Positions 1 to 47,465 of a DNA stretch of 47,465 nt are shown here, one piece after another. The notes beneath the pieces were generated by a model. That model saw only the letters and a program-made list of their open reading frames with translations. It had not been told where the DNA came from and did not search any database. The position numbers and the translations under genes were made by a program. Origin of the DNA: Erysipelatoclostridium sp. AM42-17 (lineage in GTDB: Bacteria > Bacillota_I > Bacilli_A > Erysipelotrichales > Coprobacillaceae); assembly GCF_003480255.1 (NCBI RefSeq), contig NZ_QUIN01000019.1:1-47465 (forward strand), in the 5' to 3' direction. Numbering within the stretch: position 1 is the stretch's first letter; the number at the start of each line of letters is the position of its first letter.

Positions 1-255
1 AAGGATAAAGTGATATTTATGTACTGGCAAGGTACGTTTATATCATACAAGAACAAAGTTGAACATATCATTTTGGATATGCCCTCTGTCGCAAAAACAT
101 CACATTATTTTTATGAAAGATCAGGATTTTTAAAAATAAGTAAAAATGAATTACCAATTGCTTATTCTTATCCTGACAGAGATAGTATTTTATATATGCT
201 TGATAGTGGACTTGGAGAAGGTAATGGAAAGATCATATTTTATGAAAACATCTAG
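1..255 (+). CDS. GNAT family N-acetyltransferase, C-terminal part (5' end outside window)
   Basis: The frame is open from the first base, so the gene starts upstream. The visible ~84 residues are the C-terminal end of a GNAT acetyltransferase. The segment YFYERSGF is the usual last helix and strand of the acetyl-CoA fold, and it is followed by an ELPIAYSYPDRDS stretch typical of small bacterial GNATs. The stop lies inside the next gene, another GNAT, which begins about 32 nt upstream of it, so the two are probably translationally coupled. The substrate cannot be told from the fragment. Confidence 0.75.
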   Translation, partial: KDKVIFMYWQGTFISYKNKVEHIILDMPSVAKTSHYFYERSGFLKISKNELPIAYSYPDRDSILYMLDSGLGEGNGKIIFYENI

Positions 256-736
256 AATAGCGTTTTCAACTTGGGAAGAAGATGTTGAATTAGCTAGAAG
301 TTTGTGGGGAAATCCACAAGTAACAAGATATATTTGTGCTAGTGGTAAAATGAGCGAAGAAGAGATAACGCATCGTTTAAAATTAGAGATGACAAACCAA
401 ATGAAATATCATGTACAATACTGGCCGATATTTATTTTGGATAGTCATGAATTAATAGGATGTTGTGGATTAAGACCATATAAAGATTATCAATATGAAA
501 TGGGGATACATTTACGACCTCAGTTTTGGAACAAAGGTTATGCATTAGAAGCTTGTAAAGCAGTGATTGATTATGCATTGAATTATTTACACGCAGAAAG
601 TTTATTTGCGGGACATCATCCTAAAAATAAAGCATCTCAAAAGTTATTAATAAAGCTGGGATTTCAATATGTAAGGGATGAATTTTATAAACCAACAGGG
701 CTTTATCATCCATCCTATAAGTTAAAGAAAAATTAA
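224..736 (+). CDS. GNAT family N-acetyltransferase (RimJ/RimL-like)
   Basis: A protein of about 170 residues. The N-terminal KTSRIAFSTW segment matches the TERL-x-LR-W opening of RimJ/RimL-type acetyltransferases. The middle has EMGIHLRPQFWNKGYALEA, the Q/R-x-x-G-x-G/A acetyl-CoA pyrophosphate loop, and the end has NKASQKLLIKLGFQYV. The ATG at 224 was chosen because GGAG lies 6 nt upstream at 214-217. An ATG at 242 is an alternative start that fits the family N-terminus equally well. The frame stays open upstream to 146, but that extension is hydrophobic and has no ribosome-binding site. The gene overlaps the preceding GNAT gene. Family is sure; substrate is unknown. Confidence 0.85.
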   Translation: MERSYFMKTSRIAFSTWEEDVELARSLWGNPQVTRYICASGKMSEEEITHRLKLEMTNQMKYHVQYWPIFILDSHELIGCCGLRPYKDYQYEMGIHLRPQFWNKGYALEACKAVIDYALNYLHAESLFAGHHPKNKASQKLLIKLGFQYVRDEFYKPTGLYHPSYKLKKN

Positions 737-775
737 AAAGTGTATTTATTATAATTTTAATATGAAGGAAAGTAT

Positions 776-1257
776 ATGAAAAAGGAAGAGATTTATCAAT
801 ATCTAAAAGAACACAATATTCAATTTGAAGTGACTGAACATGATGCCGTTTTCAATATGGAAGAACTTACACATGTTGAATTACCCAATCCTGAATGGGA
901 TGCAAAGAATTTGTTTGTTAGAGATGATAAAAAGAAAAATTATTATTTGATTACTGTAAAAGGCAATCAACGTGTTAATTTAAAAGCTTTTCGTAAACAA
1001 CATGGATTGCGAAATCTTTCTTTTGCATCTCCAGAGGATTTAGTGGCTATGATGAATTTAAAACCAGGGCTGTAAGCCCGTTAGGAGTTTTGAACGATGA
1101 TAAACGATGTGTACATTTTTACTTGGATGTACAATTTAAAGGACAAAAAATAGGCATTCATCCTAATGAGAATACGGCGACCATTTGGATGAATACAGAT
1201 GATTTAGTAGCGTTAATACAAAAACACGGAAATGATGTCACCTTTGTAGAAATATAG
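776..1257 (+). pseudogene. Prolyl-tRNA editing (ProX/YbaK-like) deacylase, frameshifted
   Basis: The first 99 codons (776-1075) encode the N-terminal half of a YbaK/ProX-type deacylase, which hydrolyses mischarged Ala- or Cys-tRNA(Pro). Diagnostic stretches are KNLFVRDDKKKNYYLITV and LSFASPEDL. Translation stops just after LKPG. Moving to the -1 frame at the GGG triplet 1067-1069 recovers the missing half at once: AVSPLGVLNDDK, then KIGIHPNENTATIWM and ending NDVTFVEI at 1257. The whole would be ~160 residues, the normal family length. This looks like loss of one G. No slippery heptamer is present, so programmed frameshifting is unlikely. A sequencing error is possible. The gene has AAGGAA upstream of the ATG at 776. 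Confidence 0.85.
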
Positions 1258-1310
1258 AATATTTTTATTATAGTAGTTTGTGACTTAAGATAAGTTAAAG
1301 GAGCTTTATT

Positions 1311-1790
1311 ATGGAATTGAGAAAGTATAACGAAGATGATGTTCTAGCAATGATTCAAATTTGGAATGAAGTCGTTGAAGAAGGTGTGGCTTTTCCCCAA
1401 GTTGATTATCTTGATGAAGAAAGTGGGCATATATTTTTTAAAGAACAAAGTTATTGTGGTGTAGCCACTGACCAAGGGAAAGTCGTCGGACTTTATATTC
1501 TTCATCCTAATAATATTGGTCGATGTGGTCATATAGCCAATGCCAGCTATGCTGTCAAATCTGATTGTCGAGGACAACATATTGGTGAAAAATTGGTTAG
1601 TGACTGTCTTGTACAAGCAAAGAAGTTAGGGTTTAAGCTTTTGCAGTTTAATGCGGTTGTAGAAAATAATGTTCATGCAAGGCATTTGTATGAAAGACTT
1701 GGCTTTGTACAAATTGGAACAGTACCGCATGGTTTTTGTATGAAAGATGGTTCTTATCAAAATATTTGTTTGTATTATTATGAATTATAA
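1311..1790 (+). CDS. GNAT family N-acetyltransferase
   Basis: A 159-residue single-domain GNAT. SYAVKSDCRGQHIGEKLV is the beta4/alpha3 acetyl-CoA-binding segment, with R-G-x-x-I-G as the Q/R-x-x-G-x-G/A motif. NVHARHLYERLGFVQIGT is the standard C-terminal part. AAAGGAG precedes the ATG by about 10 nt. The gene stands alone between the broken deacylase gene and a terminator at 1798. It resembles the yeast/bacterial SPT10-like or phosphinothricin-type small acetyltransferases, but the substrate cannot be assigned. Confidence 0.9.
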   Translation: MELRKYNEDDVLAMIQIWNEVVEEGVAFPQVDYLDEESGHIFFKEQSYCGVATDQGKVVGLYILHPNNIGRCGHIANASYAVKSDCRGQHIGEKLVSDCLVQAKKLGFKLLQFNAVVENNVHARHLYERLGFVQIGTVPHGFCMKDGSYQNICLYYYEL

Positions 1791-1797
1791 AATTTTT

Positions 1798-1828
1798 AGT
1801 ACTTCATTAAGAAGTACTATTTTGTTAT
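1798..1828 (+). terminator. Intrinsic terminator after GNAT gene
   Basis: Perfect 8-bp stem AGTACTTC/GAAGTACT (1798-1805 and 1811-1818) with loop ATTAA, followed by ATTTTGTTAT. It lies 8 nt after the stop of the acetyltransferase gene. Confidence 0.8.
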
Positions 1829-1939
1829 ATTTGATGCATTTATCTCATTAGCAACCTCTAGTTGACAAATAGAAAAGCCTGGTTGGTAGTCAAATTTAGT
1901 ACTTTTGTATAAAATGAAGATACAAAGAAAGGGGATAAT

Positions 1940-2908
1940 ATGAAAATATCTGAAAAAATTACATCATTAAGAAAACAAAAAGGTTGGTCTCAAGAAGAAT
2001 TGGCTTATCAACTTAATGTGACAAGACAAGCTGTGTCTAAATGGGAAAGTGGACAATCATTGCCGGATACTGAAAAAATAATTCAATTAAGTAAAATCTT
2101 TCAAGTAACAACAGATTATTTGTTATTAGAAGATTATCATCATGATCAAGTAGAACAAAATGAAATAGATTATTATTTAAGTAAGGAACAAGCAATGAAT
2201 TATTTAACATTAAGAAAAAAGGCTGCACCTTTTATCGCTTTAGCGACATCGTTATGTATTGTTTCACCAGTGTTATTAATTGGTTTATCAGCGTTAAGTG
2301 AATACAGTTCTTTGAGATTAAGTGAAGACCTTGCTTGTGGTATTGGCTTGTCATTTTTAATTGTTTGTGTAGCTATAGCCGTTATTTTGTTTTTACACTT
2401 TGCCAATCAAGTGAAATCCTATCAGTATTTAGAAACTGAAGCATTTATTTGTGAACAGGGAGTAAAAGAGTATATTAAAACTGAGAAAAAGAATTTTCAA
2501 AATCGTTATAATCAGTTAAATATAATAGGAACATCACTATGTATCCTATCGGTTTTGGGTATCTTTGTTTCAATGACTATGTCTGAAATCTTTGTTGTCT
2601 TTGGTGTTTGTATAACACTTATTGTTGTTTCACTTGGGGTCTATGCATTTGTATATGGGGGAACAGTTTATTATGCTTATGCAAAGATTTTAGAAGAAGG
2701 AGAGTATACCAAAAAACAAAAAGCAAAAAAATCACTAAAGAGTATGGTGAGTGGTATTTATTGGCTTATTGTGAGTGCTATTTACTTTTTCTATACATTT
2801 GGGCCTTATGGTAATGGACAAGGTCAATATAGTTGGTTTATATGGCCAATAGCGGGTGTCTTATACGCAGCAATGATGATGGCTTTTAATTATGTAAATA
2901 GAAAATAA
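1940..2908 (+). CDS. XRE-family transcriptional regulator with membrane domain
   Basis: A 322-residue protein. Residues 1-65 are an HTH_3 (Cro/CI) domain, with WSQEELAYQLNVTRQAVSKWE as the helix-turn-helix and a typical VTTDYLL end. The rest is a membrane domain with about six predicted hydrophobic helices, beginning near residues 95, 130, 195, 220, 270 and 300. AAAGGGGAT gives a good ribosome-binding site 5-8 nt before the ATG. XRE regulators fused to membrane segments are common in gut Bacillota, often beside transporters or immunity genes, but no such partner lies next to it here. The target is unknown. Confidence 0.88.
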   Translation: MKISEKITSLRKQKGWSQEELAYQLNVTRQAVSKWESGQSLPDTEKIIQLSKIFQVTTDYLLLEDYHHDQVEQNEIDYYLSKEQAMNYLTLRKKAAPFIALATSLCIVSPVLLIGLSALSEYSSLRLSEDLACGIGLSFLIVCVAIAVILFLHFANQVKSYQYLETEAFICEQGVKEYIKTEKKNFQNRYNQLNIIGTSLCILSVLGIFVSMTMSEIFVVFGVCITLIVVSLGVYAFVYGGTVYYAYAKILEEGEYTKKQKAKKSLKSMVSGIYWLIVSAIYFFYTFGPYGNGQGQYSWFIWPIAGVLYAAMMMAFNYVNRK

Positions 2909-2945
2909 AAATACGTTCAGTATCAAAACCGAACGTATTTTTATT
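2907..2945. terminator. Bidirectional terminator
   Basis: Inverted repeat AAATACGTTC (2910-2919) / GAACGTATTT (2931-2940) with flanking A and T runs, so it can terminate both the XRE gene on plus and the truncated Rpn gene on minus. It sits exactly between the two convergent stop codons. Confidence 0.85.
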
Positions 2946-3183
2946 ATTGCAAAATGAGTTCAACAGTAATATTTTCATCATCTTCTGTTATACAATCAAC
3001 TCTAACAGTTGCTTTTGTACCTAGATAATTTTTAAAGTCAGGATCAACTTTAGCTGATTTAATTCTTTTTTTAATATATGGTTCAACTAATATCCTGAGA
3101 AGCTTTTGAGTATCAGGGTCTTGAGAATCGGAAAATATGTATTTAAAAAAATGAGGATTATTAAATATCGCTGAATTATTCAT
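2944..3183 (-). CDS. Truncated Rpn-type PD-(D/E)XK nuclease/transposase-family protein
   Basis: A 79-residue product from the ATG at 3183, which has GGGAGGTG about 6 nt upstream. A more distal in-frame start at 3198 overlaps that site and was rejected. FFKYIFSD near the N-terminus and the KATVRVDCITEDDENITVEL end match the N-terminal part of PDDEXK_2/Rpn proteins (recombination-promoting nuclease, normally ~250-300 residues). The protein stops at the catalytic E-x-Q strand and runs straight into a terminator, so the rest of the nuclease is missing. It is most likely a decaying remnant, though its start signals are intact. Confidence 0.7.
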   Translation of the reverse strand: MNNSAIFNNPHFFKYIFSDSQDPDTQKLLRILVEPYIKKRIKSAKVDPDFKNYLGTKATVRVDCITEDDENITVELILQ

Positions 3184-3267
3184 TTTTTCACCTCCCAATA
3201 TTATATATGGTTTTTAAGAGGTCTTTTTCTTTTAAAAAATAAAAAATATTTCAATTAATGAAACATT

Positions 3268-4125
3268 TTATTGAGAAATGATTTCTACGCCATCTTCGGT
3301 AACCAAGAATGTATGTTCCCATTGAGCAGATAATTTACCATCATCAGTATAAACTGTCCAATCATTATCGTACCCTAAATGAATATGTCTTGTTCCTTGA
3401 TTAATCATAGGTTCAATTGTAAAGACCATACCGGGAACAATAATTTCTGTTTTTTCGTTTGGTTTAAAATGAAAAACATAAGGATCCTCATGCATGCTTG
3501 AACCAATACCATGACCACAAAATTCTTGAACAACACTATATCCGTTTAAATGAGCATGTTTTTCAATGGCAGCACCAATATCACCAATACAGCTTTTCCA
3601 TGGTTTTACAGCTTTCATACCTTCTTCTAAACATTCTTTAGTTACTTTAACTAAACGTTTTGCTTCTTCACTAACATGACCTAGCATGAACATTCTTGAA
3701 GCATCTGCATAATAACCATTGACACCAGTTGTTGCATCAACATTAATAATGTCTCCATCTTTTAATACATAGTTACCAGGAATACCGTGGCAAACCTCAT
3801 CATTTACTGAAGTACAAATACTTTTTGGATATCCTTGATAATTTAAATCAGCAGAATATCCACCATGACTTGAAGTATACGCTACTGCCATATCATCTAT
3901 ATCTTGAGTTGTCATACCAATTTTGATGTTTTTTTCAATATAATCTAATAAACCATTATTCACAACAGCAGCTTTCTTTATTGCTTCAACTTGTTTTTGA
4001 TTTTTAATCATTTTATGAGTAGGTACTTTATAACCATGTTTTTTATAATATTTTAATTTTTTATCAAATTCTTCATGACATACATCGTAGACAAGCTGAC
4101 TACCACACCAGCATTTCTTTTTCAT
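3268..4125 (-). CDS. map: Methionine aminopeptidase, type I, with N-terminal SEC-C-like zinc motif
   Basis: A 285-residue enzyme that removes the initiator Met from nascent proteins in the cytosol. The N-terminus has CWCGSQLVYDVCH, a C-x-C-x(8)-C-H zinc-binding (SEC-C-like) extension. The pita-bread fold follows, with the metal ligands visible: D in INVDATTGVNGYYADASR (two Asp), H in EFCGHGIGSSMHEDP, E in FTIEPMI and E in WEHTFLV. SVNDEVCHGIP carries the conserved substrate His. AGAAAGAAGG precedes the ATG. It is divergent from the cwlD-like gene. The role is certain; the zinc extension is seen in one of the two Map types of many Bacillota. Confidence 0.96.
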   Translation of the reverse strand: MKKKCWCGSQLVYDVCHEEFDKKLKYYKKHGYKVPTHKMIKNQKQVEAIKKAAVVNNGLLDYIEKNIKIGMTTQDIDDMAVAYTSSHGGYSADLNYQGYPKSICTSVNDEVCHGIPGNYVLKDGDIINVDATTGVNGYYADASRMFMLGHVSEEAKRLVKVTKECLEEGMKAVKPWKSCIGDIGAAIEKHAHLNGYSVVQEFCGHGIGSSMHEDPYVFHFKPNEKTEIIVPGMVFTIEPMINQGTRHIHLGYDNDWTVYTDDGKLSAQWEHTFLVTEDGVEIISQ

Positions 4126-4225
4126 ATTTCAACCTTCTTTCGTTTCAAGTATACACTAGAATAATAGATATTTCACATCATATCATAATAAAATAATCAA
4201 GACATATATTAAAACAGGTGAATTT

Positions 4226-4936
4226 ATGAAAAGAAAGTGTATCATGATTATTATTATAGTGTGTGTTTTAATGATTCCTTTTTATTTCTATCAAAAGGTA
4301 TATAGTCAAAGTCATGCAACACCTTTAAAGTATCGATATGTTGTGATTGATCCTGGACATGGTGGTTTAGATAATGGAGCCATGGAATATGGATATAAGG
4401 AAGATGATATTAATTTATCCATATCGAAGCTATTAAAAAGTGAATTAGAATATTATGGAGCAATAGTCTATTTAACAAGAGACGGTGATTATGATATGAC
4501 CAAAAGAAATCATCATTATTCAAAACAAGATGATATGTATTTGAGAGTGAAAGAGATTGACAAGCATCAAGCTCATTATTTATTAAGTATTCATCAAAAT
4601 GCTGCCAATAACTCAAAGGCGTGGGGTTCACAAGTTTTTCATTACTATCGTAGTAAAAAAGGTAAAACACTAGCAAACAAAATAGATAGACATTTAAAAG
4701 AAGTAACGCATAGTCGCAAACCTATTAGTGGATGTGGTTTTAGAGTTTTACGAGCAACCCAAACAGTTGGGGTTTTGATTGAATGTGGATTTATGTCTAA
4801 TTATAATGAGTGTGGTCAACTAAGAAATGAAAATTATCAAAGAAAACTGGTAGAACAAATCGTTAAGGGTTTGATAGAATATGATCAAGAGGCAACAAAA
4901 AAGGACAAAAAACAGAGTAAAAAAATACTTGAATAA
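4226..4936 (+). CDS. cwlD: N-acetylmuramoyl-L-alanine amidase (Amidase_3, CwlD-like)
   Basis: A 236-residue secreted or membrane-anchored cell-wall amidase. Residues 5-23 are a hydrophobic signal/anchor segment. The catalytic domain opens with VVIDPGHGG (zinc His45), followed by Glu59 in YGYKEDDINL, the second His in LLSIHQNA and the catalytic Glu in VLIECGFMSN. There are no extra wall-binding repeats. The enzyme cleaves the amide bond between N-acetylmuramic acid and the stem peptide. Size and architecture match CwlD, whose role is sporulation-linked in Bacillus. Whether this organism sporulates cannot be seen here, so the gene symbol is tentative. AGGTGA precedes the ATG. Confidence 0.88.
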   Translation: MKRKCIMIIIIVCVLMIPFYFYQKVYSQSHATPLKYRYVVIDPGHGGLDNGAMEYGYKEDDINLSISKLLKSELEYYGAIVYLTRDGDYDMTKRNHHYSKQDDMYLRVKEIDKHQAHYLLSIHQNAANNSKAWGSQVFHYYRSKKGKTLANKIDRHLKEVTHSRKPISGCGFRVLRATQTVGVLIECGFMSNYNECGQLRNENYQRKLVEQIVKGLIEYDQEATKKDKKQSKKILE

Positions 4937-4961
4937 AATGTAAAAAAAATAAAGAAAAGTG

Positions 4962-4991
4962 TTGACGAATAGAGATATATCATGTTAATAT
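4962..4991 (+). promoter_or_regulatory. Promoter of tRNA-Ile/Ile/Ala operon
   Basis: TTGACG (4962-4967) and TAATAT (4986-4991) with an 18-nt spacer, or TTAATA one base earlier with a spacer of 17. It lies about 20 nt before the first mature tRNA and 25 nt after the amidase gene. Confidence 0.65.
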
Positions 4992-5010
4992 ATATGGGCA
5001 GTCGATTGAT

Positions 5011-5087
<77 letters not shown>

Positions 5088-5124
5088 TTAATTAATTGCT
5101 TAATATAGATGATATAAATTTTAT

Positions 5125-5201
<77 letters not shown>

Positions 5202-5216
5202 TTAAAATTTATAACT

Positions 5217-5292
5217 GGGGCCATAGCTCAGCTGGGAGAGCACCTGCCTTGCACGCAGGGGGTCAGCGGTTCGATCCCGCTTGGCTCCACCA
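5217..5292 (+). tRNA. tRNA-Ala(TGC)
   Basis: Acceptor GGGGCCA/TGGCTCC with one G-T pair, anticodon stem CCTGC/GCAGG, loop CTTGCAC (anticodon TGC), encoded CCA. In many bacteria Ile(GAT) and Ala(TGC) lie inside rRNA operons; here they are not flanked by rRNA. Confidence 0.97.
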
Positions 5293-5302
5293 ATAGTAAA
5301 TG

Positions 5303-5331
5303 AACCTGTTTATACAGGTTTTTTATTTTTA
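5303..5331 (+). terminator. Intrinsic terminator of tRNA operon
   Basis: Stem AACCTGT/ACAGGTT (5303-5309, 5314-5320), loop TTAT, followed by TTTTTATTTTT. Confidence 0.88.
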
Positions 5332-5392
5332 TAAGAAAGAATGCAAAAATAAAAGCATATGATATAATAACTAAAAAGAAAGGAACAACTTT

Positions 5393-6163
5393 ATGGAACA
5401 ATTATTCATTTATATTTTATCCTTTTTTATTTATAGTTTTTGTGGATGGATTTGGGAATCAATTATGATTCACGCTATTTACATGAAAAAGTTTGTTAAT
5501 AGAGGTTTTTTAAATGGACCGATGTTACCGATTTATGGCAGTGGAGCTTTAATTGTAGTGTTGTTTTTTAGAATGGAAGGGGTCCATTATCCAATATATA
5601 GTATCTTTTTATTGGGTGGATTGATTGCTTGTGTAGTAGAGTATTTGACTTCATGGGCCATGGAAAAGATGTTTCATGAACGCTGGTGGGATTATTCAAA
5701 GAAACCGTTTAATTTAAACGGAAGAGTATGTTTGGAAGGATTCGTGTGCTTTGGTTTATTTAGTGTAGCAGCAACGTGTCTTATTCAACCTTTTTTTGAT
5801 AAAAAGTTAGCACTTATTCCTTATACTGTACAAATTGTACTGATTGTTATATTGGTAACGATTTTTGTTGTTGATCTTATTCGTTCGGTACATATTGCTA
5901 CTCATCTTAAAAAGGAAATGGAAGAAATGGTTAAAGTGTTGGAAAGAGAACAAATGCGAATCCATCAAAAGTTTGCCGATTATGAAGTTGAGTTAGAACA
6001 CTTAAAAAATATTAAGACTTTAAGAGGTTTGATTGATCAAATTAATATTGAATTAAAGAATAAACATTATCGTTATGGGTCAAGGCGTATTCTAAAAGCC
6101 TTTCCCTATTTAGTAAAAAAACGTATTCAAGAAACACATGAAAGAATACGTGAAAAGGAGTAA
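5393..6163 (+). CDS. Putative ABC-transporter type IV family membrane protein (CmpB-like)
   Basis: A 256-residue integral membrane protein. The opening FFIYSFCGWIWESI and NRGFLNGPMLPIYGSGA are the hallmark of the 'putative ABC transporter permease' family (PF06541). It has about five hydrophobic helices up to residue ~165. A charged, coiled-coil-like tail (from LKKEMEEMVKVLEREQ on) ends in a basic segment. No ATPase partner is adjacent, and the family's transport role is not proven. A TATAAT at 5363-5368 could be its -10 box. The stop is followed after 6 nt by the PTS IIC-like gene, whose ribosome-binding site AAAAGGAG lies in this gene's last codons, so the two form an operon. Confidence 0.75.
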   Translation: MEQLFIYILSFFIYSFCGWIWESIMIHAIYMKKFVNRGFLNGPMLPIYGSGALIVVLFFRMEGVHYPIYSIFLLGGLIACVVEYLTSWAMEKMFHERWWDYSKKPFNLNGRVCLEGFVCFGLFSVAATCLIQPFFDKKLALIPYTVQIVLIVILVTIFVVDLIRSVHIATHLKKEMEEMVKVLEREQMRIHQKFADYEVELEHLKNIKTLRGLIDQINIELKNKHYRYGSRRILKAFPYLVKKRIQETHERIREKE

Positions 6164-6169
6164 TAAAGA

Positions 6170-7180
6170 ATGGCTTATTCAAGAGGTAAGGGGAATTATG
6201 TTGTTAATACTTTAAATGGTATGGCTTATGGTTTCTTTTGTAGTTTAATCATTGGTACGATTTTAAAACAGTTAGGAACATTTTTAAATGTTTCAGAATT
6301 AACGAGTTGGGGTACGATAGCAAGTTATCTTATGGGTCCTGCGATTGGAGTTGGAATTGGTTATGTTATTGAAGCAAAGGGTTTGAATCTAATTGCGGCT
6401 ATTATTGCAGGAGCAATAGGTGCAGGAACGTTTAGTAATGGAACGATTCAAAGTGGTAATCCAATTATTGCTTATGTTACAGTGATTGTGGCTATTGAGG
6501 TGGTAAGACTTATTCAAGGGAAAACGCCAATAGATATTTTATTGGTTCCGTTTTGTTCAATTCTTGTTGCAGGAATTGTATCTAAATATATAGGTCCTTA
6601 TATTTCGCAAGTAATTGTATGGCTTGGAGGACTTATTAATGATGGAGTTGCCTTACAGCCTTTATTTATGTCTATTGTAGTTGGTGTTTTAATGGGGATG
6701 GCTTTAACTGCACCCATTTCTTCGGCGGCGATTGGTGTCATGCTTGGATTAAATGGTTTAGCAGCTGGGGCAGCTTTAGCGGGATGTTGTTGCCAAATGA
6801 TTGGCTTTGCAATGATGAGTATTGATGATAATGATATTGGTGATGTTATTGCAATAGCGATAGGAACAAGTATGTTACAGTTTAAAAATATCATTAGACG
6901 ACCTGTAATATGGTTACCACCAATTTTATCTTCAATTATTGTCGCTCCTATTTCTACGGTTTTATGTCATATCGTTTGTACACCGATTGGTTCAGGAATG
7001 GGAACAGCAGGGTTGGTTGGCTTAATTGAGGCGGCTTCTGTTATGGGTGGTAATCAAGTTTGGATTATCTTATTGATTGTTGATGTTTTATTACCGGCAA
7101 TTTTAACACTTATGTTCTATAAGGCGTTTAGGAAGCTCAATTACATAAAAAAAGGGGATTTAAAGATTTCAGATCTTTAA
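6170..7180 (+). CDS. PTS system EIIC-like membrane protein (PfoR / PTS_EIIC_2 family)
   Basis: A 336-residue, very hydrophobic, glycine-rich protein with about ten membrane helices. Stretches such as MGPAIGVGIGYVIEAKGL, GAIGAGTFSNGTI and TAPISSAAIGVMLGLNGLA are characteristic of the PTS_EIIC_2 family, which includes Clostridium perfringens PfoR. These are stand-alone EIIC-like proteins without fused IIA/IIB domains. PfoR was named as a toxin-gene regulator, but the family is thought to be transport-related. The substrate is unknown. It is the second gene of a pair with the CmpB-like gene, and its last codons form part of a terminator. Confidence 0.85.
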   Translation: MAYSRGKGNYVVNTLNGMAYGFFCSLIIGTILKQLGTFLNVSELTSWGTIASYLMGPAIGVGIGYVIEAKGLNLIAAIIAGAIGAGTFSNGTIQSGNPIIAYVTVIVAIEVVRLIQGKTPIDILLVPFCSILVAGIVSKYIGPYISQVIVWLGGLINDGVALQPLFMSIVVGVLMGMALTAPISSAAIGVMLGLNGLAAGAALAGCCCQMIGFAMMSIDDNDIGDVIAIAIGTSMLQFKNIIRRPVIWLPPILSSIIVAPISTVLCHIVCTPIGSGMGTAGLVGLIEAASVMGGNQVWIILLIVDVLLPAILTLMFYKAFRKLNYIKKGDLKISDL

Positions 7181-7192
7181 TCCCTTTTTTTA
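7147..7192. terminator. Bidirectional terminator between PTS IIC-like and SNF2 genes
   Basis: Long inverted repeat: GGGGATTTAAAGAT (7154-7167) pairs with ATCTTTAATCCC (7173-7184), flanked by A7 on the left and T7 on the right. It overlaps the 3' ends of both convergent genes. Confidence 0.85.
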
Positions 7193-10100
7193 TTGGAATA
7201 AGGAAACAACATCTTCAATAGACATGGAAGTAATCGTTCCTTTATTGTTTTCAACGAACATATTAGATAAATCTTGTTTTTGTTCTTGTAATTTTTGAAT
7301 TCTTTCCTCAATTGAATTTTTCATGACAAGTTTGTATACTTGAACATTGTTTGTTTGACCAATACGATAAGCACGGTCTGTTGCTTGATTTTGAGCTGAC
7401 ATATTCCACCATGGGTCATAGTGGATAACGACAGAAGCACTTGTTAAGTTGAGACCAGTACCACCTGCTTTTAAGCTGATAAGGAAAACAGTCGTATCAT
7501 CTTTTTGGAAAGCATTAACAAGTTGATGACGTTTTATTTTGGTTGTAGAACCAGTTAACACATAATATGAAATATCGTTCTTTCTTAGTTCTTTTTCTAT
7601 TAAATCAAGAGAACTTGTAAATGAAGAGAATAATAAGACTTTTTGACCACTTTCTTTAGCTGTCGCAATAATATCCATACAAGTTTTTAATTTTGAACTA
7701 GGTTCCATTGTTTGAGGATAAACAATACGTTGATCACAACATAATTGACGTAATCTTGTCATCATTGCTAGAATTTGAATACGGTCTACATGATTAACTT
7801 GAATAGCATTTTGTAAATCAGTATTAATTTGACTTAAATTTGCAAGATAGATTTTCTCTTCTTCTGGTGTAAAGGAAATCATCACATTCTTTTCAATCTT
7901 ATCTGGAAGTTCGTTTAGAACTTCTTTTTTGGTTCTTCTTAAAATGAATGGTTCCACCATTTGTTTCAATTTCTTTTGTTTTTCTTGATCTTCATCTCTA
8001 ACGATAGGTGCTTCAAAGTTCTCTTTAAAATAATGATAATTATATAAGTAATGAGGCATTAAAAAGTCAAAGATTGACCATAATTCAGCTAATGAGTTTT
8101 CAATTGGGGTACCGGTTAAAGCAAAACGATGAAAACCATTAATTTCTTTTACTGCTTGAGCGTTTTTGGTACTTTGATTTTTAATATATTGAGCTTCGTC
8201 TAAAATAAGATAATAGAAAGTATAATCTTTATATAATTCATAATCACGACGAATATAATCGTATGATGTAATAACAACATCATAATCTTTAATTTGAGCG
8301 ATTGCTTGTTGTCTGGAAGATAATGGTCCAGCAATACATAATGTCTTTAAATCTTTAGAAAACTTATTGATTTCATCAGCCCAGTTATAAATAAGAGTTG
8401 CTGGTGAAATAACAATGCTGACATGATTTTCATCTTTACAGTCTTCTAATAAAGTGATCATTTGCAATGTTTTACCAAGCCCCATATCATCGGCTAGAAT
8501 ACCCCCAAAGCCATATTCAGACATGGTTTTAAGCCATTTAAAACCAGTGACCTGATAATCACGTAAAATAGGCTGATAAGCTTTAGGAACAGTGAATGAA
8601 GTTGTATTTGGTTTTTTGATGTGATCAATTAAATGAGAAAACTGTTCATCACGAGTAAATTGAATATGTGACTGACTAGCAAATTGATCTATATAAAGTG
8701 AATGATATTTATCGACCACGATTTTGCCGTCTTCAATTTTATTTTCATCAATATTTAAGTCTGAAATAAGATGTGATATTTCTTTTAATGTTTCATCATT
8801 TAAGTTAATGAACTCTCCATTTTTTAAGCGATGATAAGACTTATTATGTTGGAATGCAAGAATGATATTTTTTATTTCTTCTTTATCGACATGAATACTA
8901 TTTAAGTCGATTTCAAGTAAATTGTTTTTTAAATGGATTCCTGCATTTAATTGAAGATTTCTAGGTTTATTAAATTGTTTGATTTCTTCACTTATGTAAA
9001 TTTCACAACTATGATTTAATGAAGGAAGAATTTCAGTGATGAAATAATAAATGTCCTCTTCGTCATATAGATAATACATATTCGTAATATCGTCATAGCG
9101 TAAATATTGGTTAAGTGTCTCTAAAACTTGATCTAATTTTAAAGGTAAGATAAGTGAATTGATATCATCTAGAATAGTTTCACCTTGGTCATCTCGATAT
9201 TCTAAAGAAACTGTAAGTTCGTTATTATTGTTGATATCTACATAAACAAGTAGGGAAACATCAACTGGAAGATAATCATCAATATGATCTCCTTCAAAGT
9301 TAACATATGGAATAGCACTATCAATAATATATTTTGAGAATAGTGAAATATCATCATGAGAGATCATTAATGGTTCTTTTTCTAATAATGTAAGTAATGG
9401 TTTTAAAGCTTCACTGCATGCCTTAGAATAACGGTTTAAAGTATAATAATCAAAATAATAAATATATTGGTGTCCAATAAAAGTAATACCGTCTGTTTTT
9501 TTATTTTCAATTGTAATAAAGTCTTCTTCATCTTTGATAGTAAAAGTAAGATTATTTAAATCAATTGTGGTGAAGTTAATATTAATATCTAAATTATCAA
9601 AATGATGATAGAAGAAATCATCAATGTTTTCATTAGTTAAACGAATTGTTTTATCGTCGTGAAATTGTTTATAGTATTCTTCAATAAACTGAATTTGTTT
9701 TTGACTAGAATGGTCAAAAGAACTTAATTGATGATCAGTTGTAAGAGTCTTACCATATTGAATAACTTGATTTGTTTTAATGTCATAAATAAAATCATGG
9801 ATACTTTTAATAGCATAGCTTTTATCGTGAGCTATTTTATAAGATAAGTACAAGCGATCGAAACTTGTTTTAATATTAGGAATAAGATGAACTGGGCTTA
9901 CCAGTGGCATCTGCTTTGCTTTAATTTGTTTTTTATAAATATCAATAAGTTGATGACTTTTTTGAATTTGTTTTTGAATGTGTTCACTCTCTTGTTTTGC
10001 TTTAATGCTCTCTAATTGAACAGATTCGTTAATTTTTTGATTGAAAGAGTATGGAATATCTGACATTTCTAAACCATAAAATTTCAATAATAAAACTCCA

Positions 10101-10357
10101 ATGTGCTGACAGGCAAGTTCGTCTGGTTTACTGTCTTGGCAATCACATCCAAAATGAAGAATATTTCCACTTTTGTCTATAGAAACATGACATTGATGAT
10201 TTTGCCCTTCGTCTAACACACCGCCAATGATTTGGTAAGTATTTGCATCTTTAATTACCGACATTTGACAAATAGTTTGTTGTTTAAAAAGATGGTGTGC
10301 TTTTTTCCAATTGAGTTTGTTAAAGTATTTATTTATTTCATCATCTTTAATATACAT
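7190..10357 (-). CDS. SNF2-family ATPase/helicase with SWIM zinc finger
   Basis: A ~1055-residue Swi2/Snf2 protein of the bacterial SNF2_assoc type. The N-terminus has a SWIM zinc motif, C-x-C-x(8)-C-x-H, in GCDCQDSKPDELACQHIG near residue 73. A long SNF2-associated region follows. The ATPase core starts near residue 600, with Walker A GGILADDMGLGKTLQ (~616), DEAQ box LILDEAQYIKN and motif III LTGTPIEN. The C-terminal helicase lobe shows GGTGLNLTSASVVIHYDPWW and QATDRAYRIGQ. The ATG at 10357 was chosen because GGGGTGG lies 5 nt upstream; a GTG at 10366 would overlap that site. It probably remodels DNA-protein complexes or assists transcription/repair like RapA/HepA. No defence or restriction partner is next to it. 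Confidence 0.92.
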   Translation of the reverse strand: MYIKDDEINKYFNKLNWKKAHHLFKQQTICQMSVIKDANTYQIIGGVLDEGQNHQCHVSIDKSGNILHFGCDCQDSKPDELACQHIGVLLLKFYGLEMSDIPYSFNQKINESVQLESIKAKQESEHIQKQIQKSHQLIDIYKKQIKAKQMPLVSPVHLIPNIKTSFDRLYLSYKIAHDKSYAIKSIHDFIYDIKTNQVIQYGKTLTTDHQLSSFDHSSQKQIQFIEEYYKQFHDDKTIRLTNENIDDFFYHHFDNLDININFTTIDLNNLTFTIKDEEDFITIENKKTDGITFIGHQYIYYFDYYTLNRYSKACSEALKPLLTLLEKEPLMISHDDISLFSKYIIDSAIPYVNFEGDHIDDYLPVDVSLLVYVDINNNNELTVSLEYRDDQGETILDDINSLILPLKLDQVLETLNQYLRYDDITNMYYLYDEEDIYYFITEILPSLNHSCEIYISEEIKQFNKPRNLQLNAGIHLKNNLLEIDLNSIHVDKEEIKNIILAFQHNKSYHRLKNGEFINLNDETLKEISHLISDLNIDENKIEDGKIVVDKYHSLYIDQFASQSHIQFTRDEQFSHLIDHIKKPNTTSFTVPKAYQPILRDYQVTGFKWLKTMSEYGFGGILADDMGLGKTLQMITLLEDCKDENHVSIVISPATLIYNWADEINKFSKDLKTLCIAGPLSSRQQAIAQIKDYDVVITSYDYIRRDYELYKDYTFYYLILDEAQYIKNQSTKNAQAVKEINGFHRFALTGTPIENSLAELWSIFDFLMPHYLYNYHYFKENFEAPIVRDEDQEKQKKLKQMVEPFILRRTKKEVLNELPDKIEKNVMISFTPEEEKIYLANLSQINTDLQNAIQVNHVDRIQILAMMTRLRQLCCDQRIVYPQTMEPSSKLKTCMDIIATAKESGQKVLLFSSFTSSLDLIEKELRKNDISYYVLTGSTTKIKRHQLVNAFQKDDTTVFLISLKAGGTGLNLTSASVVIHYDPWWNMSAQNQATDRAYRIGQTNNVQVYKLVMKNSIEERIQKLQEQKQDLSNMFVENNKGTITSMSIEDVVSLFQ

Positions 10358-10391
10358 TCTATCCACCCCTATTGCTTCATTATAGCATTAT

Positions 10392-10420
10392 TTGCTTCAA
10401 TTAAGAAGATATAATAGAAT
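10392..10420 (+). promoter_or_regulatory. Promoter of pentapeptide-repeat gene
   Basis: TTGCTT (10392-10397), 17-nt spacer, TAGAAT (10415-10420), about 30 nt before the GTG start. Confidence 0.5.
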
Positions 10421-10450
10421 ATAAATTACAAGAAAATGGAGGAAGAAAAG

Positions 10451-11062
10451 GTGAATAGAAATAAACCTAAAATAAATCAACTTACAAAAGTTGATTATAT
10501 TGAAGATAAAGATGTGATAGAAGAAATTGAGGTAGAAAATTTAATAGATAATAATTATCATGACCATCAAAGATTATCAAGTTGTATTTTTAAAAAAGTG
10601 AGTTTTGTTGGAAAATTTCAAGAGTGTGATTTTGTTGATGTTATTTTTGATCATTGTGATTTAAGTAATTTAGATTTTTCAAAGCAAAGATTTTTAAGGG
10701 TGGAATTTATTGAATGCAGAATGAGTGGGATACGCTTTTGTGATGGACTTTTAGAAGATGTGCATTTTGATCAGTGCTTGATGCCTTATTCAAGCTTTGA
10801 TCAAGTAAGATTTAAAAGAACGTTTTTTAAAGAATGTATAATGAAAGAAACAGCTTTTTATGATTTGAACATGAAATATTGTTGCTTTAGTCGATGTACA
10901 TTACAAAAGAGTGAATGGATGAGGGTGAAAAGTCAAAAAATTGATGTCAGTGATAGTGATATTGAAGGAATACGTTTAGATTTTGATAGTTTACGTGATC
11001 TTGTTGTCAATACATTTCAAGCTATTGAATTATCAACTATGTTAGGCATTATCATAAAATAA
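10451..11062 (+). CDS. Pentapeptide-repeat protein
   Basis: About 203 residues. From residue ~45 the sequence follows the A(D/N)LxX pentapeptide rhythm, with Phe/Leu every fifth position: CIFKKVSFVGKFQECDF, then DLSNLDFSKQRFLRVEF, HFDQCLMPYSSFDQVRF and CCFSRCTLQKSEW. This predicts a right-handed quadrilateral beta-helix, as in the Qnr/McbG family, which mimics DNA and can protect gyrase. The N-terminal ~40 residues are acidic. The start is GTG at 10451: GGAGGA (10438-10443) gives the ideal spacing, while the ATG at 10436 lies on top of that site. Function beyond the fold is unknown; Qnr-like activity should not be assumed. Confidence 0.82.
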   Translation: MNRNKPKINQLTKVDYIEDKDVIEEIEVENLIDNNYHDHQRLSSCIFKKVSFVGKFQECDFVDVIFDHCDLSNLDFSKQRFLRVEFIECRMSGIRFCDGLLEDVHFDQCLMPYSSFDQVRFKRTFFKECIMKETAFYDLNMKYCCFSRCTLQKSEWMRVKSQKIDVSDSDIEGIRLDFDSLRDLVVNTFQAIELSTMLGIIIK

Positions 11063-11065
11063 AAG

Positions 11066-11088
11066 ATATACACTTTTTTGTGTATACC
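11066..11088. terminator. Weak bidirectional hairpin
   Basis: TATACAC (11067-11073) / GTGTATA (11080-11086) around a T6 loop, between two convergent genes. Read on minus it is followed by a T-rich run (TCTTTTATTTTAT), so it more likely ends the transporter transcript. Confidence 0.5.
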
Positions 11089-11095
11089 TTAAAGT

Positions 11096-12451
11096 TTATA
11101 ATGTGATAAAACCAAATGTAGATAATATATAACTTAGTAAAATAATAATGAGTGTTGGAATACAAATATATCTCATTGAAAAGATGTAAGCTTTTTCTCT
11201 TTTAAAGGCAGAGGTTGAAGCAACTTCATCATGAATGGTTTTAAATCCAGTGACTTTAATAACGAGTAATACTGTACATAAGGCAGAAATTGGCATCATA
11301 CATGAATTGGTAATAAAGTCAAAGAAATCTAGGATGGTCATACCTAATGGTTGAATCCAACTTAATAAGCCATATCCTAAAGAAGTTGGGATACCTAATG
11401 CTAGAATACCAATTAAAGAAGTAAGTGCGGCTTTTTTTCTTGAAAAATGGAATTGTTCCATAAATGTAGCAACAGCACATTCAGTAAGTGAAATTGCTGA
11501 AGTTAATGCTGCGAATAATACTAGTAGGAAAAAGACTACACCAATGATATGTCCTAAAGCTAGAGAATCAAAAACTTTAGGCATAGTAATAAACATTAAA
11601 GATGCTCCGGCATTAAGACTTCCTTTTCCAGAAAAAGCAAAGACAGCAGGAATAATCATTAAACCAGCAAGAAAAGCAATTAAAGTATCCATGATTTCTA
11701 CTTGGGTAATGGCTTTTTCCATATCAACATCTTTTTTCATATAAGAACCATATGTAAATAAAATACCCATACCAATTGATAATGAATAAAACATTTGTCC
11801 CATAGCTGCAATAACGGTCATAATGCTAAAACGAGAAAAATCAGGAATGAGATAATATTTCAATCCCTCAATAGCTCCAGGTGTTGTTAAACCATATACA
11901 GCAATAAAAGCAGCCATGACAACAAGTAAAGGCATTAAAACTTTACTTACTTTTTCAATTCCCTTTTCAACTCCTTTAATAACAACGATAAATGTTAATA
12001 GTGCAAAAACAACTAACCAAAAAGCAGGGGAAATAGGGTCGGATATAAATTGAGTAAAGTAATTATCTTGCGTAAGTTTATGTGCTGCACCAGTAAGATA
12101 AGCGTATAAATATTTACACACCCAACCACCAACAACACAGTAATAAGGAACAATTAACATCGGAATGATAGAATTAAGCCATCCTCCAAAACGTAATTTT
12201 TTGGCTCCTAGTTGATGATAAGCCTGAATTGGGTTTTTACGAGTTTTTCTTCCTAGTGCTGTTTCGCTTAGCAGTAAGGCAAATCCAACTGTTAAAGCTA
12301 AAATAACATAAGTAACGAGGAAAGTTCCGCCTCCATACTTAGCGGCTAAATAGGGGAAACGCCAAATATTTCCAAGTCCAACAGCTGATCCAGCAACAGC
12401 CATAACATAGCCAAGTCGTCCGGAAAAGCTTGATTTTTTATTGTTTTCCAT
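11096..12451 (-). CDS. Sodium-dependent transporter, NSS/SNF family
   Basis: A 451-residue member of the neurotransmitter:sodium symporter family (LeuT fold), which imports amino acids or related small molecules with Na+. TM1 carries the conserved GYVMAVAGSAVGLGNIWRFP with the unwound Na+/substrate site. TM6 has GQMFYSLSIGMGILFTYGS. About eleven helices are visible, as in short bacterial NSS members. The ATG at 12451 has GAAGGAGA 5-6 nt upstream; an in-frame TTG at 12466 sits on that site. It is monocistronic, with the tRNA operon behind it. The substrate is not predictable. Confidence 0.92.
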   Translation of the reverse strand: MENNKKSSFSGRLGYVMAVAGSAVGLGNIWRFPYLAAKYGGGTFLVTYVILALTVGFALLLSETALGRKTRKNPIQAYHQLGAKKLRFGGWLNSIIPMLIVPYYCVVGGWVCKYLYAYLTGAAHKLTQDNYFTQFISDPISPAFWLVVFALLTFIVVIKGVEKGIEKVSKVLMPLLVVMAAFIAVYGLTTPGAIEGLKYYLIPDFSRFSIMTVIAAMGQMFYSLSIGMGILFTYGSYMKKDVDMEKAITQVEIMDTLIAFLAGLMIIPAVFAFSGKGSLNAGASLMFITMPKVFDSLALGHIIGVVFFLLVLFAALTSAISLTECAVATFMEQFHFSRKKAALTSLIGILALGIPTSLGYGLLSWIQPLGMTILDFFDFITNSCMMPISALCTVLLVIKVTGFKTIHDEVASTSAFKREKAYIFSMRYICIPTLIIILLSYILSTFGFITL

Positions 12452-12517
12452 AATATTCTCCTTCAATAAAGTGCCATTCTATTATATCCAAATATAAAAG
12501 GTTAAGTCAATTATAAT

Positions 12518-12547
12518 GAAAATAAAAAAACCTCGATATAATCGAGG
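12518..12547 (-). terminator. Intrinsic terminator of minus-strand tRNA operon
   Basis: Stem CCTCGAT/ATCGAGG (12541-12547 with 12531-12537 on plus), loop of 3 nt, followed on minus by a T7 run. It lies 13 nt after the tRNA-Leu. Confidence 0.9.
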
Positions 12548-12559
12548 AATTTTATTAAT

Positions 12560-12643
12560 TGGTGCGGGTGACAGGAATCGAACCTGCACGCCATAGGCGC
12601 TAGATCCTAAGTCTAGTGCGTCTGCCAGTTTCGCCACACCCGC
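12560..12643 (-). tRNA. tRNA-Leu(TAG)
   Basis: 84-nt class II tRNA with GCGGGTG/CACCCGC acceptor, anticodon stem CTAGA/TCTAG, loop CTTAGGA (anticodon TAG), long variable arm and encoded CCA. Last gene of the operon. Confidence 0.96.
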
Positions 12644-12651
12644 ATAAAAAA

Positions 12652-12727
12652 TGGTGACTCGCAGGCGATTCGAACGCCTGACCCTCTGATTAAAAGTCAG
12701 ATGCTCTACCAACTGAGCTAGCGAGTC
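12652..12727 (-). tRNA. tRNA-Lys(TTT)
   Basis: Acceptor GACTCGC/GCGAGTC, anticodon stem TCTGA/TCAGA, loop CTTTTAA (anticodon TTT), CCA encoded. Identical to the tRNA-Lys at 47132. Confidence 0.97.
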
Positions 12728-12733
12728 ATTTTA

Positions 12734-12809
<76 letters not shown>

Positions 12810-12819
12810 TTATAAAAAA

Positions 12820-12895
12820 TGGTGGAGGTTAACGGGCTCGAACCGCTGACCCTCTGCTTGTAAAGCAGATGCTCTCCCAACTGAGCTAAACCTCC
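12820..12895 (-). tRNA. tRNA-Val(TAC)
   Basis: Acceptor GGAGGTT/AACCTCC, anticodon stem TCTGC/GCAGA, loop TTTACAA (anticodon TAC), CCA encoded. Differs from the tRNA-Val at 46791 by one base, at the first loop position. Confidence 0.97.
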
Positions 12896-12903
12896 AAAAA
12901 ATA

Positions 12904-12979
12904 TGGTGACTCGTACGGGATTCGAACCCGTGAATGCATGCGTGAAAGGCATGTGAGTTAACCGTTTCTCCAACGAGCC
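12904..12979 (-). tRNA. tRNA-Glu(TTC)
   Basis: Acceptor GGCTCGT/ACGAGTC with one G-T pair, anticodon stem CATGC/GCATG, loop CTTTCAC (anticodon TTC), CCA encoded. Confidence 0.97.
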
Positions 12980-12982
12980 ACA

Positions 12983-13058
12983 TGGCGCTTGAAGTAGGAC
13001 TCGAACCTACGACCGATCGGTTAACAGCCGATTGCTCTACCAACTGAGCTATTCAAGC
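12983..13058 (-). tRNA. tRNA-Asn(GTT)
   Basis: Acceptor GCTTGAA/TTCAAGC, G discriminator, anticodon stem ATCGG/CCGAT, loop CTGTTAA (anticodon GTT), CCA encoded. First gene of the operon Asn-Glu-Val-Thr-Lys-Leu. Confidence 0.97.
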
Positions 13059-13077
13059 AACTTAACAGTGCTCTAGT

Positions 13078-13106
13078 ATATTATCATAGCTTTTTGATTC
13101 GTGCAA
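13078..13106 (-). promoter_or_regulatory. Promoter of minus-strand tRNA operon
   Basis: On minus: TTGCAC (13106-13101), 17-nt spacer, TAATAT (13083-13078), about 20 nt before tRNA-Asn. Confidence 0.75.
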
Positions 13107-13149
13107 GTGTTTTTGAGAAAAAAGTTTAAATTTTTTAGCATACACAAAA

Positions 13150-13166
13150 GTGGTAATTGATACCAC
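13150..13166. promoter_or_regulatory. Palindrome, possible operator
   Basis: GTGGTA-ATTGA-TACCAC, a perfect 6-bp inverted repeat with a 5-nt spacer, 50 nt upstream of the -35 box of the PTS IIB gene. It has no T-tract, so it is not a terminator. It could be a repressor or activator site. Confidence 0.35.
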
Positions 13167-13215
13167 ATTTAACGATAAGAAAAAACATATAATATGATTA
13201 TTTATGATAAATCTA

Positions 13216-13244
13216 TTTACCTTTATAAAATGTTTAGGTATAAT
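13216..13244 (+). promoter_or_regulatory. Promoter of PTS IIB operon
   Basis: TTTACC (13216-13221), 17-nt spacer, TATAAT (13239-13244). Transcription would start close to 13251, giving a very short leader before GGAGGT. Confidence 0.75.
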
Positions 13245-13267
13245 GGATATAGTTGGAGGTCAATGAC

Positions 13268-13669
13268 ATGATTAGAATATTATTGTGTTGTGGTGGGGGT
13301 TTTTCTTCAAGTTACCTCACTGTAAAAATGCAAAATGAAATTAAAGATAAAAACTTACAAGATGAGGTTTTGATAGATTTTTATCCTTTTAAATTGGTTG
13401 ATGAAAAGATTGGAAACTATGATATTGTGATGTGTTGTCCTCATTTAAACTTTGAAATGAAACGATATGTAAAAGCTCATCATCCCAAGATTCCTTTCTA
13501 TTTGCTTCCACCTAGAATGTATGGACTCATGTCTTTTGATGAATTATATCAAGACGCTAAAGATGTGATAAAAGAATTTAAGCAAACAAAAATGAATCCT
13601 TTTCACTTTCCAGGTGAAGAAAACAATTTAAGAATAGAAAGAAGTCAAGCGTATTATCATATACATTAG
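13268..13669 (+). CDS. PTS lactose/cellobiose-type EIIB-like protein, stand-alone
   Basis: A 133-residue protein. The opening MIRILLCCGGGFSSSYL is the EIIB P-loop, in which a Cys (LLCCGGG) would carry the phosphoryl group. The fold continues with YDIVMCCPHLNFEMK. It is longer than the usual ~100-residue cellobiose IIB and ends in a polar tail. No IIA or IIC gene is adjacent, so it may act as an orphan sensor or serve a distant transporter. The ATG at 13268 is preceded by GGAGGT with a 7-nt spacer; a TTG at 13253 lies upstream of that site and was rejected. It appears to be first in a cluster with the small acidic protein, DegV and the dipeptidase. Confidence 0.75.
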   Translation: MIRILLCCGGGFSSSYLTVKMQNEIKDKNLQDEVLIDFYPFKLVDEKIGNYDIVMCCPHLNFEMKRYVKAHHPKIPFYLLPPRMYGLMSFDELYQDAKDVIKEFKQTKMNPFHFPGEENNLRIERSQAYYHIH

Positions 13670-13722
13670 ATTTCTTTAATATAAATAATGATTAAATCAG
13701 AATAATAATAGAGGAGAAGAAT

Positions 13723-13977
13723 ATGGATAAACAAAGAGAACAAGCAACAAAAATCGCACATCAATTTATTGTCTATCAAGAAAGTGAATGTGCAGATCAA
13801 AAGGAACAAGAACATCCTTTTGATGCTTTATGGCAAAGTATTTATGATATGTGTAAATTAATTCACTTTGAAATAGCAGATGGATTTAGTGAAGAAGAAT
13901 TTCAAGAAGCTTATCAGTGGTTAAAGAAGTATCAAGAATTAACGGACGACTATCAAACGTTTGAAATTGAATTTTAA
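13723..13977 (+). CDS. Small acidic protein of unknown function
   Basis: An 84-residue protein rich in Glu, Gln and Asp, predicted mostly helical, with no signal or membrane segment. GAGGAGAAGA lies just before the ATG. It lies 11 nt before the degV gene and 53 nt after the PTS IIB gene, same strand, so it is probably co-transcribed with both. I do not recognise a family. Confidence 0.6.
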   Translation: MDKQREQATKIAHQFIVYQESECADQKEQEHPFDALWQSIYDMCKLIHFEIADGFSEEEFQEAYQWLKKYQELTDDYQTFEIEF

Positions 13978-13988
13978 GGAGACCGACT

Positions 13989-14855
13989 ATGAATAAATAT
14001 TTAATTGTAACAGATACAACAAGTGCGATGTCTTTAGATATCGCCAATGAATATGGCATTGAATTGATTTCTCTTAGTGTATTACTTGATGGTCAAGAAT
14101 ATAAAGATCAACAAGATATTTCTACTGAAGAACTTTATCAGTATTTAAAAGATGATCAAACACCATCTACGAGTCAACCTAATACAGGTTATTTGATTGA
14201 AAAGATGGAACAATGGCAAAAAGAAAATTATGATGCCATTATCATTATTACATGTTCTAGTGATTTAAGTGGAACAAATAACGGCTTCCATCTTGCTAGA
14301 GATACGGTAGGGTTAGAAAATGTTTACATTTATGATAGCCGACAAGTAGGGGCACCGGTCATGGATATGGCAATAACTGCTAAAAAGATGGCAGATGAAG
14401 GACATGATGTTGATTCAATTATGAAGATGTTAGAAGAAAAGACAGCGCATAGTTTTTCTTTTTTACATCCAGATAATTTTAAACAATTATCTAGAAGTGG
14501 ACGTTTATCACCAATGGCTGCAAGAATGGGAACAATGTTAAAAATAAAAGCTTTACTTTGTTTAGATGAAAAAGGGCAAAGTGTAGATAAGTATGGAATG
14601 TGTCGTACGGAAGCTAAAATGGGAAAAATGATTGTTGATAAATTTAAGGAAGATGGTGTTAATAGTGATGAATATAAAATTTATATTTGTCATGCTGATA
14701 ACGCTAAAAGGGCGACTGCTGCTAAATTACTTTTTCATACGATGTTTCCTGGAATTGAAGTAGAAACACATTTGTTACCGGCTGTTCTTACTTGTCATGG
14801 TGGACTTGGATGTGTAAGTTATCATTATACATATAAAGGAAAGGGGAATCTTTAA
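13989..14855 (+). CDS. DegV family fatty-acid-binding protein
   Basis: A 288-residue DegV/FakB-type protein, which binds a long-chain fatty acid and can present it to the FakA kinase for phospholipid synthesis. The N-terminal domain has YLIVTDTTSAMS and the central SSDLSGTNNGFHLAR, the usual carboxylate-binding Ser/Thr residues. LSRSGRLSPMAARMG is the conserved second half. AAGGAGA precedes the ATG. The stop TAA overlaps the ATG of the dipeptidase gene (TAATG), so the two are translationally coupled. Confidence 0.93.
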   Translation: MNKYLIVTDTTSAMSLDIANEYGIELISLSVLLDGQEYKDQQDISTEELYQYLKDDQTPSTSQPNTGYLIEKMEQWQKENYDAIIIITCSSDLSGTNNGFHLARDTVGLENVYIYDSRQVGAPVMDMAITAKKMADEGHDVDSIMKMLEEKTAHSFSFLHPDNFKQLSRSGRLSPMAARMGTMLKIKALLCLDEKGQSVDKYGMCRTEAKMGKMIVDKFKEDGVNSDEYKIYICHADNAKRATAAKLLFHTMFPGIEVETHLLPAVLTCHGGLGCVSYHYTYKGKGNL

Positions 14856-15844
14856 TGCATGTAATTGATATGCATTGTGATACAATTTTAAAACTATATG
14901 AGAATCATTTGCAGAACAAAAATGGTTCATTATTAGAAAATGATGCGCATATTGATTTAAAGAAAATGAAACAAGGGGATTATCTATTACAAAATTTTGC
15001 TATGTTTGTTCATTTAGATGATCACCCTCATCCTTTTATTACAGCAAATAAACTTATCAATTATTACTATCAAGAAATAGAAAAATATCCAGAATATATT
15101 AAACCTGTTTTTTGTTATCAAGATATTATTGATCATCAAAAAGAAGGAGTCATGTCAAGTTTACTTACAATAGAAGAAGGTAATGTGATTGAAAATGACT
15201 TATCTTTATTACAACATTTCTATCGTTTAGGTGTAAGAATGATTACACTCACTTGGAATTTTGCTAACGGAATAGGATATCCTAATTTTACACGCGCTAA
15301 ATGTTATGAAGATACTTTAAAAATAAATACTCAAGATGGTTTAACAGATTTTGGTATAGAGTACATTCAAGAAATGGAACGATTAGGTATGATTATTGAT
15401 GTTTCTCATTTAAGCGATGCAGGATTTTATGATGTTTATCATCATACAACAAAACCGTTTGTTGCCAGTCACTCTAATGCTAGAGCATTATGCCACGTGG
15501 CAAGAAATATGTCTGACGATATGATTTTAAAACTAGCTAGTCGAGGCGGTGTCATGGGCATTAATTTTTGTGGTGATTTTTTACATGAACAACCTGGTGG
15601 AAATGCAAGAAGTTGTATTGAGGATATGGTTAAACATATTATGTATATTAAAGATTTGGCAGGTATTGATTGTATTGGTTTAGGAACTGACTTTGATGGT
15701 ATTGATAGTGAACTAGAAATGGATCATTGTGATAAAATGCAAGAATTAGCTAAAGCATTAGAAAAAGCAGGTTTAAGCCAAGAAGAAATAGAAAAAGTTT
15801 TTTATAAAAATGTATTACGTGTTTATAAAGAAATATTAAAATAA
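14855..15844 (+). CDS. Membrane dipeptidase (renal dipeptidase, peptidase M19)
   Basis: A 329-residue zinc dipeptidase. The binuclear site is visible: H-x-D in VIDMHCDTILKLY (His7, Asp9), the bridging Glu in LLTIEEGNVI, His in IIDVSHLSD and His in ASHSNARAL. GLGTDFDGID near the C-terminus is also typical. There is no signal peptide, so it is likely cytosolic despite the family name. It cleaves dipeptides, possibly including D-amino-acid ones. The start overlaps the degV stop by one base, and a strong terminator follows. Confidence 0.93.
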   Translation: MHVIDMHCDTILKLYENHLQNKNGSLLENDAHIDLKKMKQGDYLLQNFAMFVHLDDHPHPFITANKLINYYYQEIEKYPEYIKPVFCYQDIIDHQKEGVMSSLLTIEEGNVIENDLSLLQHFYRLGVRMITLTWNFANGIGYPNFTRAKCYEDTLKINTQDGLTDFGIEYIQEMERLGMIIDVSHLSDAGFYDVYHHTTKPFVASHSNARALCHVARNMSDDMILKLASRGGVMGINFCGDFLHEQPGGNARSCIEDMVKHIMYIKDLAGIDCIGLGTDFDGIDSELEMDHCDKMQELAKALEKAGLSQEEIEKVFYKNVLRVYKEILK

Positions 15845-15879
15845 AAATATTCCTAGTTGAATGACTAGGAATATTTTTT
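15843..15879. terminator. Bidirectional terminator between dipeptidase and mscL
   Basis: Stem AAAATATTCCTAGT (15844-15857) / ACTAGGAATATTTT (15864-15877), loop of 6 nt, with A- and T-runs on both sides. It covers both convergent stop codons. Confidence 0.9.
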
Positions 15880-16309
15880 ATAGATCACTTGTACAATGTG
15901 GACATTTAGTAGCTTCGATTGAAATCTCGCTTTTACAATAAGGACAAATCTTAGTTGTAACAGGAGCAGGTTCTTTGTCACTGTTACGAAGTTTATTCAT
16001 TGCCTTTACAAACAAGAATACAACAAATGCCATAATAAGGAAATTAATCACACCAGAAATAAATGTTCCATAATTGACTGTAGAAACGCCGGCTGCTTTA
16101 GCAGCTTCTAAAGTTTTATAATGTTGACCATCTAGTGCAAAAAATAAATTATTAAAATCTAAACGACCAGTAACCAGGGATAGAATGGGCATCATAATAT
16201 TATTAACTAATGATGTGACTAATGAATTAAAAGCGCCCCCAATAATTACCCCAACAGCAAGATCAATCATGTTTCCTTTGATTGCAAATTCTTTAAATTC
16301 TTTTAACAT
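15878..16309 (-). CDS. mscL: Large-conductance mechanosensitive channel MscL with C-terminal zinc ribbon
   Basis: A 143-residue MscL, a homopentameric channel that opens under membrane tension in hypo-osmotic shock. The N-terminal helix [20 protein letters not shown] leads into TM1, and a periplasmic loop and TM2 ([18 protein letters not shown]) follow. Instead of the usual amphipathic C-terminal bundle alone, the protein ends in [18 protein letters not shown], a four-cysteine zinc ribbon. GGAAGGA precedes the ATG. On minus, a TATAAT at 16344-16339 could be its -10 box, just past the terminator of the upstream small RNA. Confidence 0.95.
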
Positions 16310-16360
16310 ACTATCCTTCCTTTCCTTATTATATTTGTATTATAGTGTGCCGTTTTTGTC

Positions 16361-16391
16361 AAATAAAAAAGGAAAGTGATACACTTTCCTT
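16361..16391 (-). terminator. Intrinsic terminator of minus-strand small RNA
   Basis: Perfect 10-bp stem AAGGAAAGTG/CACTTTCCTT with a 3-nt loop (16369-16391 on plus), followed on minus by TTTTTTATTTG. The T-tract exists only on the minus strand, and no protein gene on minus ends here. Confidence 0.85.
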
Positions 16392-16497
16392 GAACTGTTA
16401 GGGAAAAGAACAGTTTTATTATGAATTCCTAGAGGGAAAGCTAGGAATGTAGTCACCTTTGGGGAGGGAAAATGAATTGATTTTCTTTTTGACTACA
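16362..16497 (-). ncRNA. Candidate trans-acting small RNA with three CCC-containing hairpin loops
   Basis: Fills most of the 325-nt gap between mscL and the RpiR gene. On minus: -10 TATACT at 16508-16503, then hairpin 1 with outer stem GTAGTCA/TGACTAC (16496-16490 with 16455-16449) and an unpaired CCCTCCCC; hairpin 2 with 8-bp stem ATTCCTAG/CTAGGAAT and loop CTTTCCCT (16440-16433); hairpin 3 with 7-bp stem AACTGTT/AACAGTT and loop CTTTTCCCT (16408-16400); then the terminator. The -35 region is T-rich and poor, so an activator may be needed. Pyrimidine loops of this kind pair with Shine-Dalgarno sites in known Bacillota small RNAs. I do not match it to a named family. Confidence 0.6.
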
Positions 16498-16601
16498 CTG
16501 TTAGTATAGAAATAAAGAATGTTTAAAAAAAGGAAGAATTGTCAAAAATTGTGGGAAAGTGAATTTAAAAAACAAGCATACACAAATAACAAGACATAGT
16601 G

Positions 16602-16607
16602 TATAAT
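16602..16607 (+). promoter_or_regulatory. -10 box of rpiR-fumarase operon
   Basis: TATAAT 15 nt before GGAGGA of the RpiR gene. No good -35 box is visible at the usual distance, so activation or autoregulation is plausible. Confidence 0.45.
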
Positions 16608-16634
16608 GATTTCAAGATACAGGAGGACACAAAA

Positions 16635-17453
16635 GTGAAGAGTTTATTTTACCGATTAATTATATTTTTAGATACAGCAAGTGAAGAGGATACAAATTAT
16701 AATATTGCATGGTACATGGCTCATCATTTTGCAGAAGTGGCTACAATGGGGATTAGTCAATTAGCCCGCGCTTGTTTTGTTTCTCCGGCTACGATTTCTC
16801 GCTTTTGTCGTGCATTAGGTTATGAAAATTTTGCTCATTTAAAACAAGAATGTGCTTCTTTTGCGCCAGATAGTCGAAAATTTAATAATTTAATTAATGT
16901 ACCTTTAGATATGATGAAAAATGATCCTCAAGCTTGTACTCAATATTATAGTGATCAAGTATGCTTGGCAATTAGTCAATTATCAAAAACATTAGATTGG
17001 CATGTCATTGATCAAGTTTTAAAGTTGATTCATGATAGTGAATCGGTTGCTTTTTTTGGAACTCAGTTTTCTCATTCAGCAGCATTGCATTTTCAAACTG
17101 ATTTATTAATGTTAGAGAAGTTTACTATGGCTTATATGGAATTGGATCGACAAATTGATTGTGCTAAATCTTTAGATGAAAATAGTGTGGCGATTATTGT
17201 GACTGTTAATGGTTATTATGCTCGCAGTAGTTCTAAAGTCATGGCTTATTTAAAAAAGGCACATTGTAAGATTGTTTTAATAACAAACAATCCAGAGATT
17301 CAGTTAGATGTACCTATAGATTATAAGATTGTCTTAGGAAAAAGTAGTCAAAGAAAAACTGGGAAACATACACTTCTTACGGCTATGGAATTAATGTCAC
17401 TTAGATATTATTCAATTTATTATCCAGATGTAAAAGAAAAGATTATTGAATAG
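16635..17453 (+). CDS. RpiR (MurR/RpiR) family transcriptional regulator
   Basis: A 272-residue regulator from the GTG at 16635, chosen because GGAGGA (16622-16627) is spaced 7 nt upstream. The N-terminal ~75 residues are the RpiR HTH_6 domain, with TMGISQLARACFVSPATISRFCRALGY as the helix-turn-helix. The C-terminal half is a SIS-like sugar-phosphate-binding domain (SVAFFGTQFSHSAALHFQ, then IIVTVNGYYARSSSKVMAYL). The usual S-x-S-G phosphosugar loop is not conserved, so the ligand may not be a sugar phosphate. The gene is followed after 10 nt by fumarase alpha, so it probably controls fumarate/malate metabolism. That link is inference from context. Confidence 0.88.
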   Translation: MKSLFYRLIIFLDTASEEDTNYNIAWYMAHHFAEVATMGISQLARACFVSPATISRFCRALGYENFAHLKQECASFAPDSRKFNNLINVPLDMMKNDPQACTQYYSDQVCLAISQLSKTLDWHVIDQVLKLIHDSESVAFFGTQFSHSAALHFQTDLLMLEKFTMAYMELDRQIDCAKSLDENSVAIIVTVNGYYARSSSKVMAYLKKAHCKIVLITNNPEIQLDVPIDYKIVLGKSSQRKTGKHTLLTAMELMSLRYYSIYYPDVKEKIIE

Positions 17454-17463
17454 GGGGAAGATT

Positions 17464-18309
17464 ATGAAAGAAGTACAATGTCAAGATATTACAGCTGCCA
17501 TTAAAAAGATGTGCATGGAAGCGGCTTGTCAATTACCACATGATGTATTTAAAGCAATTAAAGATAAACAACTTGAAGAAGATGGAAAGTTAGCTAAAAA
17601 GACATTACAAGTCATTATTGATAATGCTTCACTAGCTAGTGAAAATCAAATGCCTATTTGTCAGGATACGGGAATGGCTTTTGTCTATGTTACCATGGGA
17701 CAGGAAGTTCATATTCAAGGGGGAAGTTTAAAAGAAGCTATTGAAGAAGGGGTACGTCAAGGTTATCAAGAAGGATATTTAAGAAAATCAGTAGTTAAAG
17801 ATCCTTTGTTTAATCGTGTTAATACTCAAGATAATACACCTGCTATTATTTATTATGATATTGTTCCTGGTGATATATTTAAAATTGTTTTAGCACCTAA
17901 AGGATTTGGTTCAGAAAACATGAGTCAAATTAAAATGTTAAAACCAAGTGATGGTTTACAAGGAGTTAAAGATTTTGTTTTAAAGGTTGTTAATGATGCT
18001 GGACCTAATGCTTGTCCACCAATGGTGATTGGGGTAGGTATTGGTGGTTCTTTTGATAAAGTAACGATGCTTGCTAAAAAAGCTATGATTAGAGAAATTG
18101 GTAGTCATCATCCCAATCAACAATATGCAGCTTTAGAAGATGAATTATTAGAAATGATTAATCAAACTGGAATTGGTCCGGCTGGATATGGTGGAAAAAC
18201 AACAGCTTTATCTTTAAATATTGAAACTTTTCCAACTCATATTGCTGGAATGCCTGTCGCTGTAAGTATTTGTTGTCATGTTGCGCGTCATAAGGAGGTA
18301 GAACTATGA
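17464..18309 (+). CDS. fumA: Fumarate hydratase class I, alpha subunit
   Basis: A 281-residue N-terminal half of the split [4Fe-4S] fumarase/tartrate dehydratase, interconverting fumarate and malate. The three cluster cysteines are recognisable: ICQDTGMAFVYV, DAGPNACPPMVIGVGIGG and VSICCHVARHKE. GPAGYGGKTTAL is also conserved. The ATG at 17464 has GGGGAAG about 5 nt upstream; an in-frame TTG at 17446 lies inside the regulator gene and was rejected. The stop overlaps the beta-subunit start by 4 nt (ATGA). An oxygen-labile cluster enzyme fits an anaerobe. Confidence 0.94.
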   Translation: MKEVQCQDITAAIKKMCMEAACQLPHDVFKAIKDKQLEEDGKLAKKTLQVIIDNASLASENQMPICQDTGMAFVYVTMGQEVHIQGGSLKEAIEEGVRQGYQEGYLRKSVVKDPLFNRVNTQDNTPAIIYYDIVPGDIFKIVLAPKGFGSENMSQIKMLKPSDGLQGVKDFVLKVVNDAGPNACPPMVIGVGIGGSFDKVTMLAKKAMIREIGSHHPNQQYAALEDELLEMINQTGIGPAGYGGKTTALSLNIETFPTHIAGMPVAVSICCHVARHKEVEL

Positions 18310-18857
18310 TTCAATTACATACACCTTTAACTGTAGATAAGATTAAGCAATTACATGCAGGTGATGAAGTTTTATTAAGTGGGGTCATCTATACTGGTCG
18401 CGATGCTGCTCATAAACGTTTAGTTGCTTTACTTGATGAAAATAAACCGTTACCTTTTGATTTAAAAGATCAAACAATATTTTATGTAGGACCAACGCCA
18501 AGTAAACCAGGTAAGGTATTTGGTAGCGGGGGACCGACAACCTCAGGAAGAATGGATGCTTATTCACCAAGATTGATTCCTTTAGGATTACGTTCAATGA
18601 TTGGCAAGGGTTATCGAAGTGATACTGTTAAACAGTCAATTAAAGAAAATCATGGTGTCTATTTTGGTGCTATTGGTGGCGCTGGAGCGATGATGAATGC
18701 TTGTATTGAAGAATGTGAAATTATTGCTTTTGAAGATTTAGGTCCCGAAGCCATTCGTCGTTTAAAAGTCAAAGACATGCCCTTAGTTGTTGTTATTGAT
18801 AGTGATGGTCAAGATTTATATGAAATAGGAAGAAAACAATATTTGAATCAGAAATAA
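18306..18857 (+). CDS. fumB: Fumarate hydratase class I, beta subunit
   Basis: A 183-residue C-terminal half of class I fumarase. The characteristic GDEVLLSGVIYTGRDAAHKR opens the domain. FYVGPTPSKPGKVFGSGGPT and SGRMDAYSPRLI follow, with IGKGYRS next and an end with FEDLGPEAIRRL. It overlaps the alpha gene by 4 nt and ends in a hairpin. With the alpha subunit it makes the complete enzyme. Confidence 0.94.
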   Translation: MIQLHTPLTVDKIKQLHAGDEVLLSGVIYTGRDAAHKRLVALLDENKPLPFDLKDQTIFYVGPTPSKPGKVFGSGGPTTSGRMDAYSPRLIPLGLRSMIGKGYRSDTVKQSIKENHGVYFGAIGGAGAMMNACIEECEIIAFEDLGPEAIRRLKVKDMPLVVVIDSDGQDLYEIGRKQYLNQK

Positions 18858-18882
18858 CGAATTTATCGTTATTTCTTTATTA
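18852..18882 (+). terminator. Hairpin terminator after fumarase
   Basis: 9-bp stem AAATAACGA/TCGTTATTT (18852-18860, 18866-18874), loop ATTTA, followed by CTTTATTAT. The T-tract is only moderate. Confidence 0.7.
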
Positions 18883-18966
18883 TGTGTTAATTGAATAAAC
18901 AAATAAAAAAGCATTGTAAATAAAAATGCATTTTTTTATAATAGTAATGATAGTAAAGGAGAGCAT

Positions 18967-20223
18967 ATGAAATTATTTAAAAAGAAAACAGATTATTCAT
19001 ATTATAGTTCGTATAATTCTAAATCGAGAAGAGTACGAGTTGATCGTGTTGTTGTTGCGGCTATTGCGGGGGTTGTACTCTTTGTAGCAATCGTTGCTTT
19101 TTTAAATTTAAATCGTATTAAATTAATGGTTAAAGGTTATTCTTTTAGTACGGCTAATGAGATTGTCGCATCATTTGATAGTGGTGAAGAAAAAGAAATC
19201 TTATCTCATGATAAAATGGATCATATTTTAAATTGGGCTCATGAATCATCAAAGGTATCTTTATTTGATGAATATGAAAAATATTGGTCTTATCATAAGA
19301 AGATGAAATATAGTGAAGTTGTTGAATTTGTTGATAGTGTATTTAATAATCAAGTTCCTCAATTGAAATCAATGGGTTATGATGAAAAGACAATATGGTC
19401 ATTACTTAAAAAAGATGCTTCTAAATCAGATATGCAATATTTAATTGACAATCATTTAACAAATGAAGCAACAAAGGAATACCGTAAAGTCAAAGGATAT
19501 AAGTTAAAAAATATGTTAGCTTACATTGAAAAATATAAAGAGGTTCATGATTATAATTATGCAGTCAATATTGTGAATTATCCTTTTATTGTTTCAAGTA
19601 ATGGAGATGCTAATGTTAAATATGAAATCAGCAATCCTGATTCTTTATTAACTTTAGTAAAAAAAGGATTCTATTTACCGGAAGATTATGAACCTAAAGA
19701 TTTAGTTGTTCCTAATGTAAGTGTGGCTCCTGATTGTGAAAATAATAAATTAAGAAAAGCAGCAGCCAAAGCATTTGAAGAAATGGCTAAAGCTGCTGAA
19801 AAAGAAGATCTTCATTTAGTGTTAAATAGTGGATATCGTTCTTATGCAGACCAAACAAAGACATATAAAGAATTTGAAACAAAATATGGTGGACAATATG
19901 CAGCTGAATATGTGGCTATCCCTGGAGGTAGTGAACATCAAACTGGATTAGGTATTGATGTGACAGCTCAAAGTGTAGTAGAAGGAAAGAAACTTGTATT
20001 TGGTGATACAGAAGAATATGATTGGGTTATTAAACACTGTAGTGATTATGGTTTCATTATTCGTTTTGAAGAAGGAACTGACAACATTACTGGTATTGCC
20101 CATGAACCTTGGCATGTTCGTTATGTTGGAAAAGCAGTAGCTAAAGAAATCATTAAAAACAAATGGACTTTTGAAGAATATTGTTTATATAAAAATGTGA
20201 TACCATCATTTAAGAAAGATTAA
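18967..20223 (+). CDS. D-alanyl-D-alanine carboxypeptidase, VanY/M15B family
   Basis: A 418-residue membrane-anchored cell-wall peptidase. A short basic cytoplasmic N-terminus precedes one transmembrane segment (residues ~29-48). An extracellular region of about 200 residues of unknown fold follows. The VanY catalytic domain has NSGYRSYADQTKTYKEF, zinc ligands in GGSEHQTGLGIDVTAQ (H-x6-D) and the final HEPWHVRYVG (Glu base and third zinc His). It trims the terminal D-Ala of peptidoglycan stems. AAAGGAGAG precedes the ATG. No vancomycin-resistance genes are nearby, so this is a housekeeping member. Confidence 0.92.
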   Translation: MKLFKKKTDYSYYSSYNSKSRRVRVDRVVVAAIAGVVLFVAIVAFLNLNRIKLMVKGYSFSTANEIVASFDSGEEKEILSHDKMDHILNWAHESSKVSLFDEYEKYWSYHKKMKYSEVVEFVDSVFNNQVPQLKSMGYDEKTIWSLLKKDASKSDMQYLIDNHLTNEATKEYRKVKGYKLKNMLAYIEKYKEVHDYNYAVNIVNYPFIVSSNGDANVKYEISNPDSLLTLVKKGFYLPEDYEPKDLVVPNVSVAPDCENNKLRKAAAKAFEEMAKAAEKEDLHLVLNSGYRSYADQTKTYKEFETKYGGQYAAEYVAIPGGSEHQTGLGIDVTAQSVVEGKKLVFGDTEEYDWVIKHCSDYGFIIRFEEGTDNITGIAHEPWHVRYVGKAVAKEIIKNKWTFEEYCLYKNVIPSFKKD

Positions 20224-20249
20224 TCTAGAGTTTACCTCTAGATTTTTTA
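20222..20249 (+). terminator. Intrinsic terminator between VanY and radical SAM genes
   Basis: 8-bp stem ATCTAGAG/CTCTAGAT (20223-20230, 20236-20243), loop TTTAC, T6. The next gene's ribosome-binding site starts only 2 nt after the T-tract. Confidence 0.85.
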
Positions 20250-20259
20250 TAGGGAAAAT

Positions 20260-21882
20260 ATGAAAACATTAATTAGTACTTTAAATTCAAAATATATACA
20301 TAAATCATTGGCGTTACGTTTACTATATGTTGCTTGTAAAGATAAACATGATATTGATTTTAAGGAATATACGATTAAAGATAATCTAGATGATATTGTA
20401 GATGATCTTTACCAACAAAACTTAGATGTATTATGTTTAAGTGTTTATATTTGGAATGTTGATTTAATTAAATTATTATGTGAAAAACTAAAAGCTAAGC
20501 AACCTTCTTTAATTATTATTATCGGTGGACCTGAAGTCACTTATGATATTCATTATTTTTTAGATCATTTTAAAATAGATTATGTGATGGCAGGAGAGGG
20601 AGAAGTTGCTTTAGATTTATTATTGAATTGTTTAGAGAATAATAAGCCAGTGGAACTACAAGGAATTAGTAGCTATGATCATCGTGATGAACGTCTTATT
20701 CCTCCTGTTGACTTAAGTTATTTAGAGACCCTTGATTCTCCTTATTTGCTACCTCGTGATTTACCAGAGATGAAAAATAGAGTTCTTTATTTTGAAACAA
20801 GTAGAGGGTGTCCATATCAATGTCAGTATTGTTTATCATCATTAGAAAAGGGATTAAGATTTTTTAGTATAGATTATTTAAAGAATCAATTAGAACAAAT
20901 ATTAAAAACAGATGTTAAAACAATTAAATTATTAGATCGTTCTTTTAACGCTAAAACCTCACATGCACTGGAAATATTAGATTTTATTTTTAAACACTAT
21001 CGTTCGGGAGTTCAATTTCAATTTGAAATCAATGGGGATGTTTTAGACCAAAGAATTATTGATTTCATTAATGAAAATGCGCCAGAAAATTATTTACGAT
21101 TTGAAATAGGAATTCAATCAACCTATGAACCAACCAATGAAATTGTTAAAAGATATCAAGATTTTGATCGTTTATGTGATGTTATCAAACAATTACAAAC
21201 AAATCATAAAATAGACTTTCATCTTGATCTCATTGCTGGTTTGCCTTTAGAAACTTTAGAACGTTTTGCAAAGTCTTTTGATGATGTTTTTGCTTTATAT
21301 CCAAAAGAATTACAATTAGGATTTTTAAAACTGTTAAGAGGCACAAGTCTACGAAAGGACTATCAAAAATATGGTTATCAATTCCAACAAGAGGCCCCTT
21401 ATGAACTTATTTCAAGTGACTATTTATCAAAGCAAGATATTGCTGATATTCATTTAGCCGAAGATACGCTTCAAAAATATTGGAATTCAGGTAGAATGCC
21501 AATCACAATGAATAAAGTTCTTCGCCGTCAAATATCACCATTCTATTTCTTTTTAGATTTAGGAAAGTATTATCAAAAATATCATTTTAAGTTCTTTAAG
21601 TTCCAATTAGATGAGTTATTTAGTTATTTAGATCAATATTTAAAACATGAATATCAAGATGATTTAATAGAAGATTATTTACGTTTAGCTAAGGTAAAAC
21701 CTAAAAAGTGGTGGCAAACAAGAATTAAAGATGAAAAGGAAATTAAACATCAACTGATTGATCAATATCATTTAAGTCAAGAAGATGTTTTTCGTTATGG
21801 AATTGTAGAAAAATTAAAAGATGACTATATTTTAGCCATCTATAAAAATTATCATGTTGAAGTCAAACGTTATGTGTTATAA
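20260..21882 (+). CDS. B12-binding-domain radical SAM protein (DUF4080 type)
   Basis: A 540-residue protein. The N-terminal ~150 residues form a cobalamin-binding-like domain (LISTLNSKYIHKSLALRLL, then IIGGPEVTYD, then VMAGEGEVALD). The radical SAM core follows, with ETSRGCPYQCQYCLSS (C-x3-C-x2-C, first Cys near residue 185). The C-terminal ~180 residues match DUF4080. B12/radical SAM proteins usually perform methylations or rearrangements, but this subgroup has no established substrate. AGGGA, 5 nt before the ATG, is a poor ribosome-binding site, and there is no room for a promoter after the upstream terminator. The gene therefore depends on read-through or on a promoter inside the VanY gene. 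Confidence 0.9.
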   Translation: MKTLISTLNSKYIHKSLALRLLYVACKDKHDIDFKEYTIKDNLDDIVDDLYQQNLDVLCLSVYIWNVDLIKLLCEKLKAKQPSLIIIIGGPEVTYDIHYFLDHFKIDYVMAGEGEVALDLLLNCLENNKPVELQGISSYDHRDERLIPPVDLSYLETLDSPYLLPRDLPEMKNRVLYFETSRGCPYQCQYCLSSLEKGLRFFSIDYLKNQLEQILKTDVKTIKLLDRSFNAKTSHALEILDFIFKHYRSGVQFQFEINGDVLDQRIIDFINENAPENYLRFEIGIQSTYEPTNEIVKRYQDFDRLCDVIKQLQTNHKIDFHLDLIAGLPLETLERFAKSFDDVFALYPKELQLGFLKLLRGTSLRKDYQKYGYQFQQEAPYELISSDYLSKQDIADIHLAEDTLQKYWNSGRMPITMNKVLRRQISPFYFFLDLGKYYQKYHFKFFKFQLDELFSYLDQYLKHEYQDDLIEDYLRLAKVKPKKWWQTRIKDEKEIKHQLIDQYHLSQEDVFRYGIVEKLKDDYILAIYKNYHVEVKRYVL

Positions 21883-21905
21883 AAAAAGCAGGTTTTATCC
21901 TGCTA
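21880..21905 (-). terminator. Intrinsic terminator of aminopeptidase P gene
   Basis: AGCAGG/CCTGCT (21887-21892, 21899-21904) with a 6-nt loop, followed on minus by T7. Plus-strand transcripts meet no T-tract here. Confidence 0.75.
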
Positions 21906-23646
21906 TATATAAATGGTCTTGTAACCATTGTTTTTCTTGGTCTGTCATAAATGACTCTAATTTATGATAGACCATTTTTTGATATTCATTAAATTGTTTA
22001 ATTTCTTCATTATTAAGTAAAGAAGCATCAATACCATCAATATCAAAAGGAACATAAGTAATAGGTTCAAATTTTAAGAATGTTCCATATTCATTTTCTG
22101 CTTCTTTTACACATAGTAATTCATTTTCATGACGAATACCATATTGTCCTTCTTTATAAATACCAGGTTCATCAGTTGTAATCATACCTGGTAAAATAGC
22201 ACTGTTAGTTTTATGACCGGCAACCGTGTCACGAGGGCGAATACTGTTAGGTCCTTCATGAACACTTAATAAGTGTCCTACACCATGTCCGGTACCACAA
22301 CGATAATCAAGATTGTGTTCATAAACGATACCACGAGCTAAGATATCTAGATTAGCACCAGTTGTTCCTTGGATAAAATGAGCGTTTTGTAATCTTAACA
22401 TTGCCTTTAATGCAACAGTAAAGGCATGTTTTTGTTCTTGGGTAATGTCACCCAAAACAAAAGTGCGTGTAATATCGGTTGTTCCGTCAAGATATTGTCC
22501 ACCACTATCAATTAATAATAATCCTGAATCATGAACTGATGAACATTGTTTTTCACTAGCGTGATAATGCATTAAGGCACCATTTGCTTGATAAGCACAA
22601 ATGGTATCAAAACTAATGTCTAAGAAATTTTCTTGTTGACTTCTAAATGTTTCTAATTTGTTAGAAATGTCAACTTCATTAATTTGATCTTTTGAACAAT
22701 GTTTTAACCAATACATGAATTTAGTGACTGCAATCCCATCTTTTAAATGGGCGTTTTTGGTTGCTTTAATTTCAACATCATTTTTAATAGCTTTCATTAA
22801 TTGAGAAGGATTATCTTGGTTTACAATTTCACCATGAATGATTTTAGATACAAGAGAATAGTTTACTGTATTTTTATTTAACATAATATGACCTGTTAAA
22901 TATTCAACATCTTGATAGATGTCATAATAGTCTTTGATATTGATATCGTCTTGCTTTAATTCTTCTATAGCTTTTTGGTCAAAGACATTTTTTTGAACGT
23001 AAAGCGTAGCTTTATCTTTTTCAATTAAAGCATAACTATTAACAACAGGATTACAATGAACATCTTGACCACGGATATTAAAAATCCACATAATATCATC
23101 TAAACTGGTAATTAAATGATAAGAATAATCTTTCATTTCTTTTCTAATAGCTTCTAATTTTTCTTTTCTTGATTGCCCACAGTATTGTAAATCATAAAGA
23201 TAAGCTTTTTGACAGGAAAGAGCAGGACGATCTTGCCATATTTCACCAACTAAATCATAATCACCAATAATATTATTAGGAAGACCTTCGACTTGACCAT
23301 AAGCCATCACTTTTCCATCAAAACCAATAGTATCATCAGGATGTTGTTTTAAAAATTCGTGAAGAGTTAAAACATGGGGTAATCCCATCTTCATTAAATG
23401 GATACCAGTATCTTTAATTTCATTTTCAGCTTGAATAAAGTAACGACCATCTACCCATAGATAAGCTTCGTCATGAGTTACCACCATTGTTCCAGCTGAA
23501 CCTGTAAAACCAGACATGAATTGACGACATTTAAAGTATTCACCAACATATTCACTTTGGTGATCATCGCTTGTAGGAATAATGTAAAGATCAATGTCAT
23601 GCTGTTTCATTAAATCTTGTAATTGTTTAATTCTTTCTTTAATCAT
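21895..23646 (-). CDS. pepP: Xaa-Pro aminopeptidase (aminopeptidase P, M24B)
   Basis: A 583-residue cytosolic metallopeptidase that releases an N-terminal residue preceding proline. It has two creatinase-like N-terminal domains (IIPTSDDHQSEYVGEYFKCR, then FTGSAGTMVV) and a C-terminal pita-bread catalytic domain. Ligands are visible: Asp in LLIDSGGQYLDGTTDITRTF (two Asp), His in GTGHGVGHLLSVHEGP, Glu in TTDEPGIY and Glu in IRHENELL. Length and architecture match the long, eukaryote-like APP1 form (~600) rather than the ~350-residue PepQ. GAGGTAG lies before the ATG. Confidence 0.94.
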   Translation of the reverse strand: MIKERIKQLQDLMKQHDIDLYIIPTSDDHQSEYVGEYFKCRQFMSGFTGSAGTMVVTHDEAYLWVDGRYFIQAENEIKDTGIHLMKMGLPHVLTLHEFLKQHPDDTIGFDGKVMAYGQVEGLPNNIIGDYDLVGEIWQDRPALSCQKAYLYDLQYCGQSRKEKLEAIRKEMKDYSYHLITSLDDIMWIFNIRGQDVHCNPVVNSYALIEKDKATLYVQKNVFDQKAIEELKQDDINIKDYYDIYQDVEYLTGHIMLNKNTVNYSLVSKIIHGEIVNQDNPSQLMKAIKNDVEIKATKNAHLKDGIAVTKFMYWLKHCSKDQINEVDISNKLETFRSQQENFLDISFDTICAYQANGALMHYHASEKQCSSVHDSGLLLIDSGGQYLDGTTDITRTFVLGDITQEQKHAFTVALKAMLRLQNAHFIQGTTGANLDILARGIVYEHNLDYRCGTGHGVGHLLSVHEGPNSIRPRDTVAGHKTNSAILPGMITTDEPGIYKEGQYGIRHENELLCVKEAENEYGTFLKFEPITYVPFDIDGIDASLLNNEEIKQFNEYQKMVYHKLESFMTDQEKQWLQDHLYIAG

Positions 23647-23690
23647 AATTCTACCTCACTTCTTTATTTATCATATCATAAAAAAAATAC

Positions 23691-23719
23691 TTACATAAAG
23701 GAAAATGATGTGTTAAAAT
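23691..23719 (+). promoter_or_regulatory. Promoter of DUF2798 gene leader
   Basis: TTACAT (23691-23696), 17-nt spacer, TAAAAT (23714-23719). It predicts a leader of about 85 nt that contains a full terminator. Confidence 0.65.
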
Positions 23720-23752
23720 GCTTGAGCATATAAACGCAGTGAGATGCACACT

Positions 23753-23793
23753 TAGTGGAGTCAAAATCGAGTTTTGACTCCACTATTTTTTTG
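23753..23793 (+). terminator. Attenuator-like intrinsic terminator in leader of DUF2798 gene
   Basis: Perfect 14-bp stem TAGTGGAGTCAAAA/TTTTGACTCCACTA (23753-23766, 23772-23785), 5-nt loop, T7, placed between a promoter and the gene at 23811. The ~30 nt in front contain short self-complementary pieces (CACT/AGTG, GCA/TGC). Conditional termination is likely; the ligand or factor is unknown. Confidence 0.7.
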
Positions 23794-23810
23794 AAAGGGA
23801 GGAATTATAT

Positions 23811-24290
23811 ATGCCACAAAATAAAAGAGAAAGTATTATTTATTCAATTATTGTATGTTTTTTAATGGTTTTTGTAATGTCTATTTACAACGTGACACTT
23901 CATCATGGTGAATTGACTTTAGCGGTTGTCAAGGCAGCTTGGTTAGGTTTTCCGATTGGTTTTATTTTTGCTTTATTTTTTGATTTAGTTATTGTATCCA
24001 AAATAGCTAAAGGTTTTGCTTTTCGTTATCTAATCAAATCTCATGATAAACCACTTAAAATAGCAATTTGTATTTCATCATGTATGGTTGTTTGTATGGT
24101 CATTATCATGTCTTTATATGGTGCTTTAGAAGCTTGTGTTACAATGGGTCAATTTAATGCTTTACCTATTATTTGGTTAAGTAATATACCTAAAAATTTT
24201 ATTATGGCTTTACCATTACAGCTCATGATTGTAGGACCTGTTTCAAGAAAGGTGTTTCGTAGTTTATTTCCGCTTGGAACCGTAAAATAG
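23811..24290 (+). CDS. DUF2798 family membrane protein
   Basis: A 159-residue protein with four predicted transmembrane helices in two similar halves (IIYSIIVCFLMVFVMSIYN and AWLGFPIGFIFALFFDL; then IAICISSCMVVCMVIIMSLYG and IPKNFIMALPLQLMIVGP). VGPVSRKVF near the end and the paired-hairpin layout are typical of DUF2798. Function unknown. AAAGGGAGG lies 8 nt before the ATG. It is expressed behind a strong leader terminator (23753-23793), so it is probably induced conditionally. Confidence 0.8.
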   Translation: MPQNKRESIIYSIIVCFLMVFVMSIYNVTLHHGELTLAVVKAAWLGFPIGFIFALFFDLVIVSKIAKGFAFRYLIKSHDKPLKIAICISSCMVVCMVIIMSLYGALEACVTMGQFNALPIIWLSNIPKNFIMALPLQLMIVGPVSRKVFRSLFPLGTVK

Positions 24291-24307
24291 GACTTCAAAT
24301 TTGAACG

Positions 24308-24388
24308 GAGTTATTTAGGGGTTTATTTCGTTTTAAATATGTCTTTTTTATATAGCCATTATAACAATTTTATATAACAAAATAACTC
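24308..24388. repeat. Long-range inverted repeat upstream of the V-ATPase operon
   Basis: GAGTTATTT (24308-24316) pairs perfectly with AAATAACTC (24380-24388). Inside it TTATATA (near 24348) faces TATATAA (near 24371), so an AT-rich two-storey hairpin could form in the 255-nt gap. It may end the DUF2798 transcript or form part of the ATPase control region. Confidence 0.35.
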
Positions 24389-24433
24389 GATAACGGTTAC
24401 ATTATTTTATTTGGATATTCAAGTAAAATGTAG

Positions 24434-24462
24434 TTGAACTTTTAAAATAATGGGAGTAAACT
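24434..24462 (+). promoter_or_regulatory. Possible promoter of V-type ATPase operon
   Basis: TTGAAC (24434-24439), 17-nt spacer, TAAACT (24457-24462), about 80 nt before the first gene. The leader after it contains a 16-codon frame (24467-24517) without a convincing ribosome-binding site. Confidence 0.4.
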
Positions 24463-24545
24463 ACTAATGACAAAAATGAAAATACGCTATAGGATGCCAA
24501 TAATGAGCATTTTATAGGTGTCTGGAAATTTTAAAGGAGGGTTAC

Positions 24546-24857
24546 ATGATGGAAGATATTATTCAAAGATTAGTAGAAGTAGATCGTGAATGTGTCAAAC
24601 GTGTAGAAAGTGCAAAATTAAAGAAGAAAGATGCACAATCAAACATGAATGATAAGAAAGCTTCAATTTATGATGAGTATATTGAAGGTCAAAAAGAAGA
24701 AGTTGAAAAACATAAAAATGATTTGCTTGCTAAAAATAAAGATGAAGCCGCTAATCAAGAGAAAGAATATCTTGATTCGATGAACAAAATGGAGTCATTA
24801 TATCGTGAAAACAAAGATAAATGGGTTCAAGAAATAGTAGAAAGATGTTTAAAGTAA
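24546..24857 (+). CDS. V-type ATPase peripheral-stalk-like subunit (G/H, NtpF-like)
   Basis: A 103-residue, highly charged, almost wholly alpha-helical coiled-coil protein, without membrane segments. Small charged helical subunits in the first position of bacterial/archaeal V/A-type operons form the peripheral stalk with subunit E. Sequence alone is weak; operon position supports the call. AAGGAGG precedes two adjacent ATGs (24546 and 24549). It is first of ten closely spaced genes ending at 34390. Confidence 0.7.
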   Translation: MMEDIIQRLVEVDRECVKRVESAKLKKKDAQSNMNDKKASIYDEYIEGQKEEVEKHKNDLLAKNKDEAANQEKEYLDSMNKMESLYRENKDKWVQEIVERCLK

Positions 24858-24869
24858 GAAGGTGAAATA

Positions 24870-25901
24870 ATGTCATTATCTTCAAATGCATTATGCGCGA
24901 AGGCAAAGGCGATGTATGGTAACCGATTAACAGAAACTGTTTATAGTGATTTATCACGAAAGCTAACAGTTGGTGAAGCTGTCACTTACTTAAAAACACA
25001 AACACGTTATAGTGATGCTTTAAAAGATGTTAATGTGCGTAATGTGCATCGTGGACAAGTTGAATCTGCTTTAAATCGTGAGTATTTTGATCGATGTGCA
25101 AAGTTAATGAAGTATGCACCTCGTAAGAATCAAGATTTTTACTTATATCAATTTGCTAGTTTTGAAATTGACTTAATTATGGATAAAGTCATGTCTTTAG
25201 CCGCAAAGCAGAAGAATAGTTTTAATTTAGATATTCCAGATTATTTAAGTCATAAAACAAGTTTTAACTTATATGGTTTAATTAATATTGAAAGTTTTAA
25301 AGATTTGGTATTGTATTTAAAAGATACAAAGTATTATAAAGTATTAAAGGATTTTGATTTTTCATCACCAATTGATTTCAATGGTTTAGAGATGAAATTA
25401 CAAAAACTTTATTATGAAACAGCCATATCATCAATAAAGAATAACTTTTCTGGACGTACTAGAAAAGATTTACTTAATCTATTCTATACATCAATTGAGT
25501 TAAAAAACATTACTAAAATCTATCGTTATAAAAAGTATTTTAACGAAAGCGAAGAAGTTATTCGTCGATCATTATATTTGGAGTATTCACGCTTACCAAA
25601 AGAAATGATTGATAAACTTGTTTGTGCTTCGGGGGAAAAAGAAGTTTTAATGTTACTAGCACAATCAAAGTATAAATTATATGAGGATGATCGAGATTAT
25701 CCTTATATTGAATACTATATGGATAGTATTCAATATAACATTGCCAAAAGATATATGCGTTTTTCGGGATCTGCTCCACTTGTTTATATGACATATTGTA
25801 TTTTACTTAGAGTAGAAATCGATAACTTGAAACATATTATTGAAGGTATCCGTTATAATCGTGATCCATCAAGTATTGAAGAAACGTTAATTTATGCTTA
25901 A
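24870..25901 (+). CDS. ntpC: V-type ATPase subunit C (d-like)
   Basis: A 343-residue soluble, helical protein of the vATP-synt_AC39 family. This subunit couples the central stalk to the membrane rotor ring. It shows the three-fold internal pattern of the family (CAKAKAMYGNRLTETVYSDL; then FASFEIDLIMDKVMSL; then YNIAKRYMRFSGSAPLVYMT and RVEIDNLKHIIEGIRYN at the C-terminus). It starts 13 nt after the stalk gene and ends 15 nt before the first subunit I gene, the order seen in compact Bacillota operons. Confidence 0.88.
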   Translation: MSLSSNALCAKAKAMYGNRLTETVYSDLSRKLTVGEAVTYLKTQTRYSDALKDVNVRNVHRGQVESALNREYFDRCAKLMKYAPRKNQDFYLYQFASFEIDLIMDKVMSLAAKQKNSFNLDIPDYLSHKTSFNLYGLINIESFKDLVLYLKDTKYYKVLKDFDFSSPIDFNGLEMKLQKLYYETAISSIKNNFSGRTRKDLLNLFYTSIELKNITKIYRYKKYFNESEEVIRRSLYLEYSRLPKEMIDKLVCASGEKEVLMLLAQSKYKLYEDDRDYPYIEYYMDSIQYNIAKRYMRFSGSAPLVYMTYCILLRVEIDNLKHIIEGIRYNRDPSSIEETLIYA

Positions 25902-25915
25902 GGGAGGTATTGTGG

Positions 25916-27274
25916 ATGGCAGTTGTACAAACACATTTATATAATATTTCATTTGAACAACAAGATTTAATGAAAGTATTATTTAGAATGACAAAATTAA
26001 AAAAGGATGTATTTCCTCAAGATTCTAAAAAGATTGTCAATAAAGTTAAAGGTGTTTCAGTAATGGATGGAAGCAATCCTTACAATGAACCTTTAGATGA
26101 TTTACTTAGAATTTTTGGTGAATTGAATATTGAACAAAAAGTAGGTCAATATCATGAAGAAGAAATTGATTTAAATGAAGTTAAATCAATGATTGATGAA
26201 GTTGAACAACAATATGAATCAATTCTTCAAATTAAAGAAAATCTTGAAACAGAATGTCAAGAAAATAAAGAAGCTGTAATTCTTTTAAATCATTTAAAGA
26301 AATCAAATATTTCTTTAGATGATTTAGAAAATACACATTATATAACAGTTCGTTTTGGACGTTTACCAATTAGCCAAGTTGAAAAGATTAAATATTTTAA
26401 AGATTACATGTTTATTTATCATGAATTACATCGTACTAAAAACCATTTATGGTTAGTGTATTGTGGAATGACTGATAAGATGAGTGAAATTGATAATATT
26501 TTCTATTCAATGGGATTTAAAGAAAATGTCTTACCAGAATTTGCTCATGGTAAATTTGAAGAAGCTATTCAAGAATTAGACAATGAACAAACAAATATGG
26601 AAAAATTCATTGAAGAAGCAAATGGAAAACTTGAAAAACTTGCAAATCAGTATAAAGATCAATTAAATCAAACATATACAATCGTGTATCACTTAAAACA
26701 TTTATATGATCAATGCCAATATGTTGTAGATTTTTCACATAAAGATGCTATTTATGCATTCAGTGATTTTGATGCAACTCAAATGCAAGCAAAATTAAAA
26801 GATATTCAAAGTATCCAAATTCATGAATTACCAGTTAATATTTATCAAGAAAGAGATATTATTAGCCCAGTAATTTTAAGAAATAATCGTGTTTTTGCTC
26901 CATTTGAAAATCTGTTAACAGCACAGATTGGTGATACATTTGATCCAACAACAGTTGTTGCCTTATCATTAATGATTTCAGCAGCACTATTAATTGGTGA
27001 TTTTGGAGTAGGACTTGTTCTTATTATTTTAGGATATTTGTTAGGTAAAAATAAAAACCATTTTTCAGGTATTTTAAAGAGAATGGGCGCTGCGATTTTT
27101 GTAGGTGGATTGATTGAAGGAAGTATCTTCTATTCAAAACATCTTTATCCAGCATTATTTACAATGCCTTTAGATCGTGTTCATTTGTTTATGTTATTTG
27201 TTTTATTTAATGTAATCGTGGTTGTGATTTTAATTATCATTAAGAAGTTAACAAGAAAAACAATAAAAATATAA
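25916..27274 (+). CDS. V-type ATPase subunit I-like protein, half-length paralogue
   Basis: A 452-residue protein. Residues ~1-310 match the cytoplasmic arm of subunit I, including ITVRFGRLPISQVEKIKYF (the neighbour has QVRFGKIPNSNVGKLEFYE) and LPEFAHGKFEEAI. The membrane part starts like the true subunit (DPTTVVALSLMISAALLIGDFGVG beside DPTLLVALSYTLLFGIMFGDLGQG) but stops after about four helices. It therefore lacks the C-terminal helices that carry the essential proton-path arginine. The stop is followed after 12 nt by the full-length gene. The ATG at 25916 has GGGAGG 8 nt upstream; an upstream TTG was rejected. The reading frame is clean and codon use matches its neighbours, so it seems functional. 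Confidence 0.85.
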   Translation: MAVVQTHLYNISFEQQDLMKVLFRMTKLKKDVFPQDSKKIVNKVKGVSVMDGSNPYNEPLDDLLRIFGELNIEQKVGQYHEEEIDLNEVKSMIDEVEQQYESILQIKENLETECQENKEAVILLNHLKKSNISLDDLENTHYITVRFGRLPISQVEKIKYFKDYMFIYHELHRTKNHLWLVYCGMTDKMSEIDNIFYSMGFKENVLPEFAHGKFEEAIQELDNEQTNMEKFIEEANGKLEKLANQYKDQLNQTYTIVYHLKHLYDQCQYVVDFSHKDAIYAFSDFDATQMQAKLKDIQSIQIHELPVNIYQERDIISPVILRNNRVFAPFENLLTAQIGDTFDPTTVVALSLMISAALLIGDFGVGLVLIILGYLLGKNKNHFSGILKRMGAAIFVGGLIEGSIFYSKHLYPALFTMPLDRVHLFMLFVLFNVIVVVILIIIKKLTRKTIKI

Positions 27275-27286
27275 AGGAGGGATACA

Positions 27287-29176
27287 ATGGCAATTACAAA
27301 GTTAAACTTAGTCAATGTTGATTTCAATAAAGACTGTTATAACTCAGTATTATTGAAATTATATAATCATGATGATTTTCATCCTGAACTTGCATCTAAG
27401 TTTACTGATAGTGTTGCAGGACTTACAGTTTATAATAAAGATAATCTTTATGAAGAATTGTTAGTGCGTATTCAAGAAATGACTGAAAAGTATCATTTTC
27501 AAGCACAAACAGTAAAAACTGAAAGTAATCAGTTGAATGTTGTTAAAGTTAAAGAATTCTTGGATGATTTATTTCTTGATATTGATCGAATTGATGCTGT
27601 TAAAGAACAGTTATTAGCGATGATTAAAGAAAATGATGATGCTATCGTACAACTTAGGCATGTTGCTGGTTTGGATGTCAATTTTGATGATTTATTTAGT
27701 TGTCAGTATCTACAAGTCAGATTTGGTAAAATTCCTAATAGTAATGTTGGAAAATTAGAGTTTTATGAATCACTACCATTTGTTTACAAATCATTTGAAA
27801 TGGATGAGCGCTATACTTGGTGTATGTATATTACAACACCAGGAGATGCACCTGAGGTAGACAATGTCTTTACTTCACTTTACTTTGAACGTATTCATAT
27901 TCCTGAATTCATTCATGGTGAAGCAGATTTAGCGATTGCAGAAATCCAAGATGAAACAAATTCAGCAAAAGAACATAGTGTACAGTTACAAAAAAGAATA
28001 GATAAGATTATTAGTGATAATATAGATGAAGTGAATCGTATTTATACGATTGCCAGTGAATTAAATTCAGTCTATATTATGCAAAAGTATATTGTAGTTA
28101 TGGGAGATAAACTTACAGTTACAGGATTTGTTCCTGCTAAAAAAGTTGATGCTTTTAAAAATGATTTTGAAAGTATTGGTAATGTTCATGTAGAAGTTCT
28201 TCCAGCTACATCAGATGTTCGTTTAGAACCACCTACATTATTAAAGAATTCTTGGTTTGCAAGACCATTTAGAATGTTCGTAGAAATGTATGGTGTACCA
28301 AAATACAATGATGTTGATCCTACTTTATTAGTAGCGTTATCTTATACATTGTTATTTGGTATTATGTTTGGCGATTTAGGTCAAGGTATTTTATTATCAA
28401 TTGTAGGCTTTGTTGCTTATAAGAAATTTAACTTAGAATTAGGTGCAGTAGGAATGCGTTTAGGTATTTCTAGTGCTTTCTTTGGAATTATCTTTGGTTC
28501 GGTATTTGGTAGTGAAGAAATACTGATTCCAATGTTTAACGCGATGTCACCTGAAAATACAATGACGTTATTAATGGCGGCTATTGGTTTAGGTGTTGTC
28601 TTGATTTTGATTTCAATGATTTTCAATGTTGTTTTGAATTTTAAGAAGAAAAACATTGGTGAAGCATTGTTAAGTCAAAATGGTATTTGCGGGGTAACAT
28701 TCTATGTTGCAGTTATTGTTGCTGTTGTTGGAATGTTTACCGGATTAAATATTGTTAATGCGTTATATGTGATTGTATTTATCGTGATTCCTATTTTCTT
28801 AATTTTCTTAAAGGAACCACTTATTAGAAAATTTGAAGAACATCAACCAATGTTCCCAAATGGATTTGGTGCATTCTTTGTTGAAGGTTTCTTTGAATTA
28901 TTTGAAGTAGTATTATCTTTTATCACAAATACGATGTCATTCTTACGTGTTGGTGGGTTCGTTTTATCCCATGCCGGAATGATGTTAGTTGTTTATACAC
29001 TTGCCGGAATGTTCGGTAGTATTGGTGAACTGGTTGTTATCATTTTAGGTAACATCTTTGTTATGTGTTTAGAGGGAATGATCGTTGGTATTCAAGTCTT
29101 ACGTCTTGAATTCTATGAAATGTTCTCAAGATATTATGAGGGAAATGGTATCCCATTTAAAACGATTAAAGAGTAA
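27287..29176 (+). CDS. ntpI: V-type ATPase subunit I (a-subunit)
   Basis: A 629-residue subunit I, with an N-terminal cytoplasmic arm (to residue ~340) and a C-terminal domain of seven or eight helices. It forms the ion half-channels next to the K ring. The essential Arg is visible at residue ~554 in SFLRVGGFVLSHAGMM, aligned with the SYLRLWALSLAHA motif of the eukaryotic a-subunit. Other family stretches are FGIMFGDLGQG and FFEGFFELFEVVLSFITNT-like segments. AAAGGAGGG precedes the ATG. It follows its own half-length paralogue and leads into the K gene after 18 nt. Confidence 0.95.
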   Translation: MAITKLNLVNVDFNKDCYNSVLLKLYNHDDFHPELASKFTDSVAGLTVYNKDNLYEELLVRIQEMTEKYHFQAQTVKTESNQLNVVKVKEFLDDLFLDIDRIDAVKEQLLAMIKENDDAIVQLRHVAGLDVNFDDLFSCQYLQVRFGKIPNSNVGKLEFYESLPFVYKSFEMDERYTWCMYITTPGDAPEVDNVFTSLYFERIHIPEFIHGEADLAIAEIQDETNSAKEHSVQLQKRIDKIISDNIDEVNRIYTIASELNSVYIMQKYIVVMGDKLTVTGFVPAKKVDAFKNDFESIGNVHVEVLPATSDVRLEPPTLLKNSWFARPFRMFVEMYGVPKYNDVDPTLLVALSYTLLFGIMFGDLGQGILLSIVGFVAYKKFNLELGAVGMRLGISSAFFGIIFGSVFGSEEILIPMFNAMSPENTMTLLMAAIGLGVVLILISMIFNVVLNFKKKNIGEALLSQNGICGVTFYVAVIVAVVGMFTGLNIVNALYVIVFIVIPIFLIFLKEPLIRKFEEHQPMFPNGFGAFFVEGFFELFEVVLSFITNTMSFLRVGGFVLSHAGMMLVVYTLAGMFGSIGELVVIILGNIFVMCLEGMIVGIQVLRLEFYEMFSRYYEGNGIPFKTIKE

Positions 29177-29194
29177 TTTTAGGAGGATTTTATC

Positions 29195-29629
29195 ATGACA
29201 GTTTTAGAAATTTTAGTACCATTATATATCGTTGTATTATTATCATTACCATTAGTAAAAGTATTTACAGGAAAAGCTTCTGTAAAACAAGCAAAAACAA
29301 GATTAGCTTTACACATTAGTGGATTTGCTGGTGCTGTATTATTAACATTAGCTTTAGCTATGTCTGGATCAAGCGTATTCGCTGCAAGTGGTGTTGCATC
29401 AATTACAGGAACTATCGCTCAAGGTTTAGGATTCTTAGCTGCATCTTTATCAACTGGTTTCTCTGCATTAGGCGCAGGTATTGCCGTAGCAGCTGCTGCT
29501 CCTGCTGCAATTGGAGCATTCTCTGAAAATGAAAAGAACTTTGGTAAATCATTAATCTTCGTAGCCTTAGGTGAAGGGGTTGCTATCTATGGTTTATTAA
29601 TCTCTATCTTAATTATCAATAAAATCTAG
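29195..29629 (+). CDS. ntpK: V-type ATPase subunit K (membrane rotor, c-subunit)
   Basis: A 144-residue rotor-ring proteolipid with four hydrophobic segments. The ion-binding Glu127 lies in the last helix in VALGEGVAIYGLLISIL, preceded by the glycine-rich helix GLGFLAASLSTGFSALGAGIAV and the AAPAAIGAFSENEKNFGKSL loop. Only one ring carboxylate is present in the double hairpin, as in other V-type c-subunits. The glutamines of the Enterococcus hirae Na+ site are not obvious, so H+ versus Na+ cannot be settled. The N-terminal half looks like a signal/anchor segment. GGAGG lies before the ATG. Confidence 0.93.
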   Translation: MTVLEILVPLYIVVLLSLPLVKVFTGKASVKQAKTRLALHISGFAGAVLLTLALAMSGSSVFAASGVASITGTIAQGLGFLAASLSTGFSALGAGIAVAAAAPAAIGAFSENEKNFGKSLIFVALGEGVAIYGLLISILIINKI

Positions 29630-29643
29630 AAAGAGCTGGTAAT

Positions 29644-29952
29644 ATGAAATTTTATCTAATTAGCGATAACATCGATACGCAAATTGGATTACGTTTAGTT
29701 GGTATTGAAGGTGAAGTTGTTCATAAAAGAAGAGAATTCTTAGAATTATTAGAAGAAAAACTTAAAGATAACACAATTGGTATTATCTTAATTACAACTA
29801 AATTAATTGAATTAGCACCAGATGTTATTTCTGAAATCAAACTGAAACAACAAAAACCATTGCTTGTAGAAATACCTGACCGTCATGGGGACAGCAAAAT
29901 TGGTGAAACCATTGATAGGTATGTCTCTGAAGCAATTGGTGTGAAGTTATAG
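29644..29952 (+). CDS. ntpG: V-type ATPase subunit F
   Basis: A 102-residue Rossmann-like protein of the ATP-synt_F family, part of the central rotor stalk with subunit D. ISDNIDTQIGLRLVGIEG is the usual opening, IGIILITTKLIELAPD is the central strand and helix, and PLLVEIPDRHG is the conserved middle. It is named NtpG by Enterococcus convention. The ribosome-binding site is weak (AGAGCTGG). The gene lies between the K and E genes with 11-15 nt gaps. Confidence 0.9.
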   Translation: MKFYLISDNIDTQIGLRLVGIEGEVVHKRREFLELLEEKLKDNTIGIILITTKLIELAPDVISEIKLKQQKPLLVEIPDRHGDSKIGETIDRYVSEAIGVKL

Positions 29953-29963
29953 GAGATGACGCT

Positions 29964-30560
29964 ATGCAAAGTAAAGAACAAATCTTTCTTTATATGAAAG
30001 AAGAAATTGAAAGACTTGCTAAAAAAGAAGAAGAACAAATTCTTAGCGAAGCTAAAGAGTTAGAACAAGAAGCATATGAATCAATGAAAGCTGAAGCTAA
30101 AGCAGATGCAAGTGCTCAATTAAATAAAGAATTAGCTGAAATTTCATCACAAGCAAGTGTTGAAGCTGCAGCTAATCTTGAAACAAGAACAAAACAATTA
30201 GTTGAAAAAAGAGATGGTTTTGTAGCTGATATTTTTAATGAAGCAAAAGAAAAATTAGTTTCTTTTGCTTCAGGAAATGAATATCATGATTATTTAGTTA
30301 ATCGTGTCAGTGCAGTTTCTAAAGAATATCAAATGGAAAACTGTGTTTTAAAAGTAAGAGAAGCAGATCAAGCTTTAAAAGATGAATTAGTTAAAGCTTA
30401 TCAATTACCAGTTGAAGTAGAAGTAAGTCAAGATATTTTAATTGGTGGATTTATTTTAGAAAACAAGACAACACATGTTGTTGTGGATGAATCATTAGAT
30501 TTTGCGTTAGAAAGCCAAAAAGATTGGTTTTATAAAACATCAGGATTAATGATCAGATAG
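29964..30560 (+). CDS. ntpE: V-type ATPase subunit E
   Basis: A 198-residue peripheral stalk subunit. The first ~110 residues are a long charged helix (EEEQILSEAKELEQEAYES and onward), and the C-terminal globular domain ends in IGGFILENKTTHVVVDESLDF, the vATP-synt_E signature. It forms the stator with the small helical first gene. AGGAGATG precedes the ATG. Confidence 0.9.
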   Translation: MQSKEQIFLYMKEEIERLAKKEEEQILSEAKELEQEAYESMKAEAKADASAQLNKELAEISSQASVEAAANLETRTKQLVEKRDGFVADIFNEAKEKLVSFASGNEYHDYLVNRVSAVSKEYQMENCVLKVREADQALKDELVKAYQLPVEVEVSQDILIGGFILENKTTHVVVDESLDFALESQKDWFYKTSGLMIR

Positions 30561-30572
30561 GGAGGTTAATCA

Positions 30573-32324
30573 ATGAGTGAAAATGTAATTTATTCAATTA
30601 ACGGACCTGTTGTAAAAGTAAAAAATGCCTCATCATTTTCAATGTTGGAAATGGTCTATGTAGGTCATGCTAAATTAATGGGGGAAGTTATTTCTATTTC
30701 TGATCAATTTACAACGATTCAGGTATATGAAACAACAACTGGTTTAAAACCAGGAGAACCAGTTATTTCAACGGGTTCACCAATTTGTGCGACATTAGGT
30801 CCAGGAATCTTACGTAATATCTTTGATGGGATTGAAAGACCATTAAAAGCTATTGCTGAACAATCAGGTGCTTTTATTGAAGCAGGTAGTGATGTTGATT
30901 CTTTAGATGTCGGTGCACTTTGGGATGTAACAGTAACAGTTAAAGTTGGTGATCAAGTAAAAGGTGGAGATGTTTATGCAACATGTCCTGAAACTGACTT
31001 AATTGTTCATAAATGTATGATTGCTCCAGGATTAAAAGGAACAGTCGTAGAAGTTAAAGAAAATGGAAAATATACAGTTAATGATTGGGTAGTGAAAGTA
31101 CAAGATGAACAAGGAAATGTTCATGAATGTACATTATGTCAAAAATGGCCAATTAAAACACCTCGTCCTATCAATGAACGTTTACCTATCTCTATTCCTT
31201 TAGTAACTGGTCAACGTGTTATTGATACATTATTCCCAATTGCTAAAGGTGGAACAGCAGCCATTCCAGGTGGATTTGGTACTGGTAAAACAATGACACA
31301 ACACCAAATTGCTAAATGGTGTGATGCAGATATTATCGTTTATGTTGGTTGTGGAGAACGTGGTAACGAAATGACTCAAGTACTTGAAGAGTTCAGTGAA
31401 TTAATTGACCCTAAGAGTGGTAAACCATTAACTGATCGTACTGTATTAATTGCGAATACATCAAACATGCCAGTTGCGGCACGTGAAGCAAGTATTTATA
31501 CTGGAGTTACTTTAGCTGAATATTATCGTGATATGGGATATCATGTTGCTATCATGGCAGATTCAACTTCTCGTTGGGCAGAAGCTTTACGTGAAATTTC
31601 TGGTCGTCTAGAAGAAATGCCAGCTGAAGAAGGATTCCCAGCATACTTACCATCACGTTTATCTCAATTCTATGAACGTGCTGGATATATGAAAAACTTA
31701 AATGGAACAGAAGGTTCAGTATCAATCATTGGTGCCGTATCACCACAAGGGGCTGACTTCTCTGAACCAGTAACTCAAAATACAAAACGTTTCGTAAGAT
31801 GTTTCTGGGCGTTAGATAAAGCATTAGCTTATGCTCGTCACTATTTTGCGATTAACTGGACACAATCATATAGTGATTATGTTTATGATTTAGAAAAATG
31901 GTATGATAAAAATGTTGGTCCTAAGTTTGTTAGTGACCGTCAAGAACTTTCATATATTTTAGCTGAAGAAGCTAAATTAAATGAAATTGTTAAATTAATG
32001 GGTCCTGATGTATTACCTGAAGATCAAAAGTTAATTATGGAAATTGCTAAAGTCGTTCGTGTTGGATATCTTCAACAAAATGCTTTCCATAAAGATGATA
32101 CTTATGTACCTATGGAAAAACAATTAAAGATGATGGAAGTTATCCTATATTTAAATAAAAAATGTCAAGAAGCTGTAGCACAAGGTAAAGTCGTTCGTGC
32201 TATTAGTGAAACAGGTATCTTTGAACAAGTTATTAAAATGAAATATGATATTCCAAATGATCATATTGAAAAATTAGATACTTATTATCATGATATTGAT
32301 GAAGCAGTAAAATCTGTAGCGTAG
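30573..32324 (+). CDS. ntpA: V-type ATPase catalytic subunit A
   Basis: A 583-residue ATP-hydrolysing/synthesising subunit. It has the N-terminal beta-barrel, the A-type 'non-homologous' insertion (residues ~115-190), then the P-loop [14 protein letters not shown] near residue 232, the catalytic Glu region GCGERGNEM, and [27 protein letters not shown] as Walker B and arm. [20 protein letters not shown] is also typical. GGGAGG lies before the ATG. The sequence is complete. Confidence 0.98.
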
Positions 32325-32336
32325 GGAGGAATGATG

Positions 32337-33779
32337 ATGGCACTACAATATGTAGGATTAAATGAAATTAATGGATCATTAGTCGTTTTAGACCACGTTA
32401 AAGGGGCTTCATACGATGAAATGGTTGAAATCCAATTAAATAATGGAACAACACGTTCAGGACGTATTGTTCAAATTGAAGGAGAAAAAGTCGTTGTCCA
32501 AGTATTTGAAGGAACAAACGAATTATCTCTAGAAAATACAAAAACAAGATTACTTGGTAGACCAATGGAATTACCTGTATCTAAAGAAATCTTAGGAAGA
32601 ATCTTTAATGGTGCAGGTAGACCAATTGATGGTTTAGGAGAAATCTATGCAGAAGAAATGATGGATATTAATGGTTTACCATTAAATCCAGTAAGCCGTG
32701 TTTATCCACGTAACTATATTAATACTGGTATTTCTTCTATTGACTGTTTGGCTACACTTATTCGTGGACAAAAGTTACCAATCTTCTCAGGATCTGGTTT
32801 ACCACATGACCGTTTAGCAGTACAAATTGTTAAACAAGCAAAGGTTGCTGATGAATCAGGTAAAGGTTTCGCAATTGTCTTTGCAGCTATGGGGGTTACT
32901 AATGACGTAGCAAACTACTTCAAACGTAGTTTTAAAGAAGCCGGAGTTATGGAAAGAGTTGTTATGTTCTTAAATCTTTCTAATGACCCAATTATCGAAC
33001 GTACTTTAACACCACGTTGTGCATTAACTGCAGCTGAATATTTAGCTTATAAACAAGATATGCACGTTCTTGTTATTTATACTGACGTGACTTCATATTG
33101 TGAAGCATTACGTGAATTCTCTTCAAGTAAGGGTGAAATTCCTGGTCGTAAAGGTTATCCAGGATACTTATATTCAGACTTAGCTTCTTTATATGAAAGA
33201 GCTGGAATTATTAAGGATGCAAAAGGATCAGTAACACAAATTCCAATCCTTACAATGCCTAACAATGACATTACTCATCCGGTGCCAGACTTAACTGGAT
33301 ATATTACAGAAGGACAAATTTCATTAAGTGCTGAATTAAATTCTGCTGGTATTTATCCACCAGTTGATGTTTTACCATCATTATCACGTTTAATGAAAGA
33401 TGGTATTGGTGAAGGTTATACCCGTAGTGATCACCAAGACATCGCAAACCAATTATTTGCATGTTATGCTCATGTACAAGATGTTAAATCATTAACATCG
33501 GTAATTGGTGAAGATGAATTATCACCATTAGATAAACAATATTTATCATTTGGTAAATTATTTGAAGAATACTTCTTAAATCAAGGTTTTGATTCTAACC
33601 GTTCAATTGAAGAAACATTAGATTTAGGATGGGATTTAGTTTCTGTACTTCCAAGAGAAGCATTAGATCGTCTAGATAACAAATTACTAGATGAATTTTA
33701 TGATCATGAAAAAGCTGTTATGCGCTTTAATATTAAAGAGAAAAAGATTATTAAAGAATTACAAGAAACAGGTGATTAA
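32337..33779 (+). CDS. ntpB: V-type ATPase non-catalytic subunit B
   Basis: A ~480-residue regulatory nucleotide-binding subunit. [17 protein letters not shown] replaces the P-loop, as in all B subunits. [18 protein letters not shown] and [35 protein letters not shown] follow, and [22 protein letters not shown] is the signature region. Three ATGs run in tandem; the third (32337) gives a 7-nt spacer from GGGAGG and matches the usual MALxYVGL start. It is 12 nt after subunit A. Confidence 0.97.
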
Positions 33780-33781
33780 TC

Positions 33782-34390
33782 ATGGCATTGAAAGTAGTTC
33801 CTACTAAAGGAAATCTGATTGCAACAAAAAAATCATTAGAATTAGCCATTACAGGATATGACTTATTAGATAAAAAAAGAAATGTCCTTATTAAAGAAAT
33901 GATGTCATTACTAGATGATGTTAAACTTGTTCGTGATCAGATCACGGATGCTTATCAACAAGCATATGATGCGCTTCAAGAAGCCAATATCTCTTTAGGA
34001 TTAATTAGTGATCTTGTTAATGCCACTTCTATTGATTATGGAATTTCCATTGTTTATCGAAGTGTAATGGGAGTTGAAATTCCTAAAATTTCTTATAGTA
34101 AACCACCAATGGTTTGTAGTTATAACATGGATCGTTCTAATTCGAAAGTGGATTATGCTTTTGAATGTTTCTATCGTGTTAAAGAATTAACTGTTATCTT
34201 AGCAGAAGTAGAAAACTCAGTTTATCGTTTAGCTAACGCTATTAGAAAAACTCAAAAAAGAGCCAATGCCCTTAAGAATATTTCTATTCCTGAATTTCAA
34301 GCAACAGCAAAATTTATTACTGAATCACTAGAAGAAAAAGAACGTGAGGAATTCTCAAGACAAAAAGTAATTAAAGAACAAAAAAGATAA
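33782..34390 (+). CDS. ntpD: V-type ATPase subunit D
   Basis: A 202-residue central-shaft subunit (ATP-synt_D), forming the antiparallel coiled coil that turns inside the A3B3 head. The N-terminal PTKGNLIATKKSLELAITGY and DLLDKKRNVLIKEMM are diagnostic. The C-terminal helix RLANAIRKTQKRANALKNI pairs with it. It starts 2 nt after the subunit B stop and is the last gene of the operon before a strong terminator. Confidence 0.95.
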   Translation: MALKVVPTKGNLIATKKSLELAITGYDLLDKKRNVLIKEMMSLLDDVKLVRDQITDAYQQAYDALQEANISLGLISDLVNATSIDYGISIVYRSVMGVEIPKISYSKPPMVCSYNMDRSNSKVDYAFECFYRVKELTVILAEVENSVYRLANAIRKTQKRANALKNISIPEFQATAKFITESLEEKEREEFSRQKVIKEQKR

Positions 34391-34416
34391 ACTTTAGGTT
34401 TATCTTTTTTATTTTA
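34382..34416 (+). terminator. Intrinsic terminator of V-type ATPase operon
   Basis: 10-bp stem AAAGATAAAC/GTTTATCTTT (34383-34392, 34398-34407), loop TTTAG, followed by TTTATTTT. Confidence 0.9.
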
Positions 34417-34487
34417 ATTTATGAAAAAGACTTTTCTTTTTTGTTAGAATCATTATACTTATTATGTGAGTAAAAGAGGGTGAAAAT

Positions 34488-35249
34488 ATGTCTATAAAAG
34501 TAAGAGATGTAATCTTGGGTGAAGGGAAACCCAAAGTATGTGTACCAGTTGTTGAAACGACACATGATGCAATTATCAATAGTTTAAAACAAACACAAGA
34601 TAAACAGTTTGATTTAGTAGAATTAAGAATAGATTATTTTGAAAATTTATCTGATGAAAGTAGTGTTAAAGCATTATTTGCTGATATTAAGAATTTAAAT
34701 TTGAACAAACCAGTTATTTTAACATGCCGTTCTATGCGAGAAGGAGGGCAAAGTTCATTAGAAAATAAAGAATATTATCATTTATATGAACAAGGTATTG
34801 AATCTAAAGCATTTGATATTTATGATGTTGAAGTAGAAGTAGGAACAAACTATGCCATTGAATTTAAAAATTTAATTCATCAAGCAGGATGTTTCATGCT
34901 TATGTCATATCATGATTTTAAAAGAACACCAGAAATTGATACATTAATTCAAAGATTTGATGTGATGGAATCATATGAAGCAGATATTTATAAAATTGCA
35001 GTTATGCCAGAAGATCAAAAAGATGTTTTATCATTAATGAATTTTACAAATGTTGCCAGAGAAAAATATAATAAACCAATTGTAACAATGTCAATGTCTC
35101 CACTTGGCTTAGTTACTCGTTTATCTGGGGAACAGTTCGGAAGTAGTATTACTTTTGCTAGTGATGGTAAAGCCAGTGCGCCGGGACAAATCAATTATCA
35201 AGATATGGTTACTATTCTTGATGTTATTCATAATAGTATTGAAAAATAG
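34488..35249 (+). CDS. aroD: 3-dehydroquinate dehydratase, type I
   Basis: A 253-residue class I dehydroquinase, third step of the shikimate pathway (3-dehydroquinate to 3-dehydroshikimate). Active-site residues are visible: Glu45 and Arg47 in ELRIDYF, Arg81 in TCRSMREGG, His142 in MSYHDFKRTPE and the Schiff-base Lys169 in IYKIAVMP. The C-terminal SPLGLVTRLSGEQFGSSITF carries the substrate Arg and the loop. GAGGGTGA precedes the ATG. No other shikimate genes are adjacent. A terminator follows directly. Confidence 0.96.
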   Translation: MSIKVRDVILGEGKPKVCVPVVETTHDAIINSLKQTQDKQFDLVELRIDYFENLSDESSVKALFADIKNLNLNKPVILTCRSMREGGQSSLENKEYYHLYEQGIESKAFDIYDVEVEVGTNYAIEFKNLIHQAGCFMLMSYHDFKRTPEIDTLIQRFDVMESYEADIYKIAVMPEDQKDVLSLMNFTNVAREKYNKPIVTMSMSPLGLVTRLSGEQFGSSITFASDGKASAPGQINYQDMVTILDVIHNSIEK

Positions 35250-35276
35250 ATTGATGAAAATCAATCTTTTTTTATA
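35248..35276 (+). terminator. Intrinsic terminator after aroD
   Basis: 8-bp stem AGATTGAT/ATCAATCT with GAAA tetraloop (35248-35267) and T8. The ribosome-binding site AAGGAGG of the next gene begins right after it. Confidence 0.88.
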
Positions 35277-35288
35277 AGGAGGAAGTTA

Positions 35289-35984
35289 ATGATTGGTTTA
35301 GGCACAATAATCAATACCAGTGCTATTATTGCTGGTGGATTATTAGGAATGAAATTTAAAAAGATTCTTAAACAAACAATACAAGAATCATTATTGAAAG
35401 CATCAGGTTTAGCAGTTTTATTTATAGGATTAAGTGGTGGTTTGAAAGGATTTCAAACCAAAGAAGATTTAAGTATGATGATTATTTTAAGTCTTGTTTT
35501 AGGAACATTGATAGGTGAATTTATTGATATAGAAGGAAGATTAAATCAGTTTGGAAAATGGCTAAAACAAAAAAGTCATAGTTATGGAGACTCAATGTTT
35601 TTGGATGCTTTTATTACTACATCATTAACAGTATGTATTGGTGCTATGGCGATTATTGGTTCAATTCAAGATGCTTTATATCAAGATTATTCCATTTTAA
35701 TAGCAAAAGCAATATTAGATTTTATTATTGTTATGGTATTAGCTAGTTCAATGGGAAAGGGAGCACTTTTTTCATTTGTGCCGGTATTTATATTTCAAGA
35801 TTGTATCACGCTGTTAGCTTCATTTATTAGTCCACTATTAACGAAGCAGGTGATATTTAATATTTCAGTATTAGGATCGATGTTAATTTTTGTTGTGGGT
35901 TTAAATTTAACGGTGAATACGAAAATAAAAGTAGCTAATATGCTGCCAAGTATTCTTATTGTGGCTTTATTTGTATTATTATAG
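35289..35984 (+). CDS. DUF554 family membrane protein
   Basis: A 231-residue protein with about seven hydrophobic helices. GLGTIINTSAIIAGGLLGMKF opens the DUF554 (YqgA-like) family, and MIILSLVLGTLIGEFIDIEGRLNQFGKWL, TTSLTVCIGAMAIIGSIQD and SVLGSMLIFVVGLNL continue it. The family is thought to be transport-related, but no substrate is established. AAGGAGG lies 6 nt before the ATG. There is no promoter space after the aroD terminator, so expression depends on read-through or on an internal promoter. Confidence 0.85.
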   Translation: MIGLGTIINTSAIIAGGLLGMKFKKILKQTIQESLLKASGLAVLFIGLSGGLKGFQTKEDLSMMIILSLVLGTLIGEFIDIEGRLNQFGKWLKQKSHSYGDSMFLDAFITTSLTVCIGAMAIIGSIQDALYQDYSILIAKAILDFIIVMVLASSMGKGALFSFVPVFIFQDCITLLASFISPLLTKQVIFNISVLGSMLIFVVGLNLTVNTKIKVANMLPSILIVALFVLL

Positions 35985-36026
35985 AGCCTTTTTAATTTAT
36001 TTGCATATGATAAATTAGGTGAGTCT

Positions 36027-36419
36027 ATGAAAATTGATGCTACAAGTTTAGAAAGAATCATTTGGATGCTTTATGATCGTTATTTTGATTTTCAAGAAAT
36101 TATTTTAAAAAGGGTCGAAATAGATATTGATCACTATATACACGGGCAATTACTCGTCCAATATTATCATATGGAAACCATAGTAAAATTAATTGCTAGA
36201 ATAAGAGTAGAAGATGACATCATTATTGATACAAAAGGAACAATAAAATATGGTTTTATTTATTTTGATTTTAATAAAATCTTAAAAGAATATCTAAATC
36301 AAAATCGATATCTTACTGTGAATGATGAATCTATCATTATTAAAAATGAATGGATAGAAAATATGAAAATAGAAGATAATAATATTGTTGTAGAACTTAA
36401 AAACAAGCAAGGAGTATAA
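36027..36419 (+). CDS. Protein of unknown function
   Basis: A 130-residue soluble protein with alternating charged/hydrophobic stretches (DIDHYIHGQLLVQYYHMETI, then RVEDDIIIDTKGTIKYGFIYF) that suggest mixed alpha/beta. No signal peptide or membrane helix. TAGGTGA precedes the ATG. The gene lies 42 nt after the DUF554 gene on the same strand and is convergent with asnB; its last codons are part of a hairpin. I do not recognise a family. Confidence 0.6.
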   Translation: MKIDATSLERIIWMLYDRYFDFQEIILKRVEIDIDHYIHGQLLVQYYHMETIVKLIARIRVEDDIIIDTKGTIKYGFIYFDFNKILKEYLNQNRYLTVNDESIIIKNEWIENMKIEDNNIVVELKNKQGV

Positions 36420-36430
36420 CCTTGCTTGTT
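36402..36430. terminator. Hairpin between convergent genes
   Basis: Perfect 11-bp stem AACAAGCAAGG/CCTTGCTTGTT (36402-36412, 36420-36430), 7-nt loop, covering both stop codons. T-tracts are short on both strands. Confidence 0.6.
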
Positions 36431-38243
36431 AGAAGTGTAATTCAATATGATAGAGTTTACCCCAAATGTATATTTGATAAAAATAAGCAAGTAATTGTGG
36501 TCCCATCATTAATTGACCAAACCAGGGAACATGAATTTTATCACTATGTTCAATCATTTCTTTAAGTTTATTTTCATCAAATAATTGGAATAGAATATTA
36601 TTTTTATCTGATAAAGATTCTATTAGTAGATTTTTAATGTAGGATAGGTAAAAAGGAGAATGTGTTTTTGGATAAGGATTCTTTTTACGATTATAGATAT
36701 CTTCTGGTAAAAAGTCTTGAAAAGCATCACGCAATAATCCTTTTTCTCGATTACCTTGATACATATATTCCCAAGGAACATTATACATATATTCAACAAT
36801 CTTTTTAGAAGCAAAAGGAACCCTTAACTCAACGCCATTATACATAGATTGACTATCACTACGAGTAAGGAGTGTCTGCATAAACCATTCCATATTAAGA
36901 TACATCATTTTTCTTTTATTAGAATCATAGAAGTGATGATCAAAATAATCTATTTCTGCTAAACTATCTAAATAACGTTCTTTAACATATTCTTTAATAT
37001 GCAGATTCTTTGTTTTTTCATTTAATAAATCAAGTCTTTTATCAATGTCTCTAATCCAAGGAAAAGTATCTAAACTATAAAGTTCTTTTTTATAAAACCA
37101 AGGATAGCCACCAAATATTTCATCAGCACATTCACCTGATAAGACTACTTTATGATGACGATGAATTTCTTTACAAAAGAGTAGAAAACTAGAATCAATG
37201 TCAGCCATTCCTGGACCATCTCTAGCAATCATACTTTGTTTTAAAAACATAATCAGGTTTTTTTGTGAAAGGACAACATTGTAGTGGTTTGTCTGGTAAC
37301 GATTGACCATATCATCAATATAATCACTATCTTTTGTCATTTGATAATCATAAGGTTTAAAGTATTGATCTTGATCTTGGTAGTCAATACTATATGTTGA
37401 AACATGGTTGACATATTGGGTAGCAAGAGCAGTGATGATGCTGGAATCTAAACCTCCTGATAACATACAGGAAATGGGAACATCACTTAATAGTTGTTGG
37501 TGAATACTTTCATTTACAAGAGAACGTACATGTTTGACAGTTTGTTCATAATTATGGGGATGATATTTTCTTTCTAATTGCCAATAACGTTCAAGATAAT
37601 AGTCATCATGATCAATATACATATAATGCCCAGCTCTAAGACTATAAATATTTTGGTAGAGTGTTCTTCCGGGAGTTAAACTAGGACCTAAGCCAAGAAG
37701 TTCTTTAATACCGGTTTGATCAACAACAGCTTTACCTAAATATAAGAGAATAGATTTTATTTCACTAGCAAAAATAAAAGTATGATCTTGATGTAAATAA
37801 TAGAGAGGTTTTACACCTAAATGATCTCTGGCAATAAAAAGTTTATCTTGATAACTGACAATAAAACTAAAGATGCCTTCTAGCTTATTTAAACATTTTT
37901 CTTTATAAGCAATATAACTTACTAAAAGTACTTCACTATCACTTTGACTATGAAAATGAAATCCTTCATCAATCAATTGTTGCTTGAGTGAATTCATATT
38001 ATAAATTTCACCATTAAAGATAATTTGATAAGTGATCCCTTGATAGGTATATTCAAAAGGCTGTTTTCCTCCCTGAAGATCAATAATTGATAAACGACAA
38101 TGTCCTAATAAAACATGATCTTCATAATGAACACGGCAATCATCAGGTCCACGATGATTCATCAATGTTAACATTTTATGAAACAAATGGGTCTTATCAT
38201 TAAGATTATCTTGAGTATTATACATACATAAAATACCACACAT
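36429..38243 (-). CDS. asnB: Asparagine synthetase, glutamine-hydrolysing
   Basis: A 604-residue enzyme making asparagine from aspartate, glutamine and ATP. The N-terminal class II glutaminase domain starts MCGILCMYN with the nucleophile Cys2, and continues through NHRGPDD and FNGEIYN. The C-terminal synthetase domain has the PP-loop CMLSGGLDSSIITAL near residue 262 and LSGECADEIFGGYPWF. The glutamine ammonia channel and ATP motifs are intact. GAGGTGA lies before the ATG. It is a single gene, separated from the downstream paraslipin cluster by a terminator on the other side. Confidence 0.95.
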   Translation of the reverse strand: MCGILCMYNTQDNLNDKTHLFHKMLTLMNHRGPDDCRVHYEDHVLLGHCRLSIIDLQGGKQPFEYTYQGITYQIIFNGEIYNMNSLKQQLIDEGFHFHSQSDSEVLLVSYIAYKEKCLNKLEGIFSFIVSYQDKLFIARDHLGVKPLYYLHQDHTFIFASEIKSILLYLGKAVVDQTGIKELLGLGPSLTPGRTLYQNIYSLRAGHYMYIDHDDYYLERYWQLERKYHPHNYEQTVKHVRSLVNESIHQQLLSDVPISCMLSGGLDSSIITALATQYVNHVSTYSIDYQDQDQYFKPYDYQMTKDSDYIDDMVNRYQTNHYNVVLSQKNLIMFLKQSMIARDGPGMADIDSSFLLFCKEIHRHHKVVLSGECADEIFGGYPWFYKKELYSLDTFPWIRDIDKRLDLLNEKTKNLHIKEYVKERYLDSLAEIDYFDHHFYDSNKRKMMYLNMEWFMQTLLTRSDSQSMYNGVELRVPFASKKIVEYMYNVPWEYMYQGNREKGLLRDAFQDFLPEDIYNRKKNPYPKTHSPFYLSYIKNLLIESLSDKNNILFQLFDENKLKEMIEHSDKIHVPWFGQLMMGPQLLAYFYQIYIWGKLYHIELHF

Positions 38244-38279
38244 AAAATCACCTCAAAATATGTATATGTTTAAACAAAA

Positions 38280-38306
38280 TAAAAAGAAGTCAATGACTTC
38301 TTTTAT
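38280..38306 (-). terminator. Intrinsic terminator of paraslipin operon
   Basis: AAAAGAAGTC/GACTTCTTTT with a 3-nt loop (38282-38304), followed on minus by TTTTTATTTTG. It covers the stop of the paraslipin gene. Confidence 0.8.
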
Positions 38307-39211
38307 TCTTTATTTTCTTTTTTATCACTTACGATTTCTTTGAGTGATGAAGCAAGCCCTGCCATTCCTTGTAATTCACTTGGAATAATAATCTTTGTTG
38401 CATCACCTTTAGCAAGTTCTTCTAAAGCTTTAAATCCTTGTAATGTAACATAAGCTTGTTCAGGACGAGCATCATTGATATATTGAATCCCTTTAGCTTG
38501 AGCTTCATAAACAAGTCTTAATGCTTCTGCTTCACCTTCAGCTTTTGCGATAGCTGCTTCTTTTTCGGCAGTAGCACGTAGAATTGTTGATTCCTTATCT
38601 CCTTCAGCATTTAAGATTGCAGCTGTCTTTTTACCTTCAGCTTGTAAAATAGCTTCACGTCTTTCACGTTCAGCACGCATTTGTTTTTCCATTGCTTCTT
38701 GAATATCACGAGGAGGAATAATGTTTTTAACTTCTACACGATGAACTTTAATTCCCCATGGATCAGTCGCATCATCCAAAATACTACGCATTCTTGAATT
38801 AATAATATCACGAGAAGTGAGTGTTTCATCTAATTCAAGATCTCCAATGATATTTCTAAGTGTTGTCGCTGTTAAATTTTCAATAGCGTTAATAGGACGA
38901 TCAACCCCATAAGTAAATAATTTTGGATCAGTAATTTGATAATAAACAACGGTATCAATTTGCATTGTAACGTTATCTTTAGTAATAACAGGTTGTGGTG
39001 CAAAGTCAACGACTTGTTCTTTTAATGAAACCTTGTTAGCGACACGATCTAAAAAAGGAATAAGAATGTGTAAACCAACATTACATGTGCGATTATACGC
39101 ACCGATTCTTTCTACAACATAAGCTTTTGATTGAGGAACAATACGAATTGTTGAACCAATCATACTCACAATAATACAAATTAAAATAACCCATAAAATA
39201 AATGTAAACAT
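38303..39211 (-). CDS. SPFH/Band 7 paraslipin (QmcA/YbbK-like)
   Basis: A 302-residue membrane-scaffold protein. The N-terminal hydrophobic segment (residues 3-22) is followed by the Band 7 core (AYVVERIGAYNRTCNVGLHI, then YYQITDPKLFTYGVDRP) and an alanine/glutamate-rich coiled coil (AEGDKESTILRATAEKEAAI). This is the prokaryotic stomatin-like family, which oligomerises in functional membrane microdomains and is genetically paired with NfeD, as here (1-nt gap). It is the last gene of a three-gene minus-strand cluster. Confidence 0.93.
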   Translation of the reverse strand: MFTFILWVILICIIVSMIGSTIRIVPQSKAYVVERIGAYNRTCNVGLHILIPFLDRVANKVSLKEQVVDFAPQPVITKDNVTMQIDTVVYYQITDPKLFTYGVDRPINAIENLTATTLRNIIGDLELDETLTSRDIINSRMRSILDDATDPWGIKVHRVEVKNIIPPRDIQEAMEKQMRAERERREAILQAEGKKTAAILNAEGDKESTILRATAEKEAAIAKAEGEAEALRLVYEAQAKGIQYINDARPEQAYVTLQGFKALEELAKGDATKIIIPSELQGMAGLASSLKEIVSDKKENKE

Positions 39212-39212
39212 A

Positions 39213-39650
39213 TTAAGATTCTCCCTTGTTAATTTTTTTTACAATTAAATGTGCACCTTCCACAGCAAGCACTTCACAATAATCACCCATTTCTAATGTT
39301 TCACCATTACATGAACATGCCATCCATAGTGTAGACATGACTTTAACTTCCCCTTTAGAGTCCATGTCCATTCTTTTAGTGACCACTCCATGATGACCAA
39401 TAACACGATCATAATTAGTATGAACAATATTTGTTCTAAGATACTTTTTTGCTAGTGGTCTAGTAAGAATAATACAAATGAAACTTAAAACAATGAAAAA
39501 TGTGATTTGGATAGATGTCGAAAGATGAAGCAGGGTGGCAATTGCAGCACCAACACCACCAATCGCAAACCAAATACTTACTAAATCTACTGTAATAATT
39601 TCAATAATTGTGGCAACAATAATAATAGATAGCCAAATTAAAATCATCAT
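39213..39650 (-). CDS. NfeD family membrane protein
   Basis: A 145-residue short-form NfeD. The N-terminal hydrophobic region has three or four helices (ILIWLSIIIVATIIEIITVD, VSIWFAIGGVGAAIATLLHL, QITFFIVLSFICIIL), and an OB-fold C-terminal domain follows (VIGHHGVVTKRMD, then ALEMGDYCEVLAVEGAHLIV-like). The partner is the paraslipin encoded next. GGGGTGA precedes two adjacent ATGs (39650, 39647). Confidence 0.9.
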   Translation of the reverse strand: MMILIWLSIIIVATIIEIITVDLVSIWFAIGGVGAAIATLLHLSTSIQITFFIVLSFICIILTRPLAKKYLRTNIVHTNYDRVIGHHGVVTKRMDMDSKGEVKVMSTLWMACSCNGETLEMGDYCEVLAVEGAHLIVKKINKGES

Positions 39651-39662
39651 GATTTCACCCCT

Positions 39663-40028
39663 TTATAATTTTACAGTAAGAATTTGATGGACGACATCAT
39701 AGTGAGCAGAATATTTAATTCCTTGCTTTTTATCTAAATCAAGATGATAGAGTTGAGCTAGTTCTTGAATAAATGTTTTATTAGATATTCTTCCATAACT
39801 TTTACCAATAGAAATACGATGTAATTGATCTTGAGGATAAAGTTCTTGTTCAATCATTGTTTTATCTACTGGTTTAATACCTAATAAGTTATTTTCATGA
39901 TCTAGCCCTAAAAGAACATATTCTACATTTTCAAAATGATGACATGCAGCAGTATTTAAAGTAATATTTGAACTATAAATTGTGACTGTCTTTTTTGTCA
40001 CTTCGTTTGTCGACCATATAAATCCCAT
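39663..40028 (-). CDS. Protein of unknown function preceding NfeD/paraslipin
   Basis: A 121-residue soluble protein. I do not recognise a family. The N-terminal half reads as beta-strands (KKTVTIYSSNITLNTAA, then VEYVLLGLDHENNLLGIKPV), the C-terminal half as helical with ISIGKSYGRISNKTFIQELAQ. AAGGGGATT precedes the ATG and the gap to nfeD is 12 nt, so it is the first gene of the paraslipin operon and may act with it. Confidence 0.65.
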   Translation of the reverse strand: MGFIWSTNEVTKKTVTIYSSNITLNTAACHHFENVEYVLLGLDHENNLLGIKPVDKTMIEQELYPQDQLHRISIGKSYGRISNKTFIQELAQLYHLDLDKKQGIKYSAHYDVVHQILTVKL

Positions 40029-40155
40029 AGTAATCCCCTTTCTGATTACATTGTATTATAAATATTATTTTTATGCAACAAATATTATTTTAATGATATA
40101 GCAAGAAGATATACAAATAATCAGGTTTGGGTTATAATACGAAATGAGGTGGAAT

Positions 40156-40611
40156 ATGAAAAAAATTATAAAAGTTTTTTTAATTTTAGGATTATTTTTA
40201 ACAGGTTGTACGAGTCAAAAACATGAATGGAAAGAAACATATCATTTAACTTATTTTTATTTAGAAGACTGTTCTAATTGTCAGTATTTTAAAAAGAGTG
40301 TTTTACCAGCAATTAAAGAGGAGTTTGGTAAACATATAAAAATTAAAGCGTGGAACATGGATGGTGATCAAAATGTTGAAGCAATGAAAAATGCTTATGA
40401 TGGTTATATCAATCAGTTTATAGATTTTAATCAAGATCATTATGGTTATGGGCCTTTAGTTATTTTAGATGGTTATTTTGCAGTTCTAGGAGCAGGTAAT
40501 AAAGATGAGTATGTTACAAGATTAATCAATGCCATTGAAGGAAAAAAGATTAAAGAAAATAATGAAATTGAAACAATTTATTATTTAAAAGATGGAAAGG
40601 TTAAACAATAA
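40156..40611 (+). CDS. Thioredoxin-like lipoprotein
   Basis: A 151-residue secreted lipoprotein. The signal peptide KKIIKVFLILGLFLTGC ends in the lipobox LTGC. The mature part starts a thioredoxin fold with LTYFYLEDCSNCQYFKK, so a C-x-x-C redox pair (CSNC) follows the first strand. YGPLVILDGYFAVLGAG resembles the cis-Pro region. It probably reduces or isomerises disulfides at the outer membrane face. GAGGTGG is 5 nt before the ATG at 40156; the ATG at 40144 overlaps that site. It is followed 12 nt later by deoD. Confidence 0.78.
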   Translation: MKKIIKVFLILGLFLTGCTSQKHEWKETYHLTYFYLEDCSNCQYFKKSVLPAIKEEFGKHIKIKAWNMDGDQNVEAMKNAYDGYINQFIDFNQDHYGYGPLVILDGYFAVLGAGNKDEYVTRLINAIEGKKIKENNEIETIYYLKDGKVKQ

Positions 40612-40623
40612 GGAGGAATGAAG

Positions 40624-41322
40624 ATGTCAACACCACATAATCAAGCAGAAGTTGGACAAATTGCTAAAACAGTTTTGATGCCAGGTGATCCTTTACGAGC
40701 AAAATTTTTAGCTGAAAAATATTTAGAAAACGTTGAGCAGTTTAATAGTGTGAGAAATATGTTTGGCTATACAGGAACATATAAAGGAAAACCAGTTTCA
40801 GTGATGGCTTCAGGGATGGGAATGCCAAGTATGGGTATTTATTGTTATGAACTTTATACGATGTATGATGTAGAAAGAATTATTAGAATAGGGACATGTG
40901 GTTCTTTACAAGAAGATGTTCATATTCGTGATATTATTTTAGCTCAAGGAGCATGTACGGATTCTAACTACGCCCATCAATATGAATTACCAGGAACATT
41001 TAGTGCTATTTCTACTTTTAATTTATTACAACAAGCAGCCACTTTATGTAAAGAAAAAGGTTTAAATTATCATGTAGGAAATGTGATTTCGTCAGATATT
41101 TTTTATCATCAAGATGATTGTAATGGTAAATGGGCTAAAATGGGTTGTTTAGCGGTAGAAATGGAAACTTATGCTTTATTTACAACAGCAGCATCATTAA
41201 AGAAGGAAGCAATGGCATTATTTACAGTATCTGATTCATTAGTGTCTAATGAAAAAACATCAGCAGATGAAAGAGAAAAAACATTTACTGAAATGATGGA
41301 TGTTGCTTTGGGGTTAATATAA
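40624..41322 (+). CDS. deoD: Purine-nucleoside phosphorylase (DeoD type)
   Basis: A 232-residue hexameric-type phosphorylase converting purine nucleosides and phosphate to base and (deoxy)ribose-1-phosphate. Conserved stretches are TVLMPGDPLRAKFLAEKYL (phosphate site), ASGMGMPSMGIYCYEL, IIRIGTCGSLQED and the nucleoside site VEMETYALF, ending with FTVSDSLVSNEKTSADERE containing the catalytic Asp. AGGAGG is 7 nt before the ATG at 40624; the ATG at 40618 is too close. It overlaps the HAD hydrolase start by 1 nt (TAATG). Confidence 0.95.
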   Translation: MSTPHNQAEVGQIAKTVLMPGDPLRAKFLAEKYLENVEQFNSVRNMFGYTGTYKGKPVSVMASGMGMPSMGIYCYELYTMYDVERIIRIGTCGSLQEDVHIRDIILAQGACTDSNYAHQYELPGTFSAISTFNLLQQAATLCKEKGLNYHVGNVISSDIFYHQDDCNGKWAKMGCLAVEMETYALFTTAASLKKEAMALFTVSDSLVSNEKTSADEREKTFTEMMDVALGLI

Positions 41323-41942
41323 TGAAACAAAAATTTTGTTTTTTTGATTTTGATGATACTTTAATTCATGGTAGTTCAGGAACAATGTTAATTCGTTACT
41401 ATTTAAAAAAGCATCCTTTAGGTGTGATTTATTTAATTCCTATGGCTATAGTGTGTATTCTTTATGTGTTAAAACTTGCTTCTTTTAATCAAGCTAAAAG
41501 TGCAACACTTTTTCCTTTAAATAGAATGAGTGAAAGAGAAGTACAAGCTTTCTTTGAAGAAGAAGTAGAAAAACATTATTATCCTCATGTTATTGAAGAA
41601 TTAAAAAAGAAAAAAGAAGAAGGATATGTGATTTATATTTGTAGTGCTTCAGTAGAGGCTTATTTACGTTATTGTAGATTACCTGTAGATGCTATTTTGG
41701 GTACCAAGACGGTTATCAAAAATAATCATTATACAGGTAAAATGATTGGTAAAAATTGTAAGAATGAAGAAAAGATTAATAGGATTATGGAAGTAATAAA
41801 AAATCATAATCTAGAAATAGATTATGATCATTCTTTTGCTTATTCAGATTCAAAGCATGATATTCCCATGTTAAAGATGGTTAAAAACAGAGTTAAAATT
41901 GATACGAAAGATGGTCATATGTCACCATTTATTATTGAGTAG
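41322..41942 (+). CDS. HAD-IB family hydrolase (SerB-like)
   Basis: A 206-residue phosphatase. Motif I is FFDFDDTLIHGSSG (nucleophile Asp), motif II/III lie in YVIYICSASVEAYL and the late FAYSDSKHDIPMLK is motif IV. A hydrophobic segment at residues ~31-53 (cap region) is typical of the HAD-IB group that acts on phosphoserine- or lipid-like substrates. It is translationally coupled to deoD by a 1-nt overlap, so a role in nucleotide or sugar-phosphate turnover is possible. The substrate is not predictable. Confidence 0.85.
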   Translation: MKQKFCFFDFDDTLIHGSSGTMLIRYYLKKHPLGVIYLIPMAIVCILYVLKLASFNQAKSATLFPLNRMSEREVQAFFEEEVEKHYYPHVIEELKKKKEEGYVIYICSASVEAYLRYCRLPVDAILGTKTVIKNNHYTGKMIGKNCKNEEKINRIMEVIKNHNLEIDYDHSFAYSDSKHDIPMLKMVKNRVKIDTKDGHMSPFIIE

Positions 41943-41962
41943 CGAAAGCTACTCTTTTTGAT
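41937..41962. terminator. Bidirectional terminator
   Basis: GAGTAGC/GCTACTC (41937-41943, 41948-41954) with GAAA tetraloop, then TTTTTGATTT on plus. It covers the stops of the HAD gene and the convergent DUF378 gene. Confidence 0.8.
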
Positions 41963-42152
41963 TTAAATCTTGAAATAAAAGCATAATATTAATAAGTGCA
42001 GCAATTCCAACAATAATATAAATAAGCATTGTAAGAAAACTGTTGATACCAAATAATGACTCAACTAAATTGAAATGGAATAAACCAATTAAGCCCCAGT
42101 TAATACCACCAATAATAGTAAATACAAGAGCTGTTTTTTGAATTGCATTCAT
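41949..42152 (-). CDS. DUF378 family small membrane protein
   Basis: A 67-residue protein with two membrane helices. TIIGGINWGLIGLFHFNLVESLFG is the DUF378 signature (NWGL motif), and IYIIVGIAALINIMLLF is the second helix. Function is unknown. GGAGGTAAAA precedes the ATG. Monocistronic. Confidence 0.88.
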   Translation of the reverse strand: MNAIQKTALVFTIIGGINWGLIGLFHFNLVESLFGINSFLTMLIYIIVGIAALINIMLLFQDLNQKE

Positions 42153-42245
42153 TTTTTTACCTCCTTAAACAAAGTCTATCCCATTAATCAATTATTTATA
42201 CATAAATATATATTCATTTCATAATTTTATTTAGGAGGAAGAATA

Positions 42246-43229
42246 ATGAAAAAGATATATATGATTGTAGCAGTTGTTGTGGCATTGTTAGTAGGGACAT
42301 TGATTTTTTTTAAATTTAAAGATCATTCTTTAGATAAAACGATTGAAAAAGTAAAGGCTTATGATCGCTATGAATTAACATGTCAAATGGAAATGGCTCA
42401 AAATGATGAACTTAAAAATTATGAAGTCAAAGTAGATTACTTAAAAAAAGAAAAAGATGAATATTATAAAGTAGAGTTATACGATAAATCGTTGAATCAA
42501 GCACAAATTATTATTCGTAACCAAGAAGGTGTTTTTGTTTTAACGCCTACCATGAACCAGATATTTAAGTTTCAAAGTGATTGGCCAACTAATAGTCCTA
42601 AGCCTTATATTTATCGTTCTTTAATTTCCTTATTAGAAAAAAATAAAGTAGAAAAGATAAAAGATGGATATAAGGTGCAAGCAAAAGTAAAGTATCCTAA
42701 TGATCAGCGTATTGTATCACAAGAAATGACCTTTGATAAAGCACTCAATCCTAAACGAGTTGTTTGTCTTGATAAAGATGAAACTGAAATTATTACAACA
42801 AAAATATCAACATTTGATCCTCATATCAAACTAAAATTATCTCAATTTAACCAAAATCAGGTTTTAAAAAAAGCTAAAAAAGAAACAAGAGTATCTTATG
42901 ATAGTTCTATTCTTTATCCGGTAGCGATGCTTGGTAGTGACTTAGATAGTGAAACCGTAAGTGTCATAGATGGGAAGAAAAATCATGTATTAAAATTTAA
43001 AGGAGAAAAGAGCTATACTGTTGTTGAATCTTATGGACGTAAAGACGATGTACAAGTCAATGTTATTCAAGATGAAGTGATTGATATGGTTGATGGTTTT
43101 GCATATTATAGTAATAATAAACTTACAATGATTAATTCTGGATTGATATGCAGTATTTATTCTCAGGACTTAACTAAAGATGAAATGGTCTCAGTCATGA
43201 CAAGTATGCAATCTTGTGCAACGAAGTAG
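42246..43229 (+). CDS. LolA-like outer-membrane-lipoprotein-sorting-fold protein, membrane-anchored
   Basis: A 327-residue exported protein. Residues 4-22 are a signal/anchor without a lipobox. The rest reads as an antiparallel beta-rich LolA-like fold: YKVELYDKSLNQAQIIIRNQ, EGVFVLTPTMNQIFKFQSDW (the open hydrophobic half-barrel) and KVKYPNDQRIVSQEMTFDKA. Proteins of this kind are found in monoderm bacteria without an outer membrane and may bind lipids. AGGAGGAAG lies before the ATG. The next gene, alr, starts 55 nt downstream on the same strand. Confidence 0.7.
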   Translation: MKKIYMIVAVVVALLVGTLIFFKFKDHSLDKTIEKVKAYDRYELTCQMEMAQNDELKNYEVKVDYLKKEKDEYYKVELYDKSLNQAQIIIRNQEGVFVLTPTMNQIFKFQSDWPTNSPKPYIYRSLISLLEKNKVEKIKDGYKVQAKVKYPNDQRIVSQEMTFDKALNPKRVVCLDKDETEIITTKISTFDPHIKLKLSQFNQNQVLKKAKKETRVSYDSSILYPVAMLGSDLDSETVSVIDGKKNHVLKFKGEKSYTVVESYGRKDDVQVNVIQDEVIDMVDGFAYYSNNKLTMINSGLICSIYSQDLTKDEMVSVMTSMQSCATK

Positions 43230-43284
43230 ATTGAATTATAAAACAAAAAAGATTATACTTATAAGGTAACTGGAGGTATGATCG

Positions 43285-44394
43285 ATGTTTCTAAAACGTG
43301 ACACATATGCACTAATTGATTTAGATCATTTAAAATATAATGTAGAAAAAGTTCATCAACAATTTAAAAGACCTTTGATGGCAGTCATCAAAGCCGATGC
43401 TTATGGACATGGATATAAAGAAGTAGCAAGTTTTTTAAAAGACTTTGACTATATAGAAATGTTTGCTGTTGCAACATTAAAAGAAGCAATAGAATTAAGA
43501 GAATTAGGAATCAAAGAAGGGATTCTTATTTTAGGGGCTATTCCTACAAGCAAAGAAGATATAGATTTAGCAATAAAATATGATATTTCTCTTTCGATGG
43601 TTTCTTTAGATTACATGCATTTACTTACTCATTTAATTGAACCACATCACAAATTAAAGATTCATATTAAATTAGATACAGGGATGCATCGAATTGGTTT
43701 GACAACAAAAGAACAATTGCATGAGTTACTTGCTACAATTAATCCTGATCAATTTGAAATTGAAGGTATCTTTACTCATTTTGCTACAGCAGATTGTGAT
43801 GATGTTGCTTATCAAAAACAAGTTGATACTTTTTATGATATGGTAGGAGACTTAAAATTTAAATATATTCATTGTTGTAACTCTGCGGCTATGGCTTATC
43901 ATGAAGATACACGTTCAAATTTAGGAAGAATTGGGATTACAATGTATGGATGTGATCCTGCCGGTAAAGAAAGTGATGAATTTAAACAAGTGATGTCACT
44001 TTATACAAAAGTGGCGATGATTAAAAAAATATATCCTGGAGAAAAAGTGGGCTATGGTTTAACTTATGAAGCAAGGCAAGAAGAATATATTGCTACGTTA
44101 CCAATAGGTTATGCTGATGGTTTTACAAGACGTAATCAAGGAAGATATGTATGGATTAATGGACAACGATATCAAATTGTAGGACGTGTATGCATGGATC
44201 AAATGATGGTACGCGTAGATGATCGTGTTCATGTTGGTGATGAAGTTGAAATTTTTGGACCTCATATTTCTTTAGAAAGCATGGCTAAAGATTTAAATAC
44301 CATTTCATATGAAATTATGTGTTTAGTTTCTAATCGTGTTCCACGCATCTATATGCAAAATGGTTCTATAAAAAAAATAGTTGAATTTAAATAG
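43285..44394 (+). CDS. alr: Alanine racemase
   Basis: A 369-residue PLP enzyme making D-alanine for peptidoglycan. The PLP lysine is Lys36 in MAVIKADAYGHGYKE. IHIKLDTGMHRIG, LGRIGITMYGCDPAG and the second catalytic Tyr region KVGYGLTYEA are conserved, as is GRVCMDQMMV near the C-terminus. GGAGGT lies 8 nt before the ATG. It is probably co-transcribed with the upstream LolA-like gene, and two hairpins follow. Confidence 0.96.
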   Translation: MFLKRDTYALIDLDHLKYNVEKVHQQFKRPLMAVIKADAYGHGYKEVASFLKDFDYIEMFAVATLKEAIELRELGIKEGILILGAIPTSKEDIDLAIKYDISLSMVSLDYMHLLTHLIEPHHKLKIHIKLDTGMHRIGLTTKEQLHELLATINPDQFEIEGIFTHFATADCDDVAYQKQVDTFYDMVGDLKFKYIHCCNSAAMAYHEDTRSNLGRIGITMYGCDPAGKESDEFKQVMSLYTKVAMIKKIYPGEKVGYGLTYEARQEEYIATLPIGYADGFTRRNQGRYVWINGQRYQIVGRVCMDQMMVRVDDRVHVGDEVEIFGPHISLESMAKDLNTISYEIMCLVSNRVPRIYMQNGSIKKIVEFK

Positions 44395-44416
44395 GCATCA
44401 TTGAGATGCCTTTTAT
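44394..44416 (+). terminator. Short hairpin after alr
   Basis: 6-bp stem GGCATC/GATGCC (44394-44399, 44405-44410), loop ATTGA, then TTTTATC. Weak alone, but just before a stronger hairpin. Confidence 0.5.
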
Positions 44417-44421
44417 CATAA

Positions 44422-44456
44422 TAAAAAAATCTAGCTGGCTGCTAGATTTTTTATTT
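44422..44456. terminator. Bidirectional terminator
   Basis: AAAAAATCTAGC/GCTAGATTTTTT (about 44424-44452), loop TGGCT, T-rich on both sides. It lies between convergent alr and the thioredoxin-fold gene. Confidence 0.88.
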
Positions 44457-44870
44457 AAATAATTGTGCTAAACGATAATATGATAGAGCACCATCTTTTT
44501 GTTTTGTCACTTTTCCTTTTTCTAAAACAAAAGTTGAAGGAACAGTACCATCTGATGTTTTAAATGTTTTTTGAATATATTTTGTTGCATCACTTTCGCT
44601 ATCTAGATTTACATAATAAATACGATCTCTACGATTTTTCTTTAAGTATTTTAAGCATACATCTTGATAATTTAAAGTTGTATTATCGCTATCTTTACCA
44701 ACAACAACGACAAAACTATCTTTATCTTTAATTTTTGATTCTAGTTTTGTTTGGCTAATTGTTGTCATTTCTACATGGGTAACAGTACGATAGCCATATA
44801 AACAAAGAAAAACAACAAGTACTAATCCAAAAACACTTATTTCTTTCCATAATTTTTTAAGTATTTTCAT
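44451..44870 (-). CDS. Membrane-anchored thioredoxin-fold protein without C-x-x-C
   Basis: A 139-residue protein with one N-terminal membrane anchor (residues 12-29) and a thioredoxin-like domain (bacteriocin-accessory/DUF6568-like). SFVVVVGKDSDNT is the first strand, RIYYVNLDSESDATKYIQK the next, and SDGTVPSTFVLEKGKVTK has the cis-Pro loop. The active-site C-x-x-C is replaced (only one Cys, in DVCLKYL), so it is not a normal oxidoreductase. GAGGAGG-type sequence precedes the ATG. Confidence 0.7.
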   Translation of the reverse strand: MKILKKLWKEISVFGLVLVVFLCLYGYRTVTHVEMTTISQTKLESKIKDKDSFVVVVGKDSDNTTLNYQDVCLKYLKKNRRDRIYYVNLDSESDATKYIQKTFKTSDGTVPSTFVLEKGKVTKQKDGALSYYRLAQLFK

Positions 44871-44961
44871 GAAAAGTCCTCCTCACTTTTATATATAATA
44901 GCAAATTTTAGTGTATGAAACAATAATAAATCGCTATCACATAAAAAACCAAAATTATAAA

Positions 44962-45017
44962 GTTGTTTTTCCTAGACAACCATCTGACTATCACGGAATG
45001 CTCAGAGCTTCCTTTTA
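44962..45017 (+). ncRNA. Possible short structured RNA or leader ending in a terminator
   Basis: In the 181-nt gap before the gene at 45052: stem GTTGT/ACAAC (44962-44966, 44976-44980), then GGAATGCT-CAG-AGCTTCC (44995-45012, one bulge) followed by TTTTAAAT, a terminator-like end. No clear promoter was found, and it could equally be the leader of the next gene. Confidence 0.3.
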
Positions 45018-45051
45018 AATCATAGTAAAATAATATGAAAAGGGGGATTAT

Positions 45052-45618
45052 ATGAAAATATCTTATTTTAATAATGAAAATATGAGTGTTTCAAATACTA
45101 TTAAAGCAGGACCTTTAAGAGGAAAAAGAATAAAAACAAGGTTATTACCTACTCAAGGATTGTTTCAACATGATTATCTTAGTAATGAAGAAGCTTTTAT
45201 ATTGTTAGGGAATACCCTTTATTATTATTTATCAGATATAAATGAGGGGGAAATTGATGAATTTAATGAAATTAGTTATCGTACAGCCATTATTTTACTT
45301 AGTGAAAGAGAAACCATTTCTAAAACGATTGCAAGTCTTCCTAAAAGAAATTTAGATTTGTATAATTTTATGCTGTTATTCAATCGTGAATCGAAAAAAA
45401 TATTTGGTCTAAAAATTATCTCTGCGGGATTAACAAGAGATATGGCACGTTCAAAAAGTGAAAAACATAATGCCGTTGCTAAAAAATTTATTTTATCACT
45501 AAGGAATCAATCACCAAAAACTTTTTCTTTATTTTGTACTGTTGTCAATAACATGTGTTATGACATAATTATGAAGATGAATGCACAAGAAAGAAAAGAA
45601 AAATACATATATAAATAA
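45052..45618 (+). CDS. Protein of unknown function
   Basis: A 188-residue, mostly helical soluble protein with a basic C-terminus (KMNAQERKEKYIYK). No signal peptide or membrane helix. Conserved-looking stretches are KAGPLRGKRIKTRLLPTQGL and LTRDMARSKSEKHNAVAKKF. AAAAGGGGGAT precedes the ATG. I do not recognise a family; nothing in the flanks (a thioredoxin-fold gene and galE, both on minus) suggests a role. Confidence 0.55.
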   Translation: MKISYFNNENMSVSNTIKAGPLRGKRIKTRLLPTQGLFQHDYLSNEEAFILLGNTLYYYLSDINEGEIDEFNEISYRTAIILLSERETISKTIASLPKRNLDLYNFMLLFNRESKKIFGLKIISAGLTRDMARSKSEKHNAVAKKFILSLRNQSPKTFSLFCTVVNNMCYDIIMKMNAQERKEKYIYK

Positions 45619-45648
45619 AAAAGCCAATCTAATGATTGACTTTTATTT
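45617..45648. terminator. Bidirectional terminator
   Basis: AAAAGCCAATC/GATTGACTTTT with one C-A mismatch and loop TAAT (about 45619-45644), with A/T runs on both sides, between the unknown gene and galE. Confidence 0.75.
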
Positions 45649-46644
45649 TAAATGAGTTTTAGCAAAGTTCCAAGTATCACGACACATGTCTTCGATATTA
45701 TGAGTTGCTTGCCAACCTAATTCTTTTTTTGCTTTAGATGGATCAGCATAGCATGTGGCAATATCTCCGGCACGACGAGGTTTAATTTCATAATTAATTT
45801 TAACACCATTTACTTTTTCAAAAGCATGGACTAATTCTAAAACGCTATATCCTTTACCGGTACCTAAATTAGTAATATGGACACCAGGTGTGTTATATTT
45901 TTCGATAGCGAGAACATGTCCTTTAGCTAAATCAACAACATGAATATAATCACGAACACCGGTACCATCTGGAGTGTCATAATCATTACCAAATACACCT
46001 AAACATGGAAGTTCACCTGTAGCTACTTTCATGATATATGGCATTAAGTTGTTAGGAATTCCTTTTGGATCTTCACCAAGTAATCCTGATTGATGAGCAC
46101 CAATTGGATTAAAATAACGAAGCAATGTAACTGACATATCTGGGCAAGCGTGTTGAACATCTGTTAAAATACGTTCCATCATTGCTTTACTTGCTCCATA
46201 TGGATTGGTTGTATCACCTAAATGACAATCTTCAGTTAATGGAACAACTTCAGGATCACCATAAACAGTTGCACTTGAACTAAATACGATGTTATTAACA
46301 TGGTATTTCTTCATCATTTTAGCAACAATCAAAGTTGTCATTAAGTTGTTAGTATAATATTCAATAGGTTTTTCTACTGATTCACCAACTGCTTTGAATG
46401 CAGCGCAATGAATAATTGAATCAATATGATTTTCTTTAAATACAGATTTTGTTTTTACTTCATCTAAAACATTAAATTCATAAAACTTAACTTCTTTTCC
46501 TGTAATATCTTTAATATATTGTAGTACTTCTGGTTTAGAATTAGAAAAATCATCAATAACAATAACTTGATGTCCTGCTTGAATTAATTCTACGCAAATA
46601 TGACTTCCAATATAACCAGTACCACCTGTTACTAATACGTTCAT
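45643..46644 (-). CDS. galE: UDP-glucose 4-epimerase
   Basis: A 333-residue short-chain dehydrogenase-fold epimerase interconverting UDP-glucose and UDP-galactose. NVLVTGGTGYIGSHICVELI binds NAD; FSSSATVYGDPEVVP (Ser of the catalytic triad) and NPYGASKAMMERI (Y-x3-K) form the active site. LRYFNPIGAH and RPRRAGDIATCYADPSKA are typical of GalE. AAGGAGG precedes the ATG. Monocistronic here, upstream of and divergent from the tRNA array. Confidence 0.96.
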   Translation of the reverse strand: MNVLVTGGTGYIGSHICVELIQAGHQVIVIDDFSNSKPEVLQYIKDITGKEVKFYEFNVLDEVKTKSVFKENHIDSIIHCAAFKAVGESVEKPIEYYTNNLMTTLIVAKMMKKYHVNNIVFSSSATVYGDPEVVPLTEDCHLGDTTNPYGASKAMMERILTDVQHACPDMSVTLLRYFNPIGAHQSGLLGEDPKGIPNNLMPYIMKVATGELPCLGVFGNDYDTPDGTGVRDYIHVVDLAKGHVLAIEKYNTPGVHITNLGTGKGYSVLELVHAFEKVNGVKINYEIKPRRAGDIATCYADPSKAKKELGWQATHNIEDMCRDTWNFAKTHLK

Positions 46645-46744
46645 ACAAGGTCCTCCTTAAGACATATATATTTTATCATTTTTTTCAAATAATGGAAAGA
46701 AAATGAGAAGTCGAAAACTTATATAAAAAAAATGAAAAAAACCG

Positions 46745-46773
46745 TTGACTTCAAAAGAATGAGATGATATTAT
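46745..46773 (+). promoter_or_regulatory. Promoter of the second tRNA array
   Basis: TTGACT (46745-46750), 17-nt spacer, TATTAT (46768-46773), 17 nt before tRNA-Val. Confidence 0.8.
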
Positions 46774-46790
46774 AAATGGGCACTGGTCAA

Positions 46791-46866
46791 GGAGGTTTAG
46801 CTCAGTTGGGAGAGCATCTGCCTTACAAGCAGAGGGTCAGCGGTTCGAGCCCGTTAACCTCCACCA
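46791..46866 (+). tRNA. tRNA-Val(TAC)
   Basis: Acceptor GGAGGTT/AACCTCC, anticodon stem TCTGC/GCAGA, loop CTTACAA (TAC), CCA encoded. One base different from the copy at 12820. Confidence 0.97.
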
Positions 46867-46878
46867 TTAATTAAATAA

Positions 46879-46954
<76 letters not shown>

Positions 46955-46958
46955 TGAT

Positions 46959-47042
46959 GGAGAGGTAGCGAAGTGGCTAAACGCGGCTGACTGTAACTCA
47001 GTTCCTAACGGTTCGGTGGTTCGAATCCACTCCTCTCCACCA
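46959..47042 (+). tRNA. tRNA-Tyr(GTA)
   Basis: 84-nt class II tRNA with acceptor GGAGAGG/CCTCTCC, loop CTGTAAC (GTA), long variable arm, CCA encoded. Confidence 0.96.
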
Positions 47043-47051
47043 TTTGAAAAT

Positions 47052-47127
47052 TGGGGTATAGCCAAGCGGTAAGGCAACAGACTTTGACTCTGTCATTGCG
47101 CCGGTTCGAATCCAGCTACCCCAGCCA
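47052..47127 (+). tRNA. tRNA-Gln(TTG)
   Basis: Acceptor TGGGGTA/TACCCCA, anticodon stem ACAGA/TCTGT, loop CTTTGAC (TTG), G discriminator, CCA encoded. Confidence 0.96.
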
Positions 47128-47131
47128 AAAT

Positions 47132-47207
47132 GACTCGCTAGCTCAGTTGGTAGAGCATCTGACTTTTAATCAGAGGGTCAGGCGTTCGAATCGCCTGCGA
47201 GTCACCA
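47132..47207 (+). tRNA. tRNA-Lys(TTT)
   Basis: Identical to the minus-strand copy at 12652; loop CTTTTAA, CCA encoded. Confidence 0.97.
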
Positions 47208-47210
47208 AAG

Positions 47211-47300
47211 GCCCAGGTGGCGAAACTGGTAGACGCACAGGACTTAAAATCCTGCGGACCTTTAAAATCCGTGCCGGTTCGATTCCGGCCCTGGGCACCA
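47211..47300 (+). tRNA. tRNA-Leu(TAA)
   Basis: 90-nt class II tRNA with acceptor GCCCAGG/CCTGGGC, anticodon stem CAGGA/TCCTG, loop CTTAAAA (TAA), long variable arm, CCA encoded. A different isoacceptor from the Leu(TAG) at 12560. Confidence 0.96.
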
Positions 47301-47309
47301 ATTAAATAA

Positions 47310-47383
47310 GCGGGTGTAGTTCAATGGTAGAACTTCAGCCTTCCAAGCTGACTACGTGGGTTCGATTCCCATCACCCGCTCCA
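47310..47383 (+). tRNA. tRNA-Gly(TCC), copy 1
   Basis: 74-nt tRNA, acceptor GCGGGTG/CACCCGC, anticodon stem TCAGC/GCTGA, loop CTTCCAA (TCC), T discriminator, CCA encoded. Confidence 0.96.
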
Positions 47384-47412
47384 TTTAAAAAATAAATAGA
47401 AGTATTATTCAT

Positions 47413-47465
47413 GCGGGTGTAGTTCAATGGTAGAACTTCAGCCTTCCAAGCTGACTACGTGGGTT
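47413..47465 (+). tRNA. tRNA-Gly(TCC), copy 2, cut by window end
   Basis: The first 53 nt of a second tRNA-Gly are identical to the copy at 47310; the sequence ends in the T-arm. The array therefore continues beyond the window. Confidence 0.93.

Follow-up and report, generated by a model that had tools for sequence, protein, structure and literature searches.

A conserved small RNA with repeated C-rich loops complementary to Shine-Dalgarno sequences, a candidate translational regulator in an Erysipelotrichaceae-like family

The small RNA (sRNA) described here is encoded on the minus strand of the window (the whole stretch of DNA analysed, 47,465 nucleotides), in the gap between mscL, on the same strand, and a divergently oriented rpiR-type regulator gene. 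A first-pass annotation had proposed a minus-strand sRNA with C-rich loops that match Shine-Dalgarno (SD) sites, and the fold, the strand and the conservation of the gene all support that proposal. The loops are complementary to GGGAAA, GGGAGG and similar SD sequences. By analogy with known systems, the RNA is probably an independent sRNA that acts in trans by base pairing, and its redundant UCCC loops would block the ribosome-binding sites of several mRNAs. It is a conserved candidate regulatory sRNA for an Erysipelotrichaceae-like family in whose genomes neither Hfq nor CsrA was detected. No earlier description of an sRNA in this group was found in the open-access literature, including excerpts of PMC11109978 and PMC6429828; most of the subscription literature lies outside that coverage.

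Every element named at first pass, namely a minus-strand promoter, three hairpins, C-rich segments and a one-sided terminator, is present in the window, and the -10 box TATACT lies on the minus strand at 16508-16503 (Table 1). The sRNA has a predicted folding energy of -35.3 kcal/mol (z -5.18), and none of 200 shuffled sequences folds equally well. The CCC segments had all been described as single-stranded. This description holds for hairpins 2 and 3 and for the CCCC that follows the first CCC of hairpin 1 (predicted unpaired probability 0.90-1.00), but not for the first CCC itself, within CCCTCCCC (0.09-0.17). A terminator scan of 2 kb found two terminator-like sites, both on the minus strand, where 0.9 would be expected, and the T-tract occurs on that strand only, as claimed. 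No coding frame of note was found on the sRNA's own strand, also in line with the first reading, and a plus-strand open reading frame of 64 codons (16185-16379) overlaps the 3' end of the sRNA and mscL. Elsewhere in the window, minus-strand open reading frames of 57-77 codons (12482-13058) lie atop a tRNA cluster and are probably spurious.

Table 1. Features of the sRNA locus in the window
Feature	Position	Strand	Basis or remark
sRNA	16362..16497	minus	5' end inferred from -10 box, 3' end from terminator
rpiR-type regulator (HTH_6, SIS), divergent neighbour	16635..17453, start approximate	plus	family search
mscL, downstream neighbour	15878..16309	minus	family search
Upstream element TCCCACAATTTTTGACAATT, candidate activator site	16537..16556	minus	in register with relatives' TCACATATTTTTTGACA element
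-10 box TATACT, no good -35	16503..16508	minus	sequence; -35 judged by eye
Hairpin 1	16447..16498	minus	closed by GTGTAGTCA; fold
CCCTCCCC in hairpin 1	16468-16461	minus	first CCC predicted mostly paired
Hairpin 2, ATTCCTAG-CTTTCCCT-CTAGGAAT	16425..16448	minus	8-bp stem, loop CTTTCCCT; fold
Hairpin 3, AACTGTT-CTTTTCCCT-AACAGTT	16393..16415	minus	7-bp stem, loop CTTTTCCCT; fold
Intrinsic terminator, stem (16391-16369) and T-tract	16362..16391	minus	perfect 10-bp stem; window loop without CCC

Taken singly, hairpins of this loop type are no commoner in the 47-kb window than chance predicts (12 found; 60 shuffles give an expectation of 11.7), but clusters of at least two are found twice against an expected 0.15. 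The other cluster (265-319, minus strand) is not followed by a T-tract. The decisive support for the sRNA is, on comparative sequence evidence, its conservation in relatives. A scan with the MscL protein led to two contigs that carry the order rpiR, structured gap, mscL (L001 and L003), and through these to a search set of 43 genomes from one family, which we take to be Erysipelotrichaceae-like. Matches to rpiR at E 1e-60 are present in 35 of the 43 genomes; 30 such loci were fetched and read, and 22 contain the same kind of RNA. When read loci, covariance-model searches and further stretches are tallied by eye, 32 of the 43 genomes carry the sRNA. It was not found in the other genomes of the set (G010, G012, G014, G015, G018, G020, G021, G022, G029, G033 and G034), among which G010, G014 and G022 were classed by the model searches and not from the rpiR locus. 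The sRNA lies near an rpiR-type gene in 24 carriers (22 read, G024 and G032 by coordinates), at a distance of about 460-540 nt in nine of the read loci. Eight carriers (G009, G023, G025, G026, G040, G041, G043 and G045) have no rpiR match at E 1e-60, which implies that the sRNA can persist without rpiR. Taken together, the sequence comparisons indicate a real conserved gene family. Upstream of rpiR in one of the genomes without the sRNA (G018, locus L094), there is a promoter-like stretch and a GTAG start, with no cluster of CCC-loop hairpins; this is possibly a decayed or altered relative.

Family members carry two to four loops on a varying number of hairpins. Those of group A (L089-L093 and the copies of G040, G041, G043 and G045) have a GTAGTC...GACTAC hairpin with TTTTCCCTT, followed by further CCC-loop hairpins; the terminator loop contains CCC too, except in L092, and one loop reads CTTCTTT in G040, G041 and G043. 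In group B (L081, L082 and L095-L097) there are two hairpins with CCC loops, and CCTCCCAA occurs in one of them. Group C (L098-L105, L107, L109, L123 and L127-L130) has three hairpins, the third of which is the terminator, and in L123 the terminator loop has lost its CCC. L106 and L108 are diverged members. The window member has three hairpins, and its terminator loop is plain.

Genomes carry one to four copies, and eight of the nine group A genomes have a second one. No second copy was found within the window's own 47 kb, and a candidate on G044:C15 was judged to be a chance match. In G039, one sibling (L181) has a tadA-like gene and an SRP RNA close by, another is situated between cation-pump-like and tatD-like genes (gene names by eye), and a third, decayed-looking one (L180, about 1970-2150; G039:C1 near 234971) comes after a gene for an iron-type ABC transporter, again by eye. 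A sibling in G042 (L142, L186) follows what looks like the same transporter gene. In G045, two copies form a tandem, and each has an upstream element of its own (L187, G045:C1:2183686-2184065).

The constancy of the loops was measured in 39 members, comprising 32 of the main-locus type, the window included, and 7 siblings; L184 and L189 are identical, and L136, L186 and the second copy of the G045 tandem were left out. CCC is present in 110 of 131 predicted hairpin loops, as compared with a mean of 12.5 and a maximum of 17 in 40 shuffled sets, and the minimum-energy fold leaves 116 of 124 CCC segments unpaired, a share of 0.94 where shuffled sets average 0.71 and reach at most 0.85. UCCC occurs in 108 of the 110 CCC loops, which are found in 36 forms on 45 different stem ends, with CTTTCCCT being used 15 times. 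The members are related, so these counts reflect constancy of a design and not 110 separate events. In relatives the loops are kept and many stems are changed, and the CCC loops do not vary freely, which would have spoken against the first-pass proposal. Pairing of the stems is likewise kept. In an alignment of ten group C sequences, 93.6% of cells pair, versus 37-50% with slid partners, and six pairs of the terminator stem have changed at both positions. Hairpin 2 is almost invariant in this alignment and hairpin 1 is partly misaligned; the covariation rests mainly on the terminator stem, and a measure based on further pair types was not above shuffles (426 of 500).

Two covariance models were built without the window sequence: R1 from ten group C sequences and R2 from five group A sequences. 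The top match of R1 in the 47 kb is the window sRNA (16460-16362; 24.7 bits, E 0.012; next match, 20.5 bits), as is that of R2 (16500-16365; 27.3 bits, E 3.4e-4; next match, 20.6 bits, E 0.0087). The second R2 match (44423-44547, minus strand) overlaps a coding frame and is probably due to chance. Among 294 genomes of the order, R1 has matches at E 0.1 in 36, of which 27 belong to the family, and R2 matched 27 of the 43 family genomes; these counts include chance matches and miss carriers, mostly of group B. R1 matches outside the family involve nine genomes (E 0.001-0.08), and the four loci inspected (L138, L143, L144 and L145) look like chance, as do L146 (G018) and the R2 matches in G014, G021 and G022. 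Rfam models exist for the LhrC, csRNA and RsaE/RoxS sRNAs. At the gathering threshold, Rfam 15 detected only tRNA in the window and only one SRP RNA in 12 relative loci, and at E up to 10 the gap gave nine sub-threshold matches, none of which is to a C-rich sRNA family. As far as these searches reach, the sRNA appears to belong to no described sequence family.

The weak -35 region had been taken at first pass as a sign of controlled expression, and it is indeed accompanied by a conserved upstream element at a fixed distance. Among the 32 main-locus (rpiR-locus) members, the first TCAC precedes the GTAG-type start by 60-61 nt in 25 (by script), and in five more (L099, L109, L184, L189 and L191) a second TCACAT occurs at that distance by eye; the element is absent from L108. 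The window has a diverged copy, TCCCACAATTTTTGACAATT, with TTGACA in register. An element at fixed distance above a poor -35 suggests an activator. The element looks like a direct repeat (TCACA and TGACA at a distance of 12 bp) and is, as a guess, reminiscent of OmpR-class response regulators. The element also differs from what we take to be the CiaR site. None of the seven siblings has the main-locus element; AACCAT is present in four of them, and a similar CCAT stretch occurs further up in the others (by eye). With up to two mismatches, the element has 247 matches in the 43 genomes, against 91 for the reversed pattern, and neither a regulon nor a regulator could be read from these matches. 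In each of L177 (G017:C2 near 203-209 kb) and L178 (G002:C101 near 21-27 kb), a few kb contain three near-matches to the element (TCACATAATTTTTGACA and variants); those of L177 lie near two similar genes and a transposase-like gene (by eye).

These features are consistent with the following scheme. A regulator bound at the upstream element would switch on the promoter, which lacks a good -35, and RNA polymerase would produce a transcript of about 136 nt, stopping at the gene's own terminator. The hairpins would display redundant (U)UUCCC(U) loops, which may pair with G-rich ribosome-binding sites that have the core GGGAAA, or also GGGAGG, and this pairing would block translation of several mRNAs. 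The blocking mechanism, and with it the direction of regulation, is read from the design of the RNA. The loops would be interchangeable units, so hairpins and whole gene copies could be gained or lost.

So understood, the family fits, by analogy, a known kind of sRNA that blocks ribosome-binding sites with UCCC loops, as exemplified by LhrC, csRNAs, RoxS/RsaE/FsrA and IsrR. Unpaired UCCC-type motifs on a short structured RNA are found in the 39 members, a putative promoter and a predicted intrinsic terminator are located on the same strand, and multicopy siblings occur in group A genomes. Excerpts of the cited papers permit a closer comparison. In Listeria monocytogenes, redundant UCCC loops of LhrC bind an SD region, and LhrC1-5 are multicopy and need no Hfq for that effect (PMC4132741, in part). 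Hfq (PF17209), which an Hfq-dependent sRNA would require in its genome, was detected in 0 of 43 family genomes of unstated completeness, and in 5 of 14 in the control. The present sRNA has its motifs in two to four hairpin loops, and homology to LhrC1-5 is not detected, given the lack of an Rfam match; moreover, the LhrC activator is reported to be LisRK, whereas here there is only a putative activator site. The csRNAs of Streptococcus are similar in being siblings, partly in tandem, that are driven by an activator and pair at the SD region, but they are controlled by CiaR (PMC4507080 and PMC4211561, excerpts). C-rich regions of RoxS/RsaE and FsrA, from Bacillus and Staphylococcus, contact mRNAs (PMC8216469, in part); these RNAs differ in that there is no Rfam match at the gathering threshold and in that the present family has two to four similar hairpins and siblings. 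IsrR of Staphylococcus aureus has three C-rich regions able to pair with ribosome-binding sites, but a Fur box is predicted in its promoter (PMC11257911, excerpt). The comparison suggests that yet another branch uses the multi-UCCC-loop design of Listeria, Streptococcus, Staphylococcus and Bacillus, with no common sequence family detected. Since members have two, three or four loops and siblings differ in their promoters, dose and redundancy among sibling sRNAs would become open to experiment.

A more speculative reading, which we regard as unlikely, is that the RNA is a modular device for displaying loops. A UUUCCC bait loop would be carried on unrelated stems, with hairpins and genes being added or lost, and the differing upstream elements of the siblings would feed several signals into one Hfq-free pool of anti-SD loops. 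This pool would perhaps act by the total number of loops, possibly by sequestering mRNAs, a partner RNA or a protein as a multivalent sponge, and not as one sRNA with one target.

Somewhat more doubtful is a decoy RNA, whose repeated loops would bind and titrate either a G-rich partner RNA or a protein with affinity for RNA, in the manner of CsrB and CsrA, with mRNA pairing being secondary. Near-identical loops on different stems, a variable number of hairpins and the presence of siblings also fit a multivalent decoy. CsrB and RsmY similarly have many hairpins with the same loop, which is GGA and binds CsrA. However, the loops on the minus strand, which carries the terminator, are CCC in this family, and CsrA (PF02599) was not detected in any of the 43 family genomes (control, 3 of 14). 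We know of no C-loop-binding protein for this bacterial group. G-rich sponge RNAs that bind C-rich sRNAs do exist, such as RosA (PMC8216469, excerpt), but the complementarity of the loop to SD-type sequences is like that of known sRNAs that block ribosome-binding sites, and it favours the preferred reading of mRNA pairing.

In the window, and at 4 of the 30 rpiR loci read in relatives (contig ends cut some of these loci), mscL follows the sRNA on the same strand. This could imply a cis-acting leader or attenuator that controls mscL by premature termination, and the best promoter-like pair of mscL itself (TTGACA 16362-16357 and TATAAT 16344-16339) has a spacer of only 12 nt by eye. Such a leader is very unlikely. 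mscL was not found at the other 26 loci and thus appears, from the sequences, to be no fixed part of the locus; also, siblings adjoin other genes, and no antiterminator pairing was recognised in the folds by eye. Still less probable is that the locus encodes a small protein or is a mobile repeat. In some members a frame of 20-odd codons starts at an ATG close to hairpin 2, but the longest frames differ in length and sequence, with no shared frame and no clear SD before them (by eye), and, although some genomes have several copies, the number does not exceed four and the rpiR neighbourhood is kept in most carriers. A CsrB-like RNA from the plus strand, the loops of which would present AGGGAAAG as AGGGA sites for CsrA, has a negligible chance of being correct, as both the terminator and the conserved region resembling a promoter point to the minus strand and CsrA was not detected in the genomes searched. 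On these grounds the leader, the plus-strand RNA and the coding frame were rejected.

Under the preferred reading of a trans-acting sRNA, the targets would be mRNAs with G-rich start regions, and no conserved target emerged among the candidates examined (radical SAM, nrdD and metQ-like genes). The radical SAM gene had been proposed on the basis of AGGGAAAA (20251-20258), but this site is not conserved: GGGAAA is present at the start in 2 of 29 homologues (L347 and L356; 30 loci less L357, in which the start is missing, with a 31st match having no locus), and in none of the 16 most similar ones (at least 68% identity; by eye). The GGGAGG sites proposed for the genes at 23811, 25910, 30573 and 32331 do exist, but they are ordinary SD sequences and say nothing on targeting. 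In six close genomes, AGGGAAAG followed by ATG has 89 matches, compared with 39 for the reversed pattern, and 40 open frames of at least 60 codons come after such sites. Each of five protein families, named by eye, recurs in two of the six genomes: NrdD, a MetQ-like lipoprotein, a helicase-like protein, a secreted protein and an 82-residue protein. For nrdD and the metQ-like gene, the site drifts, with AGGGAAA in 4 of 30 and 4 of 22 starts, respectively (by eye), and both were rejected as conserved targets; AGGAGGGAA, an ordinary strong SD, occurs in eight of nine close nrdD genes (by eye). Start sites with AGGGAAAG are not clearly more common in the 32 carriers (533 forward versus 194 control) than in the 11 non-carriers (220 versus 103), and the sRNA genes themselves add a few matches. 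Directly before the radical SAM gene there is also a hairpin, TCTAGAG...CTCTAGA (20215-20259), whose 3' arm is found in about 23 of the 29 homologues by eye and which is probably the terminator of the preceding gene.
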